Shown here: piece by piece, positions 1-64,000 of the stretch
How the letters are laid out: every line of letters begins with the position of its first letter
How positions within the stretch are numbered: the first letter of the stretch is position 1
DNA from: Beijerinckiaceae bacterium
Lineage (GTDB): Bacteria > Pseudomonadota > Alphaproteobacteria > Rhizobiales > Beijerinckiaceae
DNA length: 64,000 nt
Direction: 5' to 3'
Assembly (NCBI GenBank): GCA_024304885.1
Contig: JALJOM010000008.1
Location: 310,001 to 374,000, forward strand
Made by a program: the position numbers and the translations under genes
Notes under the pieces: generated by a model
Told to the model about the DNA's origin: nothing
The model's input: only the letters and a program-made list of their open reading frames with translations
Database searches by the model: none

Positions 1-244
1 GGGCGACAATGATCATCATGCCGAGAAGCAAGGCGATCGCATCGAGGTCGATCGCTTGGAATGCCTCGTCGAGATCGAGCGTGCCGAGGGCGACCATCAG
101 GCTCGCGCCGACGAGCGCGATGCCGGCACGGTCGATCCGAAATCCCGGAAGGCGACCGATCGCGATGCCGGCATAGGTCGCGACGAAGATCGCGAGCGTC
201 GCCGGCACGTGCCAGTCGTCGAGAAGCGCAAGCAATTGTGGCAC
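1..244 (-). CDS. SLC13/ArsB-type anion permease, N-terminal part (runs off window)
   Basis: Reading from a GTG at 244 toward position 1, the frame gives about 81 residues and is still open at the window edge. It starts with a hydrophobic helix containing ATLAIFVATYAGIAIGRLPG. This is followed by IDRAGIALVGASLMV and a further helix with ALLLGMMIIVA. The pattern of a first helix, a GRLPG turn, an R-x-G-I-A helix and then a D-x-D-A-I-A-L-L-x-G-M helix is typical of the N-terminus of ArsB/NhaD/SLC13 anion permeases. The substrate cannot be told from this piece. It lies 46 bp downstream of enolase on the same strand. The frame is open upstream of the GTG and no well-spaced ribosome binding site is visible, so the start is uncertain (a TTG lies three codons further in). 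Confidence 0.6.
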   Translation of the reverse strand, partial: MPQLLALLDDWHVPATLAIFVATYAGIAIGRLPGFRIDRAGIALVGASLMVALGTLDLDEAFQAIDLDAIALLLGMMIIVA

Positions 245-290
245 GGGCGCGTTCGGCCGATGCGGCGGCTGCCCGCCTCCTACAAGGTGC

Positions 291-1922
<1,632 letters not shown>

Positions 1923-1987
1923 TCACGCCCCGTTAAGGTTTTCGGGATTTGCTGTGATCTCGATCGCGGTCGAGCCGAGGGGAGCGC

Positions 1988-2749
1988 GTGGCGAGGGGCA
2001 GAATTCTTCATGTCCTTGTCGCGCTGGTCTCGGTGAGCACCCTGGCGCAGGCGGAGCCGGTTTCGCCCGAGCCCACGGCGCCGATCCCGCGTCCCGTGCC
2101 GAGACCCGCCGCGATGTCCTCACCCAATTCCGGGAGCGATCGGGTGGCGGTCACGCCTCCACCGATGCGGCGGCCCCTCGCGGGACGGCCCTTCATCGCG
2201 CTTCTCGAGCGAGAGGCCGCGAAGTATGGGCTCCCGGCCGACATCGCCGATGCCGTCGCCGCGATCGAGAGCGGCTATGATTCTTTCGCCATCGGCTCCG
2301 TCGGCGAGGTCGGACTGATGCAGGTCCGCCCGAGCACCGCCGCCATGCTCGGCTTCGACGGAGATGCAGCCGAGCTCGCGAAGCCCGAGGTCAATATTCG
2401 CTACGGCGTGGCCTATCTCGCAGAGGCTTGGCGCCTCGCGAACGGCGATCTCTGCCGCGCCTTGATGAAATATCGCGCCGGCCACGACGAGGAGGTCATG
2501 ACGCCGCTGTCGGTTCGCTATTGCGGTCGCGCCCGGGCGCATCTCGCCTCGGTCGGCTCGGCTTTCGCGGACGCGGCTTCGGTGCCGCTCGTCACCGACA
2601 GAATCGTGCCGAGCGCGCCTGCGGCGCGCCGCGGCCCACGGATCAGGACCGCCGCCGTGAGCGCGGCCTTCTGGGCCGCGCACGAGGCCCGAATTCGTGC
2701 AATGACCAACCGGGTCCATGCCAGATGGCGCAGGATGGCCTCGCGATGA
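1988..2749 (+). CDS. Lytic transglycosylase, SLT domain, secreted
   Basis: A 253-residue protein predicted to cleave peptidoglycan glycan strands in the periplasm. It has an N-terminal signal-like hydrophobic stretch (residues about 6-21, [13 protein letters not shown]), a Pro-rich linker to about residue 65, and then a compact SLT/lysozyme-like domain. Key residues are the catalytic Glu94 in AAIESGYDS and the VGLMQVRP motif at about 108-115, followed by [10 protein letters not shown] and YRAG. The start is a GTG at 1988 with GAGGGGAG in front. The C-terminal 60 residues are basic and have no recognised domain. It lies 43 bp upstream of queF on the same strand. It is much shorter than Slt70 and resembles the small rhizobial SLT proteins. 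Confidence 0.88.
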
Positions 2750-2792
2750 GACCGCGCTCGTGATAGGTCTCGCGAATCGTTCGAGGCCCCAT

Positions 2793-3254
2793 ATGATAGA
2801 GACCCGTACCGGAACGAGCCTGCTCGGCCACCAGGTCGCGAGCCCGCGATCGCCCGACGAGGCGGTGCTCGAGCGTGTCCCTAATCCGCATCGCGACCAA
2901 GCCTACCTCGCCCGCTTTACCGCTCCGGAGTTCACCTCGCTCTGCCCCGTGACCGGCCAGCCCGATTTCGCTCACCTCGTCATCGACTACGTGCCGGCGG
3001 ATTGGCTCGTCGAGTCGAAATCCTTGAAGCTCTACCTGGCATCGTTCCGGAACCACGGCGCCTTCCACGAGGACTGCACCTTGCGGATCGGCAAGGACCT
3101 GTTCGCCGCGCTCGAACCGCGCTGGCTGCGCATCGGCGCCTATTTCTTTCCGCGCGGCGGGATGCCGATCGACGTGTTCTGGTCGAAGGGCGAGCTTCCC
3201 GCCGGGATGTGGGTTCCCGACCAAGGGGTCCCGCCCTATCGCGGGCGAGGCTGA
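2793..3254 (+). CDS. queF: NADPH-dependent 7-cyano-7-deazaguanine reductase
   Basis: Reduces preQ0 to preQ1 in queuosine tRNA modification. The 153-residue product has the single-domain (short) QueF architecture. Cys51 in [13 protein letters not shown] is the thioimide-forming nucleophile. The QueF fingerprint [15 protein letters not shown] (about 74-88) and HEDC follow. The ATG at 2793 gives the normal family length; the frame is open a further 25 codons upstream without homology. It follows the transglycosylase gene, with no functional link apparent. No other queuosine gene is in the window. Confidence 0.95.
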
Positions 3255-3257
3255 CCT

Positions 3258-3524
3258 TCATGCCGCGGATTCGGCCTCCTGCCGGACCGAGTCCAAGAGG
3301 GCCGACAGGCGCTCGAGCTTGGCCGAGCTCGCGAGCGTCGCGAGCTCGCAGGACATCGACGCGATATATTCGGCGGAGGACTCGGCGAGCATCCTGAGCT
3401 CCGCACACATTTCCGCGACATATTCCGCCGTCTCCGAGGCGCTTGCCGGCGCGCCGCCCACAGGATCGATGCGTTGCGCCTCGGCATGCGTGCGCGGCTG
3501 CTCGTTCTTCTGCTTCCTGGACAT
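3258..3524 (-). CDS. Small protein with an internal 18-residue helical repeat
   Basis: An 88-residue protein of unknown function with start ATG at 3524 and a good GAGGAGC ribosome binding site. The first 30 residues are polar and basic. The remainder should form amphipathic helix and contains a tandem repeat: AEYVAEMCAELRMLAES (33-49) and AEYIASMSCELATLASS (51-67) match at 10 of 17 positions with an 18-residue period, about five helical turns. There is no signal peptide or membrane segment. It converges on queF with 3 bp between stop codons. Its promoter region carries a motif shared with the neighbouring S24 repressor promoter (see 3627-3656), so it may be a target of that repressor. I cannot assign a function. 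Confidence 0.7.
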   Translation of the reverse strand: MSRKQKNEQPRTHAEAQRIDPVGGAPASASETAEYVAEMCAELRMLAESSAEYIASMSCELATLASSAKLERLSALLDSVRQEAESAA

Positions 3525-3626
3525 TGCAAAGCTCCTCGCATCTCGATGACGGCTTCTGGCTACTTGCCCGGGCCTGCTGCCGGCTGTCGCCTTCCGACCG
3601 CCGCGGTGCCCCGTTTGTGACGTTAC

Positions 3627-3656
3627 GTACTGTACATATCGCACAGCACTTTGCAA
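3627..3656 (-). promoter_or_regulatory. Predicted promoter and operator of the small repeat protein
   Basis: On the minus strand, TTGCAA (3651-3656) and TACAGT (3629-3634) form a sigma70-like pair with a 16-bp spacer. The same stretch holds an inverted repeat on the plus strand: GTACTGT (3627-3633), nine bases, ACAGCAC (3643-3649), matching at 6 of 7 positions. The motif CG(C/T)ACAGCAC(A/T)TTGC recurs in the promoter of the S24 repressor gene. Confidence 0.45.
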
Positions 3657-3740
3657 CACAAAATGTACAATTCGCCGAATATTTTTCCGTTGGCCAGCAG
3701 CCGAGACAGGGGGATTCGGCGCGCGCACGGAGCCGCGCGA

Positions 3741-3843
3741 GAGCGGCTTCCGATCCGCCTGAAGCGGAAACCGGCCCTACGTCCTTGTTTTGTCGCGATT
3801 TCGTGAGGTGAAGTGGGTTCCGCTTCGCTGGAAAGCACTCTAG
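3741..3843. repeat. Family A two-hairpin repeat, copy 2
   Basis: Begins GAGCGGCTTCCGATCCGCC, has the linker GTCCTTGTTTTGTCGC and ends GAAAGCACTCTAG. Its terminal CTAG contains the TAG stop of the S24 repressor gene on the minus strand. Together with the promoter at 3627-3656 it accounts for most of the 315-bp space between 3525 and 3839. Confidence 0.85.
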
Positions 3844-4505
3844 CTGCGATGGCGCTCGACGCGACGCGGCGCGGTCTCGAGGAGCTTCCACTCGCCCGCG
3901 CGGATATTGCCGAAGACCTTGCAGGCCCATTCGATCTGCACGTTGCGGATCGGGCTCGCGTTATGGCTCACGAGGTCGAACCGGTCCTTGCTGACGCGCC
4001 GCAAGGTCTTCAGGTAGCGGCGCCCGTCGGTCAGCCGGACCGCCGCCTCCCACCCGTCCGCCTCGCTGCGAGTCTGGGCGACCTTCCAGCAGATGACGAT
4101 ATCGCCGGGGTCGTAGCGCGGCCACATGCTGTCGCCGACGATCTCGAAGGCGACGGCCTCCTCGGGGACGGGATAGGGAATCTCGATCTCGGCGAAGCCC
4201 TCCGGCGGCTCCTGCTCGAGGTCCGAATCGATGACGGCGCCGGCCCCGATCCGGCCGACGAGGCGAACGATGTTCTTCGGTTCGGGCTTGGGCTCGGCCT
4301 CGCCCGTACCGGTGAGAAGCCAGGCGGCGCTCGTCTCGAAGGCCTCGGCGTAGCGCTCGGCGATCGCGAGGCGCAGGCCCCGCTCGCCGTTCTCGTGGCT
4401 GCGATAGGTGTTCTCGTTCCAGCCGAAGGCGCGCGCCGCGTCGGTCGCATTGTCGAAGCCGGCGTTCTGGCGCGCGATCCGCAATCTGTCGTGGGGCTCG
4501 TCCAT
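3840..4505 (-). CDS. XRE-type repressor with S24 (LexA/CI-like) peptidase domain
   Basis: A 221-residue DNA-binding regulator. Residues 1-65 form an HTH_XRE domain (RLRIARQNAGF...NENTYRSHENGERG). Residues about 80-215 form a Peptidase_S24 domain with the Ser126 nucleophile in IVGDSMWPRYDPGD and the general-base Lys166 in RRYLKTL, the residues that mediate self-cleavage in LexA and CI. An Ala-Gly pair in RIGAGAV (about 86-90) could be the cleavage site. The ATG at 4505 was chosen because the HTH starts there. A -10 box ends only 7 bp upstream and no ribosome binding site is present, so the mRNA may be leaderless. Its TAG stop lies inside a repeat. No phage structural genes are nearby. Confidence 0.88.
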   Translation of the reverse strand: MDEPHDRLRIARQNAGFDNATDAARAFGWNENTYRSHENGERGLRLAIAERYAEAFETSAAWLLTGTGEAEPKPEPKNIVRLVGRIGAGAVIDSDLEQEPPEGFAEIEIPYPVPEEAVAFEIVGDSMWPRYDPGDIVICWKVAQTRSEADGWEAAVRLTDGRRYLKTLRRVSKDRFDLVSHNASPIRNVQIEWACKVFGNIRAGEWKLLETAPRRVERHRS

Positions 4506-4512
4506 GCGGGGG

Positions 4513-4541
4513 CTTATAGCAAAACGTACAGCACATTGCCA
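4513..4541 (-). promoter_or_regulatory. Predicted leaderless promoter and operator of the S24 repressor
   Basis: Minus-strand -35 TGGCAA (4536-4541) and -10 TATAAG (4513-4518) are separated by 17 bp. The spacer begins with TGTGCTGTACG, which matches the operator-like motif in the promoter of the small gene at 3524. Transcription would start within a base or two of the ATG at 4505. Confidence 0.5.
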
Positions 4542-4620
4542 TGGAAATATGCCCACGCGCCACGTTCTGTGCTGAACCGCCAGCCCCGCGCAAGCCGCTC
4601 CATCCGCGGCATTCGACCGT

Positions 4621-5076
4621 TCAGCCGAGAGTCTTCTCGAGCCGCAGCGCGGTTCCGCCGTCCTCGTAGTAGCCCGGCATCACGTCGAAGCGTCGGTAGC
4701 CCGCCATCTCGTAGAGACGAAGCGCACGCATGTTGTCCATGCGGACCTCCAGGCGAAGACAGGTTGCGCCGCGGGCCTTGGCCGTGCGCTCGGCAGCCCC
4801 GAGCAGGGCACGCCCGAAGCCGCGCTCTCGAGCGGCGGGATCGAGGGCGAGCGTGTAGAGCCGCGCGCGCGTCGCGCCCTTGCGGAAACCCACGAGGCAG
4901 TAGCCGACGATCCGCTCGCGGGTGCAAAGCACGAGCATCTGCGCGGTCTTCGACAGGATATGATAGCGCAGCCCGCGGCGGTCGAGCCGGTCGCAGTCGA
5001 ACGCGGAGGCCTCGATCGCTACCAAGGCGGCGAGGTCGTCGAGCCCGGCCGGGCGCACCGTGATCGTGGCGTGCAT
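4621..5076 (-). CDS. GNAT N-acetyltransferase, RimI-like
   Basis: A 151-residue single-domain GNAT protein. The acetyl-CoA binding loop is seen in ALDPAARERGFGRALLGAAE (motif A, Q/RxxGxG/A form). It is followed by LRLEVRMDNMRALRLYEMAGYR and PGYYEDGG, the C-terminal pattern typical of RimI-type ribosomal-protein or protein N-terminal acetyltransferases. The ATG at 5076 is preceded by GGTGAG; the upstream open frame lacks homology. It lies between the S24 repressor and the glucan protein, all on the minus strand but with gaps over 100 bp. The true substrate cannot be predicted, and the usual tsaB partner is absent here. Confidence 0.8.
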   Translation of the reverse strand: MHATITVRPAGLDDLAALVAIEASAFDCDRLDRRGLRYHILSKTAQMLVLCTRERIVGYCLVGFRKGATRARLYTLALDPAARERGFGRALLGAAERTAKARGATCLRLEVRMDNMRALRLYEMAGYRRFDVMPGYYEDGGTALRLEKTLG

Positions 5077-5229
5077 CTCACCGCCCGACGGCCGGCGGAC
5101 CGGCGGTAGGAAGCCTGCGCGTCGTCGCTGTTGCCCTCGGGGCCGAGCGCGGGACGGCGGCATGTCGGTCCATTCTCGCCGCCGCCCCTCGGTTCGTCCG
5201 ATCCGGCGAAAATCGTCGGCTCGGGAAAG

Positions 5230-6813
5230 CTATTCCGCTCGCCAAGGATAGGTCCAGGTTTCCGTCAGGGCGCGCGATCCGCTCCTGAGGAATGCCCGCA
5301 CGTCGGTGGATTGGCCCGGCTCGAGCTGGACATCGATCGCGGCGCGGAAACCGCCGATGTGGGGGTTCGGAACGATGAACGAGCGGGTGATCGTGCCCCG
5401 GCTCGTCGACGGAACCACTTCCACGAGCTTCGGATCCGCGCCGAAATAGGCGAGGTCTCCACCCGTGAAATCGATGATGAAGCGGCGCGAGCCCGGCGTG
5501 ACCGGCTCGGGCGAGCCGAGCGCCGCCGCCGTCGTCTGATAGGTGTTCAGGACGCGCCCGTTGGGGGAGAGCCGCGTCAGGTTGAGGCTCGCGACGATCC
5601 GGTAGGCGGTGCTGAAGGGTGTCATCGGCTCCGGCGGGTCCTCGGGCACGAAGCTCGCGACGATATTGTCGTTCGCCTCGTTGTCGGTCGGCAGCTCGAC
5701 GAGCTCGATCCGCCCGGCGCCGAACGACTCCCTCGGCTCGACGAAATAGCTCGGCCTCGCCTCGTAGGCGAGATCGAGGTCCTGGTAGTTGTCGAACTCG
5801 CGATCCCTCTGCAACAGCCCGAAGCCACGATTGCTCGCGTCGAGGAAGGCGGAGACCTCGGGTCGCGGCGGATTGCGCAACGGCCGCCAGATCCATTCGC
5901 CGGTGCCCGAATGAACGAGGAGCCCGTCGGAATCGTGCAGCTCGCGACGAAAGTCATTGTTGAAGCGGTGATCGTTCTCGCCGATGTAGAACATCGAGGT
6001 GAGCGGCGCGAGGCCGAGCTTCGCATCGGATCGCCGCGGAAACAGCGTCAGCGCCACCTCGACGACCGTGTCCACGCCGGGATAGAGGTCGAACCGGAAG
6101 GCGCCGGTCGTCGCAGCGCTGTCGAGCAGGGCGTAGATCGTCGCGTGATCGCTCGCCGAGTCGGGCGTCTCGATCCAGAACTCGCGAAAGAACGGGAATT
6201 CCTCGTGCTCCGTGCCGGCATCGACGGCGAGCGCCCGCGCCGACATGCCGTACCGCTGGCCCCGCCCGAGCAAGCGGAAGTAGCTCGCCCCCAGGAAGGC
6301 GATGACCTCGTCGAGGACCTTCGGAGCATTCAAGGGATAATGCAGGCGAAACCCGGCGAAGCCGAGATTGACCGGCAGCGGCTTGTCGAGCTTCGTGCGG
6401 CCGTAGTCGAAGAGATTGGCCGAGTAGGGGATCGGCGTCGCGAGCCCGTCGCGGATCGTGTTGATCGTGACCGGACGTTGGTAGAGATGGCCGAGATGGA
6501 AGAGCTGGAGCCGGAACCGGGTTCCGTTGCCGGCGAGGAAGGCCTTGTCCGGGCGAAACCTGATGTCGCGCCACGTATCGAAATCGAGCTTGCTCAGCTG
6601 TTCCGGCAGGGGCGTCAGGGTGGACTCGAATGGCGCGGCGGCGAGGTCGCGCGCACGGCGGACGACGTCGTCGAACGCGAACTTCGGGCGCGGGGGCTCT
6701 GCCGGAGGAGTGGCCGATTTCGCCGGCTCGGCAGCGCGCGCTCGAATCTCGGTGGCGAGCGTCCCGGAAGCGACGAGCGATACGAGAAGCGCACGGCGGG
6801 AAAGATCGGTCAT
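5230..6813 (-). CDS. Periplasmic glucan biosynthesis protein, OpgG/OpgD family
   Basis: A 527-residue member of the MdoG family, which acts in the periplasm on osmoregulated periplasmic glucans. The N-terminus MTDLSRRALLVSLVASG carries a twin-arginine-like SRRALLV motif followed by a hydrophobic core, more like OpgD (Tat-exported) than OpgG. Family blocks visible include FDDVVRRARDLAAAPF, the RFRPDKAF block, FPFFREFW, YNQDFRR-type and PNPHIGGFRAAIDVQLEPG. The length matches the family. The start ATG at 6813 was chosen because the signal sequence begins there. The glucosyltransferase OpgH is not adjacent. It is transcribed divergently from the polyamine operon, with 682 bp between start codons. 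Confidence 0.9.
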   Translation of the reverse strand: MTDLSRRALLVSLVASGTLATEIRARAAEPAKSATPPAEPPRPKFAFDDVVRRARDLAAAPFESTLTPLPEQLSKLDFDTWRDIRFRPDKAFLAGNGTRFRLQLFHLGHLYQRPVTINTIRDGLATPIPYSANLFDYGRTKLDKPLPVNLGFAGFRLHYPLNAPKVLDEVIAFLGASYFRLLGRGQRYGMSARALAVDAGTEHEEFPFFREFWIETPDSASDHATIYALLDSAATTGAFRFDLYPGVDTVVEVALTLFPRRSDAKLGLAPLTSMFYIGENDHRFNNDFRRELHDSDGLLVHSGTGEWIWRPLRNPPRPEVSAFLDASNRGFGLLQRDREFDNYQDLDLAYEARPSYFVEPRESFGAGRIELVELPTDNEANDNIVASFVPEDPPEPMTPFSTAYRIVASLNLTRLSPNGRVLNTYQTTAAALGSPEPVTPGSRRFIIDFTGGDLAYFGADPKLVEVVPSTSRGTITRSFIVPNPHIGGFRAAIDVQLEPGQSTDVRAFLRSGSRALTETWTYPWRAE

Positions 6814-6980
6814 CGGCTCGCAATCGATCGAGGCAACGCCGGGCACGGCCGTACCGCGGCTTTCGCTATCGGTTAATCTCCTTCTTGCGCGGCAGCAAGA
6901 TGGCCGCTCGCGTCGACGTCGCACGACGAGGGTGCGGTGAACCACGTGTCGAACGGCACGCATTTTTTTGAAACGGAGCC

Positions 6981-7008
6981 TTGCAAAAGCCACGAAAGTC
7001 CCTATCTT
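6981..7008 (+). promoter_or_regulatory. Candidate sigma70 promoter of the polyamine operon
   Basis: TTGCAA (6981-6986) and TATCTT (7003-7008) are separated by 16 bp in an otherwise GC-rich region. If used, transcription would begin near 7015 and leave an untranslated leader of about 480 nt before the ornithine decarboxylase gene. Confidence 0.4.
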
Positions 7009-7014
7009 CGCTTC

Positions 7015-7495
7015 TGCCCAATTTCGCACGTGCCTGTGGTCGTGTGTCGGTTGGCGGGGATCCGGACAAGAGGCCGGTCAACCGCCTGAAAGAGGACCGA
7101 CAGCCGGAGGCGAACCGGCGAACCCCGCCAAACGGGGGACGCGACTTAAAGCAACGACGGACCGGGCTTTTTCGTCTCTGTCGGCCTCCAAAGCCGGCGT
7201 ACCGAAGAGGCTTGTCTTTCTTGCCGGGCGTGCGGATCGGGACTCCTCCCGTTCCAATCGATGGCCATGACCGCTCGGGGCGCGCCGCCTAGGCGCGCGC
7301 CCGCGAGCCGCATGTCCAACGGCGCTGCATCGGACCGCGCGCTCCGCGAGGCTTCGCCTCGTGGAAACGAGCGGTCGCGGATGGCGGGTCAACTCGACCG
7401 CTCGCGTCTCCACAACGCGGGCGGGATCAGCATCGCCATTCACCCCGAAGCTCGTTCTCGGTGCGGTGAGCCGCACCCTTCGAAGGGATGCCGCG
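7015..7495 (+). promoter_or_regulatory. Long structured leader of ornithine decarboxylase (speF-motif candidate)
   Basis: There is no convincing gene in the 682 bp between the glucan gene and the decarboxylase. The transcribed part shows several clean hairpins. They are GCGCGCC with GGCGCGC around 7280-7298, CGAGGC/GCCTCG (7347-7361) with a 3-nt loop, GAGCGGTCG (7369-7377) pairing perfectly with CGACCGCTC (7395-7403), and GGTGCGG (7460-7466) pairing with CCGCACC (7471-7477) just upstream of the ribosome binding site. Alphaproteobacterial ornithine decarboxylase genes are known to carry the speF RNA motif in this position. I infer that this leader is such an element but cannot confirm its consensus by eye. 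Confidence 0.4.
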
Positions 7496-8626
7496 ATGAC
7501 GGATCGTATCCTCGAGTTTCTCCGCAACCGACGCGAGGACGGGCCCTGCCTCGTCCTCGATCTCGAGGTCGTGCGCGAGAACTACCTCGCCTTCGCCAAG
7601 GCTCTACCCGATACGCGCGTCTTCTACGCGGTGAAGGCGAACCCGGACCCGCGCGTGCTCGAGCTGCTCGCCGGCCTCGGCTCGTGCTTCGACACGGCCT
7701 CCGTCGTCGAGATCGAGCAGGCGCTCGCTGCGGGCGCGAGCGCCGATCGCATCAGCTACGGCAACACGATCAAGAAGGAGCGCGACATCGCGCGCGCCTA
7801 TGCGCTCGGCGTACGCCTCTTCGCGGTCGATTGCGAGGCCGAGGTCGAGAAGATCGCACGGGCAGCACCAGGCTCGCGCGTGTTCTGCCGCATCCTCTGC
7901 GACGGCGCCGGCGCCGAGTGGCCGCTGTCGCGCAAGTTCGGCTGCGCACCGGAGCTCGCCCCGCGCGTCCTCGAGCACGCGCATCGGCTCGGGCTCGACG
8001 CCTTCGGCCTCTCCTTCCACGTGGGCTCGCAGCAACGCGACCCGCGCATGTGGGACGGTGCCTTGAAGGCGGCGGCCGCGATCTTTCGCGATCTCGCCGA
8101 GCGCGGCATCACCTTGCAGATGGTCAACCTCGGTGGCGGCTTCCCGACACGCTACCTGAAGCAGGTGCCGGCGGTGAGCACCTACGCGCAGACGATCCTG
8201 CAGGCGCTGCGCAAGCATTTCGGCAACCACATCCCGGAGACGATCATCGAGCCCGGACGCGGCATGGTCGGCAATGCCGGCGTCATCGAGGCCGAGGTGG
8301 TGCTGATCTCGAAGAAGGCGGACGGCGACAAGGTGCGGTGGGTCTATCTCGACATCGGCAAGTTCAACGGCCTCGCCGAGACCATGGACGAGATGATCCG
8401 CTACCCGATCAGGACGCCCTACGACGGCGCCGCGACCGAGCCTTGCATCCTCGCCGGGCCGAGCTGCGATTCGGTCGATGTGCTCTACGAGAAGCAGCCC
8501 TATGACCTTCCGGTGAGCCTCGAGATCGGCTCGAAGGTCCTGATCGAGGGAACCGGCGCCTATACCACGACCTATTCCTCGGTCGGATTCAATGGGTTCC
8601 CGCCGCTCAAATCCTACGTGATCTGA
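7496..8626 (+). CDS. Ornithine/lysine decarboxylase, class III PLP (alanine-racemase fold)
   Basis: Decarboxylates ornithine to putrescine, the first step of polyamine synthesis. The product has 376 residues, the normal length for this family. PLP-binding Lys47 lies in RVFYAVKANP. Other motifs are FDTASVVEIE, SYGNTIK, FHVGSQQ, MVNLGGGFPTRY (phosphate loop), EPGRGMVG and the active-site Cys in LAGPSCDSVDVL. The start at 7496 has GAAGGG in front. It heads an operon with an acetyltransferase and homospermidine synthase, which consumes its product. A long leader with hairpins suggests control at the RNA level. Some homologues accept lysine as well, so exact specificity is not proven. Confidence 0.95.
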   Translation: MTDRILEFLRNRREDGPCLVLDLEVVRENYLAFAKALPDTRVFYAVKANPDPRVLELLAGLGSCFDTASVVEIEQALAAGASADRISYGNTIKKERDIARAYALGVRLFAVDCEAEVEKIARAAPGSRVFCRILCDGAGAEWPLSRKFGCAPELAPRVLEHAHRLGLDAFGLSFHVGSQQRDPRMWDGALKAAAAIFRDLAERGITLQMVNLGGGFPTRYLKQVPAVSTYAQTILQALRKHFGNHIPETIIEPGRGMVGNAGVIEAEVVLISKKADGDKVRWVYLDIGKFNGLAETMDEMIRYPIRTPYDGAATEPCILAGPSCDSVDVLYEKQPYDLPVSLEIGSKVLIEGTGAYTTTYSSVGFNGFPPLKSYVI

Positions 8627-8694
8627 GCGCCTAGGCACGACACAGCGGCGGGGACGCTCCGCCGCATCCGCCCATTCCAGTCCCGGACGGCCGG

Positions 8695-8712
8695 CGAAGG
8701 CGAAAGCCTTCG
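8695..8712 (+). other. Perfect hairpin with GAAA loop between decarboxylase and acetyltransferase genes
   Basis: CGAAGGC (8695-8701), GAAA, GCCTTCG (8706-8712) form a 7-bp perfect stem with a stable GNRA tetraloop in the 125-bp gap of the polyamine operon. There is no T run, so it is more likely an mRNA stabiliser or processing site than a terminator. Confidence 0.5.
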
Positions 8713-8751
8713 TGTCGGTGCGAGGGTCGTCGCATGCCCATGGAGGCGTAG

Positions 8752-9357
8752 ATGACCTCGTTGTCGAACCAAATCACCATCCAGGCGCCGGCTTTCGTCG
8801 GCATCGTGCCGGTGCCGCATGTCGTCGTCACCGACGAGACGCCGTCGGACATTTCCGACCGCGAGGCGCTGCTCGATCGCGCCTTCGGGGAGTCGAGGTT
8901 CGAGAAGACCGTCGAGCGGCTGCGCGAAGGCCGCGCGCCGGCGCATCGTCTCGCGCTCACGGCCAAGGACGGCGACGACCTCGTCGGCACGCTCCGGCTC
9001 TGGCATATCCGCGCGGGCGAGGTCCCGGCGCTCCTTCTCGGCCCGCTGGCGGTCGAGAAGGCCTATCGCTCGCTCGGACTCGGCCGCCGCCTGATGGCCG
9101 AGGCCTTGTTTCGCGCCCATGGCCTCGGCCATGCGGCAATCCTCCTCGTGGGCGACGCGCCCTATTACGAGCCTTTCGGCTTCTCGCGTCGTCATGCGCG
9201 AGGCCTCGTCCTACCGGGGCCGGTGGACGAGCGGCGGTTTCTCGGGCTCGAGCTCGTGAGCGGCGCGCTCGCCGACGCGAAAGGCCTCGTCGTGCCGACC
9301 GGATGGCCGGAGTCGCTCGGCGATCCCGCCGATGTAGCGTACCGCCACGCCGCCTGA
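8752..9357 (+). CDS. GNAT N-acetyltransferase of the polyamine operon
   Basis: A 201-residue acetyltransferase. The GNAT fold is visible in LLGPLAVEKAYRSLGLGRRLMAEAL (acetyl-CoA loop R-S-L-G-L-G), followed by HAAILLVGDAPYYEPFGFSRR, the YYEPFGF motif of the YhbS-like subgroup that acetylates small molecules or proteins. It sits between the ornithine decarboxylase and homospermidine synthase genes on the same strand, so a role in polyamine acetylation is tempting, but this is inference from position only. The start ATG at 8752 is preceded by GGAGGCG. Confidence 0.82.
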   Translation: MTSLSNQITIQAPAFVGIVPVPHVVVTDETPSDISDREALLDRAFGESRFEKTVERLREGRAPAHRLALTAKDGDDLVGTLRLWHIRAGEVPALLLGPLAVEKAYRSLGLGRRLMAEALFRAHGLGHAAILLVGDAPYYEPFGFSRRHARGLVLPGPVDERRFLGLELVSGALADAKGLVVPTGWPESLGDPADVAYRHAA

Positions 9358-9499
9358 CCGCGCGCCCGCTCGTCGAGCGGTGCGCCGGCCGGGCCGTTCC
9401 GTTCCTTGACCCGCAAGCGATCGCTTGCTTCAACGCGGCGGACCGCTTCCGCCGCGCAACCGACTTTTGTTCAGCGCGACAGCATCGGAGGATGATCGA

Positions 9500-10930
9500 A
9501 TGGCGCAATGGCCTGTGCACGCAACCATAACGGGTCCGGTCGTCATGATCGGGTTCGGCTCGATCGGCCGCGGCATGCTGCCGCTCCTCGAGCGCCATTT
9601 CGAGTTCGATCGCTCGCGCTTCGTCGTCATCGATCCCGAGAACAAGGATCGCCGTCTCCTCGACGAGCGCGGCATAAGGTTCGTCCACGAGGCGGTGACG
9701 CGCGACAATTTCGTCGATCTCCTGAAGCCTCTGCTCACGAACGGCGGCGGCCAGGGCTTTCTCGTCAATCTCTCGGTCGATGTCTCGTCGGTCGCGATCA
9801 TGCGGCTCTGCCACGAGGTCGGCGCGCTCTATATCGACACGGTCGCGGAACCCTGGCTCGGATTCTACACCGATGCGCGGCTCACCGCCTCGGAGCGCTC
9901 GAACTATGCCTTGCGCCAGCAGGTGCTCGACGCGCGCGACGCGCTCGGCGCCGGCCCGACCGCGATCTCCTGCTGCGGCGCCAATCCCGGCATGGTCTCC
10001 TGGTTCGTCAAGCAGGCGCTTCTGAACGTCGCGACCGATTGCGGGATCGAGACCGCCACGCCCGCCTCGCGCGAGGATTGGGCCCGGCTCGCGCAGAAGA
10101 CCGGCGTCAAGGGCATCCATATCGCCGAGCGCGACACGCAGCGCGCCAAGGCGCCGAAGCCCATGGGCGTTTTCGTCAACACCTGGTCGGTCGAGGGCTT
10201 CATCTCGGAAGGGCTGCAGCCGGCCGAGCTCGGTTGGGGCACCCACGAGAAGCACATGCCGCCGGAAGGCAAGCGGCACGCCTTCGGCTCCGATTGCGCG
10301 ATCTACCTGATGCGGCCCGGCGCTGGCACGCGTGTGCGGTCCTGGACCCCGACGGCCAAGGCGCAGCACGGCTGGCTCATCACCCACAACGAATCGATCT
10401 CGATCGCCGATTATTTCACGCTGTGGGAGAACGGCGCGGTCACCTATCGCCCCACCTGCCACTATGCCTATCGGCCGGCGGACGACGCGGTCCTGTCGCT
10501 CGACGAGATGGCCGGGCAGCAATGGCAGCCGCAGCCTGCGTCCCACATTCTCGACGAGAACGAGATCGTGGACGGAATCGACGAGCTCGGCGTGCTTCTC
10601 TACGGGCATGCGAGGAACGCCTATTGGTACGGCTCGCAGCTCTCGATCGAGGAGACGCGTCGGATCGCACCCTACCAGAACGCGACAGGGCTCCAGGTCT
10701 CGTCCGCCGTGCTCGCCGGCATGGTGTGGGCGCTCGAGAATCCGAAGGCGGGAATCGTAGAGGCTGACGAGCTCGACTTCCGCCGCTGCCTCGAGATTCA
10801 ATTGCCCTACCTCGGGCCGGTAATCGGGAAATATACCGATTGGACCCCGCTCGAAGGTCGCGCCGAGCTGTTCCCGGAGGATGTGGATAAGAGCGATCCG
10901 TGGCAGTTCAAGAACGTGATCGTGCGATAG
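9500..10930 (+). CDS. hss: Homospermidine synthase
   Basis: Makes sym-homospermidine from putrescine using NAD, the characteristic long-chain polyamine of many alphaproteobacteria. The 476-residue product starts MAQWPVHATITGPVVMIGFG. The Rossmann motif GFGSIGRGMLPLLERH (about 16-31) and the IDPENKDRR block follow, then DTVAEPWLGFY, CCGANPGMVSWFVK and DYFTLWENGAVTYRPTCHYAY, all diagnostic of bacterial HSS. The start at 9500 has a GGAGGATG site. It is the third gene of the polyamine operon and uses the putrescine produced by the first gene. Confidence 0.97.
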   Translation: MAQWPVHATITGPVVMIGFGSIGRGMLPLLERHFEFDRSRFVVIDPENKDRRLLDERGIRFVHEAVTRDNFVDLLKPLLTNGGGQGFLVNLSVDVSSVAIMRLCHEVGALYIDTVAEPWLGFYTDARLTASERSNYALRQQVLDARDALGAGPTAISCCGANPGMVSWFVKQALLNVATDCGIETATPASREDWARLAQKTGVKGIHIAERDTQRAKAPKPMGVFVNTWSVEGFISEGLQPAELGWGTHEKHMPPEGKRHAFGSDCAIYLMRPGAGTRVRSWTPTAKAQHGWLITHNESISIADYFTLWENGAVTYRPTCHYAYRPADDAVLSLDEMAGQQWQPQPASHILDENEIVDGIDELGVLLYGHARNAYWYGSQLSIEETRRIAPYQNATGLQVSSAVLAGMVWALENPKAGIVEADELDFRRCLEIQLPYLGPVIGKYTDWTPLEGRAELFPEDVDKSDPWQFKNVIVR

Positions 10931-10958
10931 GATCGCTCGAGCACAAGATCGTGCAAGT

Positions 10959-10991
10959 GTCGTTGCGGGGAGCTCTGCTCCTCGTAATGAC
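10959..10991. repeat. Short family C hairpin, possible terminator after hss
   Basis: GTCGTTGCGGGGAGC (10959-10973), TCT, GCTCCTCGTAATGAC (10977-10991) form a 15-bp stem with a 3-nt loop and three imperfect pairs, two of them G-T. It resembles a short version of the GTCATTGCGAG...CTCGCAATGAC repeat at 63433. It lies between the convergent hss and nuclease genes and could end transcription from either side. Confidence 0.5.
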
Positions 10992-11005
10992 GACTGCGCT
11001 CGGTT

Positions 11006-11815
11006 CTACCGGCTCCGGCGAAGGATGCTGTCCAGGCTCGCGAGGTCCCGGTAATGGAGCAAGAAAATCCGGTTCGTCGCCGCGAGCTCTTCGGCCGCCG
11101 GCGTAAATCCGTTGTTGGTCACGACGATTCCGTAGTCCGCCCGCTCGTGCGCTCTCGCCGCTGCGGCTTCCTGAACCGATTTGTTGCCGACCTGCCGGCC
11201 ATAGAGCTTGCATTGGAGCACCACCCGGGTGCCGGCTTTCTCGGCGACGACGTCGGCGCCCTGGTCACGGCTTTGCCCGGTCACGCTCGCAGTCCATCCG
11301 GCGCGACGGAGCTCCTCGGCGCAGAACACCTCGAAATCCGCCGGGCTCATCTCGTCGGAGAAGCCACGAAAGACCGGCCCGGTCCGGAGTGCGGCTTCCA
11401 CACGCGAGGCGACGAGATCGGCGATCGCCGCGCGCGCGGACGGCAGCATGTCTCGCTCACGCGTCGTCAGCGACGGCTCGATGTGGTGGGTGATGAAATA
11501 CTCGATCTCGTCGGTCCATTTGTCGAGCAAGGGCCTTCCATAAGGATCCTGCCTGACGAGCTGCGCCCGCCGTCGGACCAACGACTTCATCTGGCGTTCT
11601 ATCGTGCCGCCGGCCTTCTTGAACAATGTCCTGCGCGCACCGGCCCGCTCGAGCAGATAGACGGTGCGGCAGGCGAGGGCCACGACACCGAAGACCAGCA
11701 CGACACGGCCGATGTCGGTGCCGAGCTTCAGGCCATCGATATAATGTACGAGGACACCGACGACGCCCAAGGATACCACAAACTCGAGGGCGGCTCTGAG
11801 CTCGATCAGATGCAT
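11006..11815 (-). CDS. Membrane-anchored Mrr-type restriction endonuclease-fold protein
   Basis: A 269-residue protein. Residues about 9-27 and 36-56 are two hydrophobic segments, so the protein is probably membrane-anchored with a cytosolic C-terminal domain. A basic linker follows, then an Mrr_cat/restriction-endonuclease-like domain (about 155-268). Catalytic residues are Asp188 in SRDQGADVV and the Gln201-x-Lys203 pair in VVLQCKLY, plus the family helix around NKSVQEAAAARAHERAD and the GIVVTNNGFTPAAEELA block. The domain resembles Mrr and related nucleases that cut modified or foreign DNA. No methyltransferase, helicase or toxin partner is adjacent. It converges on hss. The start ATG at 11815 immediately precedes the first hydrophobic segment. 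Confidence 0.82.
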   Translation of the reverse strand: MHLIELRAALEFVVSLGVVGVLVHYIDGLKLGTDIGRVVLVFGVVALACRTVYLLERAGARRTLFKKAGGTIERQMKSLVRRRAQLVRQDPYGRPLLDKWTDEIEYFITHHIEPSLTTRERDMLPSARAAIADLVASRVEAALRTGPVFRGFSDEMSPADFEVFCAEELRRAGWTASVTGQSRDQGADVVAEKAGTRVVLQCKLYGRQVGNKSVQEAAAARAHERADYGIVVTNNGFTPAAEELAATNRIFLLHYRDLASLDSILRRSR

Positions 11816-11931
11816 TCTTCGATCGCGCCTTCGCGGCCGCTCCATCCTGCTTGCCGGCCGCAAGCATTGTCGCCGGGAGCATCGTGGCGACACTCCGCGC
11901 GACAGCCTACGAGATCGTGGTTAAGAAAGCC

Positions 11932-14900
11932 CTATTCCGCGGCGAGCTTGACCGGCGCCGGCTCGGCGCGAAACTGATCGAGGAGCGCCTGCCTCTCGGC
12001 CTCGGCGGCCATGACATGGCGCAGCTTCACGTGCCCGAAGCCGCGGATTTTCTCCGGGATCGAGGCGAGCGCCACGGCGATCGCGTGAGTGTCGGGTTCG
12101 AGCTTTCCCGCAATCTCGGCGAGCAGGGTCTCGTACTCCGCGAGCAGCTTGCGCTCGAGCTTGCGGTCCTTGGTGTAGCCGAAGATATCGAACGCGGTTC
12201 CGCGCAGTCCCTTGAGCTTCGCGAGCCCGCGGAACAAGGGTAAGACCCAGCCACCGAACGCGGATTTGATCGGCTCGCCGCTGGCGTTCTTGCGCCCGAG
12301 GATCGGCGGCGCGAGATGATAGGTGAGCTTCAGATCGCCCTCGAAGGTGGCTTCGAGCTGGCGTGCGAAGCTTCCGTCCGTGTAGAGCCGTGCGACCTCG
12401 TATTCGTCCTTGATCGCCATCAGCTTGAAGAGGTAGCGCGCCACGGCGTCGGTCAGCTCCGTATGGCCCGGCACCTTGGCCCGCTCCACAGCGGCGACCT
12501 GCTCGACGAGATTGCGATAGCGCGTGGCAAAGGCCTCGTCCTGGTAGTCGCGTAGGAAGGCGACGCGCCGCGCGATCCGCTCCTCGAGGCTTTGCGAGAT
12601 GTCCTGCGTAGGTGTGGTCTTGCGCAAGGGTGCTACGATCGCCTCGACCGCCGTAGAATCGACGGCCTCGCGCCGGCCCCACAGGAACGCGCGCTTGTTC
12701 ATCTCGACGGCTTCGTGGTTGAGCTCGATCGCACGCAGGATCGAGGCTTCCTCGAGCGGCACGAAGCCTTTCTGCCAGGCATAGCCCAGCATGAACATGT
12801 TGGCGGCGATCGAGTTGCCGAGCAGCGCGGTCGCGACGCCCGTGGCATCGACGAAGCACACTTTCGCGCCCGCGGCCTTCTGGATCACCCGCTCGATCCG
12901 CTCGGTCGGAATCGTGTAGTCGGCGTCATGGGTGAAATTGCCGGGGTAGATCTCGGCCGTGTTGACGACCACGCCCGTCTCGTCCTTGCGGATCGCGGCG
13001 AGCACCTTGCGCGTGCCCGACACCACGAGATCGCAGCCGAGCACGAGGTCGGCCTCGCCGGCCGCGACCCTTATCGCATGGACGTCCTCGGGCCTCGCGC
13101 CGATCTTCACATGGCTCAAGACAGTGCCGCCCTTCTGGGCGAGGCCCGCCATGTCGATCGAGCCGCACCCCTTGCCTTCGAGATGCGCCGCCATGCCGAG
13201 GATCGCGCCGATCGTCACGACGCCCGTGCCGCCGACTCCGGTGACGAGAATGCCGTAGGGCTTCGTGCCGATCTTCGGGATTTCCGGGCGCGGCAGGGGA
13301 GGAAAATCCTGGACCTCGGCCGGCGTGGCCTTTCTCGGCCGTGCGCCTTCGACCGCGACGAGCGCGGGGCAGAACCCGTCGAGGCAGGAGAAATCCTTGT
13401 TGCAGCTCGACTGGTCGATCTTGCGCTTGCGGCCGAACTCGGTCTCGACCGGCTGGATCGAGACGCAATTCGACTTGACACCGCAATCGCCGCACCCCTC
13501 GCAGACGAGCTCGTTGATGACGACCCGCCGGTCGGGGTCCTCCATCTCGCCTCTCTTGCGACGGCGGCGCTTCTCGGCGGCACAGGTCTGATCGTAGAGG
13601 AGGATCGTGACGCCGGGCAGGGACGCGAGGTCGCGTTGTACGGCATCGAGGTCGCGGCGCGAATGGACGGTCACGCCCCTCGGCCATTCCACGCTCGCGG
13701 GATATTTGTGGGGCTCGTCGGTGACGACGGCGATCTTGCGGACATTCTCCGCGGCGACCTGGCGCGCGATCATGTCCACGGTGAGGCCGCCTTCGAGCTT
13801 CTGCCCGCCGGTCATCGCCACGGCGTCGTTGAAGAGAATCTTGTAGGTGATGTTGACCCCTGCCGCGACCGCGAAGCGGATCGCGAGGATCCCGGAATGG
13901 TCGTAGGTGCCGTCACCGAGATTTTGGAACACGTGGGTGCGCTTCGAGAATGGCGCCTCGCCGATCCAGTTCGCGCCCTCGCCGCCCATCTGGGTGAAGC
14001 CTTCCGTGGCGCGGTCCATGAACTGAACCATGTAGTGGCAGCCGATGCCGGCATAGGCGCGCATGCCGTCCGGCACCTTCGTCGAGGTGTTGTGGGGGCA
14101 GCCCGAGCAGTAATAAGGCGGGCGGACGGCATATTCCTCGACCGCCACGAGCGTGGCTTGCGCCTGCTCGAGCCGGCGGACCCGCTGCTCGAGATCGATG
14201 TGGCGGTGGTAGCGCAGAAGCCGGCGTCCGATCGCGATCGCGATATCGTTGGCGTCGAGCGCGCCCGTGACCGGGAACAGCCAGCGCCCCTCCTCGTCCT
14301 TCTTGCCGATGCAGATCGGCTGCATGGGCGAGCCGTAGAGCTCTTCGCGAACCTGGACCTCGATCAGCGAGCGCTTCTCCTCCACGACGATGATCATGTC
14401 GAGCCCGCGCGCGAAGTCGCGCAAGAGGGCGGGCTCGAGCGGCCAGGGGCAGGCGAGCTTCAATATGCGCAGCCCGAGCGCATTGGCCCCGACCTCGTCG
14501 ATGCCGAGATCGTCCATGGCCTGGCGGACGTCGAGATAGGACTTGCCGACGGTAATCACGCCGATCTTGGGATGATGGCCGCCGGACGTGATGATCCGGT
14601 TCACGCGATTGGCACGCAGCCAGGCGAGCACGGCATCGCGCTTGAAGTTCTGCAGGCGGCGTTCCTGCTCGAGGATATTGTCGCGCGGGCGGATGTTGAG
14701 GCCGCCCGGCGGCATCGTGAAATCGGTTGGCACGACGGGGGCCACACGATCGAGCGAGACGTCGATCGAGCCGGTCGATTCCACCGTGTCCTTCAGGCAT
14801 TTGAGCCCGACCCAGCAGCCGGTGTAGCGGCTCATCGCATAGCCGTAGAGGCCGTAGTCGATGATCTCCTGGACCCCCGCCGGCGACAGGATCGGCATCA

Positions 14901-15435
14901 TCACGTCGACGAACTCGAACTCGGACTGATGCGCGGTCGTGGAGGATTCCGCGGTGTGGTCGTCGCCCATCAGGGCGAGGACGCCGCCGTGGCGCGAGGT
15001 CCCGGCGAGGTTCGCATGGCGGAACACGTCGCCCGAGCGGTCGACGCCCGGCCCCTTGCCGTACCACAGCGCGAAGACGCCGTCATAGCGGCCCTCTCCG
15101 CGCATCTCCGCCTGCTGGGACCCCCAGATGGCGGTCGCGGCGAGATCCTCGTTGAGGCCCGGTTGGAACAGGATATCGGCGCCCTCGAGCGCATGCTTCG
15201 CGCGCAGAAAATTGAGATCGAGACCGCCGAGCGGGGAGCCGCGATAGCCCGAGACGAAGCCTGCGGTCGCGAGCCCTGCGCGCCGGTCCAGCTCGCGCTG
15301 CATCAACAGCAGGCGCACGATCGCTTGCGGCCCGGAGACGAAGATCCGTCCCTTGGTCAGGTCGTACTTGTCGTCGAGGGAGGTGGATTTGAGGTCCTGG
15401 TGGAGGAGGGCCGGGCCCTTGACCGCGTCCGCCAT
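11932..15435 (-). CDS. Indolepyruvate ferredoxin oxidoreductase, fused alpha-beta form
   Basis: A 1167-residue single-chain enzyme that oxidatively decarboxylates indolepyruvate and related aryl-pyruvates to acyl-CoA, with ferredoxin as acceptor. The order is an N-terminal pyrimidine-binding domain (GFVSGYRGSPLGGLD), a TPP pyrophosphate domain with GCPHNTSTKVPDG and NLGDGTYDHSG (about residues 520-570), a Cys cluster (CEGCGDCGVKSNC and later SCNKDFSCLDGFCP) able to hold an iron-sulfur centre, and a C-terminal gamma-like domain (GVGGTGVVTIGAILGMAAHL) ending in a DUF6537-like helical tail. The fused arrangement and length are typical of proteobacteria. The start MADAVKGPALL at 15435 is my choice. 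It stands alone as a transcription unit. Confidence 0.93.
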   Translation of the reverse strand: MADAVKGPALLHQDLKSTSLDDKYDLTKGRIFVSGPQAIVRLLLMQRELDRRAGLATAGFVSGYRGSPLGGLDLNFLRAKHALEGADILFQPGLNEDLAATAIWGSQQAEMRGEGRYDGVFALWYGKGPGVDRSGDVFRHANLAGTSRHGGVLALMGDDHTAESSTTAHQSEFEFVDVMMPILSPAGVQEIIDYGLYGYAMSRYTGCWVGLKCLKDTVESTGSIDVSLDRVAPVVPTDFTMPPGGLNIRPRDNILEQERRLQNFKRDAVLAWLRANRVNRIITSGGHHPKIGVITVGKSYLDVRQAMDDLGIDEVGANALGLRILKLACPWPLEPALLRDFARGLDMIIVVEEKRSLIEVQVREELYGSPMQPICIGKKDEEGRWLFPVTGALDANDIAIAIGRRLLRYHRHIDLEQRVRRLEQAQATLVAVEEYAVRPPYYCSGCPHNTSTKVPDGMRAYAGIGCHYMVQFMDRATEGFTQMGGEGANWIGEAPFSKRTHVFQNLGDGTYDHSGILAIRFAVAAGVNITYKILFNDAVAMTGGQKLEGGLTVDMIARQVAAENVRKIAVVTDEPHKYPASVEWPRGVTVHSRRDLDAVQRDLASLPGVTILLYDQTCAAEKRRRRKRGEMEDPDRRVVINELVCEGCGDCGVKSNCVSIQPVETEFGRKRKIDQSSCNKDFSCLDGFCPALVAVEGARPRKATPAEVQDFPPLPRPEIPKIGTKPYGILVTGVGGTGVVTIGAILGMAAHLEGKGCGSIDMAGLAQKGGTVLSHVKIGARPEDVHAIRVAAGEADLVLGCDLVVSGTRKVLAAIRKDETGVVVNTAEIYPGNFTHDADYTIPTERIERVIQKAAGAKVCFVDATGVATALLGNSIAANMFMLGYAWQKGFVPLEEASILRAIELNHEAVEMNKRAFLWGRREAVDSTAVEAIVAPLRKTTPTQDISQSLEERIARRVAFLRDYQDEAFATRYRNLVEQVAAVERAKVPGHTELTDAVARYLFKLMAIKDEYEVARLYTDGSFARQLEATFEGDLKLTYHLAPPILGRKNASGEPIKSAFGGWVLPLFRGLAKLKGLRGTAFDIFGYTKDRKLERKLLAEYETLLAEIAGKLEPDTHAIAVALASIPEKIRGFGHVKLRHVMAAEAERQALLDQFRAEPAPVKLAAE

Positions 15436-16279
15436 CACATCGCACTCCTGCCGGAGCATCACCTCCGGCCTCGAGGCCTTGTCCGCCGCTGGCAAGCATA
15501 TAGGCGAGCGGGACCGTGTTTCCAAGCTCGGCCGGCATTATGCTCGGGAGAGGGAAAGCCGGTACGATCGGCGGCCTCCCGCCGGGACGAGGACTCGTTC
15601 CGAGTCGGCGCCGAGAGGGCCTGGACCGATCCGATCCCGCGCTGTCCTCTGCTGCGCTCGGCGCCCTGCTCGATCTGAATTCGGCTGCGCGTTTTCGTTT
15701 GCTCGCGTTTTCGCGACGCGAATCCGTGTCCGCTTCGCCGGTAAATGCGCTGGCCGCCGGCTTTTCGCTGCGATTGTCGCCTCCTGAGCAGGAATCCGGC
15801 GCTTTTGCTTCGGCTCGCTCGGATGATCGCGCCCGTCCGGGGCGCAAGTGGATCCGGCATGGCCGCGGATTATGAATAATCAATGTATGATCACATCTTT
15901 CAAAGTGCAGGCACGAATTTATTATGTCTGTTCTGTGACGTTTCTGTTACAAGCCCCTTACGAAATTCTGGCGTCTCGGTCCATGACTGGCAATCTGCAT
16001 CGCGACTCCGGGATTTTCGTAGTGAAGGGCGGATCGGCACGAGACGCAGGCCGCGAGCGCTTCGGGATCGACGGACTCCAGGCCTCGCCGAGCCAGCGGA
16101 ATCGACCGAGCGGCGAGCCGCACGCAGCCTTCGGTGCGATCGGGTTGCGTGCCGACCGCTACGTCGCGCCGAGCATGGTCGGGGGCGCAGGCATCTCGCG
16201 ACTCGCTGCCATGATCACCGCGGCATTATCGCGAGCGAGCACATCGGCCGGATGCATCGATTTATAGGGTATCGTCGCA
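15436..16279. other. 844-bp intergenic region, no recognisable gene
   Basis: Between the divergent indolepyruvate oxidoreductase and membrane-protein genes. I find no credible coding sequence on either strand. It holds a decayed family A repeat (15677-15753) and an AT-rich stretch around 15875-15975 that may contain the promoter of the following gene. Confidence 0.6.
15677..15753. repeat. Family A repeat, decayed copy
   Basis: GAATTCGGCTGCGCGTTTTC, CTCGCGTTTTCGCGACGCGAA and CCGCTTCGCCGGTAAATGCGC follow the order of the family A consensus but with many changes. It is assigned by pattern and lower in confidence than the other copies. Confidence 0.45.
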
Positions 16280-17083
16280 ATGCTCATCGAATCGCGTAGC
16301 GTAGATAGTGCCGACCGGTGGGGAGCGCGGTCGAGGATCGGTATCGTCGAATGGGTGCGCTACACGATCGCCCCACCCGGGGGGAGAGACATATTTTTCT
16401 GGCTTCTCGCGCTGCTTCTGTTGGGTGATGCCATTTTCATTGTCGCCCATATCGGGGGCAAGTTCCTGGCTTGGCGAGATCTTCTCGAGCTGTCGAGCGC
16501 TACCGCGCTTCTGCTGACGACCGACAACGGTGTCGCGGAGCAGTTCAACTATTCGAAGCTCCTCGCAGCGGTCTTCATGATGGCGATCGCATGGAGGTGC
16601 AGCCGGGTTCCGGTCTATGCGGCGTTCGCGGTGGTCTTGTTCATCCTCCTGCTGGACGATTCCCTGCAGATTCACGAGATCGGAGGCGGATGGATTGCGC
16701 ACACCTTCGGATTTGTGCCGATGCTCGGGTTTCGGGATGTGGATTTCGGCGAGCTCATCGTGATGGGTGGGACCGGCGCCATTGCGCTCGTCACTATCGC
16801 CGCGGGATATTTGTGCACGCCGAAGCACCGGGCGATCTTCGTGCCCTGCCTTCTCGGCGCGATGGGATTGCTGGTATTCTGTGGCGTGTTCATCGACATG
16901 GTCGACATCCCGCTCACCGACGTGGAGAACCGGCTTCTGCGGAGCGTGCTCGGTCTGGTGTTCTCCATTCTCGAGGATGGCGGAGAGATGGTCGCGGTGT
17001 CGTTCCTCTGCGCCTATGCGGCGGCCGCGCTGATCTGGGAAAGCCAAAGGGCGGGCATATCGATGCTCGCCCCGTCGGCTTGA
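16280..17083 (+). CDS. Multi-pass membrane protein of unknown function
   Basis: A 267-residue integral membrane protein with about seven hydrophobic segments (roughly residues 38-58, 64-80, 90-106, 110-126, 157-176, 185-205 and 235-255). Acidic and His residues occur at segment ends (LLLDDSLQIHEIGGG, VFIDMVDIPLTDVEN, ILEDGGEMVAV). That arrangement could form a metal or active site, but I do not recognise the family. There is no signal peptide and no neighbour suggests a role. The ATG at 16280 is the first in the frame and no strong ribosome binding site precedes it. Its GC content is slightly lower than the surroundings. Confidence 0.7.
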   Translation: MLIESRSVDSADRWGARSRIGIVEWVRYTIAPPGGRDIFFWLLALLLLGDAIFIVAHIGGKFLAWRDLLELSSATALLLTTDNGVAEQFNYSKLLAAVFMMAIAWRCSRVPVYAAFAVVLFILLLDDSLQIHEIGGGWIAHTFGFVPMLGFRDVDFGELIVMGGTGAIALVTIAAGYLCTPKHRAIFVPCLLGAMGLLVFCGVFIDMVDIPLTDVENRLLRSVLGLVFSILEDGGEMVAVSFLCAYAAAALIWESQRAGISMLAPSA

Positions 17084-17199
17084 GCCCCTGTCGCCTGCCA
17101 GTTCCTTCTCGTGGTGGAGCCGGACGGGATCGGGACCGGCAGAAGACACCCGCGGATGATTTTTGGAGCCCGGCCGCGCAACGCGCTCTCGATCCGAGG

Positions 17200-17580
17200 C
17201 TATTCGAGCTCGAGCTCGACGGCACCGATCACATGGGCCGGCCAGCGCCAGGGCGCGAGAGAGACCGCATCACCGCGCAGCGTCAGGCCGACCGCCCAGG
17301 GGTTTGCAGCGAGCCAGACCCTTGCTGCGCGAGAAATGCGCCGCCGCTTCGTCCGGTCGATCGCCGAAAGCCCTTCGTCGAGAGTAGGCCTCGCCTTCAC
17401 CTCGACGAAAACGATCGTGTCGCCGCGACGCGCGACGATGTCGATCTCGCCGCCCTTCACCTGATAGCGGCGGGCGAGGATTCGGTATCCTTTCGCGACG
17501 AGGACGGCGGCGGCCAGTGTCTCGGCGGACGAGCCCCACGACAGTGCCGAGCGCCGGTCCTTGGCGGTTCTCACGCTCAC
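17200..17580 (-). CDS. yraN: YraN family (UPF0102) putative endonuclease-fold protein
   Basis: A 126-residue protein with the UPF0102 pattern AETLAAAVLVAKGYRILARRY, then the restriction-endonuclease-like motif GGEIDIVARRGDTIVFVEVKAR (acidic residue and E-x-K). The family function is unproven; Holliday-junction-resolvase-like folding is predicted. It starts with GTG at 17580, overlapping the rsmI stop by 3 bp, so the two are co-transcribed. The rsmI-yraN pairing beside a divergent LpoA-like gene reproduces the yraL-yraM-yraN neighbourhood of enterobacteria. Confidence 0.93.
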   Translation of the reverse strand: MSVRTAKDRRSALSWGSSAETLAAAVLVAKGYRILARRYQVKGGEIDIVARRGDTIVFVEVKARPTLDEGLSAIDRTKRRRISRAARVWLAANPWAVGLTLRGDAVSLAPWRWPAHVIGAVELELE

Positions 17581-18530
17581 CGCCCGCGTGCGGAAAGCTC
17601 GACCGCACGCGCATAGACCTTGCGGCGCGGCTGGCCAGTCTCGGCCGAGACGACGGCCGCGGCGTCCTTGACCGACAAGGTTTCGAGCGCGGTCGCGAGC
17701 CTTGCATCGATCGTCTCGGCTTCGACGACGGTATTCTCGGCGCCGGGCGGTCCGACGAGGATGACGATCTCGCCCTTCGGCGGTGCCGCCGCCGTGAACT
17801 CCGCCACGAGTTCCGGCAAGGGGCCGCGCCGCACCGTCTCGAAGAATTTCGTGAGCTCCCTGGCCACGGCGGCCTCGCGCGGGCCGAGGACGGCGGCGAG
17901 ATCGGTCAAGGTCTCCGCGACGCGGCGTGGCGATTCGAAGAAGACGAGCGTGCCCGGCACCGGCGCGAGCTCGGCGATGCGCTGGCGCCGAGGACCGGTC
18001 CTCGGCGGCAAGAACCCCTCGAAGAAGAAGCGGTCCGTCGGCAGGCCGGCGACCACGAGCGCGGCGAGGACCGCCGAGGCGCCCGGCACCGAGACGACCG
18101 GAATATTGCGCGCCAAGGCCTCGGTGACGAGCTTGAATCCCGGATCGGAGATCAGCGGCGTCCCGGCGTCCGAGACGAGCGCGAGGGTCGCCCCGTCCTC
18201 GAGCCGCGCGACGAGATGGGGCCGCATCACCGCGGCATTGTGCTCGTGGTAGGAGACGAGCGGAGTCGCAATTCCGTAGTGCGCGAGCAAGGTCTTGGTG
18301 ACGCGTGTATCCTCGGCGACGACGGCATCGGCCGCCGCCAGCGTCATCAGGGCGCGAAGCGAGATATCCGCGAGATTGCCGATCGGCGTCGCCACGACGT
18401 GCAGCCCCTTGCGGATCGGCTCCGCTTCCGCCTTGAGGCCGAAGGCGGTGAAGGTTGCCACCGAAGGCTGCTCGAGCTGCGCGCTGCGCTCGGCAGCGGA
18501 GCCGCTATTGCTTCTGACGCTCAGGGTCAT
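17577..18530 (-). CDS. rsmI: 16S rRNA (cytidine1402-2'-O)-methyltransferase
   Basis: A 317-residue SAM-dependent methyltransferase that modifies C1402 in the ribosomal decoding centre together with RsmH. Diagnostic segments are LHVVATPIGNLADISLRAL (about 44-61), AEDTRVTKTLL, LVSDAGTPLISDPGFKLV and PGASAVLAALVVAGLPTDRFFFEGF, with FFESPRRV and ARELTKFFE. The N-terminal 40 residues are extra and poorly conserved, so the start could be later, but the ATG at 18530 is reasonable. It is transcribed divergently from the LpoA-like gene and overlaps yraN downstream. Confidence 0.96.
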   Translation of the reverse strand: MTLSVRSNSGSAAERSAQLEQPSVATFTAFGLKAEAEPIRKGLHVVATPIGNLADISLRALMTLAAADAVVAEDTRVTKTLLAHYGIATPLVSYHEHNAAVMRPHLVARLEDGATLALVSDAGTPLISDPGFKLVTEALARNIPVVSVPGASAVLAALVVAGLPTDRFFFEGFLPPRTGPRRQRIAELAPVPGTLVFFESPRRVAETLTDLAAVLGPREAAVARELTKFFETVRRGPLPELVAEFTAAAPPKGEIVILVGPPGAENTVVEAETIDARLATALETLSVKDAAAVVSAETGQPRRKVYARAVELSARGR

Positions 18531-18549
18531 GCTCGCCCCGCTGGTTCAC

Positions 18550-18642
18550 GAGCGCTTTCGTGTCCGAAAGGCGCTCTCTGCACGTCTGCTTCTCTCATCT
18601 TCGCGACGCGAAGCGGTTTCCGCATCGCTGGAAACTGCTCAG
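18550..18642. repeat. Family A two-hairpin repeat, copy in the rsmI/lpoA divergent region
   Basis: Begins GAGCGCTTTCGTGTCCGAAA, continues CGCGACGCGAAGCGGTTTCC and ends GGAAACTGCTCAG. The linker has diverged. It occupies the rsmI-proximal part of the 428-bp divergent gap 18531-18958. Confidence 0.65.
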
Positions 18643-18664
18643 CGGTGTTCGGTATAACAATCGT

Positions 18665-18684
18665 ATGTTCTGTTTATAGAACAT
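18665..18684. promoter_or_regulatory. 20-bp palindrome between rsmI and the LpoA-like gene
   Basis: ATGTTCT (18665-18671), GTTTAT, AGAACAT (18678-18684) form a perfect inverted repeat with 7-bp arms in an AT-rich patch of the divergent promoter region. The arms contain GTTC/GAAC half-sites, as in LexA-type operators, but the spacing differs from the alphaproteobacterial GTTC-N7-GTTC box. The regulator is unknown. Confidence 0.4.
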
Positions 18685-18958
18685 TTTCGATGGACCCGCA
18701 AGCTCGAGAAGCGCGGGCTCGAGAGATGACCACAGGCTTTTTGTTGCCGAACGAACGAATTTGTGCCTTGAACGGGAGGCGTCACGGCTCGGCGACGTCC
18801 TGCGGCTTCGCACCGGCGAGGACTCGTGGATCGCCCGGCATGCGGCTCCGACGCCATTCGGGTGATCGACGGATACGAGCATGTCCGGATTGAGGATCGG
18901 CAGGAGTCGCCGCGCGCCATTGCGAGCGGGTGACGGATATCGGCGGAGCGAGGTGCCA

Positions 18959-20188
18959 ATGAGAAGCCTGGCTCGTGGCCATCGCTTGGGCGACTTCGGC
19001 GGCTTCGCCGCATCGGGGATCGGCATGGTCGCGCTCGTGCTTGCGCTTGCGGCCTGCGGCCCCGTCAACCAGGCGCAGGGCCCGGGCGCGCCGGTCGGCT
19101 CCTTGCCTTCGGATCAAGCGCAGCAGCCCTCCGCCGACGAGCGGATCGGCAACGGCCCCGTTCGAGTCGGGCTGATCTTGCCGATGACCCAGGCCTCGGG
19201 GCGCAGTGTCATCGGCACCTCGCTGCGCAACGCGGCCGCGCTCGCGCTCGACGATTCGGGCGGGAACGAGCTCACCCTTCTCGTCAAGGACGACCAATCG
19301 ACGCCGGACGGCGCCAGAGCGGCGACGCAGTCTGCGATCGCCGAGGGCGCCGAGCTCGTGATCGGGCCTCTGTTCGCGCCGAATGTGCGCGAGGCGGCAC
19401 GGGTCGCGCGGAGCGCCGGCAAGCCGGTCATCGCGCTCTCGACCGATACCTCGACGGCGGGAAGCGGCGTCTACCTCCTCTCCTTCCTGGCCGACAGCTA
19501 TGTCGATCATATCGTCGATCACGCCGCGGCCAAGGGCAAGAAGTCGGTCGCCGCGCTCGTTCCCGAGAACGACTACGGGCGCGTCGCGGAAGCCGCCTTC
19601 CTTCAAGCCGCCGCGCGCAACAACCTGCGGGTGATGGCGGTGGAGCACTACCAGCCGCAGACGCTCGGCCAGGCCGCCGCGAAGGTGGCCGCGCTCGGCG
19701 ACCAGATCGATTCCCTGCTCATTCCCGAGCAGGCCGACACCATGGCGTCGGTCTCGCAGGCGCTCGCGACCGCGGGCCTCGACACGAAGCGGGTCCAGGT
19801 CCTCGGCACGGGCCTCTGGAACGATGCACGCGTGCTGAAGCTCCCCTCCCTCCAGGGAGCGTGGTTCGCCGCGCCGGAGAACGGCGGATACAATGCTTTC
19901 GCCGCCCGCTACCGCGCCAGGTTCGGATCCGATCCGACGCGTATCGCCACGCTCGGCTACGACGCCGTGTCGCTCGCCGCGGCGCTCGCCCATACGCAAG
20001 GCTCGCAGCGCTATTCGGAATCGGTTCTCACCAACCGCTCGGGGTTCAACGGTGCCGACGGCGTGTTCCGGTTCCGCCCGGACGGGGTGAACGAGCGCGG
20101 CCTCGCGGTCCTCGAGATCACGAACGGGTCGGCGACGCCGATCAGCCCGGCCCCGCGCTCCTTCACGGGTTCGGCTTCGGCGACCTGA
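18959..20188 (+). CDS. LpoA-like penicillin-binding protein activator lipoprotein
   Basis: A 409-residue lipoprotein. The lipobox LALAAC with Cys33 follows a hydrophobic segment. The rest is a type-I periplasmic-binding-protein fold (PBP1 / ABC-type amino-acid-receptor-like) with [42 protein letters not shown] and [15 protein letters not shown]. This matches the LpoA/YraM C-terminal domain found opposite rsmI in many proteobacteria, where it activates a peptidoglycan synthase from the outer membrane. The N-terminal TPR domain of E. coli LpoA is absent, as is usual in alphaproteobacteria. The start ATG at 18959 has a GAGG site. A branched-chain amino-acid binding function is the alternative. 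Confidence 0.85.
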
Positions 20189-20274
20189 GGACGCAGCGCC
20201 TGCTCCGGGAGTCGGCTTGCGCCGGAGGCAGCGAGCCCCTAATCCGTGCCTTTTCCCGCAAGAGGGCACGATGG

Positions 20275-21873
20275 ATGGCTGACGCAGCGCTCGATCGCGA
20301 GATCGCGGAGCATCACGACAAGGTTCTCGTCGTCGATTTCGGCTCGCAGGTCACGCAATTGATCGCGCGTCGGGTGCGCGAGGCCGGCGTCTATTGCGAG
20401 ATCGTGCCGTTCCATAGCGCGGCCGAGGCGCTCGACTCCCTGAATCCGAAGGCGGTGATCCTTTCCGGAGGCCCGGCCTCGGTTCACGAGGACGGCGCCC
20501 CGCGCGCGCCCGACGCGGTCTTCGCCGCAGGCCTTCCGGTGCTCGGGATTTGCTACGGCGAGCAGGCCATGGCCGCGCAGCTCGGCGGCACGGTCGTGCC
20601 CGGAGACGCGCGCGAGTTCGGTCGCGCAGAGGTCGAGGTTCTGACCGAGAGCCCGCTCTTCGGCGGCGTGTGGGAGAAAGGCAAGCGCTACCCGGTCTGG
20701 ATGAGCCACGGCGACGCGGTGAGCGAGCTGCCGGCGGGATTCGCCCGCATCGCGGCGTCGGAGAACGCGCCCATGGCCGCTATCGCCGACGAGGTGCGCA
20801 AGCTCTACGGCGTACAATTTCATCTCGAGGTCGCCCACACGCCGGACGGGGCGAGGCTGATCGCCAACTTTCTCCACGAGATCGCGAGGCTCGGGCGGGA
20901 TTGGACCATGGGCGCCTTCCGCCAGGAAGCGGTCGCCGCGATCCGCCACAAGGTGGGATCCGCGCGGGTGTTGTGTGGCCTCTCGGGTGGTGTCGATTCG
21001 GCGGTTGCCGCTCTGCTCATTCACGAGGCGATCGGGGACAATCTCACCTGCGTCTTCGTCGATCACGGCCTGTTGCGCCAGGGCGAGGCGGAGGAGATCG
21101 TGAGCCTCTTTCGCAGCCACTACAATATCCCGCTCGTCCATGTGGAGGCGCAAGACGTGTTCCTCGCCGCGCTCGCGGACGTGAGCGACCCGGAGGCGAA
21201 GCGCAAGATCATCGGGCGGCTCTTCATCGAGACCTTCGAGGCCGAGGCGAGGAAGATTGCACCCGACGGGCGCGGCGCGCCGGAGTTTCTCGGCCAGGGC
21301 ACGCTCTACCCCGACGTGATCGAGAGCGTTTCCTTCTCCGGTGGACCTTCCGTTACGATCAAGTCGCATCACAACGTGGGCGGCCTGCCCGAGCGCATGA
21401 ACCTGAAGCTCGTCGAGCCCTTGCGCGAGCTGTTCAAGGACGAGGTGCGCGCGCTTGGCCGCGCGCTCGGGCTTCCGGAGGCTTTCGTCGGCCGCCACCC
21501 GTTCCCGGGGCCGGGCCTCGCGATCCGCTGCCCGGGTGGAATTACACGCGAAAAGCTCGACATATTGCGCAAGGCGGATGCGATCTATCTCGACGAGATC
21601 CGCAAGGCCGGGCTCTACGACGCGATCTGGCAGGCCTTCGCCGTGCTCCTGCCGGTGCAGACGGTGGGTGTGATGGGGGACGGGCGGACCTATGATTTCG
21701 CCTGTGCGCTGCGTGCCGTGACCTCGGTGGACGGCATGACCGCGGATTTCTTCCCCTTCGACATGAATTTCCTCGGCCGCGCGGCGACCCGCATCATCAA
21801 CGAGGTGCGCGGCATCAATCGTGTTGTCTACGACGTGACGTCGAAGCCGCCCGGCACGATCGAGTGGGAGTGA
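20275..21873 (+). CDS. guaA: GMP synthase (glutamine-hydrolysing)
   Basis: Converts XMP to GMP using glutamine ammonia. The 532-residue product has an N-terminal class-I amidotransferase domain with the Cys nucleophile in [10 protein letters not shown] and the His/Glu of the triad in [13 protein letters not shown]. An ATP-pyrophosphatase domain follows ([17 protein letters not shown]), then the dimerisation domain ending in the standard KPPGTIEWE. Usually the triad motif reads H-P-E; here it is H-L-E, a Pro to Leu change between the two catalytic residues. Two ATGs lie 4 bp apart; the one at 20275 is in frame and has AGAGGG upstream. It sits 86 bp after the lipoprotein gene on the same strand. 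Confidence 0.97.
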
Positions 21874-21889
21874 GGGGAGCCGATGGCCC

Positions 21890-22558
21890 CTACTCCGCCG
21901 GCAGGCTTCGCTTGCGCATCGCGGGCCGAATAATCGCGCGCGTGATCTGCTCGGCGAGCTCGGTCGCAGGCGGCCAATCCAGCGTCGGCTTGTTCATGCG
22001 CAGCGAGATGATGCCATGCAGGCCGGACCAAAGCAGTAGGGACAGGCGTTCGGGATCGTCGGAGACGCGACCCGGTCGAGATGGAATCTCCCGGATGAGC
22101 TCGATGGAACGTAGGAGGAGCGGACGGCCGAAGGTGGCGATGCGGGGATCGTCGAGCCGGGGTACGACACGGCCCTCGAACAGGACCTTGTAGTGACCAG
22201 GATGCTCGAGGCCGAAACGCACGCTCGCCACGGACCTGGCTAGCAAGCGCTCCCAGGCTCCGCCACCTGCTTCGGCCGCGTCCGTCTCGGCCGCCGCCCT
22301 CATTGCCACCTGCTCGGCGAACAGCTTCTCCAGCACCGCCAAAAGCAACGCGTTGCGGTCCGCGAAATGGATATAGACCGAAGGCGCGGCGATCAGCGCC
22401 ATTTTCGCGACGGAACGAAGGGAGAATGGCTCTTCCGGGCCCAGCGCCGACAAGACCTTGATCGCAGCATCGATGATCTCGCCGCGCAGCCTCTCGCCCT
22501 CGCCTCGGGCGTTGCGCAGCCGCAGGGCCGATGTCTGCGGGCTTTTTCTTGCCCCCAT
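21890..22558 (-). CDS. TetR/AcrR family transcriptional regulator
   Basis: A 222-residue repressor. The N-terminal HTH spans about residues 25-72 (EIIDAAIKVLSALGPEEPFSLRSVAKMALIAAPSVYIHFADRNALL), and the C-terminal part is a helical ligand domain of the TetR_C type (FGLEHPGHYKVLFEGR, WSGLHGIISLRMN). It is divergent from an aldo/keto reductase gene, and the 113-bp gap holds a 38-bp palindromic operator, so it most likely represses both itself and the reductase. Start ATG 22558. The inducer is unknown; an electrophile or small organic acid would fit the neighbouring oxidoreductases. Confidence 0.92.
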   Translation of the reverse strand: MGARKSPQTSALRLRNARGEGERLRGEIIDAAIKVLSALGPEEPFSLRSVAKMALIAAPSVYIHFADRNALLLAVLEKLFAEQVAMRAAAETDAAEAGGGAWERLLARSVASVRFGLEHPGHYKVLFEGRVVPRLDDPRIATFGRPLLLRSIELIREIPSRPGRVSDDPERLSLLLWSGLHGIISLRMNKPTLDWPPATELAEQITRAIIRPAMRKRSLPAE

Positions 22559-22608
22559 CTCCAATACACCTCGCGATTCGTCACTTTCCACAGCTCGGAC
22601 CAGGGGTT

Positions 22609-22646
22609 GACACATGTAAGCTAACATGCGTTAGCTTACATGTGTC
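22609..22646. promoter_or_regulatory. 38-bp perfect palindromic TetR operator
   Basis: GACACATGTAAGCTAAC (22609-22625), ATGC, GTTAGCTTACATGTGTC (22630-22646) form a perfect inverted repeat with 17-bp arms centred between the divergent tetR and aldo/keto reductase starts. A consensus -35 TTGACA (22607-22612) overlaps its left end. Binding would block the reductase promoter. Confidence 0.85.
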
Positions 22647-22671
22647 GGGTGCATATCTTCCTGGAGACCCC

Positions 22672-23574
22672 ATGTCCCTGTCCTTCGACCTCGGCGGCGC
22701 TTTCTCGCCGGTCGGCACCAGTTTCGTCCTCAACCGGATCGGATATGGCGCAATTCAGCTCACCGGCCCGATGGCATGGGGTCCGCCGAAAGATCGTCAG
22801 GCGGCAGTGGCAGTGGTGCGGGAAGCCGTCCGGCTCGGGATCAACCATATCGATACCAGCGACTTTTACGGTCCCCATATCGCCAACGAGATCATCCGGG
22901 AGGCTCTCCATCCCTATCCGGAAGGCCTGACGATCGTCACCAAGGTGGGGGCCCGGCGCGGTCCGGACAAATCCTGGCCTGCGGCGCTGTCCAAGCAGGA
23001 GCTCGTCGATGCCGTGCATGACAACCTGCGCCACCTCGGTCTCGATGCCTTGGACGTGGTCAATCTTCGCGTCGGGGGGCATTTCGGGCCAAACGACAAT
23101 TCCATCGCCGAGCCTCTTTCGGTGCTCGCGGAGCTTCAGAGACAGGGGCTGATCCGGCATATCGGCCTCAGCAACATCTCGCCCAGTCAATTCGCGGAAG
23201 GCGAGAAGATCGCAAAGATCGTGTGCGTCCAGAACCACTATAATCTCGCGCATCGGCGGGATGACGCTCTGATCGACGTCCTGGCGGGCAAGGGTACCGC
23301 CTTCGTGCCGTTCTTTCCGCTCGGCGGGTTCCGACCTCTGCAGTCCCCTATCTTGGACGAGGTCGCGGCCGCGCTGAGCGCTACGGCGCGGCAAGTCGCT
23401 CTGGCGTGGCTGCTGCAACGCGCGCCCAATATTCTGATCATCGCGGGCACGTCCTCGGTCGATCATCTGCGCGAAAACCTCGATGCTGCGACTTTGCGGC
23501 TTCCGCCCGAAACGGTGGGCCGGCTGGATCGAATTGCCGCCGAGGCGCGGGGAGAGCCGGGTCCGGGACGGTGA
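22672..23574 (+). CDS. Aldo/keto reductase
   Basis: A 300-residue NADPH-dependent oxidoreductase with a TIM-barrel AKR fold. The catalytic tetrad is visible: Asp61 and Tyr66 in INHIDTSDFYGP, Lys91 in TIVTKVGARRG and His137 in LRVGGHFGP. Cofactor-binding segments IRHIGLSNISPSQ, VQNHYNLAHR, PFFPLGGF and IAGTSSVDHLRENLDAA complete the family pattern. The start at 22672 has a GGAG site. It is under the control of the divergent TetR gene through the 38-bp operator. The NmrA-like and cupin genes that follow after 367 bp on the same strand may belong to the same stress response, but an intervening repeat makes a single operon uncertain. Confidence 0.94.
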   Translation: MSLSFDLGGAFSPVGTSFVLNRIGYGAIQLTGPMAWGPPKDRQAAVAVVREAVRLGINHIDTSDFYGPHIANEIIREALHPYPEGLTIVTKVGARRGPDKSWPAALSKQELVDAVHDNLRHLGLDALDVVNLRVGGHFGPNDNSIAEPLSVLAELQRQGLIRHIGLSNISPSQFAEGEKIAKIVCVQNHYNLAHRRDDALIDVLAGKGTAFVPFFPLGGFRPLQSPILDEVAAALSATARQVALAWLLQRAPNILIIAGTSSVDHLRENLDAATLRLPPETVGRLDRIAAEARGEPGPGR

Positions 23575-23592
23575 CAGCATATTGCCGGCGAA

Positions 23593-23700
23593 GCTGCTCT
23601 GCATTCTTGTTTTGACGCATTTTCGCAACGCGATGTCGCTATTGGGAACCATCGCCAGCGAAAATGCGAACCGTCTCCGGTTCGCCGAAACATGCCCCAG
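23593..23700. repeat. Family A repeat with an internal insertion
   Basis: GCTGCTCTGCATTCTTG, TTTTGACGCATTTTCGCAAC and CCGGTTCGCCGAAACATGC follow the family A order, with roughly 35 extra bases in the right half. The remainder of the 367-bp gap (23701-23941) shows nothing recognisable apart from the GGAGGGG site of the next gene. Confidence 0.65.
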
Positions 23701-23941
23701 TCGCTGGAATCCGGGTGCGACCGGTCATCTTTCACGCGCAGGCTCGGGATTCCATCAAAGACGGTGACGAATGGCCCTCCGGGTGCACATGGACCCCACG
23801 GTCGCCGTATGCGACGCGCGAGCCGCCATCAAGATACCGAGTAGCGATCGGCCGATTCATCGGGGTCAGGCTTGAAGTTTGCCGGATCCGGCCCATCGTT
23901 AGACAGCAGGAGCTTCGGCCATCGGCGAGGGAGGGGCAATC

Positions 23942-24697
23942 ATGAAGATCGTCGTGATCGGCGGCACCGGCCTGATCGGCTCGAAGACCGTCGCCATTCT
24001 GCGCCAGAGCGGCCACGAGGTCGTCGCCGCCTCGCCCAAAAGCGGCATCGACTGCATCACCGGAGAGGGGCTGCAGGAGGCTCTGGCCGGCGCGCAGGTG
24101 GTGATCGACCTCGCCAATTCGCCCTCGTTCGAGGACAAGTCTGTGCTGGACTTTTTCGAGACCTCCGGCCGCAACCTTGCCGCGGCGGAGGCTGCGGCGG
24201 GCGTCCGGCATCATGTCGCGCTCTCCATCGTCGGAACCGACCGGATGCCCGACAACGGCTATTTCCGCGCCAAGGTCGCCCAGGAGAAGCTGATCGAGGC
24301 TTCCGGCATCCCCTATACCATCGTCCGCTCGACCCAATTCCTCGAATTCCTCGGCGGCATCGCCGCTTCGAGCACGGATGGAAGCACGGTCAGGCTTTCG
24401 CCCGGCTTGTTCCAGCCCATCGCGGCCGACGATGTCGCTGCCGTCGTCGCCGATGTAGCGCTCGCGGCGCCCCGAAACGGCATCGTCGAGATCGCCGGCC
24501 CGGAACGAGCGCCCTTCGACGAGTTCGTTGCACGCTATCTGAAGGCGATCGGCGACCCGCGTGAGGTCGTGAGGGACCCCGAGGCCCGATACTGGGGCGG
24601 CCGGGTCGAGGAGCACTCGCTCGTGCCGTTGGGAGACGCGCGCCTCGGCCGCATCCGTTTCGACGAATGGCTCCGCCGTTCGCAGGCTGGAGCTTGA
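23942..24697 (+). CDS. NmrA-like NAD(P)-binding protein (atypical SDR)
   Basis: A 251-residue Rossmann-fold protein. The nucleotide-binding motif GGTGLIGS (7-14) is followed by VVIDLANSPSFED, HHVALSIVGTDRM, NGYFRAKVAQEKLIEASGIPYTIVRSTQF and the C-terminal FDEWLRRSQ. The YxxxK-like FRAK is degenerate, as in NmrA/NAD(P)H-binding members that sense redox cofactors or act on flavin-related substrates. The start ATG at 23942 has GGAGGGG in front. It is 30 bp upstream of the cupin gene, so the two are likely co-transcribed. The substrate is unknown. Confidence 0.88.
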   Translation: MKIVVIGGTGLIGSKTVAILRQSGHEVVAASPKSGIDCITGEGLQEALAGAQVVIDLANSPSFEDKSVLDFFETSGRNLAAAEAAAGVRHHVALSIVGTDRMPDNGYFRAKVAQEKLIEASGIPYTIVRSTQFLEFLGGIAASSTDGSTVRLSPGLFQPIAADDVAAVVADVALAAPRNGIVEIAGPERAPFDEFVARYLKAIGDPREVVRDPEARYWGGRVEEHSLVPLGDARLGRIRFDEWLRRSQAGA

Positions 24698-24727
24698 TCC
24701 ACCATCCGCTAACCGAAGGAGGGCTCC

Positions 24728-25144
24728 ATGAAACGCATCCTCTGCTCACTGCTTTTCGCCACCCTGCCGTTCGGCGGCATCCTCGCCGATGCGCCGAAGG
24801 AGAAGAACGCCAAGGTAACTCTCGTCTACCACCACGAACTGCCGAACGTCCCCGGCAAGAGCATCAAGGGCGTGCTCGTCGAGTACGGCCCGGGCGGTTT
24901 CTCGCCGGGCCACACGCATGCCAAATCCGCCTTCATCTACGCGACCGTGCTCGAGGGGGCGATCCGCAGCCAGGTCAACGACGGACCGGTGACGACCTAC
25001 GAGGCCGGACAAAGCTTCTCCGAGATGCCCGGCGACCGCCACGCGGTCAGCGCCAATGCCAGCGAGACGAAGCCGGCCAAGCTCCTCGCGGTGTTCGTGG
25101 TGGATACGAGCGAGACCGAGCTGACGTTTCCATTGGGGAACTGA
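24728..25144 (+). CDS. Secreted cupin-domain protein
   Basis: A 138-residue protein with an N-terminal signal peptide (MKRILCSLLFATLPFGGILA) and a single small beta-barrel cupin. Cupin motif 1 is PGHTHAKSAFIYATVLEGAI (metal His residues) and motif 2 is EMPGDRHAVSANAS. Such periplasmic cupins often bind a divalent metal, and their chemistry is unknown. It directly follows the NmrA-like gene and ends 57 bp before the convergent efflux permease gene. GAAGGAGGG precedes the start. Confidence 0.88.
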   Translation: MKRILCSLLFATLPFGGILADAPKEKNAKVTLVYHHELPNVPGKSIKGVLVEYGPGGFSPGHTHAKSAFIYATVLEGAIRSQVNDGPVTTYEAGQSFSEMPGDRHAVSANASETKPAKLLAVFVVDTSETELTFPLGN

Positions 25145-25201
25145 GGCTCGAATCCCCCTCGTGTGGGATCGGCAGCTCTCGGCATTCGGCAGAAAGCCGC
25201 G

Positions 25202-28200
25202 CTATCCCATGGGAGCTTTCGCCGCGGCGGGCTCCACGACGCGGAACATGGCGACATAGAGCGCCGGCAGGACGAGCAATGTGAGGATGGTCGCGACCAT
25301 GAGGCCGCCCATGATCGCGAAGGCCATCGGACCCCAGAACACCGTGGGCGCGATCGGGATCAATCCGAGGACGGTCGAAATCGCGGTCAGCATGATCGGG
25401 CGGAAGCGCGACATCGTCGCCTCGACGACGGCATCCCACACGTGGGCCTTTTGCTTTCGCTCGATCTCGATCTGCTCGACGAGGATCACGGCATTGCGCG
25501 CGATCATCCCGACGAGAGCGAGAATTCCGAGGATCGCGACGAAGCCGAGCGGCTTGCCCGCGACGAGAAGCGCCGCGACGATGCCGACGAGGCCCATGGG
25601 GACGACGCAGAGCACGAGGGCCAAGCGGCTGAAGCTCTGAAGCTGGATCATGAGGAAGGTGATCATGAGGAAGAGCATCAAAGGCACGCGCTCGAACACC
25701 GAGGCCTGCGACTGCGCGCTCTCCTCGACCGTGCCGCCGGTCTCGACCCGATAATGTGCAGGAAGGCTCGCGCCGAACGCGGCGATGGCCGGCGCGAGCG
25801 AGGCGACGGCGGTCTCGGGCGTGATGCCCAGAGCCGTATCGGCCTGGACGGTCAAGGTGGGGACGCGCTGGCGCCGCCAGACGAGGGGAAGCTCCTGCTC
25901 GTATTCGAAGGTCGCGACCTGGCCGAGCGGCACCGTGCGCCCGTCCGGCAGCGCGATCTGCAGCGCCTGCAACGTCGAAAGCGACACGCGCTGCTCGTCG
26001 GTCGCGCGCGTGATGACATCGACGAGGTAGATGTCGTCGCGGACTTGCGTGACCGGCTGTCCGGTCATCACGGTGTTGAGGACCGTCGCCAGGGCCTGGG
26101 AGCTGAGCCCCAGGAGGCGGGCCTGATCCTGGTCGATCCTGATGCGGACCTTTCGGGCGGGCTCGATCCAGTCGAAGTTGATCTTGCGGACAGAGCCGTC
26201 CTGCCCCATGACCTCGGTGAGCCGCAGAGCTTGGTCGCGCACCGTCGCGGCGTCGGGACCGCTGACGCGATATTGCACGGGCCAGCCGACCGGCGGGCCA
26301 AGCTCGAGCGGCGCGATCCGCGCCACGACGCTCGGAAATTGCTCCGCCAACGTGGCTTCTAACCGCGCGTGGAGCCGCTCGCGGGCCGCCACGTCCTTGG
26401 CGATGACGACGATCTGGGAGAAGAAGTCGTTCGCGAGCCTCGCGTCGAGCGGCAAGTAGAAGCGAATGGCGCCGCGTCCGACATAAGTGCTGAAGCTCGC
26501 GACGTCGGGGTCTGCGGCGAGGATTTTCTCGACGCGGGTCGCGAGATCCTCGCTCGCGTAGATCGAGGCATTCTGGGGCAAGGAGAGATCGACCACGAGC
26601 TCGGGACGGTCCGAGGCCGGAAAGAATTGTCGCGGAACCAGGGGCGATGCGGCGAGCGCCGCGGCGAGGCCGGCGATGCCGAGGCCGATCGTCACGAAGC
26701 GAAACCGCATGGCAGAGACGAGAAGGCCGCGGAAGCCGCGCGAGACGAGGCCTTCCCCGGACGAGGCCACGGCGCGCGGCGCCTTCAGGAAGGCGACACC
26801 GAGCAAAGGCGCGAAAAGGACCGCGACGAACCAGGAGACGATCAGCGCGATGCCGACTACGGCGAAGATCGAGAAGGTGTATTCGCCGGCCGAGCTGCGG
26901 GCGAGCCCGATCGGCACGAAGCCCGCCGCCGACACGAAGGACCCCGTCAGCATGGGGAGAGCCACGGTGCTGTAGGCATAGGAGGCGGCGCTCTCCTTGT
27001 CGTCGCCCTGCGCGAGGCGCGACGTCATGACATCGACCGTCGTCATGGCGTCGTCGACGAGGAGGCCGAGGGCGATGATCAAGGCGCCGAGCGAGATGCG
27101 CTGCAGGTCGATCCCGGCCCCTTCCATGATCGGGAAGACGAGGGCGAGGGTCAGCGGGATCGACAGCGCGACGACGGCGCCCGCACGAAAGCCGAGGCTC
27201 AGGAGGCTCACCCCCATGATGATGGCGATCGCCTGCCAGAGCGAGGTCATGAAGTCGCCGATCGCATGATCGACCACCGCGGGCTGATCGGCGACGAGAT
27301 GCGGCTCGATACCGATCGGCAGGTCCGCGGTCACCTCGTGGATCGCGGCTTGCACGTTCTTGCCGAGCGTCAGGATGTCGCCGCCCGGCCGCATCGCGAT
27401 CGCGAGCCCGATCGCAGGCACGCCGTTCACGCGGAACGAGGGTTGCGGCGGATCCGCGAGCACGCGGCGGACGTCGGCGATGTCGCGCAGCCGCACGAGG
27501 CGTCCGTTGGCGAGCACGTTGACGTCGAGGATGTCGCGCTCGGACTCGAAGGCTCCCGTGACCCGGAGCGAGAGGGTCTCGTTCCCGGTCTGGATCGTGC
27601 CGGCGGGGCTGACCGCGTTCTGGGCCTGGAGCGCGGCGACCAAGGCCGAGCGATCGATGCCGAGGCCCGCGAGCTGCTTCGTCGAGAACTCGACGAAGAT
27701 CTGCTCGTCCTGGGCGCCGAGAACCTCGATCTTCGACACGTCGGGCAGGTTCAGGAGCCGCGAGCGGATGTCCTCGACATGGTCGCGCAGCTCGCGATGG
27801 CCGAACCCGTCGGCGGTGAACCCGTAGATGATTCCGTAGGTATCGCCGAAGTCGTCGTTGAACCCCGGACCCACAACGCCCGCCGGCAATGTGTGACGAA
27901 TATCGCCCACATTCTTGCGGACCTGATACCAGATGTCCGGGATGTCGGCCGGCCTCGTCTCGCCTTTCAGGTTGACGAAGATGGTGGTTACGCCGGCGCG
28001 CGTGTAGCTGCGCAGGAAATCGAGGCCCTCGGTCTCCTGCAGCTTGCGCTCGAGGCGCTCGGTGACCTGAAGCAGGGTCTCGTCGAGCGTCGCCCCCGGC
28101 CAGGCCGCCTGCACGACCATGGTGCGGAAGGTGAAATCCGGGTCCTCGCCGCGGCCGAGCCGCAGATAGGACGAGAGGCCCGCGACCGTCACCGCGATCA

Positions 28201-28261
28201 TGCAATAGATCATGAACGACTTGTGCTCGAGCGCCCATCGCGACAGGTTGAGGCTCGTCAT
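25202..28261 (-). CDS. RND efflux permease (AcrB-type inner-membrane subunit)
   Basis: A 1019-residue proton-driven exporter of the hydrophobe/amphiphile-type RND superfamily. It shows the first membrane helix, two large periplasmic loops (each after TM1 and TM7) and 12 predicted TM helices. The RND signature GLLVDDAMTTVDVMTSR (TM4 acidic pair) and the FEERIALSLST-type blocks, seen here as LSTLQALQIALPDG, are present, with the C-terminal VPLMLFLMITFLMIQLQSFSRL. The N-terminus MTSLNLSRWALEHKSFM marks the KpnE/MexK-like subgroup with a single-helix start. It overlaps the preceding adaptor gene by 4 bp (ATGA), so the two form an operon. No outer-membrane factor is present nearby. Confidence 0.94.
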   Translation of the reverse strand: MTSLNLSRWALEHKSFMIYCMIAVTVAGLSSYLRLGRGEDPDFTFRTMVVQAAWPGATLDETLLQVTERLERKLQETEGLDFLRSYTRAGVTTIFVNLKGETRPADIPDIWYQVRKNVGDIRHTLPAGVVGPGFNDDFGDTYGIIYGFTADGFGHRELRDHVEDIRSRLLNLPDVSKIEVLGAQDEQIFVEFSTKQLAGLGIDRSALVAALQAQNAVSPAGTIQTGNETLSLRVTGAFESERDILDVNVLANGRLVRLRDIADVRRVLADPPQPSFRVNGVPAIGLAIAMRPGGDILTLGKNVQAAIHEVTADLPIGIEPHLVADQPAVVDHAIGDFMTSLWQAIAIIMGVSLLSLGFRAGAVVALSIPLTLALVFPIMEGAGIDLQRISLGALIIALGLLVDDAMTTVDVMTSRLAQGDDKESAASYAYSTVALPMLTGSFVSAAGFVPIGLARSSAGEYTFSIFAVVGIALIVSWFVAVLFAPLLGVAFLKAPRAVASSGEGLVSRGFRGLLVSAMRFRFVTIGLGIAGLAAALAASPLVPRQFFPASDRPELVVDLSLPQNASIYASEDLATRVEKILAADPDVASFSTYVGRGAIRFYLPLDARLANDFFSQIVVIAKDVAARERLHARLEATLAEQFPSVVARIAPLELGPPVGWPVQYRVSGPDAATVRDQALRLTEVMGQDGSVRKINFDWIEPARKVRIRIDQDQARLLGLSSQALATVLNTVMTGQPVTQVRDDIYLVDVITRATDEQRVSLSTLQALQIALPDGRTVPLGQVATFEYEQELPLVWRRQRVPTLTVQADTALGITPETAVASLAPAIAAFGASLPAHYRVETGGTVEESAQSQASVFERVPLMLFLMITFLMIQLQSFSRLALVLCVVPMGLVGIVAALLVAGKPLGFVAILGILALVGMIARNAVILVEQIEIERKQKAHVWDAVVEATMSRFRPIMLTAISTVLGLIPIAPTVFWGPMAFAIMGGLMVATILTLLVLPALYVAMFRVVEPAAAKAPMG

Positions 28262-29391
28262 CGTGCCGCCTCGAGCAGGCGGACCTTCTGGCCCGGATGC
28301 AGCGCCTGGACGCCGGCCGTCACCACGATGTCCCCGGTCTCGAGCCCGGTGCCGACGACGACGGTGCCCGGATCGAAGCGCGCCACCTCGATCTCGCGCA
28401 TCGACACCGTCGAGGTCGCGGGATCGACGACCCAGACGCCCGGCCGGCGCTCGAATTGGGTGAGCGCTGTCGCAGGGATCGAAATTCCGGTCGTCGGATC
28501 GAGATCCAGGCGTCCGACGACGGTCGCGCCGAGCCGCATCGCGGGCGGCGGATCGACGATGGTCACGCGCACGCGAAAGGTCCGCGTCACCGGGTCGGCT
28601 TGCGGATCGACCTGACGCACGCGCCCCTCTGCAGTCACGGACGGATCATCCGTCAACGCGATCGTGATCCGTGGCTCGTGAGGGGCAGAGCGCAGGATCT
28701 GCGCGGGCACGTCGAAGACCGCGTCCCAGCCGCCCTGGCGCGCCACGCGAAAGATCATCTGGCCGGCCTGCACGACCTCGCCCGCCTCGGCGCCGCGAGC
28801 GACGATCGTGCCCGGAGCATCGGCGCGAAGCTCGGTGAAGCTCACCCGGTCCTCGGCAAGCTTCACTTGGGCCTTGGCGTCGTCGACGGCGGCTTCGGCG
28901 GATTGGCGCGCTTGCTTGGCATTGTCGAACAGGACGCGTGTGGTGTGGCCTCGTGCGAGGAGGCTTTCCTGCCGCGTGAAATTGTTCCTGGCCTCCTTCA
29001 GCCGTGCCTCGGCGGCGACGAGGCTCGCACGGGCGGAGCGCAGCCGGTTCAGCTCGTCCTCGGGATCGAGCCGCGCCAGCAATTGATCCAGAGCGATGAC
29101 GTCGCCGGCGCCGACGAATCGCTCGATCATCCGGCCGCCGATCCGAAAGGCGAGGGTCGCCTCGTTCTCGGCCTGGATGTGCCCCGTCAACGCGACGCGC
29201 TCGGCGCGCTCGCTTTTCTCGACGGTGACGGTGCGGACCGGGCGCACCGGCGGGGCTGCCGTCTCCGTCGCTTCGCGACATCCGGCGAGCATCACGGCTC
29301 CGGCGGCGAGCATGGCGAAGAACCAGGACGAGCCGAGCCGTCCCGTCACGTGAGCGCTAGGAGTGGCCAAGTCGGATCCTCGTTCGGTCAT
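28258..29391 (-). CDS. RND efflux periplasmic adaptor (MFP subunit)
   Basis: A 377-residue membrane-fusion lipoprotein. A signal sequence with lipobox MLAGC puts the acylated Cys at residue 38. The family order follows: RPVRTVTVEKSERAERVALTGHIQAENEATLAFRIGG (lipoyl half), a coiled-coil hairpin (about 130-200), RADAPGTIVARGAEAGEVVQAGQMIF (second lipoyl half) and a beta-barrel with RVRVTIVDPPPAMRLGATVVG. It bridges the RND permease to an outer-membrane channel that is not in this window. It is the first gene of the pair, and its TGA overlaps the ATG of the permease gene. No dedicated regulator is adjacent. Confidence 0.94.
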   Translation of the reverse strand: MTERGSDLATPSAHVTGRLGSSWFFAMLAAGAVMLAGCREATETAAPPVRPVRTVTVEKSERAERVALTGHIQAENEATLAFRIGGRMIERFVGAGDVIALDQLLARLDPEDELNRLRSARASLVAAEARLKEARNNFTRQESLLARGHTTRVLFDNAKQARQSAEAAVDDAKAQVKLAEDRVSFTELRADAPGTIVARGAEAGEVVQAGQMIFRVARQGGWDAVFDVPAQILRSAPHEPRITIALTDDPSVTAEGRVRQVDPQADPVTRTFRVRVTIVDPPPAMRLGATVVGRLDLDPTTGISIPATALTQFERRPGVWVVDPATSTVSMREIEVARFDPGTVVVGTGLETGDIVVTAGVQALHPGQKVRLLEAAR

Positions 29392-29477
29392 GCGGTCCGA
29401 TCATACACCGCGGTCGAGGGAGGAGCGAGCAATCGAGCCGCATTCTGCTCGCGGCGAGAGACGCGGCGCCAGGCGTG

Positions 29478-29975
29478 TCAGTGCCCTTTGGGAGAAAGCC
29501 GGTCGGTCAGGGCGAGCATCACGGCCGAAACGACGAAGACGAGATGAATACCGGCGAACCAGAAAAACTCGCGGTTCGTCGTGTTCTCGACGTCCATGAA
29601 GGCGCGCAAGAGCTGAACGCCCGATATCACGATGATCGCGGACACGAGATTCAGCTTCAAGCCGGAAAAATCGATTCTTATCATCCACGTCGGCCAGGTC
29701 ACGTGCCTGGCCGTATCGATCCGCGACACGAAATTCTCGTAGGCCGAGAAGATGACGAGGACGACCAGGGCGGCGGCAAAGGTGACATCGATCAGCCCGA
29801 GGATCTCGACGAGGACGTCGATTTCGGTCGCATCCCACAGCTTCGGCAGCAGAAGGTGGAGATGCTGGGCCATTTTCGCCGCGAGGACGACGAGGGCCAG
29901 CGCCAAGGCCAGCAAGAAAGCGGCGAGCACCCATCGGCTCGCGAAAAGGATTGCTTCGAGGAGCGTTCTGAGCAT
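29478..29975 (-). CDS. YqhA family (UPF0114) membrane protein
   Basis: A 165-residue inner-membrane protein. It starts MLRTLLEAILFASRWVLAAF, the conserved UPF0114 N-terminus, followed by ILGLIDVTFAAALVVLVIFSAYENFVSRID and SGLKLNLVSAIIVISGVQLLRAFMD, which mark the TIGR00645/YqhA family. Three to four TM segments are predicted. Function is unknown. The ATG at 29975 is preferred over an upstream TTG-led frame because homology begins there. It follows another small membrane protein gene on the same strand with 40 bp between them. Confidence 0.9.
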   Translation of the reverse strand: MLRTLLEAILFASRWVLAAFLLALALALVVLAAKMAQHLHLLLPKLWDATEIDVLVEILGLIDVTFAAALVVLVIFSAYENFVSRIDTARHVTWPTWMIRIDFSGLKLNLVSAIIVISGVQLLRAFMDVENTTNREFFWFAGIHLVFVVSAVMLALTDRLSPKGH

Positions 29976-30015
29976 CCCGAGACCAGATCGGCGCTTCAAT
30001 CGGCGGTCACCGAGG

Positions 30016-30573
30016 TCAGCCCTCGTCTCGCTCGCCGCGTCGCTGCCAGACGATCGACCAGAGCCCGACCCCGGCCGCGATGGCGAGGACGATCAAGAGC
30101 GCATTGCCTTTGAGCCATGCGATGGCCGGAACGAGCACGGCCATGACAACGCCGAGGAGGCAGATTTCCCACGCAACGTGGATGCCGGCGAGAAAGGTGC
30201 CGAGCGCCAGGAGAAGCAGCAGGGCGAGCCCGCTCGCTTGCGCGGGGAGCAAGAGCTGAACCGCAGGAAGGAACAATATGGTCATGGCGACGAGGATGGC
30301 CAGCCAGTGCGCTGCCTGTGTCCACATCAAGCGAGCTCTGGCAGCCCGGGTTTCGACCTTGGTCCAGCCCGTCGTCACGCAGAGCAAGCCTGTCGCGAAG
30401 GCAACGAACTCCCAGTAAAATCCGAGCGGCTGCTGGGCGATCGAGGTGTAGGCCACGCCGAATACGATCAGCACGAGGACGACGACGTAGGGAAGCGTTC
30501 GCAGCAGGAGTATTTCCCTGCGCGAATGGGAGACCGGTTCGGGAGACTCGTCCGCCGTCGAGAAGTCGTTCAT
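30016..30573 (-). CDS. Small multi-pass membrane protein, unknown
   Basis: A 185-residue hydrophobic protein with about six TM segments (roughly 27-46, 52-70, 84-102, 110-128, 133-152 and 158-176) and short charged ends. I do not recognise a family; there are no conserved polar motifs beyond GFYWEFVAFATG and TGWTKVETR. It is upstream of the yqhA-like gene in the same direction and probably co-transcribed. The start at 30573 follows an AGGTG stretch. Confidence 0.72.
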   Translation of the reverse strand: MNDFSTADESPEPVSHSRREILLLRTLPYVVVLVLIVFGVAYTSIAQQPLGFYWEFVAFATGLLCVTTGWTKVETRAARARLMWTQAAHWLAILVAMTILFLPAVQLLLPAQASGLALLLLLALGTFLAGIHVAWEICLLGVVMAVLVPAIAWLKGNALLIVLAIAAGVGLWSIVWQRRGERDEG

Positions 30574-30680
30574 GGGAGCACCTGGCGATACAAGAGGACA
30601 GCGGGGCTCGAGCGCCGCGGAGGCTATGCGATGGGACGGCCGCGTCGATCCCGACCATTGTCCCCCATGTGCGCAGCGCG

Positions 30681-30711
30681 CCGGCTGCCGGTTCGCTGGA
30701 AATTGCTCTAG
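30681..30711. repeat. Family A repeat, right-half fragment
   Basis: CCGGTTCGCTGGAAATTGC followed by TCTAG is the conserved right end of family A; the left half is missing. It lies in the 499-bp gap 30574-31072, which otherwise holds only the composite repeat at 30802-30915. Confidence 0.65.
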
Positions 30712-30801
30712 GCTCGACGTTGGTCTCGGCCTTGCTGCCTAGGGCCGCCTTCCGGGGCCCTCGGAGCCACCTTCATGCATGCGACGAGCAGCTTGCGGGA
30801 T

Positions 30802-30915
30802 TAGAGCGGGATGAGGAAAGGCGTACAGCGGCTTTCCGCCCGCATACTGCTCTGAACTTTTGGAATCGATCACGACGACTTTGAATCGATTCGATCCAAA
30901 GTCGTCGTGATCTAG
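30802..30915. repeat. Family B palindromic repeat, copy 1
   Basis: A first hairpin (AGAGCGGGATG...CTGCTCT) leads into CTGAACTTTTGGAATC, then a perfect 16-bp inverted repeat: GATCACGACGACTTTG (30868-30883), 13 bases, CAAAGTCGTCGTGATC (30897-30912), ending CTAG. Two further copies are at 45889 and 47341. Confidence 0.85.
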
Positions 30916-31072
30916 GCTTCGGACGCAAGACCTCGCTCCGAAGCGTCTTGCTCCTGGAACCTCGGCGAGCCTGACCGATGTGGGCCGGTGCACGCGGGCT
31001 CGACGCGCGTGCACCCTCGTTCCGCATTGCGCCTCCCCGCCTATCCGACGCTCGAAGCGCGACTGCAGAGGG

Positions 31073-31333
31073 TCAGATGCAAACCCACTTCCAATAGCAT
31101 CTGCGACGATTGGGGCGCGTCCTGACGCAGACCCGGCGGCGCACCCTGCGGCAGTGAACGGGAGAAATCGGCAGCTCTGCGGAATTGCCTTCCGACAGGC
31201 ATTGCGCCGCGGCCTTGCCGGTCGTGAGCGGCGTTGCTTCCGCGGCGGTCGGTATCAGAGCCACGACGGTGGTGGCCGTTACGAGGCTGCCGAGCGCGGC
31301 TTGCAACATCCTGCGCCGATTCATCATCGTCAT
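31073..31333 (-). CDS. Small secreted Cys- and Arg-rich protein
   Basis: An 86-residue precursor. The first about 33 residues are a signal peptide (RRRMLQAALGSLVTATTVVALIPTAAEA) with a likely cut after AEA. The mature part of about 53 residues is basic and has five Cys (AAQC, PVHC, RRVC, RRRC, WKWVC) and an Arg-rich centre. Similar small export proteins of unknown role are frequent in Hyphomicrobiales. GGGAGGAACTCC precedes the ATG at 31333. It stands alone between repeats. Confidence 0.72.
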   Translation of the reverse strand: MTMMNRRRMLQAALGSLVTATTVVALIPTAAEATPLTTGKAAAQCLSEGNSAELPISPVHCRRVRRRVCVRTRPNRRRCYWKWVCI

Positions 31334-31464
31334 GGAGTTCCTCCCCTTACTTCGCGATCGTCGTCGCTCCGGCTATGCGCCAGCCGCTCTATTATAGACC
31401 CCGCAGCGGCGAACTCAATAGCGCCACCTCGGAAATACCCGGCGACTTTCGTGGAATTGGCCTG

Positions 31465-31566
31465 GAGCACCTCCCGATCCAGCTGGACCGGAAAGTGCTT
31501 TGCATCCATGCATAATCGCATTTTCACGACGCGAGCCGGAGGCCCCTTCGCTGAAGAATGGTTCGG
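31465..31566. repeat. Family A two-hairpin repeat, diverged copy
   Basis: GAGCACCTCCCGATCCAGC, GGAAAGTGCTTTGCATCC, TCGCATTTTCACGACGCGAG and CCCTTCGCTGAAGAATGGTTC follow the consensus order in the gap between the secreted protein and the permease genes. Confidence 0.6.
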
Positions 31567-31620
31567 AGCCGGCGCGGGAGCTCGCGGCGGGGCCGTCCAT
31601 TCCATGGTCCGCCGACAACT

Positions 31621-33072
31621 TCAAAACGAGCCGAAGACCGTGCCGAGACCGACGACCGCGACGAGCGCGACGAGACCGCCGACGATCGAGACCACCACGA
31701 TATCGAGATAGCTCTCGCGGTGGGTCGCCCCGCAAACGGCGAGGAGAGTCACCACGGCACCGTTGTGCGGCAGGCTGTCGAGCGTGCCCGAGCCGATCAC
31801 CGCGACGCGGTGCAGGAGGTCGGGGCTAATGCTCTGCTCGGCAGCGAGTCGCATATAGGTTTCGCCGAGCGCATCGAGCGCGATCGTGAGGCCGCCCGAG
31901 GCCGATCCCGTCAGCGACGCGAGCACATTGGTCGCGACGGCGAGCGACACGAGTGGTCCGCCCTCGATCGACAGAACCCATTGCCGCACCTCGGCGAAGA
32001 CAGGCAATCCGGCGACGACCGCACCAAATCCCACCAGGCTCCCAACGCTCAACGCCGGTAGGACCGAGGCATTGGCCCCCGAGTCCATGCTCGCGCGTAA
32101 GTCGCGGAGGTATCGCAAGTTGACGGCAATCAAGGTCAGGATCGCGCAGGCGAGCGCGACGACGACGGCCCATACCCCGCCGACCGCGGACAAGGTGGTG
32201 GCTCCGAAGCGCGCCTCGGCCAGGAAGGACACGTCGAGGCTCGGCAGGACGAACAGCGACATCGCGAGGTTGACGCCGACCACGACGACGAGCGGTAGCG
32301 CCGCGGCTGCGATCGGGGGGCTCGTCTCGCTTCTGTGACCACGGTGATATTCGGCGGGATCGAACTCGCGGGCTGTCGTGGCGCGTTCGCGGACGAGGAG
32401 ATCCTCGGTCGCATCGACGGTCGACGTGGGTCCCGTGCCATAGCCCTCGCCCCTGCGGCGGGCGGCGGCCTCCGCGCGACCGAGCCACCAGAGCCCGACG
32501 GCCAGCATGATCGCGGAGGCGATGATCCCGAGGCCCGGCGCCGCGAAAGGCGTGGTGCCGAAGAACGGCATCGGGATCGCGTTGTTGATCGACGGGGTTC
32601 CGGGGAGGGCCGACATGGTGAATGTGGAGGTGCCGAGGAAGATCGCCCCAGGCATCAGGCGGCGCGGGATGCCGGCCGCCTGGAAGAGCGCCTGTGCCAT
32701 GGGCGCGAGAACGAAATAGGCGACGAAGAGGCTGACCCCGCCGTAGGTGACCGCCATGCCCGCGAGCACGACCGCGAGGACGGAGCGGCGCGGGCCGAGC
32801 TTCTCGGTCATGAAATGCGCGATCGCGGTGACCGAGCCCGAATCCTCCATCAGCTTGCCGAACAAGGCGCCGAGCAGGAAGATCGGGAAGAACTGCGCCA
32901 CGAATTGTGCGGCGCTGCCCATGAAGGTCTGGGTCCAGCTGGCCAGCAGCGGCTCCCGCGAGAAGGCCGCGGCGACGAGCGCTACGACCGGGGCGAGCAG
33001 AAGCACGCTCCAGCCGCGATAGGCGAGCCACATCAAGAGGACCAGGGCAACGAGGATTCCTGCGAGCCCCAT
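31621..33072 (-). CDS. GntP family permease
   Basis: A 483-residue transporter with about 12 hydrophobic segments, related to gluconate/organic-acid:proton symporters. Family patterns include FFPIFLLGALFGKLMEDSGSVTAIAHFMTEKLG (N-terminal half), YGGVSLFVAYFVLAPMAQALFQAAGIPRRLMPGAIFLGTSTFTMSALPGTPSINNAIPMPFF and, at the C-terminus, LTGSASGGLTIALDALG with ISPDLLHRVAVIGSGTLDSLPHNGAVVTLL. The substrate is probably a sugar acid or hydroxy-acid but is not determined here. The ATG at 33072 is 4 bp after the patatin stop, so the pair is an operon. Confidence 0.9.
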   Translation of the reverse strand: MGLAGILVALVLLMWLAYRGWSVLLLAPVVALVAAAFSREPLLASWTQTFMGSAAQFVAQFFPIFLLGALFGKLMEDSGSVTAIAHFMTEKLGPRRSVLAVVLAGMAVTYGGVSLFVAYFVLAPMAQALFQAAGIPRRLMPGAIFLGTSTFTMSALPGTPSINNAIPMPFFGTTPFAAPGLGIIASAIMLAVGLWWLGRAEAAARRRGEGYGTGPTSTVDATEDLLVRERATTAREFDPAEYHRGHRSETSPPIAAAALPLVVVVGVNLAMSLFVLPSLDVSFLAEARFGATTLSAVGGVWAVVVALACAILTLIAVNLRYLRDLRASMDSGANASVLPALSVGSLVGFGAVVAGLPVFAEVRQWVLSIEGGPLVSLAVATNVLASLTGSASGGLTIALDALGETYMRLAAEQSISPDLLHRVAVIGSGTLDSLPHNGAVVTLLAVCGATHRESYLDIVVVSIVGGLVALVAVVGLGTVFGSF

Positions 33073-33076
33073 GTGG

Positions 33077-34096
33077 TCAGGCCTTCTCCAGCAATAGATC
33101 GAGATCGAGCGTGGATCTCTGCCCGAGATCCGCTGCATGCTGGTCGAGAAACGATTGCGCGCACCGACGCCCCTCGTCACGCAACATGCACAGGAAATCC
33201 CATTCGGCGATATATTTGGAGGACGCGCTGAGCTCGGTCATCAGATCGCTCGTGATGCGGTGCATCCGCATCCCCGCCCATTGCGCGCCCTCGGTCTCTC
33301 CGGGATCGGCGATCTGTCGCAACAGCGCGATCATGCGCAACTCCTTGAGGAGCACCGCGTTGAAGGAGACCTCGTTGAGCCGGTTGAGGATCTCGGTCGC
33401 CGAGCGTGGCGTCCCCTTGCGCTCGACCGGATTGATCTGGACGAGGATCGTATCCCTCGACTTGCATTCGCGCACGAGCGGCGTGATGGTCGGGTTGCCG
33501 GAATAGCCGCCGTCCCAATAGGGCTCGCCGTCGATCTCGACCGCATGAAACATTGTCGGCAGGCAGGCCGAGGCGAGCAAGGCTTCTGGCGTGACGTCGT
33601 GGTTGCGGAAGATACGACCACGCCCCGTCACCACATTGGTGGCGGTGACGAAGAGCTTGATCGGTGCATCCTTCAGCCGATGAAACTCGATGGTTTCCGC
33701 CAGGACATCGCGCAAGGGATTGGCACCCCGCGGATCGAGGTCGTAGGGCGACACCATGCGCGACATCAGATCCATCGCGAGGAAGGCGGGTGAGTTGTCG
33801 AGCGTCCAGCGGCCGAGCACCACATCGAGCGGGCCGCGCTGAAACGGGCTCAGCAGAGCCGCCCGCGAGACGGCGTGCCAGAAGCGTTCGAGAACGGCTC
33901 GAGCGCGCTCCGCTCCGCCGATCGCATGGCCATAGACCAGGGCAGCCGCGTTCATGGCCCCGGCCGAAGTGCCGGAAATCCCGTCGATGGCGAGCCACGG
34001 CTCCTCGAGGAGCCGATCGAGGACGCCCCAGGTATAGGCGCCGTGCGCGCCTCCGCCCTGCAAGGCGAGATCGACGAGGACGGGATCGCGGTTCAT
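33077..34096 (-). CDS. Patatin-like phospholipase (DUF3734-type)
   Basis: A 339-residue Ser/Asp-dyad lipid hydrolase. The oxyanion loop LALQGGGAHGAYTWGVLDRLL (about 10-30), the nucleophile Ser44 in GISGTSAGAMNA and the catalytic Asp in EPYWDGGYSGNP are intact. The C-terminal third (SSKYIAEWDFLCMLRDEGR) matches the DUF3734 extension of a rhizobial subgroup, often linked to polyhydroxybutyrate or membrane-lipid turnover. There is no signal peptide. It is the first gene of a pair with the GntP permease. The start ATG at 34096 gives the normal N-terminus. Confidence 0.92.
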   Translation of the reverse strand: MNRDPVLVDLALQGGGAHGAYTWGVLDRLLEEPWLAIDGISGTSAGAMNAAALVYGHAIGGAERARAVLERFWHAVSRAALLSPFQRGPLDVVLGRWTLDNSPAFLAMDLMSRMVSPYDLDPRGANPLRDVLAETIEFHRLKDAPIKLFVTATNVVTGRGRIFRNHDVTPEALLASACLPTMFHAVEIDGEPYWDGGYSGNPTITPLVRECKSRDTILVQINPVERKGTPRSATEILNRLNEVSFNAVLLKELRMIALLRQIADPGETEGAQWAGMRMHRITSDLMTELSASSKYIAEWDFLCMLRDEGRRCAQSFLDQHAADLGQRSTLDLDLLLEKA

Positions 34097-34178
34097 GCGG
34101 GACCTATCCACGCTTCGAGACAAAAGCCGCTGTCGGCTCCGACGAGTCGAGCATGCTCCAGGACACGCCGCGCGAGCC

Positions 34179-34691
34179 TTAGGCGGCCTGGCCGAGGGCC
34201 GCCTTCAGCTTCTCCTCGTCGGCGTTGGAGAGCGACGTTTTCAAGACGCGCGGCTTGTAGGGCTCGATCTCCGGGAGCACCTTGTCTTCGGTGAAGCTCT
34301 TGAACAGGATGAAAAGGGCCGACGATTCGACGGGAATGGTCTCGCCGAGCTTTCTGATGAAGTCGTCCTCGATTCCGTAGTCGACGAGCGAGCCCGCGAG
34401 CGCGCCGGACCCTGCACCGACGGCCGCGCCGAGGGCCATCCCGGCGAGCGGGTTGAGGAAAAGAAATCCGACGAGCGCGCCCAGCAAGGCACCTCTCGTC
34501 ACGCCGCTCGCGGCGCCGATCGCCGTCAGGTTGACGGCTTGCTTGATGTGAACCTTCCCGTTGGCGTCACGCTCGACGACGCAAGCGTCCTCGAGGTCGA
34601 TCAAATATTCCTTTTGCAGCGCGCGCAGCTTGTTGAGGACCTCGTCGGCGGTGTGAATGCCGTCGAAGTCGAAGACGACCAAGTTGCTCAT
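34179..34691 (-). CDS. DUF1269 domain membrane-associated protein, paralogue 1
   Basis: A 170-residue protein. The N-terminal ferredoxin-like domain (MSNLVVFDFDGIHTADEVLNKLRALQKEYLIDLEDACVV) is followed by a Gly/Ala-rich hydrophobic glycine-zipper-like centre (GALLGALVGFLFLNPLAGMALGAAVGAGSGALAGSLVDYGI, about 75-118) and a C-terminal domain with SSALFILFKSFTEDKVLPEI. The DUF1269 family has no proven function but is often stress-induced. A second paralogue is at 46141. It is 82 bp downstream of the patatin start on the same strand. Confidence 0.9.
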   Translation of the reverse strand: MSNLVVFDFDGIHTADEVLNKLRALQKEYLIDLEDACVVERDANGKVHIKQAVNLTAIGAASGVTRGALLGALVGFLFLNPLAGMALGAAVGAGSGALAGSLVDYGIEDDFIRKLGETIPVESSALFILFKSFTEDKVLPEIEPYKPRVLKTSLSNADEEKLKAALGQAA

Positions 34692-34821
34692 GTCGTGCCT
34701 CCCTTGATCGGTGTGGTATGGCATTCATGTGACACGAAGGGCCCGCGCAATATGCGCCACGGTCTCGAGCGGCAGGCGCATCGCCGCAACGGTCTCGCAT
34801 GCGATCTCGATCGGACCGCGT

Positions 34822-35883
34822 TCACGCAGCGCCTGTGGGGCTTACTCGGTTCCCGGAGTCCGGCTCGCCTCCCGGCGAGTAGAACGTCTCGATGGCGACG
34901 ATCACGACAATCGTCAACGGTGCGGCCAGGATGATGCCGAGCGTGCCGAACAAGACCGTGAAGGCGAACAGGGAAAAAAGCAAAGTGACCGGAGGAATCG
35001 AGAGCGTGCGGCTCTGTATGTAGGGTGTCACGAAATAGCCCTCGACGAAGCTCACGGCGCCGAGAACGACGAGGGCATAGACGGCGAATTGTGCTCCTTG
35101 CGTGAGCGCCGCGAGGGCGCCGATCACCATGGCGGCGATGGTTCCCACATAGGGGACGAAGGAGAGTACCCCGGCGAGGATACCGAGCGCCACGGCGGCA
35201 TCAACCCCGAAGGCCCAGAGGCCGAGGGTGGAGAAGATTCCGTTCATCACCACGACCAGGAGCTGGGTGAGCAGCCAGGTTCGAAGCGACGTGCCCGAAC
35301 GCTCGAGGAAGTGGCGGACACGCGCCCTCTGCGCCACGGGCGTGAAACCGACCAAGCCGTTGATGTAGCGGCCGGGATCGATTGCGAGGTAGATTCCGCC
35401 GAACAGCATGAAGATGGCGTAGCTCGTGACGGTGCCGAGCGCCGCTGCGAGAGCGCCGAGGTTCTGTGCCACGGGAGTGACGGCTTTCGAAAAATCCGCG
35501 CCGCCGAGAATTCCTTCGAGGAGCCGCCCCGAAGGATGGGATTCGATTGTTGTCTTGAGGTTCTCGAGCGTGGCCGGGATGTCGAGGGCGATCTCGTCGA
35601 ACTGCGCCCAAAGCTGCTTCCCGTAGAAGGCGAGGGGAGCGGCGATCGACCCGACGAAAATCAAGGTGACGACAAGAACAGCCGCGGCATGAGGAATCTT
35701 GAGGTAGCGCGAGATCGGCTCCGCAAGGCCGCAGAAGGCGATCGCGACGAGGATCGCGAAAAAGCCTATGAGCGCAACCTCGGTCAGCTGCCACAAGAGA
35801 AGTCCGGCGACGGCGAGGAGCACGAGAGCGACCCCGGGACGGTTCGGGCCGGGAGAACCACCTTGCCCGGAGGGGCCTGTCAT
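34822..35883 (-). CDS. AI-2E family transporter (PerM/YdiK type)
   Basis: A 353-residue membrane protein with the AI-2E transporter layout. Two pairs of N-terminal helices are followed by an extracytoplasmic helical stretch (FDEIALDIPATLENLKTTIESHPSG...), then FVPYVGTIAAMVIGALAALTQG and YFVTPYIQSRTLSIPPVTLLFSLFAFTVLFGTLGIILAAPLTIVV, the family hallmark. Members export diverse small molecules or ions, and autoinducer transport should not be assumed. It lies between a DUF1269 gene and the TonB receptor operon, with an unrelated neighbourhood. Confidence 0.92.
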   Translation of the reverse strand: MTGPSGQGGSPGPNRPGVALVLLAVAGLLLWQLTEVALIGFFAILVAIAFCGLAEPISRYLKIPHAAAVLVVTLIFVGSIAAPLAFYGKQLWAQFDEIALDIPATLENLKTTIESHPSGRLLEGILGGADFSKAVTPVAQNLGALAAALGTVTSYAIFMLFGGIYLAIDPGRYINGLVGFTPVAQRARVRHFLERSGTSLRTWLLTQLLVVVMNGIFSTLGLWAFGVDAAVALGILAGVLSFVPYVGTIAAMVIGALAALTQGAQFAVYALVVLGAVSFVEGYFVTPYIQSRTLSIPPVTLLFSLFAFTVLFGTLGIILAAPLTIVVIVAIETFYSPGGEPDSGNRVSPTGAA

Positions 35884-36015
35884 CTCGGTCGGGCTCCTTG
35901 CGTCATCTGCGATGGCCCTGGGATCGCGACGGTCGCCGCCGAGCGGTCAGCCGCGCAGGATCGACGAAGACGTGCAGCCGGATCCTGGCATCCCGAAAGC
36001 TCCAGATCGGGGTCG

Positions 36016-36052
36016 CCGGCTCGGCCGATTTCTGCGACGTCGGCCGAGCCGG
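36016..36052 (-). terminator. Strong hairpin downstream of the TonB receptor operon
   Basis: CCGGCTCGGCCGA (36016-36028) and TCGGCCGAGCCGG (36040-36052) are perfect 13-bp complements around an 11-nt loop. It lies 176 bp past the stop of the last gene of the receptor operon and ahead of the AI-2E gene, all on the minus strand. There is no T tract, so it may act with Rho or as a 3' stabiliser. The rest of the 344-bp gap 35884-36227 shows nothing recognisable. Confidence 0.5.
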
Positions 36053-36227
36053 ACCGCGAGAAGCTACAGCCTTACGCAGGCGATGCAACAGTTTTGTGGC
36101 GGCCATCGCGCCCGACGGCGGGCTCGACCCCATTGCGACAAATCCTCGATTCGAGGGAGCCGAACCTCCGAAGCCCGAGATCGGCTCCGTGCATTTTCGA
36201 TGGCTCGGAACTTGCCCCGTCCGGACC

Positions 36228-38414
36228 CTAGAAACGGCCGGCGAAGGTGACCCGGAACGCCCGCGGCTCGACCGGATGCAGCACACGGTCCATCACGCCG
36301 TTGGCGCAGGCTGCGAGAAAGTTCGGCGCGTCGGACCCGCCCGCCCGGCAAGCCTGGAACAAGGGATCCGACGGGATGAAGGATCCATAGGCATAAGTGA
36401 TCTGGTCGGAGCGGCTGTTGGTGAGGTTGAAGGCGTCGAGCTGAAGCGTGAAGCCGTTCTCGAAGTGATAGCCCACATGGGCGTTGAGCATCCCTGTGGC
36501 GGGTGACTGGAAGGCGCCGTCCTCGGTCAACGGGCGCGCGCCGAAGTAGCGGAACCGAATGCCGCCGAACCATCCCAAGGCTTCGCCGATGGTGGCGCCA
36601 GCCGACGCGATGATGGCCGGGGCGCCGGGAATATAGTTGCCCGCCGCATTGCCGAGCTGCGCCTCGGGGAAGCCTGCGAGCTCTTCGAAGGCCGCCGCTT
36701 GGTCGCGATCATATCCGAGGAACCGTGCCCGCGTGACCGCGAGATCGGCTTCGATATCGAGCCAGGGCACGGGCCTATAGTCGTTGGTGAACTCGACGCC
36801 GATACGCCGGCTCGGCCGGCTCGCCTCGGTGGTTCCCGCGTCACCGACGAAGAGAATCTCCGACGCCGAATCGAGGACGAAAACGGCGACCGAGCTGTTC
36901 AGCCCGTCGATCGCCTGGGTGCGAAACCCGGCCTCGGCGCCCTGGGTCCCGACCAGGAAAGGCGCCGGGCTCAGCCTGTCGGTGATCGAGAGAGGATCGA
37001 CCTTCGCCGTCACGCCGCGGATGTCGTTGCTGTGGAATCCACTCCCGAGATTGAGAAAATATTCGGTCTTGTCGAACGGCCCGAAAACGAGGCTCAACTT
37101 GGGGTTGGCGATGAACGCGTTGGGCGTGCCCGAGTTCAGGGAATTGCTCACCGCATCGACGGAGCCTGCGAAGAAGTTCCCGCGCCAGCCGAAGTTGGTC
37201 TTGAGCCACTCGTTCCAGAAAAGCGTGGTCTGCGCGTAGAATCCGAGATTGCCTTCCTTCACCCTGTCGCTTCGCGTGAGTGACGAGAACTGGCGCCGGA
37301 ACGTGTTCTGCAGGCTCAGATTGATCGCGTCGAACCGCGTCTGGATGCCGAACTCCGTCTCCGACGGAATGCCCCCGAAATCGCTCTTGATCCTGTGCAG
37401 CACGCTGGCTCCGGCGGTCACTCGCTGATCCTGCTGCTGGAACTGATCACCGAACAGGGGATCGCCCTCGGGCGTGCCCGCGTCGTTCAGGAAATAGGTG
37501 AAATTGTTCCACAGGTTGAGCGAGCTCTTGATCGCGTAGAACGAAGCCTGGGTGGTCGCCGCCGGGTGGGTGTGTGCCCAATGCCCCGAGATCGAGTAGC
37601 GTGAGGACGCGCCGCCGTCGGTGGGGTCGATGGCACCGTATCGGCTGACCTCGCGCCGGGTGATCGCCCTGAGCGGGATCTGGTCGGTGGAGTTCCATCG
37701 ATTCGAATAGGCCATGCCGGTCAGGGCGAAGCCATTCTCCGGCGTCCCTTGGCTGTAGCGGATCAGGCCGTTGAGCTTGAAGGCATCGTCCGGGTTGACC
37801 CACGGACCGTCATAGCGCCCGACCTCGCCGGCGGCGAGGAGCGTTCCTTCCCCGAATGCGGTCGTGCCGATGCCGAGATAGCGCTGGTAGTTGAAACTGC
37901 CGACCGTCGGCTTGAAATACTGGCCGTTGAAGCCGTCGACGAGGCTGATGCGGATGGCCCCGACCGAGGAGAAATCGCCCTCCTCGGCGAAATAGGGACC
38001 CTTCTTCACAGTGACGTCGCCGATGAGCTCCGGGATCAGGAAGTTGAGGTCGGCATAGCCCTGCCCATGGCCGTGGGTGACCATGTTGATCGGCATGCCG
38101 TCGAGCCAGATCGCGAGGTCGGTCCCGTGGTCGAGGTTGAAGCCGCGCAGGAAATATTGGTTGGCCTTGCCTTCGCCGCTGTGCTGGGTGATGATGAGGC
38201 CGGGCACGACCTCGAGCGATTCCGCGGGCCGCAGGAAGATGCGCTCGTTGACCTCGGTTCCGGAGAAGCGCATCTCGCTCGCGGCGATCGTCGGCATGGA
38301 GGTCGCGCGGCTCCCCTCGCCGGCGGCGACCTCGATCGTGGGCAGCGTCACTGCTGCGTCGTGCGCCTCGGCCGTGCCGGCCGTGCCGAGTAGCAACGCG
38401 AGGCCGCCGAGCAT
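36228..38414 (-). CDS. TonB-dependent outer-membrane receptor 1 (predicted metal uptake)
   Basis: A 728-residue receptor (from the ATG at 38414). A signal-like segment (MLGGLALLLGTAGTAEAHD) precedes a TonB-box region (AVTLPTIEVAAG), a plug domain with ESLEVVPGLIITQHSGEGKANQYFLRGFNLDHGTDLAIWLDG and NMVTHGHGQGYADLNFLIPEL, and a 22-strand barrel ending in the aromatic RVTFAGRF terminus typical for BAM insertion. The H-G-H motif in the plug is notable for metal transport. The frame is open 104 codons upstream through a family A repeat; a TTG eight codons before the ATG would give a better n-region. It is the last gene of an operon behind a NikR-type regulator and shares high similarity with receptor 2. 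Confidence 0.92.
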   Translation of the reverse strand: MLGGLALLLGTAGTAEAHDAAVTLPTIEVAAGEGSRATSMPTIAASEMRFSGTEVNERIFLRPAESLEVVPGLIITQHSGEGKANQYFLRGFNLDHGTDLAIWLDGMPINMVTHGHGQGYADLNFLIPELIGDVTVKKGPYFAEEGDFSSVGAIRISLVDGFNGQYFKPTVGSFNYQRYLGIGTTAFGEGTLLAAGEVGRYDGPWVNPDDAFKLNGLIRYSQGTPENGFALTGMAYSNRWNSTDQIPLRAITRREVSRYGAIDPTDGGASSRYSISGHWAHTHPAATTQASFYAIKSSLNLWNNFTYFLNDAGTPEGDPLFGDQFQQQDQRVTAGASVLHRIKSDFGGIPSETEFGIQTRFDAINLSLQNTFRRQFSSLTRSDRVKEGNLGFYAQTTLFWNEWLKTNFGWRGNFFAGSVDAVSNSLNSGTPNAFIANPKLSLVFGPFDKTEYFLNLGSGFHSNDIRGVTAKVDPLSITDRLSPAPFLVGTQGAEAGFRTQAIDGLNSSVAVFVLDSASEILFVGDAGTTEASRPSRRIGVEFTNDYRPVPWLDIEADLAVTRARFLGYDRDQAAAFEELAGFPEAQLGNAAGNYIPGAPAIIASAGATIGEALGWFGGIRFRYFGARPLTEDGAFQSPATGMLNAHVGYHFENGFTLQLDAFNLTNSRSDQITYAYGSFIPSDPLFQACRAGGSDAPNFLAACANGVMDRVLHPVEPRAFRVTFAGRF

Positions 38415-38475
38415 CGTCGTCTGCAAGAGGCGGTCGCGCAATCTCGTCCCGCTCCGTGGGACGACCGCGTCACGA

Positions 38476-38578
38476 GAGCGGTTTCCGATCCGGTTGAATT
38501 GGAAATCTGCTCTACATTCTTGTCTTGTCGCAATTTCGCGACGTGAACCGATGTCCGGTTCGCTGGAAATTGCTCTAG
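38476..38578. repeat. Family A two-hairpin repeat, near-consensus copy
   Basis: GAGCGGTTTCCGATCCGG...CTGCTCTACATTCTTG, TCTTGTCGCAATTTCGCG and CCGGTTCGCTGGAAATTGC followed by TCTAG. This is one of the best-preserved copies. It fills about a quarter of the 420-bp gap between nikR and receptor 1; the rest includes an AT-rich patch near 38750-38790 that could carry a promoter. Confidence 0.85.
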
Positions 38579-38834
38579 CTGCACGAGCATCCGCGACATG
38601 CGTCGGCATCCCGAGCTCGGGCGCTCCCGCTCTCGACGTTGGCACGACATCGTTGCGAATGTCCGACAAGCGATCCTCCCGGAGCTTTCGCCGAGCTCGG
38701 TCACCGATACGGCCGCCCGGATCCATGGGGAGAAGCTACTGGCCCCGATTTCACGATGTAAGAGGAAAATCTAAAAAGCTCATACAAAGATCGCGAGCGT
38801 TGCCGATTTGCATCACGTCGACGCTGGTTCCGGG

Positions 38835-39308
38835 TCACGCATGGCGGACGTGGATATGCGAATGGCGTCGGGGATGATCCTTGCCGTGGGCATGGCTTTC
38901 CTCCCGGACCTCGACGGGAACGGCGACGAGGCGGCCGTGCCGAACGCCCCGCTCGGAGATGATCTCTTCCGCGAAGCGATGAACCTCGTGCGTCGCACCG
39001 CGCAAAAGCGCGACCTCCATGCAGCTCGCATGGTCGAGACGGACCTGCAGTGCCGCGACCGACAGGTCGTGGTGATGATGATGCGCGTCGGCGAGGCGCT
39101 TGGCGAGCTCGCGGACGGTGTGATCGTAGACATAAACGAGCGCGGCGACGCAATCGCCGCCATCGGTCGACTCGGTGCGCGCTTGCTGCATTCCGGCGCG
39201 GGCGAGGTCGCGAATGGCCTCGGACCGATTATGATAGCCGCGTGCCTTCATGAAGCGGTCTAAATCCGCGGCGAGGTCGTCGTCGAGCGTTACCGTGACT
39301 CGTTGCAT
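38835..39308 (-). CDS. NikR-type ribbon-helix-helix metalloregulator with altered nickel site
   Basis: A 157-residue regulator. The N-terminal ribbon-helix-helix is intact (MQRVTVTLDDDLAADLDRF...GYHNRSEAIRDLAR), and the C-terminal ACT-like domain is clear (VAALVYVYDHTVRELAKRL, HHHHHDLSVAAL, FAEEIISERGVRHGRL). Aligned with E. coli NikR, the high-affinity ligands His76 and Cys95 are kept (HHHHHDLS, HASCMEV). His87 and His89 are replaced by Gln and Arg (AALQVRLDH instead of ATLHVHINH). A His-rich tail (SHAHGKDHPRRHSHIHVRH) extends the C-terminus. The ATG at 39308 is preferred over an adjacent TTG. It is located between two TonB receptor genes on the same strand, 18 bp from the upstream one, so it likely controls them. 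Ligand specificity is uncertain. Confidence 0.9.
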   Translation of the reverse strand: MQRVTVTLDDDLAADLDRFMKARGYHNRSEAIRDLARAGMQQARTESTDGGDCVAALVYVYDHTVRELAKRLADAHHHHHDLSVAALQVRLDHASCMEVALLRGATHEVHRFAEEIISERGVRHGRLVAVPVEVREESHAHGKDHPRRHSHIHVRHA

Positions 39309-39326
39309 CAAGCTCGTTCCCCGAAT

Positions 39327-41531
39327 TCAGAACCGCCCCGCGACGGTCAGGCGGAGCGCGAGAGGCTCGACCGGGTGCAGCACCCGGTCCATCACGCCAT
39401 TGGCGCAGACCGCGGCGGGCACGCCGCTCTTTCCGGATGCAGGATAGCAGGCATTGTACAAGGAATCCGTCCTCAGGAACGATCCATAGGCGAAGGTGAT
39501 CTGGTCCGACCGGCTGCCCGTCAGGTTGAATCCTTCGAGCTGAAGGAGCCAGCCGTTGTCGAAGCGATAGCCGATCGTCCCGTTGAGGACGCCGAGCGCG
39601 GGGGAGCGAAACACATTGTCCTCGGTCAGCGGCCTGACCCCGAAATAGCGATAGCGAAGGCCGGCGAACCAGCCTGTCGGCTCGCCGAGCGTGAAACCCG
39701 CCGAGGCGACGATCGTCGGCGCGCCGGGAATGAAGTTGCCGGGTCCATTGCCGATCTGCGCCTCGGGGACGCCGGCGAGCTCCGCGAAGGCTGCCGCCTG
39801 GTCGAGATCGAAGCCGCGGAAGCGCGAGTAGGTATAGGCGAGGTCGGCGCCGAGATCGAGCCAGGGGACCGGCCGGTAGTCGTTGGTGAATTCCACGCCG
39901 ATGCGCCGGCTGGCCCGGCTCGGCAACGTCGATCCCACATCGCCCTGGAACAGGATCTCCGAGGCGGAGTCGAGGATGAACAGGCTGAGCGAGCTCGTGA
40001 GGCCCTCGATCGCGAAGGTCCGCAGCCCGACCTCCGCCCCTTGCGTGCGCACCAGGAAGGGCGAGGCCGGGACCCGGACCGAAGGGTCGAGCGGATCCGC
40101 CGTGATCGTGACGGAGCGCGCGTCGTTGCTGTGGAACCCCGCACCGAGATCGAGGAAGAGCTCGGTCTTCTCGAACGGGCCGAAGATCAGGCTCGTCTTG
40201 GGGCTCGCGATGAAGGCCGTGGGCGTCCCGGAGTTCGCGGGATTGCTCGATGCGACCGAGGCGGTGAAGACGTCTCCTCGCCAGCCGAAATTGGCTCGGA
40301 ACCAATCGCTGACAAAAAGCGTCGTGTCGCCGTAGATCCCGACGCTGCCTTCCCACACCTTGTCGTCGCGGATCGTGCCGAGGAACCTCCGCGCGACCGT
40401 ATTGGTGAGGGAGAGATCGATCGAATCGAGCCGAGCCTGCAGGCCCACCTCGGTGAGGGTCGGCATGTCGCCGAGCTCGCTCCGGAGCCTGTGCGCGACA
40501 TTCACGCCGGCGGTCCAGCGACCGTCGTGCTGGCGGGTCTGGTCGCCGTTCACGGGATCGTTGAGGAAATAGGTGAAGTTGCCGTAGAGATCGAGCGCGC
40601 TTCGGATCGCGTAGAAATCGACCGATGTGGTGGCGTCGGCCTCGGTGCGCGCAAGGCGCCCCGAGAGGGAAAACCGCGCGATGTTGCCGCCGTCGGACGG
40701 GTCGAGCGAGCCGAAGAGGCCGAGAAGTCCCGAGCTGATCGCCCTCGCCGGGATCTGGTCGGTTGCGGTCCAGCGGTTGGCGTAGGCCATGCCGGTGAGC
40801 GACAGCCCGTCGGCGGGCGTGCCCTGGCTGTAGCGAACGAGACCGTTCAGCTTGAAGGCATCGTCGGGGACGACCCAAGGGCCGTCGTAGCGCAAGATCT
40901 CGCCGGCGACGAGGAGCTCGCCCTCTCCGAGCTTCGTGTGGCCGATGCCCAGGGTGCGCAGGTAGCCGAAGCTCCCGAGGGTCGCTTTCACCAATTGCCC
41001 GTCGAAACCGTCGAGCAGGTTGATGTGGATCGCCCCGACCGAGGAGAAATCACCCTCGCTCGCGAAATAGGGTCCTTTCCTCACGTCGATCGAGGAGATC
41101 AGCTCGGGGATGAGGAAGTTGAGGTCGGCATAGCCCTGCCCGTGAATGTGGGTGCGCTGGTTGATCGGCATGCCATCCACATAGATGGCGAGGTCGGTGC
41201 CGTGATCGAGGCTGAAGCCGCGCAGAAAATAGAGATTCGCGTGACCCTCGCCGCTGTGCTGAGAGACGATGAGGCCGGGGACGATCTCGAGCGCATCGGC
41301 CGGGCGCGCGAAAACGCGCTCGTTCACCTGCTTGCCGGTGAAGCTCGTCTCGCTCGCCGCCAGCAGCGGCTCGGTGGTCGCCCCGCCGGTCGTGCTCCCC
41401 GTGGACACCTCGATCTCGGGCAGCGTCACCGCTTCGGCCGTCTGCGCCGCGGCGGGCGTCGCGTCGGCGAGGAGGCAACCGAGACAGGCGACAGAGCAGG
41501 CGAGAGCGCGGACCTCGTCAGGCAGGGCCAT
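39327..41531 (-). CDS. TonB-dependent outer-membrane receptor 2 (predicted metal uptake)
   Basis: A 734-residue receptor with a signal peptide (MALPDEVRALACSVACLGCLLADATPAAAQ), TonB-box region (AVTLPEIEVSTG), plug (DALEIVPGLIVSQHSGEGHANLYFLRGFSLDHGTDLAIYVDGMPINQRTHIHGQGYADLNF) and barrel ending RLTVAGRF. It is strongly similar to receptor 1 across its whole length, including the D-x-M-P-I-N and H-x-H-G-Q-G-Y-A-D-L-N-F plug motifs and the C-terminal ANGVMDRVLHPVEP block, so the two arose by duplication. It is the first gene of the receptor 2-nikR-receptor 1 unit, with an AT-rich operator-like site upstream. The nickel or cobalt role is inferred from the NikR neighbour. Confidence 0.92.
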   Translation of the reverse strand: MALPDEVRALACSVACLGCLLADATPAAAQTAEAVTLPEIEVSTGSTTGGATTEPLLAASETSFTGKQVNERVFARPADALEIVPGLIVSQHSGEGHANLYFLRGFSLDHGTDLAIYVDGMPINQRTHIHGQGYADLNFLIPELISSIDVRKGPYFASEGDFSSVGAIHINLLDGFDGQLVKATLGSFGYLRTLGIGHTKLGEGELLVAGEILRYDGPWVVPDDAFKLNGLVRYSQGTPADGLSLTGMAYANRWTATDQIPARAISSGLLGLFGSLDPSDGGNIARFSLSGRLARTEADATTSVDFYAIRSALDLYGNFTYFLNDPVNGDQTRQHDGRWTAGVNVAHRLRSELGDMPTLTEVGLQARLDSIDLSLTNTVARRFLGTIRDDKVWEGSVGIYGDTTLFVSDWFRANFGWRGDVFTASVASSNPANSGTPTAFIASPKTSLIFGPFEKTELFLDLGAGFHSNDARSVTITADPLDPSVRVPASPFLVRTQGAEVGLRTFAIEGLTSSLSLFILDSASEILFQGDVGSTLPSRASRRIGVEFTNDYRPVPWLDLGADLAYTYSRFRGFDLDQAAAFAELAGVPEAQIGNGPGNFIPGAPTIVASAGFTLGEPTGWFAGLRYRYFGVRPLTEDNVFRSPALGVLNGTIGYRFDNGWLLQLEGFNLTGSRSDQITFAYGSFLRTDSLYNACYPASGKSGVPAAVCANGVMDRVLHPVEPLALRLTVAGRF

Positions 41532-41573
41532 CGTGCCGATCCTCGTCACTCCGCTCGGTCGAGCCTTGTGCTG

Positions 41574-41598
41574 TAAAGTTTAGTGCCAGCTAACTTAA
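41574..41598 (-). promoter_or_regulatory. AT-rich imperfect palindrome upstream of receptor 2
   Basis: A 25-bp stretch runs from TAAAGTT (41574-41580) to AACTTAA (41592-41598), with the centre at 41586 and 8 of 12 symmetric pairs complementary. It contrasts with GC-rich flanks and sits 43 bp upstream of the receptor 2 ATG. It does not match the E. coli NikR operator (GTATGA-N16-TCATAC). I suggest it as the operator of the NikR-like protein. Confidence 0.4.
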
Positions 41599-41682
41599 GG
41601 TGTCGTCGAGCGGCGGGTCAACGAGCATCGGACGGGACGAGGAGATGCGCCGCGACCTGTTGCGCGCGGGCCACGGCGGGGG

Positions 41683-43071
41683 TTAGGCTCGGCGTGCGCA
41701 CGGACCCGCCTGCGCCGCGATCGCATGGAAAAAGCTCCCCGTGACGAGCCCGCGCCGGCTGCCCGCGGGCTCCGGCGTCTCGGAATAGGCGTCGCGGAAC
41801 AGGGCGAAGGGGGGATCGGCGTCCCCGTCCATGGTGGTCGCATAATGGAACTCGTGGCCGCGCAGGCCCGTCCCGGCGACGCCCAGCGGATGATCCGCGG
41901 CGAGGCGCGCTTCGCGATAGCCGAGATGGAGCTTGCGCTTCGCGAAGCTGAAGGACGGGCCGAGGAGCCCCGCCATGGCATGCTCGGTGCCCTCCTTGTC
42001 GGTGAGGCTCCGGCCGAGCACCATGTAGCCGCCGCATTCGCCGTGGACCGGCTTTGCCCGAGCGAAGCCGCGCAAGCCCTCCATGAAGCGGGCCGCGGCG
42101 GCGAGCCTGCCGGCGTGAAGCTCGGGGTAGCCGCCGGGCAGCCAGCAGAGATCGCATTCTGGCGGCGGCGGCGCGTCGGCCAGGGGCGAGAAGAATACGA
42201 CCTCGGCGCCGGCATCGTGCCATCCCGCGAGGATATGAGGATAGAGGAACGAGAACGCCTCGTCGCGGGCGACCGCGATGCGCTGCGCCGGCGGCGGCAG
42301 GGCCGGTCCCGCGGCCGCGGAAGTGCTGAAGCGTCCTGCACCCGCGACGGCGAGAATGTGGGCGAGATCGACATGGCCGGCGACGAAAGCCGCGGCCGTC
42401 TCCAGCCTCTTGTCGAGATCCGCGATCTCGGCCGCTTGCACGAGGCCGAGGTGGCGTTCTGCGAGCATCATGTCTTCCGCGCGCGGCAGGGAGCCGAGGA
42501 CGGGGATGCCACGTGCCTCGACGGCGCCTTTGACGAGACGCTCGTGGCGGGGGCTCGCGACCCGGTTCAGGACCACGCCCGCGATGGCGACGCGCGGATC
42601 ATAGCCGGCGCAGCCCATGACGATCGCCGCCGCGGTCTGCGCCTGGCCCGAGACATCGAGCACGAGCACCACGGGCCAGCCGAGCCGAGCGGCGACATCG
42701 GCTGAGGCGCCGGTCGATCCGGGTGCGGCCGGCACCCCGTCGTAGAGGCCCATGGAGCCTTCGCAGAGGACGAGGTCGCATCCGGAGCCTGCCTCCGCGG
42801 CAAGAGCGCAGAGCAGGGCCTCGTCCATCGCCCAGCTGTCGAGATTGAAGCTCCTCTCGCCGGTCGCGGCGGCATGAAAGGCCGGATCGATATAGTCCGG
42901 GCCGCATTTGGCGCCGCCGACGCGCAGCCCGCGGTTGCGCAAGGCTCGCATCAGCCCGAGGGTGAGGATCGTCTTGCCGCTGCCCGAGCGCGGCGCCGCG
43001 ATCACGAGGCCGCGTGGTCCTTCTCGTGGCTCGGGCGCGGCGGGGAGCAGGTGAGGTTCGTGCAAGGGCAT
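41683..43071 (-). CDS. cobB: Cobyrinate (hydrogenobyrinate) a,c-diamide synthase
   Basis: ATP- and glutamine-dependent amidation of the a and c side chains in cobalamin synthesis. The 462-residue product has an N-terminal dethiobiotin-synthetase-like ATPase domain with APRSGSGKTILTLGLM and KCGPDYIDPAFH, the DLVLCEGSMGLYDG block, and a C-terminal GATase_3 domain with LCWLPGGYPE and the nucleophile Cys in HGECGGYMVLG, followed by HEFHYATT. The start ATG at 43071 is 26 bp from the divergent cbiD ATG. No good ribosome binding site is visible, and the frame stays open 57 codons further, so the start is not certain. Confidence 0.95.
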   Translation of the reverse strand: MPLHEPHLLPAAPEPREGPRGLVIAAPRSGSGKTILTLGLMRALRNRGLRVGGAKCGPDYIDPAFHAAATGERSFNLDSWAMDEALLCALAAEAGSGCDLVLCEGSMGLYDGVPAAPGSTGASADVAARLGWPVVLVLDVSGQAQTAAAIVMGCAGYDPRVAIAGVVLNRVASPRHERLVKGAVEARGIPVLGSLPRAEDMMLAERHLGLVQAAEIADLDKRLETAAAFVAGHVDLAHILAVAGAGRFSTSAAAGPALPPPAQRIAVARDEAFSFLYPHILAGWHDAGAEVVFFSPLADAPPPPECDLCWLPGGYPELHAGRLAAAARFMEGLRGFARAKPVHGECGGYMVLGRSLTDKEGTEHAMAGLLGPSFSFAKRKLHLGYREARLAADHPLGVAGTGLRGHEFHYATTMDGDADPPFALFRDAYSETPEPAGSRRGLVTGSFFHAIAAQAGPCARRA

Positions 43072-43103
43072 GAGCAAAGGTGCATGAGCAAAGGGGCATG
43101 AGC
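43068..43103. repeat. 14-bp tandem repeat spanning the cobB/cbiD start codons
   Basis: GCATGAGC occurs at 43068, 43082 and 43096, each followed (first two) by AAAGG, giving a 14-bp period. The first copy contains the cobB start (on the minus strand) and the third the cbiD start. The AAAGG between copies 2 and 3 serves as the cbiD ribosome binding site. Confidence 0.8.
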
Positions 43104-44198
43104 GACAGCGAGGAGCGTCGGGTCTTGCGCAGGGGCTGGACCACCGGCACCTGCGCCGCAGCGGCGTCACGCGCCGCCTATGAAGCGCTCGTTTCCGGCG
43201 TTTTTCCAGATCCCGTGACCGTGACACTGCCGGGCGGGTCACGGCCGGCCTTCGCGCTCGCTTGCCACGAGCTCGAGGAAGGGATCGCCCGCGCGGGAAT
43301 CGTCAAGGATGCCGGAGACGATCCCGACGTCACCCATGGTGCCTTGGTGGTGGCGACGGTTCGGCCCGGCCCGGCTGGATCGGGCGTCACGTTCCTGGCC
43401 GGGGAAGGGGTCGGCACGATCACCCGCGCGGGCCTCCCCCTGCCGCCGGGCGAGCCGGCGATCAATCCGGTGCCGCGCAAGATGATCGCGGCCGAGATCG
43501 AAGATGTCGCGCGCGCCCATGGGACGAGCGGCGATGCGATCGTGGAAGTTTCCATTCCGGGCGGCGAGAAGATCGCCGAGCATACGCTGAACGCGCGGCT
43601 CGGCATCGTCGGCGGCCTGTCCATCCTCGGTACGACCGGCATCGTCGTGCCTTATTCCTGCGCGGCCTGGATCGACACGATCCATAGATCGATCGATGTC
43701 GCCCGCGCGGCGGGGCTCGAGCATATCGCGGGCACGACCGGGGCGAGTTCCGAGGCTGCCGTTCGGGCGCTGCACCACCTGCCCGAGCTCGCCCTCGTCG
43801 AGATGGGCGATTTCGTCGGCGCCATGCTGAAATATCTGCGCCGTCACAGGGTCCCGAAGGTGACGATCGGCGGCGGCTTCGCCAAGATGTCGAAGCTCGG
43901 CCGAGGTCTCCTCGATCTTCATTCGAAACGCGGTGCGGTCGATCTCGATTGGCTCGCGGGGAAGGCTCTGGAGGCGGGGGCTGCGCCCGCGCTCGTCGAA
44001 CGAATTAGGACGGCGAATACGGCCAAGGAGGCGTGCGATCTCGCGCTTGCCGAGGGCTGCGATCTCGCCGGCCCCGTGGCCGAATCGGCGTGGCGGACCG
44101 CGGCGAAGGTCCTCGAGGGCAGCGCGATCGCGCTCGAGGTCGTGGTCTTCGATCGGGACGGAGCGCTTCTCGCGCGCGTGCCGTTTCTCTCGGCTTGA
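43098..44198 (+). CDS. cbiD: Cobalt-precorrin-5B C1-methyltransferase
   Basis: A 366-residue SAM-dependent methyltransferase of the anaerobic (early-cobalt) cobalamin route. The N-terminal motif RRGWTTGTCAAAASRAAY is diagnostic, followed by GEGVGTITRAGLPLPPGEPAINPVPR, STIPGGE-type SIPGGEKIAEHTLNARLGIVGGLSILGTTG, and GGGFAKMSKLGRGLLDLHS. The start at 43098 has AAAGGGG. It is divergent from cobB. Only these two cobalamin genes lie in the window; the rest must be elsewhere. The mix of CbiD with the CobB-type amidase is common in alphaproteobacteria. Confidence 0.96.
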   Translation: MSDSEERRVLRRGWTTGTCAAAASRAAYEALVSGVFPDPVTVTLPGGSRPAFALACHELEEGIARAGIVKDAGDDPDVTHGALVVATVRPGPAGSGVTFLAGEGVGTITRAGLPLPPGEPAINPVPRKMIAAEIEDVARAHGTSGDAIVEVSIPGGEKIAEHTLNARLGIVGGLSILGTTGIVVPYSCAAWIDTIHRSIDVARAAGLEHIAGTTGASSEAAVRALHHLPELALVEMGDFVGAMLKYLRRHRVPKVTIGGGFAKMSKLGRGLLDLHSKRGAVDLDWLAGKALEAGAAPALVERIRTANTAKEACDLALAEGCDLAGPVAESAWRTAAKVLEGSAIALEVVVFDRDGALLARVPFLSA

Positions 44199-44244
44199 AC
44201 GCGCCTGCCGGAACCTATGCCACCGCTGACCGTTATCCGAATTT

Positions 44245-44343
44245 GCGTTCCGATCTTTCTCGAGCGGGTTGCGGCTCTACATGATTGGTTTGTCGCTTTG
44301 TCTCGAGTCGAGCCGCCGACCGGTTCGATGGAACGTGCTCGAG
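44245..44343. repeat. Family A repeat, diverged copy
   Basis: GCGTTCCGATCTTTCTCGAG, GGCTCTACATGATTGGTTTG, TCGCTTTG and CCGGTTCGATGGAACGTGC followed by TCGAG keep the consensus order with several changes, in the 175-bp space between cbiD and the YbhB-like gene. Confidence 0.6.
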
Positions 44344-44373
44344 GTCGATCCCCGACCGATCGAGAGGCCCGCC

Positions 44374-44829
44374 ATGACCTTCAGACTCGAAAGCCCCGCG
44401 TTCCGCCATGGGGCCGTGATCCCGGAGAAATATGCCCGGCGCGGCCGCAATCTCTCGCCGCCCCTCGTGTGGAAGGATGCACCCGAAGGGACGAGGAGCT
44501 TCGTCTTGATCGTCGAGGATCCCGATGCCCCGTCCGGCACCTTCCGCCATTGGGCGGTGTTCGATATCGATCCGACGAGCTCCGCGCTGCCGGAAGGCAA
44601 GGCCGTGGAACGTGCCCACAGCGGCGTGAACGATTTCGGCAACCAGCATTACGACGGGCCACAACCTCCCGTGGGTCATGGGGTCCATCATTATCATTTC
44701 CGTCTCGCGGCCCTCGACACCGCAACGCTCGACGTATCCCCACGGGCGCGGGTGAGCGACGTCTGGAAGGCGGCGAAGCCGCATATCCTGGCGGAGGCCG
44801 AGCTCGTCGGGACCTTCGAGACCAGGTAG
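44374..44829 (+). CDS. YbhB/YbcL family PEBP-like protein
   Basis: A 151-residue cytosolic protein of the phosphatidylethanolamine-binding/Raf kinase inhibitor-like fold. The family blocks NLSPPLVWKDAPEGTRSFVLIVEDPDAPSGTFRHWAVFDID and PQPPVGHGVHHYHFRLAALD (His-rich ligand pocket) are intact. The length is normal for bacterial YbhB. The biochemical role is unknown. The ATG at 44374 starts where homology begins; the frame extends upstream into the repeat. It is followed by a CBS protein gene after 195 bp. Confidence 0.92.
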   Translation: MTFRLESPAFRHGAVIPEKYARRGRNLSPPLVWKDAPEGTRSFVLIVEDPDAPSGTFRHWAVFDIDPTSSALPEGKAVERAHSGVNDFGNQHYDGPQPPVGHGVHHYHFRLAALDTATLDVSPRARVSDVWKAAKPHILAEAELVGTFETR

Positions 44830-45024
44830 CCTCGAGGCGGAGCCACACCTCGGGAACCATCTCGGTTCGCATCGGTTCCAGATGCGCAGGATTGCGCTTC
44901 GCGGCGGAGCTGGCGCTCGTCGTCGAGGTGCCTATTGCGGCCGAGTTCATTTCCGGAGGGCATCCGAGCGCTCTGGCGAATCGCCGCCGCGCTCGTCGCC
45001 ACACGGACACAGGAGGACCGACCC

Positions 45025-45450
45025 ATGAAGGTAGGGGACGCTATGACACGCGACGTGCGTCTCGTGAGCCCGGACGACTCGCTCGAAGCTATCGCCAAGC
45101 TCATGGCGACCGAGGACCTCGGATTTCTTCCGGTCGGAGAAAACGATCGGCTCGTCGGTACGATTACCGATCGGGACATTGTCGTGCGGGGTCTCGCACG
45201 GGGCATGGGCGGAGATGCCCATGTGCGCGATGCCATGTCCGAGGACGTGAAATATTGCTACGAGGACGCCGACATGGTCGACGTTGTGAAAAACATGGGC
45301 GACATACAAGTGAGGCGCTTGCCCGTGGTCAATCGCGACAAGCGGCTGGTCGGCGTGGTTTCGCTCGCCGATGCGGCCCTGAAGGACAATCCCGAGACGG
45401 TCGGCGTCGCGATGAGCAGCATCGTGGAACCCGGCGGATCTCATAGCTGA
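45025..45450 (+). CDS. Two-CBS-domain protein
   Basis: A 141-residue soluble protein consisting of a tandem CBS pair (Bateman module). CBS1 covers about residues 1-58 (MKVGDAMTRDVRLVSPDDSLEAIAKLMATEDLGFLPV...LVGTITDRDIVVR), and CBS2 about 67-125 (VRDAMSEDVKYCYEDADMVDVVKNMGDIQVRRLPVV...LVGVVSLADAAL). These modules bind adenine nucleotides or SAM. Stand-alone forms like this are frequent in alphaproteobacteria and often stress-related. AGGAGGA precedes the ATG at 45025. A strong terminator follows. Confidence 0.94.
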   Translation: MKVGDAMTRDVRLVSPDDSLEAIAKLMATEDLGFLPVGENDRLVGTITDRDIVVRGLARGMGGDAHVRDAMSEDVKYCYEDADMVDVVKNMGDIQVRRLPVVNRDKRLVGVVSLADAALKDNPETVGVAMSSIVEPGGSHS

Positions 45451-45507
45451 CGTGTTGCGGGATTGGGTCGAGGGACCCGCCTGCGGCCGATGCGACATTG
45501 GCAGGGA

Positions 45508-45535
45508 AAACCCCGCGACGCGAGCCGCGGGGTTT
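45508..45535. terminator. Bidirectional terminator between convergent genes
   Basis: AAACCCCGCG (45508-45517), ACGCGAGC, CGCGGGGTTT (45526-45535) form a perfect 10-bp stem flanked by A and T residues on each strand. It lies between the CBS gene (plus) and the manganese-catalase remnant (minus). Confidence 0.85.
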
Positions 45536-45554
45536 GTGCGGGAGGTGTCACACT

Positions 45555-45881
45555 CTACGCGCCACGTGCACGGCCCTTGCTGCGACGCTGGACCTTCTCG
45601 TCGTCGGGATTGACTGGGGCAGGCGGCAGCTCGCCTCCGGGCTCGGGGTCGGACACATAGTGGAAATCGCCCTCGTTCCAGGGTCCCCGGTGATCATCCC
45701 CGTGCGACATGTTGAACACGATATTGACGCTCTCGTCCGGTCGAATCGTGCCGAAGAACGGGTCGGTCAGCTTGTTCATGGAGTCGAGTGCCTTCATGAA
45801 CATCTGCGCATGCGTGATCTCGCGGGTGAGCAGGTGGACCAGCGCTTTCTTGGTCCCTTCGTCGTCGCAGCGCTTGATCAA
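45555..45881 (-). pseudogene. Manganese catalase, 3' remnant
   Basis: The 108-codon frame translates to RCDDEGTKKALVHLLTREITHAQMFMKALDSMNKLTDPFFGTIRPDESVNIVFNMSHGDDHRGPWN..., which matches the C-terminal third of dinuclear-manganese catalases (the LLTREITHAQMFMKAL helix carries a metal-binding E..H pair). The N-terminal roughly 170-190 residues with the other metal ligands are missing. The upstream end has no ATG (only a TTG) and no ribosome binding site. A family B repeat starts 8 bp further upstream (45889). I conclude that the gene was truncated at or by this repeat and is not functional. It keeps its 3' terminator. Confidence 0.78.
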
Positions 45882-45888
45882 AGGTTCT

Positions 45889-45958
45889 CCCGCTCTGAAC
45901 TTGTGGAATCGATCACGTTCATGAATTTGTGATTCTAACCGAATTCATCGTGATCTAG
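45889..45958. repeat. Family B palindromic repeat, copy 2
   Basis: CCCGCTCTGAACTTGTGGAA, then GATCACG...CGTGATC with an inner pair TTCATGAATT/GAATTCAT, ending CTAG. That CTAG is also the first base group of the family A copy that follows, so the two elements abut or share the junction. Confidence 0.8.
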
Positions 45959-46090
45959 AGCAATTTCCAGCGAAGTGGACACCGGTTCGCGTTTCGATCT
46001 CGATGTCTCGACAGATCGACATCGATGTGAAATTGCGACAAAACAAGAATGTAGAGCCGGTTTCCGCTTCAATCGGATCGGAAGCCGCTC
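45955..46090. repeat. Family A repeat, inverted, with internal 37-bp palindromic insertion
   Basis: Begins CTAGAGCAATTTCCAGCGAA and ends CCGCTTCAATCGGATCGGAA...CCGCTC. Between CGGTTCGCGTTTCGAT and GAAATTGCGACAAAACAAG there are extra bases containing CGATCTCGATGTC and GACATCGATG, a small palindrome. It fills the gap between the catalase remnant and the DUF1269 gene. Confidence 0.8.
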
Positions 46091-46140
46091 TCGAGCACCG
46101 TCGACGCGCTGCTCGGAACGAGTGAAGAAGGGACAAGAGA

Positions 46141-46656
46141 ATGAGCGATCTCGTCGTGATAGCGTTTCCGACCGAGGCCAAGGCCGAGGAGGTCCGCCAA
46201 CGCGTGCTCGACCTGCAGAAGGAATATCTGATCGAGCTCGGCGACGCCTGCATCGCGGTCAAGCAGCCGAACGGCAACGTCAAGCTCAACCAGCTGTTCA
46301 GCTCGACCGCCGCCGGCGCCGCGTCCGGGACCTTGTGGGGAGCCTTGATCGGGCTCATCTTTCTCAACCCGCTGGCCGGGGCGGCGATCGGTGCAGCCTC
46401 GGGCGCGCTCGGCGGCTCGCTCGCCGATTTCGGGATCAACGACGCCTTCATGAAGGAGGTCGCACAGACCCTGCAGTCCGGCAATGCGGCCTTGTTCCTG
46501 CTCGTCCGCAAGATGACGACCGACAAGGTGCTGGCCGATCTCCAGGGAGTGGGCGGCACCGTGCTGCGCACGTCGTTCGACCATACGAAGGAGGCGCAGC
46601 TGCGCGAGGCGCTCGCCGGCGCGCCGCAGGCCGTGAACCCGTCCGCGACGCCCTGA
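46141..46656 (+). CDS. DUF1269 domain membrane-associated protein, paralogue 2
   Basis: A 171-residue homologue of the protein at 34179, with the same plan. An N-terminal domain (MSDLVVIAFPTEAKAEEVRQRVLDLQKEYLIELGDACIAV) is followed by a glycine-zipper-like hydrophobic centre (GTLWGALIGLIFLNPLAGAAIGAASGALGGSLADFGI) and a C-terminal part with NAALFLLVRKMTTDKVLADL. The two share the LQKEYLI-L-DAC and L-F-L-N-P-L-A-G blocks. AAGGGACAAGAGA precedes the ATG at 46141. The gene is bounded by a repeat upstream and a 290-bp space before rsfS. Confidence 0.9.
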   Translation: MSDLVVIAFPTEAKAEEVRQRVLDLQKEYLIELGDACIAVKQPNGNVKLNQLFSSTAAGAASGTLWGALIGLIFLNPLAGAAIGAASGALGGSLADFGINDAFMKEVAQTLQSGNAALFLLVRKMTTDKVLADLQGVGGTVLRTSFDHTKEAQLREALAGAPQAVNPSATP

Positions 46657-46946
46657 GCGGGGACGGAGCATTCGCATATAGAGCCCGTCCAAACACCCGG
46701 ATTGAAATTTCCGCAATTCTGGGCCATCTTCTGGGTGTGCTGCCGGACTCTCCGGCGGCACGGCCGAGCCCAGGTCGAATCCCTGCCTCGGCTCTTCGCC
46801 ACCGTATCGGCCCTGGAACAGAGCAAAAGCCGTCCGGATCCGATGCCCTGAGGATCGAAACGCTGATACCCACGATATTGCGACGGGCGGCGTCCCAGCC
46901 GCTCCCCCCGGTCGAGGTCCCGCTCGGACCCCATTCCGGTACACTC

Positions 46947-47276
46947 GTGCGGACGATCCTGACGAGTCTCGAAGACTCGAAAGCCGAAGACATCGTCACC
47001 ATCGACCTGCACGGCAAGACCAACATCGCCGACGCCATGATCATCGCGTCCGGCCGCTCCAACATTCACGTCGGGGCGATCGCCGATCGCGTCATCAAGG
47101 CGTTCAAGGACACGCAGCACGTGGCTCCGCGGGTCGAGGGCTTGCAGAACTGCGACTGGGTCCTGATCGATGCGGGCGACGTGATCGTCCACATCTTCCG
47201 GCCCGAGGTCCGCGAGTTCTACAATCTCGAGAAGATGTGGGGCGTCGATCGTCCGGGCGAGCGCCGCGCGAGCTAG
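46947..47276 (+). CDS. rsfS: Ribosome silencing factor RsfS
   Basis: Binds uL14 and blocks 30S-50S joining when nutrients are low. From the GTG at 46947 the product has 109 residues: SKAEDIVTIDLHGKTNIADAMIIASGRSNIHVGAIADRVIKAFKD, then VEGLQNCDWVLIDAGDVIVHIFRPEVREFYNLEKMWG, a complete RsfS domain. The start is uncertain: no ATG is in frame nearby. A TTG at 46878 would add 23 residues, and neither has a convincing ribosome binding site. Its TAG stop lies inside a family A repeat. rlmH follows on the same strand after the repeat, the standard rsfS-rlmH order. Confidence 0.93.
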   Translation: MRTILTSLEDSKAEDIVTIDLHGKTNIADAMIIASGRSNIHVGAIADRVIKAFKDTQHVAPRVEGLQNCDWVLIDAGDVIVHIFRPEVREFYNLEKMWGVDRPGERRAS

Positions 47277-47473
47277 AGCCATTTCCAGCGAAGTGGCCTC
47301 CGGTTCGCATTTCGCCGGCGATGAATCGCAATAGCGGCATCCCGCTCTAAGCTCTTGGAATCGATCACGATTTATGACCTTGGATCGATTCGAACCAAAG
47401 TCATCGTGATCTAGGCGAAAATTCGCCAAGACAAAGATGTAAAGCGGCGTTCCGACCGGACCGGAACGCGCTC
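47273..47473. repeat. Family A repeat split by a nested family B element
   Basis: A 201-bp composite. CTAGAGCCATTTCCAGCGAA... through CCGGTTCGCATTTCGCC is the left part of an inverted family A copy. 47341-47414 is family B copy 3 (CCCGCTCTAAGCTCTTGGAA, GATCACGATTTATGAC, AAAGTCATCGTGATC, CTAG). 47415-47473 is the remaining family A part (GCCAAGACAAAGATG...CCGGAACGCGCTC). The first bases provide the rsfS stop codon. Confidence 0.8.
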
Positions 47474-47487
47474 CGGGCGGGGCGGGT

Positions 47488-47970
47488 TTGCGGATCGTCT
47501 TGATCGCTGTCGGGCGGATGCGCTCCGGTCCCGAGAAGGAGCTCATCGCCCGCTACATCGACCGGGCGAGAGCCGCCGGCCGCGCGATCGGCTTCTCGGA
47601 CGTCACCCTGCGCGACATCGACGAAAGCTCCGCGCGCCGCGCGGACGACCGCAAGGCGGAGGAGGCACGCGCCGTGCTCGCGCAGGTGCCTGCGGGCGCC
47701 AGCCTCGTCGCGCTCGACGAGGAGGGCGAGCTTCTGTCGAGCCGCGCCTTCGCCGCCGCGCTCGCGGCCCGCCGCGACCGAGGGGCGAGCACGACGGCGC
47801 TCGTCCTCGGAGGGCCGGACGGGCTGGCCGAGGAGATCAGAGCCGCGGCCTCGCTCACATTATCGCTCGGGCGCTTGACCTATCCGCATCAGCTCGCGCG
47901 CGTGCTCGTGGCCGAGCAAGTCTATCGCGCGATCACGATCCTCGCCGGGCATCCCTATCATCGCGACTGA
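47488..47970 (+). CDS. rlmH: 23S rRNA (pseudouridine1915-N3)-methyltransferase
   Basis: A 160-residue SPOUT methyltransferase. Family hallmarks are LIAVGRMRSGPEKELIARYIDRA at the N-terminus, LVALDEEGELLSSRAFA, VLGGPDGLAEEI (SAM loop) and the C-terminal LGRLTYPHQLARVLVAEQVYRAITILAGHPYHR, which forms the trefoil knot. It starts with TTG at 47488 after GGCGGGG. It follows rsfS after a 211-bp gap occupied by a composite repeat, so co-transcription would have to pass those hairpins. Confidence 0.97.
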   Translation: MRIVLIAVGRMRSGPEKELIARYIDRARAAGRAIGFSDVTLRDIDESSARRADDRKAEEARAVLAQVPAGASLVALDEEGELLSSRAFAAALAARRDRGASTTALVLGGPDGLAEEIRAAASLTLSLGRLTYPHQLARVLVAEQVYRAITILAGHPYHRD

Positions 47971-48071
47971 GGTTTTTCCGGCGAACCGGATATCTGGTCG
48001 CCGTTGCTCTCGGTGCACACAGCCTTTCCGGCAGCTTTGCCCTGCGCTCATGCCGGCACGAACCGATCGGA

Positions 48072-48920
48072 TCAGCCGACCCGGTACCAGCACCGCGGCA
48101 AAGGCAAATCCTCCTTTGCTTCGACATTCCTCGCATCGAGCCGATGTGGGTAGCTGAGGGGGCGGTCCTCGAAATGCGCTCGGTCCTTGCGATAGAAGGT
48201 GAATTCCATCAAAGGCGGAATTTCTATGTCCCCGTGAACGGCCGCGTCCGATATGTTGTTCGGGTGGATATGAACGATGTTGTGCGTTCGCAGCAGCTTT
48301 ACGAAGACGGCATTGATCTCACGAAATCCGAACCGGGTGAACAAGAGATTCAGGTCGTGAAACTCGATGGCCATGATCCGGAATCGAGACAGCAATTCTG
48401 TCGAGGCGGAATTGAAGACGCGATATTCGGCGCCCTCTATATCCATTTGCAGGACGAGATCCTTCCCGGGGGCTATGTCCTTGCAAAAATCGTCGATCGT
48501 AATCGTCGTGTCCGAGTTGAACGTGTCGAAGAACAGTTTCGAGAACTTGAACCTCTCGTGCGCGACGGGGGGCCCAGACACCGAAGCGTCGGCCATAAAG
48601 ACGTCGATTCCCAAATCCGCGATCTCGGTGTCGAAGCTGCATTCCGTGAAGACTCCGGGCGAGATGCAGGCTCCGATCCCGTCGAGGTCGTCGGGCATCA
48701 CGTAGCCTCCGTCGCCGTCCGATCCGAATCTTTTCAGCGCGCGATCGGTGTGCTTCGGCCTCAAGGCCGAGATGAGATCCAGGAGCGGCTTCTCGTCGAT
48801 CAAGCTCTCGATCCAAACTCCGCCCCTGAGCAGCATCGAGCGCACGAGTGCTCTGCTGCCCTGCACCAAAGCCGGCGGCAGCGCGTCGCCGAAAGATCGG
48901 AGGGGGGCTTTCGTCGTCAT
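48072..48920 (-). CDS. FkbM-like SAM-dependent methyltransferase
   Basis: A 282-residue protein of the FkbM/Methyltransf_21 type. The N-terminal 60 residues are helical and divergent. The core contains FGSDGDGGYVMPDDLDGIGACISPGVF (glycine-rich SAM region), a FDTEIADLG helix, DDFCKDIAPGKDLVLQMDIEGAEYRVF (acidic motif DIEGAE) and IMAIEFHDLNLLF. Homologues methylate sugars or act in surface glycan and natural-product modification. It is a single-gene unit, with no glycosyltransferase near. The start ATG at 48920 gives a complete N-terminus. Confidence 0.85.
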   Translation of the reverse strand: MTTKAPLRSFGDALPPALVQGSRALVRSMLLRGGVWIESLIDEKPLLDLISALRPKHTDRALKRFGSDGDGGYVMPDDLDGIGACISPGVFTECSFDTEIADLGIDVFMADASVSGPPVAHERFKFSKLFFDTFNSDTTITIDDFCKDIAPGKDLVLQMDIEGAEYRVFNSASTELLSRFRIMAIEFHDLNLLFTRFGFREINAVFVKLLRTHNIVHIHPNNISDAAVHGDIEIPPLMEFTFYRKDRAHFEDRPLSYPHRLDARNVEAKEDLPLPRCWYRVG

Positions 48921-49561
48921 CTGAATGCTTCTCTCCAGAGGCTGTGATCGATGCAGGCCGTGTGCATGGGAGGTTCGCGGCTAGGGCCGTCCCCTGCGGA
49001 ATGGCTTTGGAACCTTCGGTGAAGTGGCAAGGGCCGAACGTCGTGCCGCGATCTTCGTCTCGGGCGTGCCGACCGATCGAGACGGATCCCTGGTCCAATA
49101 CCTGCCAATTCCTTGGTCCAGGCTGTGTTGCATTGTCAAGTCCTCGACGATCGTCGTGGACCAGGATATAAATCTGGGTTTCATCGATATCGACAGGCGC
49201 CGGCCATGGCACCACGCACGTGGCTGCGAAGCAGCGTAGACCTCGGCTCCGGCCAGGGGACGCAGCGTTGCTGGAGAGGGAAACTCCTCGATCGCGGTGA
49301 TCGGTATGGTGACTGAAAATATAGCGTTGCGGCTGCGGATCGCGACGGGTCGCGCCGGCTAGAGCAATTTCCAGCGAACCGGATACCGCGTCGCGTCGCG
49401 AAATTGCGACAAAACAAAAATGTGGAGCTGGTTTCCGATTCGATCGAATCTTAAACCACTCTACGGCAAATCCCGCGGAGGTCGGCTCGAGGCTGCCCCG
49501 ACCGGGCCTTGCTCGGGCCGTCGGCGTTGCTCGACCCCGCGGGATCTGGCACTCGACGCCG
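48921..49561. other. 641-bp intergenic region
   Basis: The space between the divergent FkbM and hrpB genes. I find no credible gene. Short frames on both strands lack family patterns. The only structure recognised is the family A copy at 49359-49461. Confidence 0.6.
49359..49461. repeat. Family A two-hairpin repeat, inverted copy
   Basis: CTAGAGCAATTTCCAGCGAA, CCGGATACCGCGTCGCG, GAAATTGCGACAAAACAAAA and TGGAGCTGGTTTCCGATTCG...ACCACTC. This is a well-preserved copy in opposite orientation to those at 3741 and 38476. Confidence 0.85.
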
Positions 49562-52060
49562 ATGATGTCCTTCCGCGATCCTCTGCCGATCGACGCGGTG
49601 CTCGACGACCTCGCCCATGCGCTCGCGACGGAGCACAAGGCCGTCCTCGTCGCCCCTCCCGGCGCCGGCAAGACGACGCGGGTGCCGCTCGTCCTTCTCG
49701 ACGCGCCTTGGGCGAGCCACCAGAAGATCCTCCTGCTCGAGCCGCGCCGCGTCGCGGCGTCCGCTTGCGCGGAGCGCATGGCGGCGACGCTCGGCGAGCG
49801 GGTCGGAGACAGGATCGGGCTGCGAACGCGTGGCCGGTCCGCGGTCTCGGCGCGGACCCGGATCGAGGTTGTCACCGAGGGCGTGTTCACCCGCATGATC
49901 GTCGCCGACCCCGGCCTGGAGGGCGTGGCCGCGGTCCTCTTCGACGAGTTTCACGAGCGCTCGCTCGACGCCGACCTCGGGCTCGCCCTCGCCCTCGATG
50001 TCGTGGCGGGGCTGCGCGAGGACCTTCGCCTCCTCGTGATGTCGGCGACGCTCGACGGCGCGCGGGTCGCGGGCCTTCTCGGCGCCGCACCTGTCGTTCG
50101 CGCGGAAGGGCGCGCCTTTGCGGTCGAGACGCGCCATCTCGGCCGCGATCCGCGCGAGCGCATCGAGGCCGTGGTCGCGAGCGCGGTGCTGCGCGCGCTC
50201 GCCGAGGAGCCGGGCTCGGTCCTCGTTTTCCTCCCCGGCCAGGCGGAAATCCGGCGCGTCGCCGCCAGCCTCGAGCCGCGCCTCGCCGGCACGGGCATCG
50301 AAATCGCGCCGTTCTATTCCGGGCTCGACAGGGATGCCCAAGACCGCGCCATCGCCCCGGTGAAGCCGCCCGGGCGCAAGATCGTGCTCGCGACTTCGAT
50401 CGCCGAGACCTCGCTCACCATCGAAGGCGTGCGGGTAGTGATCGACTGCGGCCTCGCCCGGGTGCCGCGTTTCGAGCCCGGTCTCGGCCTCACCAGGCTC
50501 GAGACCGTCCGGGTCTCCCGAGCCGGGGCCGACCAGCGCCGCGGCCGTGCCGGGCGGACCGAGCCCGGCGTCTGCTACCGCCTGTGGGAGGAGGCCGCGA
50601 CCGGCGCGCTCGAGCCTTTCGCGGCGCCCGAAATCCTCGCCGCCGATCTCTGCGGCCTCGTGCTCGATCTCGCGCGATTCGGCGTTCGCGAGCCGAGACG
50701 CCTCGCTTGGCTCGACCCGCCGCCCGAGCCCGCGCTCCGCGAGGCTCGCGTGCTCCTGCGCGCACTGGGCGCCCTCGACGCCGACGGCGCGCTCACCGAC
50801 GACGGTCGCGCCATGGCGGGGCTCGCTGTGCCCCCGCGCCTCGCCAAGATGGTCGTTTCCGCCGCGCGGGTGGGTCTCGCCGCCACGGCGGCAGAAGTCG
50901 CGACCGTGCTCGTCGAGCGCGGGCTCGGCGGCACCTCGCCCGATCTCGATCGGCGCATCGAAAGCTTCCGGCAGGACCGCGGCCCGCGGGCGACCGACGC
51001 ACGGCGGCTTGCCGGCACCCTGGCCGCTGCCGCATGCCGAGCGGTCGGGGCGCCCGCCGACGCCTCGGGCCGGCACGATCATGGCTCCTGCGGCCGGCTC
51101 GTCGCCTCGGCCTTTCCCGATCGTATCGCGAAAGCGCGCGGAAAACCCGGCGAGTTCCTCATGGCGAACGGGCGCGCCGCCGCGCTGGAGGCGGCCGAGC
51201 CGCTCGCCCGCGAGCGCTGGCTCGCCATCGGCGAGGTGTCGGGCAAGGCGGGATCGGCCCGAATCCTCGTCGCCGCAGCGCTCGCGGAAGACGAGATCGA
51301 CTCCATCGCCGGCGCGGAGTGCGTGACGAGGGAGGAAATTTCCTTCGACCCCGAAAAGACGGCGCTCCGGGCCTGCCGACGCGGCCGTCTCGGCGCACTC
51401 GTACTCGCCGAGCAGAATCTTTCGGTGACACCCGGACCAGAGGCGGCTCGCGTGCTCGCGCGCGGGATCGTGGACCTGGGGCTCGATCGCCTACCCTGGA
51501 CCAAATCGCTCCGACACTGGCGCGAGCGCGTCGCCTTCCTCGCCCGAACCGATCCGGACTCCGGCTGGCCCGACCTTTCCGACGCCGCCCTGGCAGAGAG
51601 CGTCGATGTATGGCTCGCGCCGATCCTCGCGGACAAGACGAGCCTTTCGGCTGTGACCCCGGACGAGCTCGAAACGGCTCTGACAAACCTGCTGCACTGG
51701 GACCTGCGCCGCCGGCTCGAGACCGAGGCCCCGGCCTTTTTCGAGACGCCCGCGGGCTCGAGGATCGCGATCGACTACGATGCCGAGCAGGGCCCCGTCG
51801 TCGCGGTGAGGGTGCAAGAGCTCTACGGGCTCGCGCGCCATCCGACGCTCGGCAAGGCGCAGCATCCCGTGACCTTCGCTCTTCTGTCCCCTGCCGCGCG
51901 ACCGATCCAGATCACCCGCGACCTGCCGGGCTTCTGGCGCGGCTCCTGGGCCTCGGTCAAGGCGGAGATGAAGGGCCGCTATCCTCGCCACGTCTGGCCC
52001 GACGATCCCACCACGGCGATCGCGACGACGCGTGCGAGGCCGCGCGGAAAGGCGAGCTAG
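49562..52060 (+). CDS. hrpB: ATP-dependent helicase HrpB
   Basis: An 832-residue DEAH/RHA-type helicase. The Walker A LVAPPGAGKTTRVP (about 29-42), motif II AVLFDEFHERSLDADLG (DEFH), motif III LLVMSATLDG, HELICc with VLVFLPGQAEIRRV, ATSIAETSLTIEGV and ADQRRGRAGRTEPG, then an HA2 region and the HrpB_C domain with HPVTFALLSPAARPIQITRDLPGFW are all present. The RNA substrate is undefined. The ATG at 49562 is followed by a second ATG; either could be used. The TAG stop is in the first bases of a family A repeat. It precedes the ba3 oxidase operon by about 200 bp. Confidence 0.96.
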   Translation: MMSFRDPLPIDAVLDDLAHALATEHKAVLVAPPGAGKTTRVPLVLLDAPWASHQKILLLEPRRVAASACAERMAATLGERVGDRIGLRTRGRSAVSARTRIEVVTEGVFTRMIVADPGLEGVAAVLFDEFHERSLDADLGLALALDVVAGLREDLRLLVMSATLDGARVAGLLGAAPVVRAEGRAFAVETRHLGRDPRERIEAVVASAVLRALAEEPGSVLVFLPGQAEIRRVAASLEPRLAGTGIEIAPFYSGLDRDAQDRAIAPVKPPGRKIVLATSIAETSLTIEGVRVVIDCGLARVPRFEPGLGLTRLETVRVSRAGADQRRGRAGRTEPGVCYRLWEEAATGALEPFAAPEILAADLCGLVLDLARFGVREPRRLAWLDPPPEPALREARVLLRALGALDADGALTDDGRAMAGLAVPPRLAKMVVSAARVGLAATAAEVATVLVERGLGGTSPDLDRRIESFRQDRGPRATDARRLAGTLAAAACRAVGAPADASGRHDHGSCGRLVASAFPDRIAKARGKPGEFLMANGRAAALEAAEPLARERWLAIGEVSGKAGSARILVAAALAEDEIDSIAGAECVTREEISFDPEKTALRACRRGRLGALVLAEQNLSVTPGPEAARVLARGIVDLGLDRLPWTKSLRHWRERVAFLARTDPDSGWPDLSDAALAESVDVWLAPILADKTSLSAVTPDELETALTNLLHWDLRRRLETEAPAFFETPAGSRIAIDYDAEQGPVVAVRVQELYGLARHPTLGKAQHPVTFALLSPAARPIQITRDLPGFWRGSWASVKAEMKGRYPRHVWPDDPTTAIATTRARPRGKAS

Positions 52061-52157
52061 AGCGATTCCAGCGATGCGGATGGGGGTTCGCATATCGTCG
52101 GCAATATATCGCACCAGCGACATCGCAATGCGACACAGCGACGAGCTGGAATGCGGA
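52057..52157. repeat. Family A repeat, diverged inverted copy
   Basis: CTAGAGCGATTCCAGCGATG, GGGTTCGCATATCG, CATCGCAATGCGACACAGCG. The first half is well kept and the second half is decayed. It supplies the hrpB stop codon. Confidence 0.6.
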
Positions 52158-52258
52158 ACGTATTCTTCGCGGCGATGGCTTGATCTTTTCCTTCGATCGG
52201 GATCAAACTCCCTTCATGTACGCGGGCTATGCTGTTCCTGCTTCTCGGGAGGTCGGCC

Positions 52259-52435
52259 TTGGCTGGAAAGACGCGATCCGAAGACACGGGGCTCTCGCAG
52301 GCCGACCTCGACACCGTGATGGAGGAGGTCCCGAAAGGGGCCCTCGCGCTGTCCGCCAGCGCGGTCCTCCTTCTGCTCTGCGGCTGGTTCTTCGTCTATT
52401 TCTTCATTTTCGTCCCACGTGGCACGGTGGGGTGA
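52259..52435 (+). CDS. Small ba3-type oxidase subunit (CoxIIa-like)
   Basis: A 58-residue protein with a single TM helix (about residues 30-52, GALALSASAVLLLLCGWFFVYFFIFVPRG) behind a polar N-terminus (TRSEDTGLSQADLDTVMEEV). Size, topology and position directly before subunit II match subunit IIa of ba3-type oxidases. TTG at 52259 is chosen as start because GGGAGG lies 6 bp upstream; an ATG 10 codons earlier has no ribosome binding site. It ends 3 bp before the subunit II start, so translation is coupled. Confidence 0.78.
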   Translation: MAGKTRSEDTGLSQADLDTVMEEVPKGALALSASAVLLLLCGWFFVYFFIFVPRGTVG

Positions 52436-52438
52436 GCC

Positions 52439-52975
52439 ATGGCGGTCTCCGAAAGCGATATCCTACGCTCCGAGGTGCGCTGGGCCATGATCGTCGGCGT
52501 CGCCGTCGCGGTCATCTTCGCCGCGGTGATCTACACCGGCATCGAGCTGCATGTGAATCCGCCGAGCAACATCGAGACGATCGATCCGAAGGCCCTGCAT
52601 CTCTCGAACGAGTTCACGGAATCCAACCTCGGCACCAGGGTCGAGCCCGAGGGCCGGATCACGACTCGGATCGTCGCGACCCAGTTCGCCTTCGATCCGC
52701 CTTGCGTGGTCGTCCCGGCGAACGAGCCGGTCACCTTGCGGCTCACGACGCCCGACGTCATTCACGGCATCCTGGTGACGGGAACCAACGTGAACACGAT
52801 GATCGTCCCGGGCTATGTGGCCCAGGTCCATACCGTCTTCACCAAGACGGGCGACCTGTTGATGCCTTGCCACGAATATTGCGGCCTCGGCCATAGCCAG
52901 ATGTGGGCGACGGTGCGCGTCGTTCCGCGCGAGAGCTTCCGGCCGGACGCCGAAGGGAGGGTCGCCTGTGACTAG
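52439..52975 (+). CDS. Cytochrome ba3-type oxidase subunit II (CuA)
   Basis: A 178-residue electron-entry subunit. It has one N-terminal TM helix (about 14-34) and a periplasmic cupredoxin domain. All CuA ligands can be read: His109 in PDVIHGILV, and Cys144, Glu146, Cys148, His152 and Met155 in MPCHEYCGLGHSQM. A single TM helix and short length are typical of ba3 rather than aa3 oxidases. It overlaps subunit I by 8 bp. It accepts electrons from a cytochrome c, probably the diheme protein encoded two genes downstream. Confidence 0.94.
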   Translation: MAVSESDILRSEVRWAMIVGVAVAVIFAAVIYTGIELHVNPPSNIETIDPKALHLSNEFTESNLGTRVEPEGRITTRIVATQFAFDPPCVVVPANEPVTLRLTTPDVIHGILVTGTNVNTMIVPGYVAQVHTVFTKTGDLLMPCHEYCGLGHSQMWATVRVVPRESFRPDAEGRVACD

Positions 52976-54593
52976 TGTCGCGCGGCTCACGAAAGCGCAT
53001 CTCTGGATCGCCTTCGCAGCCTTTCTCGTCGCCTGCGTCTTCGGCATCTGGCAGATGTGGGCGCGCAGCCCGCTGGCGACGCCCTATGTCATCGCGGAGC
53101 ATTATTTCCTGTCGGTCACGGCCCATGGCGTCGCCATGGCCTTCGTCCTGACCACGTTCTTCATCATGGGATTCGGCTATTTCACGGCCGAGACCGCGCT
53201 CGACCGCCCCCTGCCCGGCAAGCCCTGGGCCTGGGCCGGGTTCTTCCTCGCCGTCGCCGGCACGCTGATGGCGGTCGCCGCCATCCTGAGCGGCCAAGCC
53301 TCGGTCCTCTACACCTTCTACCCGCCCCTGACCGGCAGCCCCTTCTTCTACCTCGGGCTCGTCCTCGTCGTCGTCGGCTCGTGGATCTGGTGCATCCTGA
53401 TGATCGTCGCGATGCGGGAGTGGAAAGGCGCGCATCCCGGCGCGCCCGTCCCGCTCGCGATGTTCGCGACCGTCGCCAATGCGATCATGTGGCTGTGGAC
53501 GACGGTCGGGGTCGCGGCCGAGCTCCTCTTCATCGTCATCCCGGCCTCGCTCGGCTGGGTCGATACCGTCGATGTCGGCCTGACCCGGACCTTGTTCTCC
53601 TGGACCCTGCACGCGATCGTCTATTTCTGGCTCTTCCCCGCCTATATCGCCTTCTACACGATGGCGCCGCAGGCGGCCGGCGGCCGGCTCTATAGCGACA
53701 TGATGGGCCGCCTCACCTTCGTCCTCTTCCTCGTCTACAGCCTTCCCGTCGGCCTGCATCATCTCTTCATGGATCCCGAGCATTCGACCGGGTTCAAGTT
53801 CGTCCAGATGTCGCTCACCGTCCTCGTCGCGGTGCCGACCCTGCTCACCGTCTTCACCATCTCGGCCTCGCTGGAGATCGCCGGACGGCTGCGCGGCGGA
53901 CGCGGGCTGCTCGGCTGGATTCCGGCATTGCCGTGGGATCGCCCGATGGTGCTCGCGACCGGGCTCTCCTTCGTCATGCTGTTCTTCGGCGGCGGCGGCG
54001 GCCTCGTCAACATGAGCTACGGCCTGAATGCGCTCATCCACAACACGTCCTGGGTCACCGCGCATTTCCATCTCATCTTCGGCGGCACCGTCGTCATCAT
54101 GTATTTCGCGATTTGCTACGCGATCTGGCCGCGCCTCACCGGGCACGAAGCCGGGACGCAGGACGCGCAGAGGCTGCAGCTCTGGCTCTGGTTCGTCGGC
54201 ATGATGATCATGTCCCTGCCGTGGCACTGGCTCGGCTTGCATGGCCAATGGCGCCGTGTGGCGCAGTTCGACTACACGAACCCGATCATCGCGGCCTGGG
54301 GTCCTTGGGTCACCACATCCCTGGTCGGTGGGATCCTCTTGTTCGCGAGCGCGGTCGTCTTCGTCTGGAACCTCGCCGCGCTCCGCGCCGACCGCAAGGC
54401 TCCTGTCGCGCCCTTCGCCTTTGCGACGGCCGTCCACCAACCCGCGCGTGTGCCGGCGTCGCTCAACGGCTTCGGCCTGTGGAACGTCCTCGTGCTCGTT
54501 CTCATGATCGCGGCCTATGGCTGGCCGATCGCCCAGTTCTTCGTGCTCCAGCCGCCGCATGCGGTGGTCCACCGCGTCGATCGGGGAGGCTGA
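52968..54593 (+). CDS. Cytochrome ba3-type oxidase subunit I (heme-copper, B-type)
   Basis: A 541-residue catalytic subunit that reduces oxygen and pumps protons. It has about 13-14 TM helices. His53 in VTAHGVAMAF is a low-spin heme ligand. FSWTLHAIVYFWLFPAYIAFY contains the first CuB His and the ba3-type Tyr. GLHHLFMDPEH gives the CuB His pair, and VTAHFHLIFGGTV the heme ligands. The CuB helix usually reads W-T-L-H-P; here Pro is Ala. It starts with GTG at 52968 behind AGGGAGG and overlaps subunit II. No D-channel motif is seen, consistent with B-type oxidases of high oxygen affinity. Confidence 0.95.
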   Translation: MTSVARLTKAHLWIAFAAFLVACVFGIWQMWARSPLATPYVIAEHYFLSVTAHGVAMAFVLTTFFIMGFGYFTAETALDRPLPGKPWAWAGFFLAVAGTLMAVAAILSGQASVLYTFYPPLTGSPFFYLGLVLVVVGSWIWCILMIVAMREWKGAHPGAPVPLAMFATVANAIMWLWTTVGVAAELLFIVIPASLGWVDTVDVGLTRTLFSWTLHAIVYFWLFPAYIAFYTMAPQAAGGRLYSDMMGRLTFVLFLVYSLPVGLHHLFMDPEHSTGFKFVQMSLTVLVAVPTLLTVFTISASLEIAGRLRGGRGLLGWIPALPWDRPMVLATGLSFVMLFFGGGGGLVNMSYGLNALIHNTSWVTAHFHLIFGGTVVIMYFAICYAIWPRLTGHEAGTQDAQRLQLWLWFVGMMIMSLPWHWLGLHGQWRRVAQFDYTNPIIAAWGPWVTTSLVGGILLFASAVVFVWNLAALRADRKAPVAPFAFATAVHQPARVPASLNGFGLWNVLVLVLMIAAYGWPIAQFFVLQPPHAVVHRVDRGG

Positions 54594-54594
54594 C

Positions 54595-55428
54595 ATGAGT
54601 GTCGAGAGCGAGGCCGAGGACCGGCCCTGGCAGGTGCGCGCCTCCGTGATCGTCGTTGCGATCGTGGTGGTTGCGGCGTTGCTCGGCTTCGTCGTCTTGC
54701 CTGTCGTGCAGGGCCGGTCGGCCGGCGTCGATGCCTTCTCCGCTATCTGCCGGGCGCTCGGCCTTCAGGCCGGCTCGCCCGCGGTGCGCCAGCCGGTGAG
54801 CGCGACCCGCGCCGAGCCCGTCTCCCTGGTGGCCTGGACCGAGGAGGTGATCGCGCGGCTGCACAATCCCAACGAGGAGAACGGATCCGACCTCGCCGCC
54901 AATATCTGCGCCTCTTGCCACGGCGCCGACGGGGTCTCGCCGGATCCGGCCTTTCCCCACATGGCCGGCCAATCCGCCTTCGCGATCTACAAGCAGCTCC
55001 ACGATTTCAAGAACGGCGCGCGCGGCAACGAGATCATGGCGAGCGTCGTAGAGCAGCTCGACGACGAGCAGATGGCGGATATCGCCGCGCATTTCGCGTA
55101 CTTCACCAAGGGCGCGCTCGACCCGACGACCCCGGTAACCAACGATCCGGCGATCGTGCGCCTCGTCGAGCGCGGGATCACCGCGCGCGGGCTTCCCGCT
55201 TGCGCCTCTTGCCACGGCGCCCATGCCGGCGGCCCCATCGAGACCCCGACGCTCGCGGGCCAGCGCCACGAATATCTCGCCGCGCAGCTCCGCGCCTTCG
55301 CCAAGGGCGAGCGCCGCAACGACATCTATCATCGCATGCGCGACATCGCGACGAAGCTCACCGACTCCGAGATCGAGGAGCTCGCCGCCTATTACGCCGG
55401 CATCGGCCTCTACCAAAGGATAAAGTGA
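54595..55428 (+). CDS. Membrane-anchored diheme cytochrome c4-like protein
   Basis: A 277-residue protein with an N-terminal TM anchor (about 16-37) and two class-I cytochrome c domains. Heme attachment sites are CASCH at 105-109 and CASCH at 203-207, each followed by a later Met-containing helix (HMAGQ, TLAGQ regions). The two domains are similar to each other, as in cytochrome c4. It starts one base after the subunit I stop, with GGGGAGG upstream, so it is the fourth gene of the oxidase operon and the probable electron donor to CuA. Confidence 0.93.
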   Translation: MSVESEAEDRPWQVRASVIVVAIVVVAALLGFVVLPVVQGRSAGVDAFSAICRALGLQAGSPAVRQPVSATRAEPVSLVAWTEEVIARLHNPNEENGSDLAANICASCHGADGVSPDPAFPHMAGQSAFAIYKQLHDFKNGARGNEIMASVVEQLDDEQMADIAAHFAYFTKGALDPTTPVTNDPAIVRLVERGITARGLPACASCHGAHAGGPIETPTLAGQRHEYLAAQLRAFAKGERRNDIYHRMRDIATKLTDSEIEELAAYYAGIGLYQRIK

Positions 55429-55455
55429 GCAGGCCTCGCGGCCGGTCCTGGTCCT

Positions 55456-56148
55456 CTAGCGCCGCTCGGCGGGCTCGGAGCGGGTCGGGGTCGGCAACCG
55501 CGGCGGGTTGCCGAGCCTGCGATCGAGATAGAGCCCGACCTCCGCGATCAGCGGCTCGACCTTGTTCTCGAAGAAATGGTTGGCGCCGGGAATCACCGCG
55601 TGCTCGATCGAGATGCCCTTCTGGGTCTTGAGCTTCTCGATGAGCCCCATGACCTCCTTCAGGGGTGCGACGCGGTCCTGGTCGCCGTGCACGAAGAGCC
55701 CCGACGAGGGGCAAGGTGCGAGGAAGGAGAAGTCGAACCGGCTCGCCGGCGGCGCCACCGAGACGAAGCCTTCGATCTCGGGGCGGCGCATCAGGAGCTG
55801 CATCCCGATCCAGGCGCCGAAGGAGATGCCGGCGATCCAGCAGGCCCGGGCCTCGGGGTTCACCGCTTGGGCCCAGTCGAGCGCGGCGGCGGCGTCCGAC
55901 AGCTCGCCCTGGCCGTGGTCGAAGTCGCCCTGCGAGCGCCCGACGCCGCGAAAGTTGAACCGAAGCACGGAAAAGCCGCGCTCGGCGAAGGCATAATAGA
56001 GATGATAGACGATCTGGTTGTTCATCGTCCCGCCGAATTGCGGGTGCGGGTGCAGGATGATCGCGATCGGCGCGCCGCGGATGGTCGAAGGATGAAGCCG
56101 GCCCTCGAGCCGGCCCGCGGGGCCGTTGAACATGACCTCGGGCATCAT
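55456..56148 (-). CDS. Alpha/beta hydrolase (dienelactone-hydrolase-like)
   Basis: A 230-residue serine hydrolase. The oxyanion loop is in IILHPHPQFGGTMNNQ, the nucleophile in ISFGAW (G-I-S-F-G-A), the Asp in HGDQDRVAP and the His in GANHFFE. This matches the COG2945 group (small alpha/beta hydrolases near suf or isc genes in many alphaproteobacteria). Two Met codons start the frame, and the second (56145) is equally possible. It converges on the oxidase operon and is divergent from the cysteine desulfurase gene. The substrate is unknown. Confidence 0.9.
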   Translation of the reverse strand: MMPEVMFNGPAGRLEGRLHPSTIRGAPIAIILHPHPQFGGTMNNQIVYHLYYAFAERGFSVLRFNFRGVGRSQGDFDHGQGELSDAAAALDWAQAVNPEARACWIAGISFGAWIGMQLLMRRPEIEGFVSVAPPASRFDFSFLAPCPSSGLFVHGDQDRVAPLKEVMGLIEKLKTQKGISIEHAVIPGANHFFENKVEPLIAEVGLYLDRRLGNPPRLPTPTRSEPAERR

Positions 56149-56486
56149 GACTCCTGAAAAGTGCCGCGGCCCCGACGCGGTCCGCTGCTCTGGCCGCGGC
56201 CGACACGGCGGGCTCTGTCGCCCGCCGAGCGCACGTCGCCGCGTCTCGTACGGAAAGGCTCGGCAAGACCTGTCGTAACGAGGGCTGCGCTGCGCCGGAT
56301 CGGTCGTCCTGCACGCCCGTCCGGCACGACATTGCTGCTCTACTGCGCTTTTGCCTTCTGAAATGCCTGCGAGCCGTCTATAGTCTTTCTAGCACGTTCG
56401 CCGGGCCGGAGTGCAAGCCCTTTGCGACGCTGCATCGGCATGTCGAAGGCCCGGTCGCGTGCTCCGATCTCGTTGGATTTCGCGCC
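56149..56486. other. 338-bp divergent promoter region upstream of the suf cluster
   Basis: No gene is seen. A sigma70-like pair is at 56356-56384 (separate entry). No clear IscR, RirA or Irr site could be recognised by eye. Confidence 0.55.
56356..56384 (+). promoter_or_regulatory. Candidate promoter of the cysteine desulfurase-suf cluster
   Basis: TTCTGA (56356-56361) and TATAGT (56379-56384) are spaced by 17 bp in the AT-richest part of the region upstream of the first desulfurase gene. The -35 is weak. Confidence 0.35.
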
Positions 56487-57704
56487 GTGACGCCGACCCT
56501 GGCCTATCTCGACCACAATGCGACCACGCCGCTGCATCCTTCGGCGCGGGACGCGATGTGTGCCGCCTTCGAGCGCTGCGGCAACGCCTCCTCGATCCAT
56601 GCGGAAGGGCGCGCGGCCCGTGCGATGATCGAGGCGGCGCGCGCCGAGATCGCGGGGCTCGTCGGGGTCGGGTCCCGGGATGTCGTGTTCACCTCGGGCG
56701 GGACCGAGGCGCTCAACCTCGTGCTCACGCCGCATTGGCAGGCAGCGGGCGGAGGCTCGCACCCCTTCGACCGGCTCCTCGCCGGAGCCGGCGAGCATTC
56801 CGCGGTCCTCGCCGGCCACCGGTTCCCCGTCGATCGGGTCGCGCTCGTCCCTTTGACACCCGATGGCCGGCTCGACCTCGACGCGCTCGATTCGGCACTC
56901 GCGCAAGAGTCCGGGCGGCGCGTCCTCTTGGCCCTGCAGCTCGCCAACAACGAGACCGGGGTGATCCAGCCTGTCGCGGAGGCCGCGGAGCGCATCCATG
57001 CCGCAGGCGGATTTCTCCTCTGCGACGCGGTGCAAGGCGCCGGCAAGATCGCGTGCGACATTCAGGCACTCGGCGCCGACGCCCTGGTCCTGTCGGCGCA
57101 TAAATTCGGCGGGCCACAAGGCGTCGGGGCCGTTTGCTTCCGCTCCGGCGTTCCCCATATCGCGGATGTGCTCCTGCGGGGGGGCGGGCAGGAGCGCGGG
57201 CTGCGCGCCGGCACCGAGAATATCGCCGGAATCGTGGGCATGGCTGCCGCCTTCCGCGCCGCCGAGGCGAGGCGGCGCGACGACGCGACGAAGCACGCTC
57301 TCTGGCGCGACCGGCTCGAAGCCGCGATCTCGGCCATCGAGCCCCGATCCGTGTTTTTCGGTACCGCCGCGCCGCGCCTCCCCAATACCACGTTCTTCGC
57401 GGTTCCCTGGTTGGAGGCACAGGTCTTGCTAATGGTTCTAGACATCGAAGGGGTCTCGGTATCGACCGGCTCGGCCTGCTCCTCCGGGAAAGTCAAGCGG
57501 TCCCATGTCTTGGCCGCGATGGGGGTAGAGGACGAGCCGGCACGGGGAGCGATCCGGGCGAGCCTGGGCTGGACGTCCCGGCCCGAAGATTGCGAGACGT
57601 TCGGGCGAGCCTTCGAGAAGGCGATCCGGACGATCGCGGCACGGCGCGGCCGAAGCGAGGTGCCGCAGGGTCGGGTTCTCGCCCGATCCGAGTTGGATGT
57701 GTGA
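56487..57704 (+). CDS. Cysteine desulfurase, IscS/NifS class
   Basis: A 405-residue PLP enzyme that transfers sulfur from cysteine for Fe-S cluster assembly. Visible are YLDHNATTPLHPSA, FTSGGTEALNLVL, LLALQLANNETGVIQPV, the PLP Lys in LSAHKFGGPQGVG, and the mobile-loop Cys in STGSACSSGKVKRSHVLAAMG. The STGSACSSG loop marks class I (IscS/NifS), in contrast to the class-II SufS later in the cluster. It starts with GTG at 56487. It is the first gene of the suf cluster and lies 53 bp upstream of sufB. Confidence 0.94.
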   Translation: MTPTLAYLDHNATTPLHPSARDAMCAAFERCGNASSIHAEGRAARAMIEAARAEIAGLVGVGSRDVVFTSGGTEALNLVLTPHWQAAGGGSHPFDRLLAGAGEHSAVLAGHRFPVDRVALVPLTPDGRLDLDALDSALAQESGRRVLLALQLANNETGVIQPVAEAAERIHAAGGFLLCDAVQGAGKIACDIQALGADALVLSAHKFGGPQGVGAVCFRSGVPHIADVLLRGGGQERGLRAGTENIAGIVGMAAAFRAAEARRRDDATKHALWRDRLEAAISAIEPRSVFFGTAAPRLPNTTFFAVPWLEAQVLLMVLDIEGVSVSTGSACSSGKVKRSHVLAAMGVEDEPARGAIRASLGWTSRPEDCETFGRAFEKAIRTIAARRGRSEVPQGRVLARSELDV

Positions 57705-57757
57705 CACGGGATGCCTGAACCAGCGGTCCTTGAAACCGCCAAGGTGAGGAGTGGAAT

Positions 57758-59242
57758 ATGGCAGCGGTCCAGGAGACCGTCGATCGCGTCAAGTCGATCG
57801 ACGTCAGCGAATACAAGTACGGGTTCTTCTCCGACATCGAGGCGGACAAGGCTCCGAAGGGCCTGAGCGAGGATATCGTCCGCTTCATCTCGGCGAAGAA
57901 GAACGAGCCGGCTTGGCTGACCGAATGGCGGCTCGAGGCCTATCGACGCTGGCTGACCATGCGCGAGCCGAGCTGGGCGCGGGTGAACTTTCCCCCGGTC
58001 GATTACCAGGATCTCTATTATTATTCGGCACCGAAGACCGCGGCCGGACCGAAGTCGCTCGACGAGGTCGATCCCGAGCTCCTGAAGGTCTACGAGAAGC
58101 TCGGTATCCCGCTCAAGGAGCAGGAGATTCTGGCCGGGGTCCAGAACCCGGACGTGCCCGAGCGCAAGATCGCGGTCGATGCCGTGTTCGATTCGGTCTC
58201 GGTCGTCACCACCTTCAAGGAGGAGCTGAGCAAGGCCGGCGTCGTGTTCTGCCCGATCTCGGAAGCGGTCCACACCCATCCAGAGCTCGTCCGGAAATAT
58301 CTCGGCTCGGTCGTGCCGACGACCGACAATTACTACGCGACCTTGAACAGCGCGGTCTTCTCCGACGGGTCCTTCGTCTATATCCCGCCGGGCGTGCGCT
58401 GCCCGATGGAGCTCTCGACCTATTTCCGCATCAACGAGCAGAACACCGGACAGTTCGAGCGCACCCTCATCATCGCGGACAAGGGTGCCTACGTGTCCTA
58501 TCTCGAGGGCTGCACGGCGCCGAAGCGCGACGAGAATCAGCTCCATGCCGCGGTGGTCGAGCTGATCGCCCACGAGGACGCCGAGATCAAGTATTCGACC
58601 GTGCAGAACTGGTATCCCGGCGATGCCGACGGTAAGGGCGGAATCTACAACTTCGTGACGAAGCGCGGCGAATGCCGCGGCGACAATTCCAAGATCTCCT
58701 GGACCCAGGTCGAGACCGGGTCGGCGATCACCTGGAAATATCCGTCCTGCGTCCTGCGCGGCGACAACTCGCGCGGGGAATTCTACTCGATCGCGATCTC
58801 GAACGGCCATCAGCAGGTCGATTCCGGCACCAAGATGATCCACCTCGGCAAGAACACGACGAGCCGGGTCATCTCGAAGGGGATCTCCGCGGGCAAGTCG
58901 CAGAATACCTATCGGGGCCAGATCTCGGCGCATCGCAAGGCGACGGGCGCACGCAACTTCACCAATTGCGACTCGCTCCTCATCGGCAATTCCTGCGGCG
59001 CCCATACCGTGCCCTATATCGAGTCGAAAAACCCGAGCACCCAGTTCGAGCACGAGGCGACCACCTCGAAGATCTCCGAGGATCAGCTGTTCTACTGCCA
59101 GCAGCGTGGCCTCTCGGCGGAGGAGGCGACGGCGCTGATCGTCAACGGCTTCGTGCGGGACGTGCTGCAGCAGCTCCCCATGGAGTTCGCGGTCGAGGCG
59201 CAAAAGCTGATCGCGATCTCGCTCGAGGGAAGCGTCGGCTGA
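57758..59242 (+). CDS. sufB: Fe-S cluster assembly protein SufB
   Basis: A 494-residue scaffold subunit of the SufBC2D complex. Conserved blocks include [103 protein letters not shown] and the C-terminal region with [20 protein letters not shown], whose Cys is implicated in cluster assembly. The length is normal. AAGGTGAGGAG precedes the ATG. The gap to sufC is 291 bp, unusually long for a suf operon, and contains no recognisable gene or repeat. Confidence 0.97.
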
Positions 59243-59533
59243 CCCGGTGCACGGACGCGGCGAAGCGCGAGACGCTCGCCGTGCCGCTCTCGCCCCGAGG
59301 CAGACATCTTCAGGCCTCTGCCGGCGCTGGATTCTTAGAGCGACGGGGACATGACGCGCCTCGAGGGGCGGCTCGGAGTGCCGGCCGATCCGAGGGCGAA
59401 CCGCGAGCAGCGGCGATCGCCCGGGCTTCACCGCTCACGAGACGAAGTGGACTATCTCGGATCTCGGCTCTTTTCGCTTGCGGGGATCTCGGCGCGGGAC
59501 GAACCCTTTCGGGTGACACGAGGAAATAGCACG

Positions 59534-60286
59534 ATGCTGGAAGTCAAGAACCTCAATGTTTCGATCGGGGGACGCAAGATCCTCAATGACTTCACCTTGA
59601 CCGTGCAAGACGGCGAGGTCGCTGCGATCATGGGGCCGAACGGCACCGGCAAGTCGACGCTGTCCTATGTGATCGCCGGACGGAAGGATTATACGGTCGA
59701 ATCGGGCGAGGTTCTCCTGAACGGGGTCGAACTTCTCGGTCTCGAGCCCGACGTGCGCGCGGCCAAGGGCCTGTTCCTCGCCTTCCAATATCCGCTCGAA
59801 ATTCCCGGCGTCGCGACCATGACCTTCCTCAAGGCGGCGCTCAACGCCCAGCGCAAGCAGCGCGGCGAGGACGAGATCTCGACCCCCGACTTCATGAAGC
59901 GGGTCAAGGAGGCCGGTGACCGCCTCGGGATCAAGCCCGACATGCTGAAGCGCGCCCTCAATGTCGGCTTCTCGGGCGGCGAGAAGAAGCGCATGGACAT
60001 CCTCCAGATGGCGCTGCTCGAGCCTTCCTTCGGCATCCTGGACGAGACCGATTCCGGCCTCGATATCGACGCGCTGAAGGTCGTCGCCGAAGGCGTCAAC
60101 TCGCTGCGCACGCCGAAGCGGGGCTTCCTCGTCATCACCCATTACCAGCGCCTGCTCGACTATATCGTTCCCGATACGGTGCACGTCATGGCGCAGGGCC
60201 GCATCGTGCGGACGGGCGGCAAGGAGCTGGCGCTCGAGCTGGAGCAGAGCGGCTACCGCGACTACATGGCCGAAGAAGCCGCCTGA
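59534..60286 (+). CDS. sufC: Fe-S cluster assembly ATPase SufC
   Basis: A 250-residue ABC-type ATPase of the SufBC2D complex. Walker A is [18 protein letters not shown], the signature is [16 protein letters not shown], Walker [20 protein letters not shown], and the H-loop [12 protein letters not shown]. The ATG at 59534 begins the conserved [13 protein letters not shown]. The frame is open about 60 codons upstream but without homology. sufD starts 12 bp after its stop. Confidence 0.97.
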
Positions 60287-60298
60287 GGGTTGCCCGAC

Positions 60299-61633
60299 AT
60301 GACCGCTCAGATCATCCCGACCCGTACCGCCGCCGAGACTGCGCTCGCCGAGGCTTTCGGCGCGGCCAAGGCCACGCTGCCCGGCTGTGCCGAGGTCGCC
60401 AAGCTGCGCGAGGACGCCTTCGGAGCCTTCTTCGAGGCCGGCCTGCCGCACCGACGTGTCGAGGCTTGGCACTATACCGACCTGCGCGCGCTGATGCGCG
60501 ACGCCCTGCCGGTCGCGCCCACCCCGACCGCGGCGGCGATCGAGACACTGCGTGCCGAGCTCGGCAAGAGCGCCGCCGTCGGCCCGCGTCTCGTGCTCCT
60601 CGATGGAGTTTTCGTCCCGGAGGTGTCGGATTCGCTGCCGGCCGGCGTCACGGTCCGCTCGCTCGCGGCCGTGCTGACCGAGGGGCGGCCGGATCTCGTT
60701 GCCCTGCTCGCGGCGCAGAACCACCAGATCGTCGATCCGATCGTCTCCTTGAATGCGGCCTTGATGCAGGACGGCGTCGTCCTCGAGGTCGCACCCGGCA
60801 CGAGCGTTGCCGAGCCGATCCAGCTCGTCTATGCGACGGCGTCCAGCGTGCCGCTTGCCCGCTTCTTTCGCTCTCTGGTCGTGGTCGGCGCCGGCGCCTC
60901 GGTGATGATCGCCGAGACCTGCCACGGTGAGGGGGGGCGCACCGGCCAGACCTTCGGCTGCCTCGTCTTTTCGGTGGGCGACGAAGCCAGGGTCGGGCAT
61001 ACGGCCGAGGTGACCGACACCGTCGCGGGAAGCGTGCGCCTAGACAGCTTCATCGCCGAGATCGGCGCCAAGGCGAAATTCGACAGCTTCGCCCTGATCA
61101 CCGGCGGAGGCCTCGTGCGACGGCAGATCTTCCTGCGTTTCGCGGGCGAGGAGGCCGAGGGCACCCTTTCCGGCGTGTCGCTCCTGCGCGGACGCGAGCA
61201 TGCCGACACGACCCTGTTCGTCGAGCATGCGGCACCGGGTTGCATCGGGCGGGAAACGTTCAGATATATTCTAGACGAGGAGGCCACCGGTGTCTTCCAA
61301 GGCAAGATCAGGGTCGCGCCCGTGGCGCAGAAGACCGATGGCAGGATGCTGAGCAAGGCGTTGCTCCTCGCCGACACCGTGGCCATGAACAACAAGCCGG
61401 AGCTCGAGATTTTCGCCGACGACGTCGCCTGCGGCCATGGCGCCACTTGCGGCGGGCTCAATCCCGACCAGCTGTTCTACATCCAAGCGCGTGGCCTGCC
61501 GCAGGCGGATGCCGAGGCGCTCCTGCTCGAGGCCTTTGCCGCCGAGCTCGTCGACGAGATCGGCCATGACGGGCTCATCGACGGCTTTCGAGCGGATGTC
61601 GCGGCCTGGCTCGGATCACGGGCAAAGGCGTGA
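60299..61633 (+). CDS. sufD: Fe-S cluster assembly protein SufD
   Basis: A 444-residue SufB paralogue that completes the scaffold complex and supports iron entry. Conserved parts are RRVEAWHYTDLRALM, LVLLDGVFVPEVS, the right-handed beta-helix core with FVEHAAPGCIGRETFRYILDEEATGVFQGKIRVAPVAQKTDGRMLSKALLL and the His-containing EIFADDVACGHGATCGGLNPDQLFYIQARGL. ATG at 60299 is chosen because GAGGG lies 9 bp upstream; a TTG three codons before is less likely. It sits between sufC and sufS in the same operon. Confidence 0.96.
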   Translation: MTAQIIPTRTAAETALAEAFGAAKATLPGCAEVAKLREDAFGAFFEAGLPHRRVEAWHYTDLRALMRDALPVAPTPTAAAIETLRAELGKSAAVGPRLVLLDGVFVPEVSDSLPAGVTVRSLAAVLTEGRPDLVALLAAQNHQIVDPIVSLNAALMQDGVVLEVAPGTSVAEPIQLVYATASSVPLARFFRSLVVVGAGASVMIAETCHGEGGRTGQTFGCLVFSVGDEARVGHTAEVTDTVAGSVRLDSFIAEIGAKAKFDSFALITGGGLVRRQIFLRFAGEEAEGTLSGVSLLRGREHADTTLFVEHAAPGCIGRETFRYILDEEATGVFQGKIRVAPVAQKTDGRMLSKALLLADTVAMNNKPELEIFADDVACGHGATCGGLNPDQLFYIQARGLPQADAEALLLEAFAAELVDEIGHDGLIDGFRADVAAWLGSRAKA

Positions 61634-61686
61634 AGGGTCGCGAGAGGAGAGCCGGCTCGCGAATGGGCACCGCGTAGGAGCAGGGT

Positions 61687-62946
61687 ATGAACAAGCACAT
61701 GACCGCGGAAGCGCCCCTCGACGACGCGCCCTTGGACGTCGCGCGAATCCGAGAGGATTTCCCGATCCTCTCGATGCAGGTCTACGGCAAGCCGCTCGTC
61801 TATCTCGACAATGCCGCCTCCGCGCAAAAGCCGCGCGAGGTCGTGGATCGCATGACCCACGCGCTCTACCACGAATATGCCAATGTCCATCGCGGCCTGC
61901 ACTTCCTCGCAAATGCCGCGACCGATGCGTTCGAGGCCGCGCGGGAAAGCATGCGCGCGTTTCTCAACGCCCCCTCCGTCAACGAGATCATCTTCACCAA
62001 GTCGGCGACGGAATCGATCAACCTCGTCGCGGCCTCCTTCGGAGAGGCCTACATCAAGGAAGGCGACGAGATCGTGCTCTCCGTCATGGAGCATCACGCC
62101 AATATCGTGCCTTGGCATTTCCTGCGCGAGCGCAAGGGAGCCGTGCTGCGATGGGTGGACGTGGACGACGACGGTAATTTCTCGATCGAGGACTTCGAGA
62201 AGGCTCTGAGCCCCAAGACCAAGATCGTCGCCATCACCCACATGTCGAACATGCTGGGCACGGTCACGCCGATCAAGGAGATCGTGCGGATCGCGCACGA
62301 GCGCGGCATTCCCGTGCTCGTGGACGGCTCGCAGGGCGCCGTCCATCTCGAGGTCGACGTGCGTGATCTCGATGTGGATTTCTATGTGGTGACAGGCCAC
62401 AAGCTCTACGGTCCGACCGGGATCGGCGCGCTCTACGGCAAGGCGGATTGGCTCGCGAAGATGCCGCCTTTCCTCGGCGGCGGCGAGATGATCAACGAGG
62501 TCACCAAGGACAAGGTGACCTATAACGAGCCGCCGCATCGCTTCGAGGCGGGGACCCCGCCGATCGTCCAGGCGATCGGGCTCGGCGCCGCCGTAGACTA
62601 TATGCAGAAGGTCGGGCGCGCCCGCATCCATGCCCATGAGATGGCACTCTCGGACTATGCGCACGAGAGGCTGTCGAAGATCAACTCGCTGCGGATCTTC
62701 GGCCGCGCCAAGGGCAAGGGTGCGATCATCGCCTTCGAGATGAAGGGTGCGCACGCCCACGACGTCGCGACGATCATCGATCGCTCGGGCGTCGCTGTTC
62801 GGGCCGGTACGCATTGCGCTCAACCTCTTCTCGCGCGGTTCGGCGTGACCTCGACGTGCCGAGCTTCCTTCGCGCTTTACAATACGTTCGAGGAAGTGGA
62901 CAAATTGGCCGAGGCGCTGATCAAGGCCGAGGGCCTGTTTGCTTGA
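61687..62946 (+). CDS. sufS: Cysteine desulfurase/selenocysteine lyase SufS
   Basis: A 419-residue class-II desulfurase. IREDFPILSMQVYGKPLVYLDNAASAQKP, HEYANVHRGLHFLANAATDAFE, IFTKSATESINLVA, the PLP Lys in VVTGHKLYGPTGIGALYG, RAGTHCAQPLLARFG and the active Cys in TSTCRASFALYNTFEEVD are all present. It delivers sulfur to SufB, normally through SufE or SufU, neither of which is in the window. GGAGCAGGGT precedes the ATG at 61687. The presence of an additional class-I desulfurase at the head of the same cluster is a common alphaproteobacterial arrangement. Confidence 0.97.
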   Translation: MNKHMTAEAPLDDAPLDVARIREDFPILSMQVYGKPLVYLDNAASAQKPREVVDRMTHALYHEYANVHRGLHFLANAATDAFEAARESMRAFLNAPSVNEIIFTKSATESINLVAASFGEAYIKEGDEIVLSVMEHHANIVPWHFLRERKGAVLRWVDVDDDGNFSIEDFEKALSPKTKIVAITHMSNMLGTVTPIKEIVRIAHERGIPVLVDGSQGAVHLEVDVRDLDVDFYVVTGHKLYGPTGIGALYGKADWLAKMPPFLGGGEMINEVTKDKVTYNEPPHRFEAGTPPIVQAIGLGAAVDYMQKVGRARIHAHEMALSDYAHERLSKINSLRIFGRAKGKGAIIAFEMKGAHAHDVATIIDRSGVAVRAGTHCAQPLLARFGVTSTCRASFALYNTFEEVDKLAEALIKAEGLFA

Positions 62947-62964
62947 TCGAGGGAGAGTCCCGTC

Positions 62965-63357
62965 ATGGCCGAGTCACAGACCATCGATACCCTGGAGACC
63001 GCGCCGAACGAGCCGAAGTGGATCTTCGACGCCTCGGTCACCGAGCACGAGCGCACGCGCTACACGAACGACGTGGTTGCGGCCTTGAAGACGGTGTTCG
63101 ATCCCGAGATTCCGTGTGACGTCTACGAGCTCGGCCTCGTCTACAAGGTCGATATCGACGAGCATCGGCTGATCCGGATCGAGATGACGCTCACCGCGCC
63201 GGGTTGCCCGGTCGCTGGCGAGATCACTCGCATGATCGAGACCGCGGTCGGGACGGTGCCGGGAACGCTCGGCGTCATCGTCTCGATCGTCTTCGAGCCG
63301 CCCTGGGACCAGGGTCGCATGTCGGACGAGGCCCGCGTCTCGCTCGACATGTTCTGA
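62965..63357 (+). CDS. sufT: SUF-system protein SufT (DUF59/MIP18-like)
   Basis: A 130-residue protein of the DUF59 family involved in Fe-S protein maturation. VVAALKTVFDPEIPCDVYELGLVYKVDIDEHRLIRIEMTLTAPGCPVAGEI contains the DPEIP and TAPGCP signatures with the conserved Cys, and VIVSIVFEPPWDQGRMSDEARVSLDMF the C-terminal PPW-x-x-x-x-M-S-D-E-A-R block. GAGGGAGAG precedes the ATG. It is the last gene of the suf operon here; no sufA follows, and a hairpin and repeat come next. Confidence 0.95.
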   Translation: MAESQTIDTLETAPNEPKWIFDASVTEHERTRYTNDVVAALKTVFDPEIPCDVYELGLVYKVDIDEHRLIRIEMTLTAPGCPVAGEITRMIETAVGTVPGTLGVIVSIVFEPPWDQGRMSDEARVSLDMF

Positions 63358-63376
63358 GCGGCCGACCGAATTCAGC

Positions 63377-63400
63377 CATCGTCGGTTTTACCGACCGATG
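63377..63400 (+). terminator. Hairpin downstream of the suf operon
   Basis: CATCGTCGGT (63377-63386), TTT, ACCGAC then CGATG (63390-63400) give a stem of 10 bp with one bulged C, 19 bp after the sufT stop. No T run follows. Confidence 0.5.
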
Positions 63401-63432
63401 CGCCGCGCGGGCGATGTTCGCGGTCCGGTGCC

Positions 63433-63510
63433 GTCATTGCGAGCGTAGCGAAGCAATCCAGTCATTCCGACATTCCTGGAGTGCCTCGTCACTACGTTCC
63501 TCGCAATGAC
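63433..63510. repeat. Family C palindromic repeat
   Basis: GTCATTGCGAGCGTAGCGAA at one end and CTACGTTCCTCGCAATGAC at the other pair with each other over 78 bp, with CAATCCAG/CTGGAGTG inside. It is the GTCATTGCGAG...CTCGCAATGAC element seen in many alphaproteobacterial genomes. It lies between the convergent suf operon and P-type ATPase gene. Confidence 0.8.
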
Positions 63511-63535
63511 TGCTCGCCGTGGTCGTGCCCAGTCG

Positions 63536-64000
63536 TCAATCCATCGCGACCGTCCGTAGCCGCAGCGCATTGGCGACGACGCTGACCGAGGATAGCGACA
63601 TGGCCGCAGCCGCGATGATCGGCGACAGCAGGATGCCGAAGACCGGATAGAGCACACCGGCGGCAACGGGCACGCCCGCTGCGTTGTAGACGAAGGCGAA
63701 GAAGAGATTCTGCCGGATGTTGCGCATCGTCGCGGCCGACAGGCGACGGGCGCGCACGATACCTTGCAGATCCCCCTCGAGCAGCGTGACGCCGGCGCTC
63801 TCGATCGCGACGTCGGTGCCCGTGCCCATGGCGATCCCCACGTCGGCGGCCGCGAGCGCCGGGGCATCGTTCACCCCGTCGCCCGCCATGGCCACCACAC
63901 GGCCGTCCTTGCGCAGGCGCTCGACGACGGCACTCTTGCGGTCGGGCAGGACGTCGGCTTCCACCTCCTCGATCCCGAGCCTTCGTGCGACGGCCTCTGC
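63536..64000 (-). CDS. Copper-type P1B ATPase, C-terminal part (runs off window)
   Basis: The last about 154 residues of a heavy-metal-translocating P-type ATPase, open at the window edge. Reading in, it has [20 protein letters not shown](R/Q)K, the hinge motif [43 protein letters not shown], then two C-terminal TM helices: one with [26 protein letters not shown], the other with [26 protein letters not shown]. The N-A-A-G-V-P-V-A and [10 protein letters not shown]-x-N-A-L-R-L segments carry the Asn, Tyr, Met and Ser residues used by Cu(I) exporters such as CopA. The metal is therefore probably Cu(I). Confidence 0.92.

Follow-up and report, generated by a model that had tools for sequence, protein, structure and literature searches.

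The window analyzed here, a stretch of 64,000 nt from a bacterium that appears to be a member of the methane-eating genus Methylocapsa, carries the sole NikR found by a search of that genome, and in this protein two of the four nickel ligands of the classical sensor are replaced. Two ligands are lost but a predicted NikR operator and an uptake gene are kept beside the gene, and the protein may therefore sense nickel differently or not need it. We give an even chance to the reading that this ligand-altered NikR controls the downstream TonB-dependent receptor T2 through the box between the two genes, with a remodeled and weaker response to nickel (or cobalt).

The nikR gene and its ligand positions

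The nikR gene (Table 1) is read in the reverse direction from an ATG start and encodes 157 a.a., comprising a ribbon-helix-helix domain, a NikR_C domain with Gln and Arg in place of His87 and His89, and a histidine-rich tail. Both domains passed their Pfam cut-offs (RHH_1, 33.3 bits against 20.5; NikR_C, 85.9 bits against 22), as did the product against the NCBIfam models for NikR, clearly in the case of the equivalog model NF002815 (191.3 bits; cut-off 83), at 127.8 bits for NF003381 (cut-off 105), and barely for TIGR02793 (177.7 bits; cut-off 175.45). These matches bear out the earlier note, which had called the product a NikR homolog, and the domain order and the position of the protein in the tree, among canonical NikRs, are those of the family.

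Table 1. Features of the nikR locus, in window positions.
Feature	Position	Strand	Basis
TonB-dependent receptor T2, predicted NikR target	36228..38726	-	ORF, Pfam
Predicted NikR operator GTATGA-N16-TCTTAC (read towards T2), in the T2 promoter	38758..38785	-	motif scan, one mismatch
nikR variant gene, stop codon included	38835..39308	-	Pfam/NCBIfam matches, alignment to E. coli NikR, codons
His-rich C-terminal tail, last 26 codons, 7 His; part of a predicted beta-hairpin	38838..38915	-	residue count, AlphaFold2 model
Altered ligand strand, codons 87-92 = L-Q-V-R-L-D, CAG and CGT for the canonical His codons	39033..39050	-	read from codons/sequence
TonB-dependent receptor T1, tandem sister of T2	39327..41549	-	ORF, Pfam, tree
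Other inverted repeat TAAGTTAG-N6-CTAAACTTTA, in the T1 promoter	41574..41597	-	genome motif scan

In an alignment with E. coli NikR (the chain in 1q5v), the metal domain is free of gaps, and the residue numbers run one ahead of those in E. coli because one additional residue precedes this domain. Gln88 (CAG) stands in the column of His87 and Arg90 (CGT) in that of His89, with His77 and Cys96 in the columns of His76 and Cys95, and the alignment and the codons thereby agree with the earlier reading of two ligands replaced and two kept. In E. coli numbering, which we use for these columns from here on, the square-planar nickel site is built from His76′, His87, His89, and Cys95, of which only His76 and Cys95 are present. 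A nickel-responsive NikR with such a site is defined as a homotetramer whose metal sites span the dimer interface and whose DNA binding depends on nickel, with affinities in the nanomolar to picomolar range. The same column check found Glu30 and Asp34 of the second, low-affinity site to be kept, along with Arg3, Thr5, and Thr7, which we take to be DNA contacts. The genome contains matches to the [NiFe]-hydrogenase large subunit and therefore has a use for nickel; no match to the urease alpha subunit was found in it.

The predicted operator and the two flanking receptors

The genes cobB, T1, nikR, and T2 follow one another in this order on the same strand, with nikR 18 bases after T1, and an NCBIfam scan located both cobB and cbiD upstream of T1. 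Pfam assigned the two genes that flank nikR to the TonB-dependent receptors, in line with the earlier note, which had placed nikR between two such genes and linked it to them; the two are sister copies (support 97) with 64% identity.

Between nikR and T2 lies a box matching 11 of the 12 bases of GTATGA-N16-TCATAC, the type of operator expected of the NikR family near a metal-uptake gene. A scan of the window for this pattern with up to three mismatches returned eight matches, compared to 6.3 expected by chance, so that only the one-mismatch site before T2 stands out. Using GTAWGA-N16-TCATAC, in which the pattern was loosened (W) after the window site had been seen, this site was the only zero-mismatch place in the whole genome, and there were two further places at one mismatch; the counts at two mismatches (30+27) were near those of the control (20+15). 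One of the two further places lies at the start of a frame and the other downstream of a frame which, from reading their sequences, we take to be trmJ-like and mtnA-like, respectively, and given these locations we treated both as chance matches and not as NikR targets. Across 1.06 Mb of loci, 46 boxes were found within one mismatch, compared to none for the reversed pattern.

The first ATG of T2 lies at 38726, and by our own count a signal-peptide-like start occurs near 38414. With the box in its promoter and kin that adjoin canonical nikR genes, T2 is predicted from sequence to be a nickel TonB receptor under the control of NikR. We also observed an interspersed repeat (CTAGAGCAATTTCCAGCGAA...) at 45949-46023 and 47267-47341 and, by eye, at 38440-38600, in the interval from the NikR box to the probable start of T2.

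The promoter of T1 differs from that of T2. The earlier note had proposed footprinting the region 41550-41620, and an operator of NikR there was not supported: the region has no NikR box within three mismatches and contains a different inverted repeat, TAAGTTAG-N6-CTAAACTTTA. This repeat has one other genome match within three mismatches (at two mismatches; L167, 1501-1524), which is located between DtxR-type and Fur-type regulator genes. For this reason, we set it aside as probably the site of another regulator, and manganese or iron may be the signal for T1. Control of T1 by B12 was likewise rejected, as no riboswitch was found in the window at Rfam gathering scores. The only Rfam matches, to the alphaproteobacterial sRNA ar45 and the speF leader, sit side by side at 7016-7318 on the forward strand.

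Ligand-altered NikRs in the genus and beyond

Of the 15 genus genomes, 5 have a NikR match: four of the same type as the window protein (the window, L031, L032, and L033; hereafter the Q clade) and one, L042, in which Thr replaces Cys95. A tree computed without the ligand columns groups the four Q-type proteins in a single clade (support 97), placed among canonical NikRs. Gln87 (CAG) is common to the four, but position 89 is Arg (CGT) in the window and Methylocapsa acidiphila and His (CAT) in M. aurea and bog_942, which indicates that His87 was lost first and that His89 was either lost twice or lost once and then regained. The earlier question of whether a Gln/Arg pair defines a clade always linked to TonB receptors can thus be answered in part: Gln87 does define a clade, while Arg89 occurs in only half of it, and an intact receptor adjoins nikR at two of the four loci, with remnants in bog_942 and a receptor match somewhere in every one of the four genomes. 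Judged by a dN/dS of about 0.1 (0.094-0.120 in all six pairs, at dS values of 0.7-1.5 that are therefore partly saturated), nikR in this clade is under purifying selection.

T2-type receptors were found in five of the 15 genus genomes, namely the four with a Q-type NikR and G198. That of bog_942 consists of fragments only, beside its nikR on a draft contig, and in M. aurea no receptor was found within the stretch examined around nikR, the receptor being on a different contig. Receptor matches hence occur in 4/4 genomes with a Q-type NikR (one as fragments only) against 1/11 without (Fisher p = 0.004, kinship ignored). Boxes of the same altered form as that in the window, [GA]TATGA-N16-[TG]CTTAC, precede a receptor in both M. 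acidiphila and M. aurea. With the pattern used, the M. acidiphila box (10976-11003 of L033) is the sole zero-mismatch site genome-wide; by the strict pattern it has two mismatches, and it lies about 2.85 kb off. For M. aurea, the box lies at 2204 of L195, and the genome has 10 one-mismatch places in all, this one included, against 9+6 in the control. Within the 5 kb examined at each, no box within three mismatches was found at the receptor of G198, which lacks NikR, or at a second M. aurea receptor.

For the wider sample, we gathered 116 NikR reading frames, left out L072, L161, and L162 as duplicates and L085 for a sequence gap, and built the tree from the remaining 112 and E. coli NikR. At the family level, all 51 places besides the window were included; a further 109 came up at the order level, and from these we took 58, chosen to cover genera and low scores, so that the proportions of clades given here are not population figures. 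Nearly all of the 112 come from the same order, one (L034) being from a metagenome contig whose name goes no further than Alphaproteobacteria; a class-wide search gave matches in 17 of 385 genomes. The sample comprises 71 canonical NikRs, 4 of the Q clade, 9 RR (Arg87, Arg89), 11 SPH, 6 QP, 8 HH-T, and 3 giant-tail proteins, and the tree requires a minimum of six changes between His87 with His89 and their loss.

Receptors resembling T1 and T2 adjoin nikR at 21 of the 71 canonical loci (one by a weak match), at two of the four Q loci, and at none of the 37 others. A box (up to two mismatches, within 2.5 kb) was found at 43/71 canonical, 10/11 SPH, 4/8 HH-T, and 0/9 RR loci, at 1/9 of the others, and, by the strict pattern, at 1/4 Q loci (the window). 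Genes of nickel-transport type, meaning NikK, CbiM, CbiQ, or NikA type (named by Pfam for examples and otherwise by phmmer at 60 bits or more, with NikA type assigned on position and an SBP_bac_5 domain alone), lie within 2.6 kb of 11/11 SPH, 45/71 canonical, 2/4 Q, 2/3 giant-tail, 1/8 HH-T, 0/9 RR, and 0/6 QP genes.

The SPH clade (L145, L147, L148, L149, L151, L152, L153, L155, L156, L158, and L160) has gone further than the Q clade. Its members have Ser87, Pro89, and Ser or Ala at position 95, and His76 is lost in 7 of 11, so that three or all four ligands are gone, and a perfect NikR box nevertheless lies near 8 of the 11 genes. These boxes indicate that the window is not the only case of a NikR that lacks the classical site and lies at a NikR operator; by the same token, an operator is no proof of metal sensing.

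The earlier note had also described an added tail with about seven histidines. The count stands (seven in the last 26 residues), while the tail proved to be no peculiarity, given that 45 of the 71 canonical NikRs have at least four tail histidines, and the idea that the tail is a special compensation in the Q clade was dropped because canonical NikRs share it. Six tail histidines are conserved in all four Q-clade proteins. The form HxH-n-HxH is found in 27/27 members of the Q, RR, SPH, and giant-tail clades, which represent few lineages, compared to 31/71 canonical, 1/6 QP, and 0/8 HH-T proteins. An AlphaFold2 single-chain model of the window protein (mean pLDDT 89.5) retains the fold of NikR, its closest solved structure being nickel-bound E. 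coli NikR (2hza_A; TM 0.89 by target length, 1.9 Å), and places the tail, at moderate confidence, in a hairpin with strands at residues 122-139 and 147-154 (pLDDT about 73-78).

Several observations were made on the remaining clades. The HH-T NikR-like proteins (L042, L043, L053, L074, L138-L140, and L143) have Thr in place of Cys95 and have lost His76; L053 has a perfect inverted repeat, GTATTACGAT-N8-ATCGTAATAC, before the gene, with similar repeats in L042, L043, and L074, and a perfect box of the classical NikR kind occurs at L138, that of L053 being of a GTATTA type. L042 adjoins genes for an NMT1-type binding protein and HupE. The RR proteins (L038, L039, L048, L049, L073, and L075-L078), from one genus of the family, have a His-rich tail and neither box nor nickel-transport-type gene nearby; a TPP enzyme lies near L048 and an amidohydrolase near L077, and other RR loci show, by eye, neighbors of a similar kind. 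The giant-tail proteins (L141, L142, and L144) end in tails of 130-135 residues with 47-50 His and have Gln or Arg at position 87; NikK/NikM-type genes adjoin two of the three loci, and a one-mismatch box is present at the remaining one.

Possible modes of sensing and comparison with known systems

The reading we favor builds on the loss of the ligands, the operator sequence, the presence of a sole NikR, the purifying selection, and the receptor family; we infer operator binding, the substrate of the receptor, the metal response, and its weaker affinity. NikR would bind the operator before T2 and control this gene, and H87Q with H89R would dismantle the high-affinity square-planar nickel site. 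A response to nickel (or cobalt) would most likely run through the remaining His76, Cys95, His62, His78, His79, and His92 and the His-rich tail, with a weaker affinity, such that uptake through T2 would be shut off only at higher metal. The retention of His62, His76, His78, His79, His92, Cys95, and Glu97 in all four Q-clade proteins is what continued use of the original pocket with fewer ligands would lead one to expect; outside the clade, His62 is found in 71/71 canonical, 0/9 RR, 0/6 QP, 2/11 SPH, 0/3 giant-tail, and 4/8 HH-T proteins. We favor a remodeled, weaker sensor because these pocket residues are kept, because the model keeps the NikR fold, and because Helicobacter pylori NikR may have nickel at other sites in some structures. 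The titles of its structures 2cad, 2caj, and 3lgh, which place nickel at other than planar sites, suggest by analogy that the NikR fold is able to hold nickel elsewhere. Against metal sensing stands the behavior of E. coli NikR as given in passages of PMC7055735, where the planar site has four ligands (three His and one Cys) and only the four-coordinate planar nickel complex is thought to trigger DNA binding; the window NikR cannot build this complex with the same ligands. More tentatively, the tail hairpin with its HxH and HxHxH strands may, together with His79 and His92, form a working sensor without the square-planar site in the Q clade and more fully in the SPH clade. Both histidines are present in 4/4 Q, 9/9 RR, and 11/11 SPH proteins, with His92 in 0/3 giant-tail and 33/71 canonical ones. 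In that case, NikR operators would remain under nickel control although the protein has given up that site.

The main rival to a remodeled sensor is a repressor that acts without metal, which we consider unlikely. The guanidinium of Arg89 would take the place of nickel, pair with Cys95, Glu97, and His76′, and lock the DNA-binding shape, so that T2 is repressed whatever the metal, or in answer to another signal. An arginine at position 89 evolved independently in the Q and RR clades, and Cys95, Glu97, and His76 are kept in all 13 proteins of the two; the lack of boxes and nickel-transport-type genes at the RR loci also fits an altered signal. However, His89 in M. aurea and bog_942 means that Arg is not a fixed solution of the Q clade, His62 and six tail histidines are conserved throughout the clade, and the target remains a receptor of a NikR-linked family.

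A shift of specificity to Co, Cu, or Zn appears improbable. Methanotrophs use much copper, and the locus is next to cobalamin genes (cobB and cbiD, upstream of T1), but neither gene was found in the three sister loci of the Q clade, no cobalt transporter occurs among the nine Pfam-scanned proteins, the window is devoid of riboswitches at Rfam gathering scores, and the receptor family is one linked to canonical NikR. Passages of PMC7055735 do describe E. coli NikR binding Co, Cu, and Zn in other geometries. Still less probable, in our estimation, is that sensing has moved to the low-affinity site at the domain interface (Glu30 and Asp34 in E. coli), which according to the same source can hold octahedral nickel. 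Both residues are present in 104/104 sequences outside the HH-T clade, including ligand-lost clades with boxes, but they form part of a conserved NRSEAIRD helix, where folding or DNA binding may explain their conservation, and they are also kept in the RR and QP proteins, which have no nickel-transport-type gene nearby. Finally, a gene decaying on its way out once nickel sensing stopped mattering would fit the 10 of 15 genus genomes with no NikR match and the stepwise ligand differences within the Q clade, but is hardly credible given the low dN/dS in every pair and an operator form kept in three species.

The NikR and its boxes (PMC7055735, PMC2667541) and nickel TonB receptors (PMC11247825) are already known, as passages of these papers show. 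No description of a NikR without its ligands at a NikR operator was found in the titles, abstract openings, and passages of open-licence literature, and a half-replaced nickel site with operator and uptake gene kept may, on this slender basis, be new as far as that literature reaches. NikR is a textbook example of a sensor thought to require one exact planar nickel geometry, and natural NikRs that keep operators and uptake genes without the ligands, as in the window clade and the SPH clade, offer a direct test of whether the geometry is needed, another site has taken over, or the protein functions free of metal.

Compared to E. coli NikR (1q5v, 2hza), the window protein shares the domain order, with residues 1-133 aligned, and an operator of the same type as that given in passages of PMC7055735. 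It differs in the Gln/Arg pair, in its 26-residue tail, and in its predicted target, a TonB receptor in place of nikABCDE.

The operators of H. pylori NikR differ from the type seen in the window. The likeness lies in TonB-type uptake targets, as predicted for the window NikR: passages of PMC7055735 name the uptake factors fecA3 and frpB4 as controlled by H. pylori NikR, and the listing in PMC11247825 has both as TonB-dependent nickel transporters. In contrast, H. pylori NikR keeps all four planar ligands (H88, H99, H101, and C107; from passages of PMC6332059). The nickel TonB receptors of the Bll6948 kind, as presented in parts of PMC11247825, are likened to T1 and T2 by gene context: receptor genes adjoin nikR at the canonical loci counted above, many with a box between or nearby, whereas the window has two tandem receptors and a box only at T2. 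The SPH clade resembles the window NikR in its lost ligands, kept operator, HxH-n-HxH tail (11/11), and single NikR match in each of its 11 genomes, but it is a separate clade (support 100), has lost Cys95 as well, and adjoins nickel/cobalt ECF or ABC transporter genes instead of TonB receptors.
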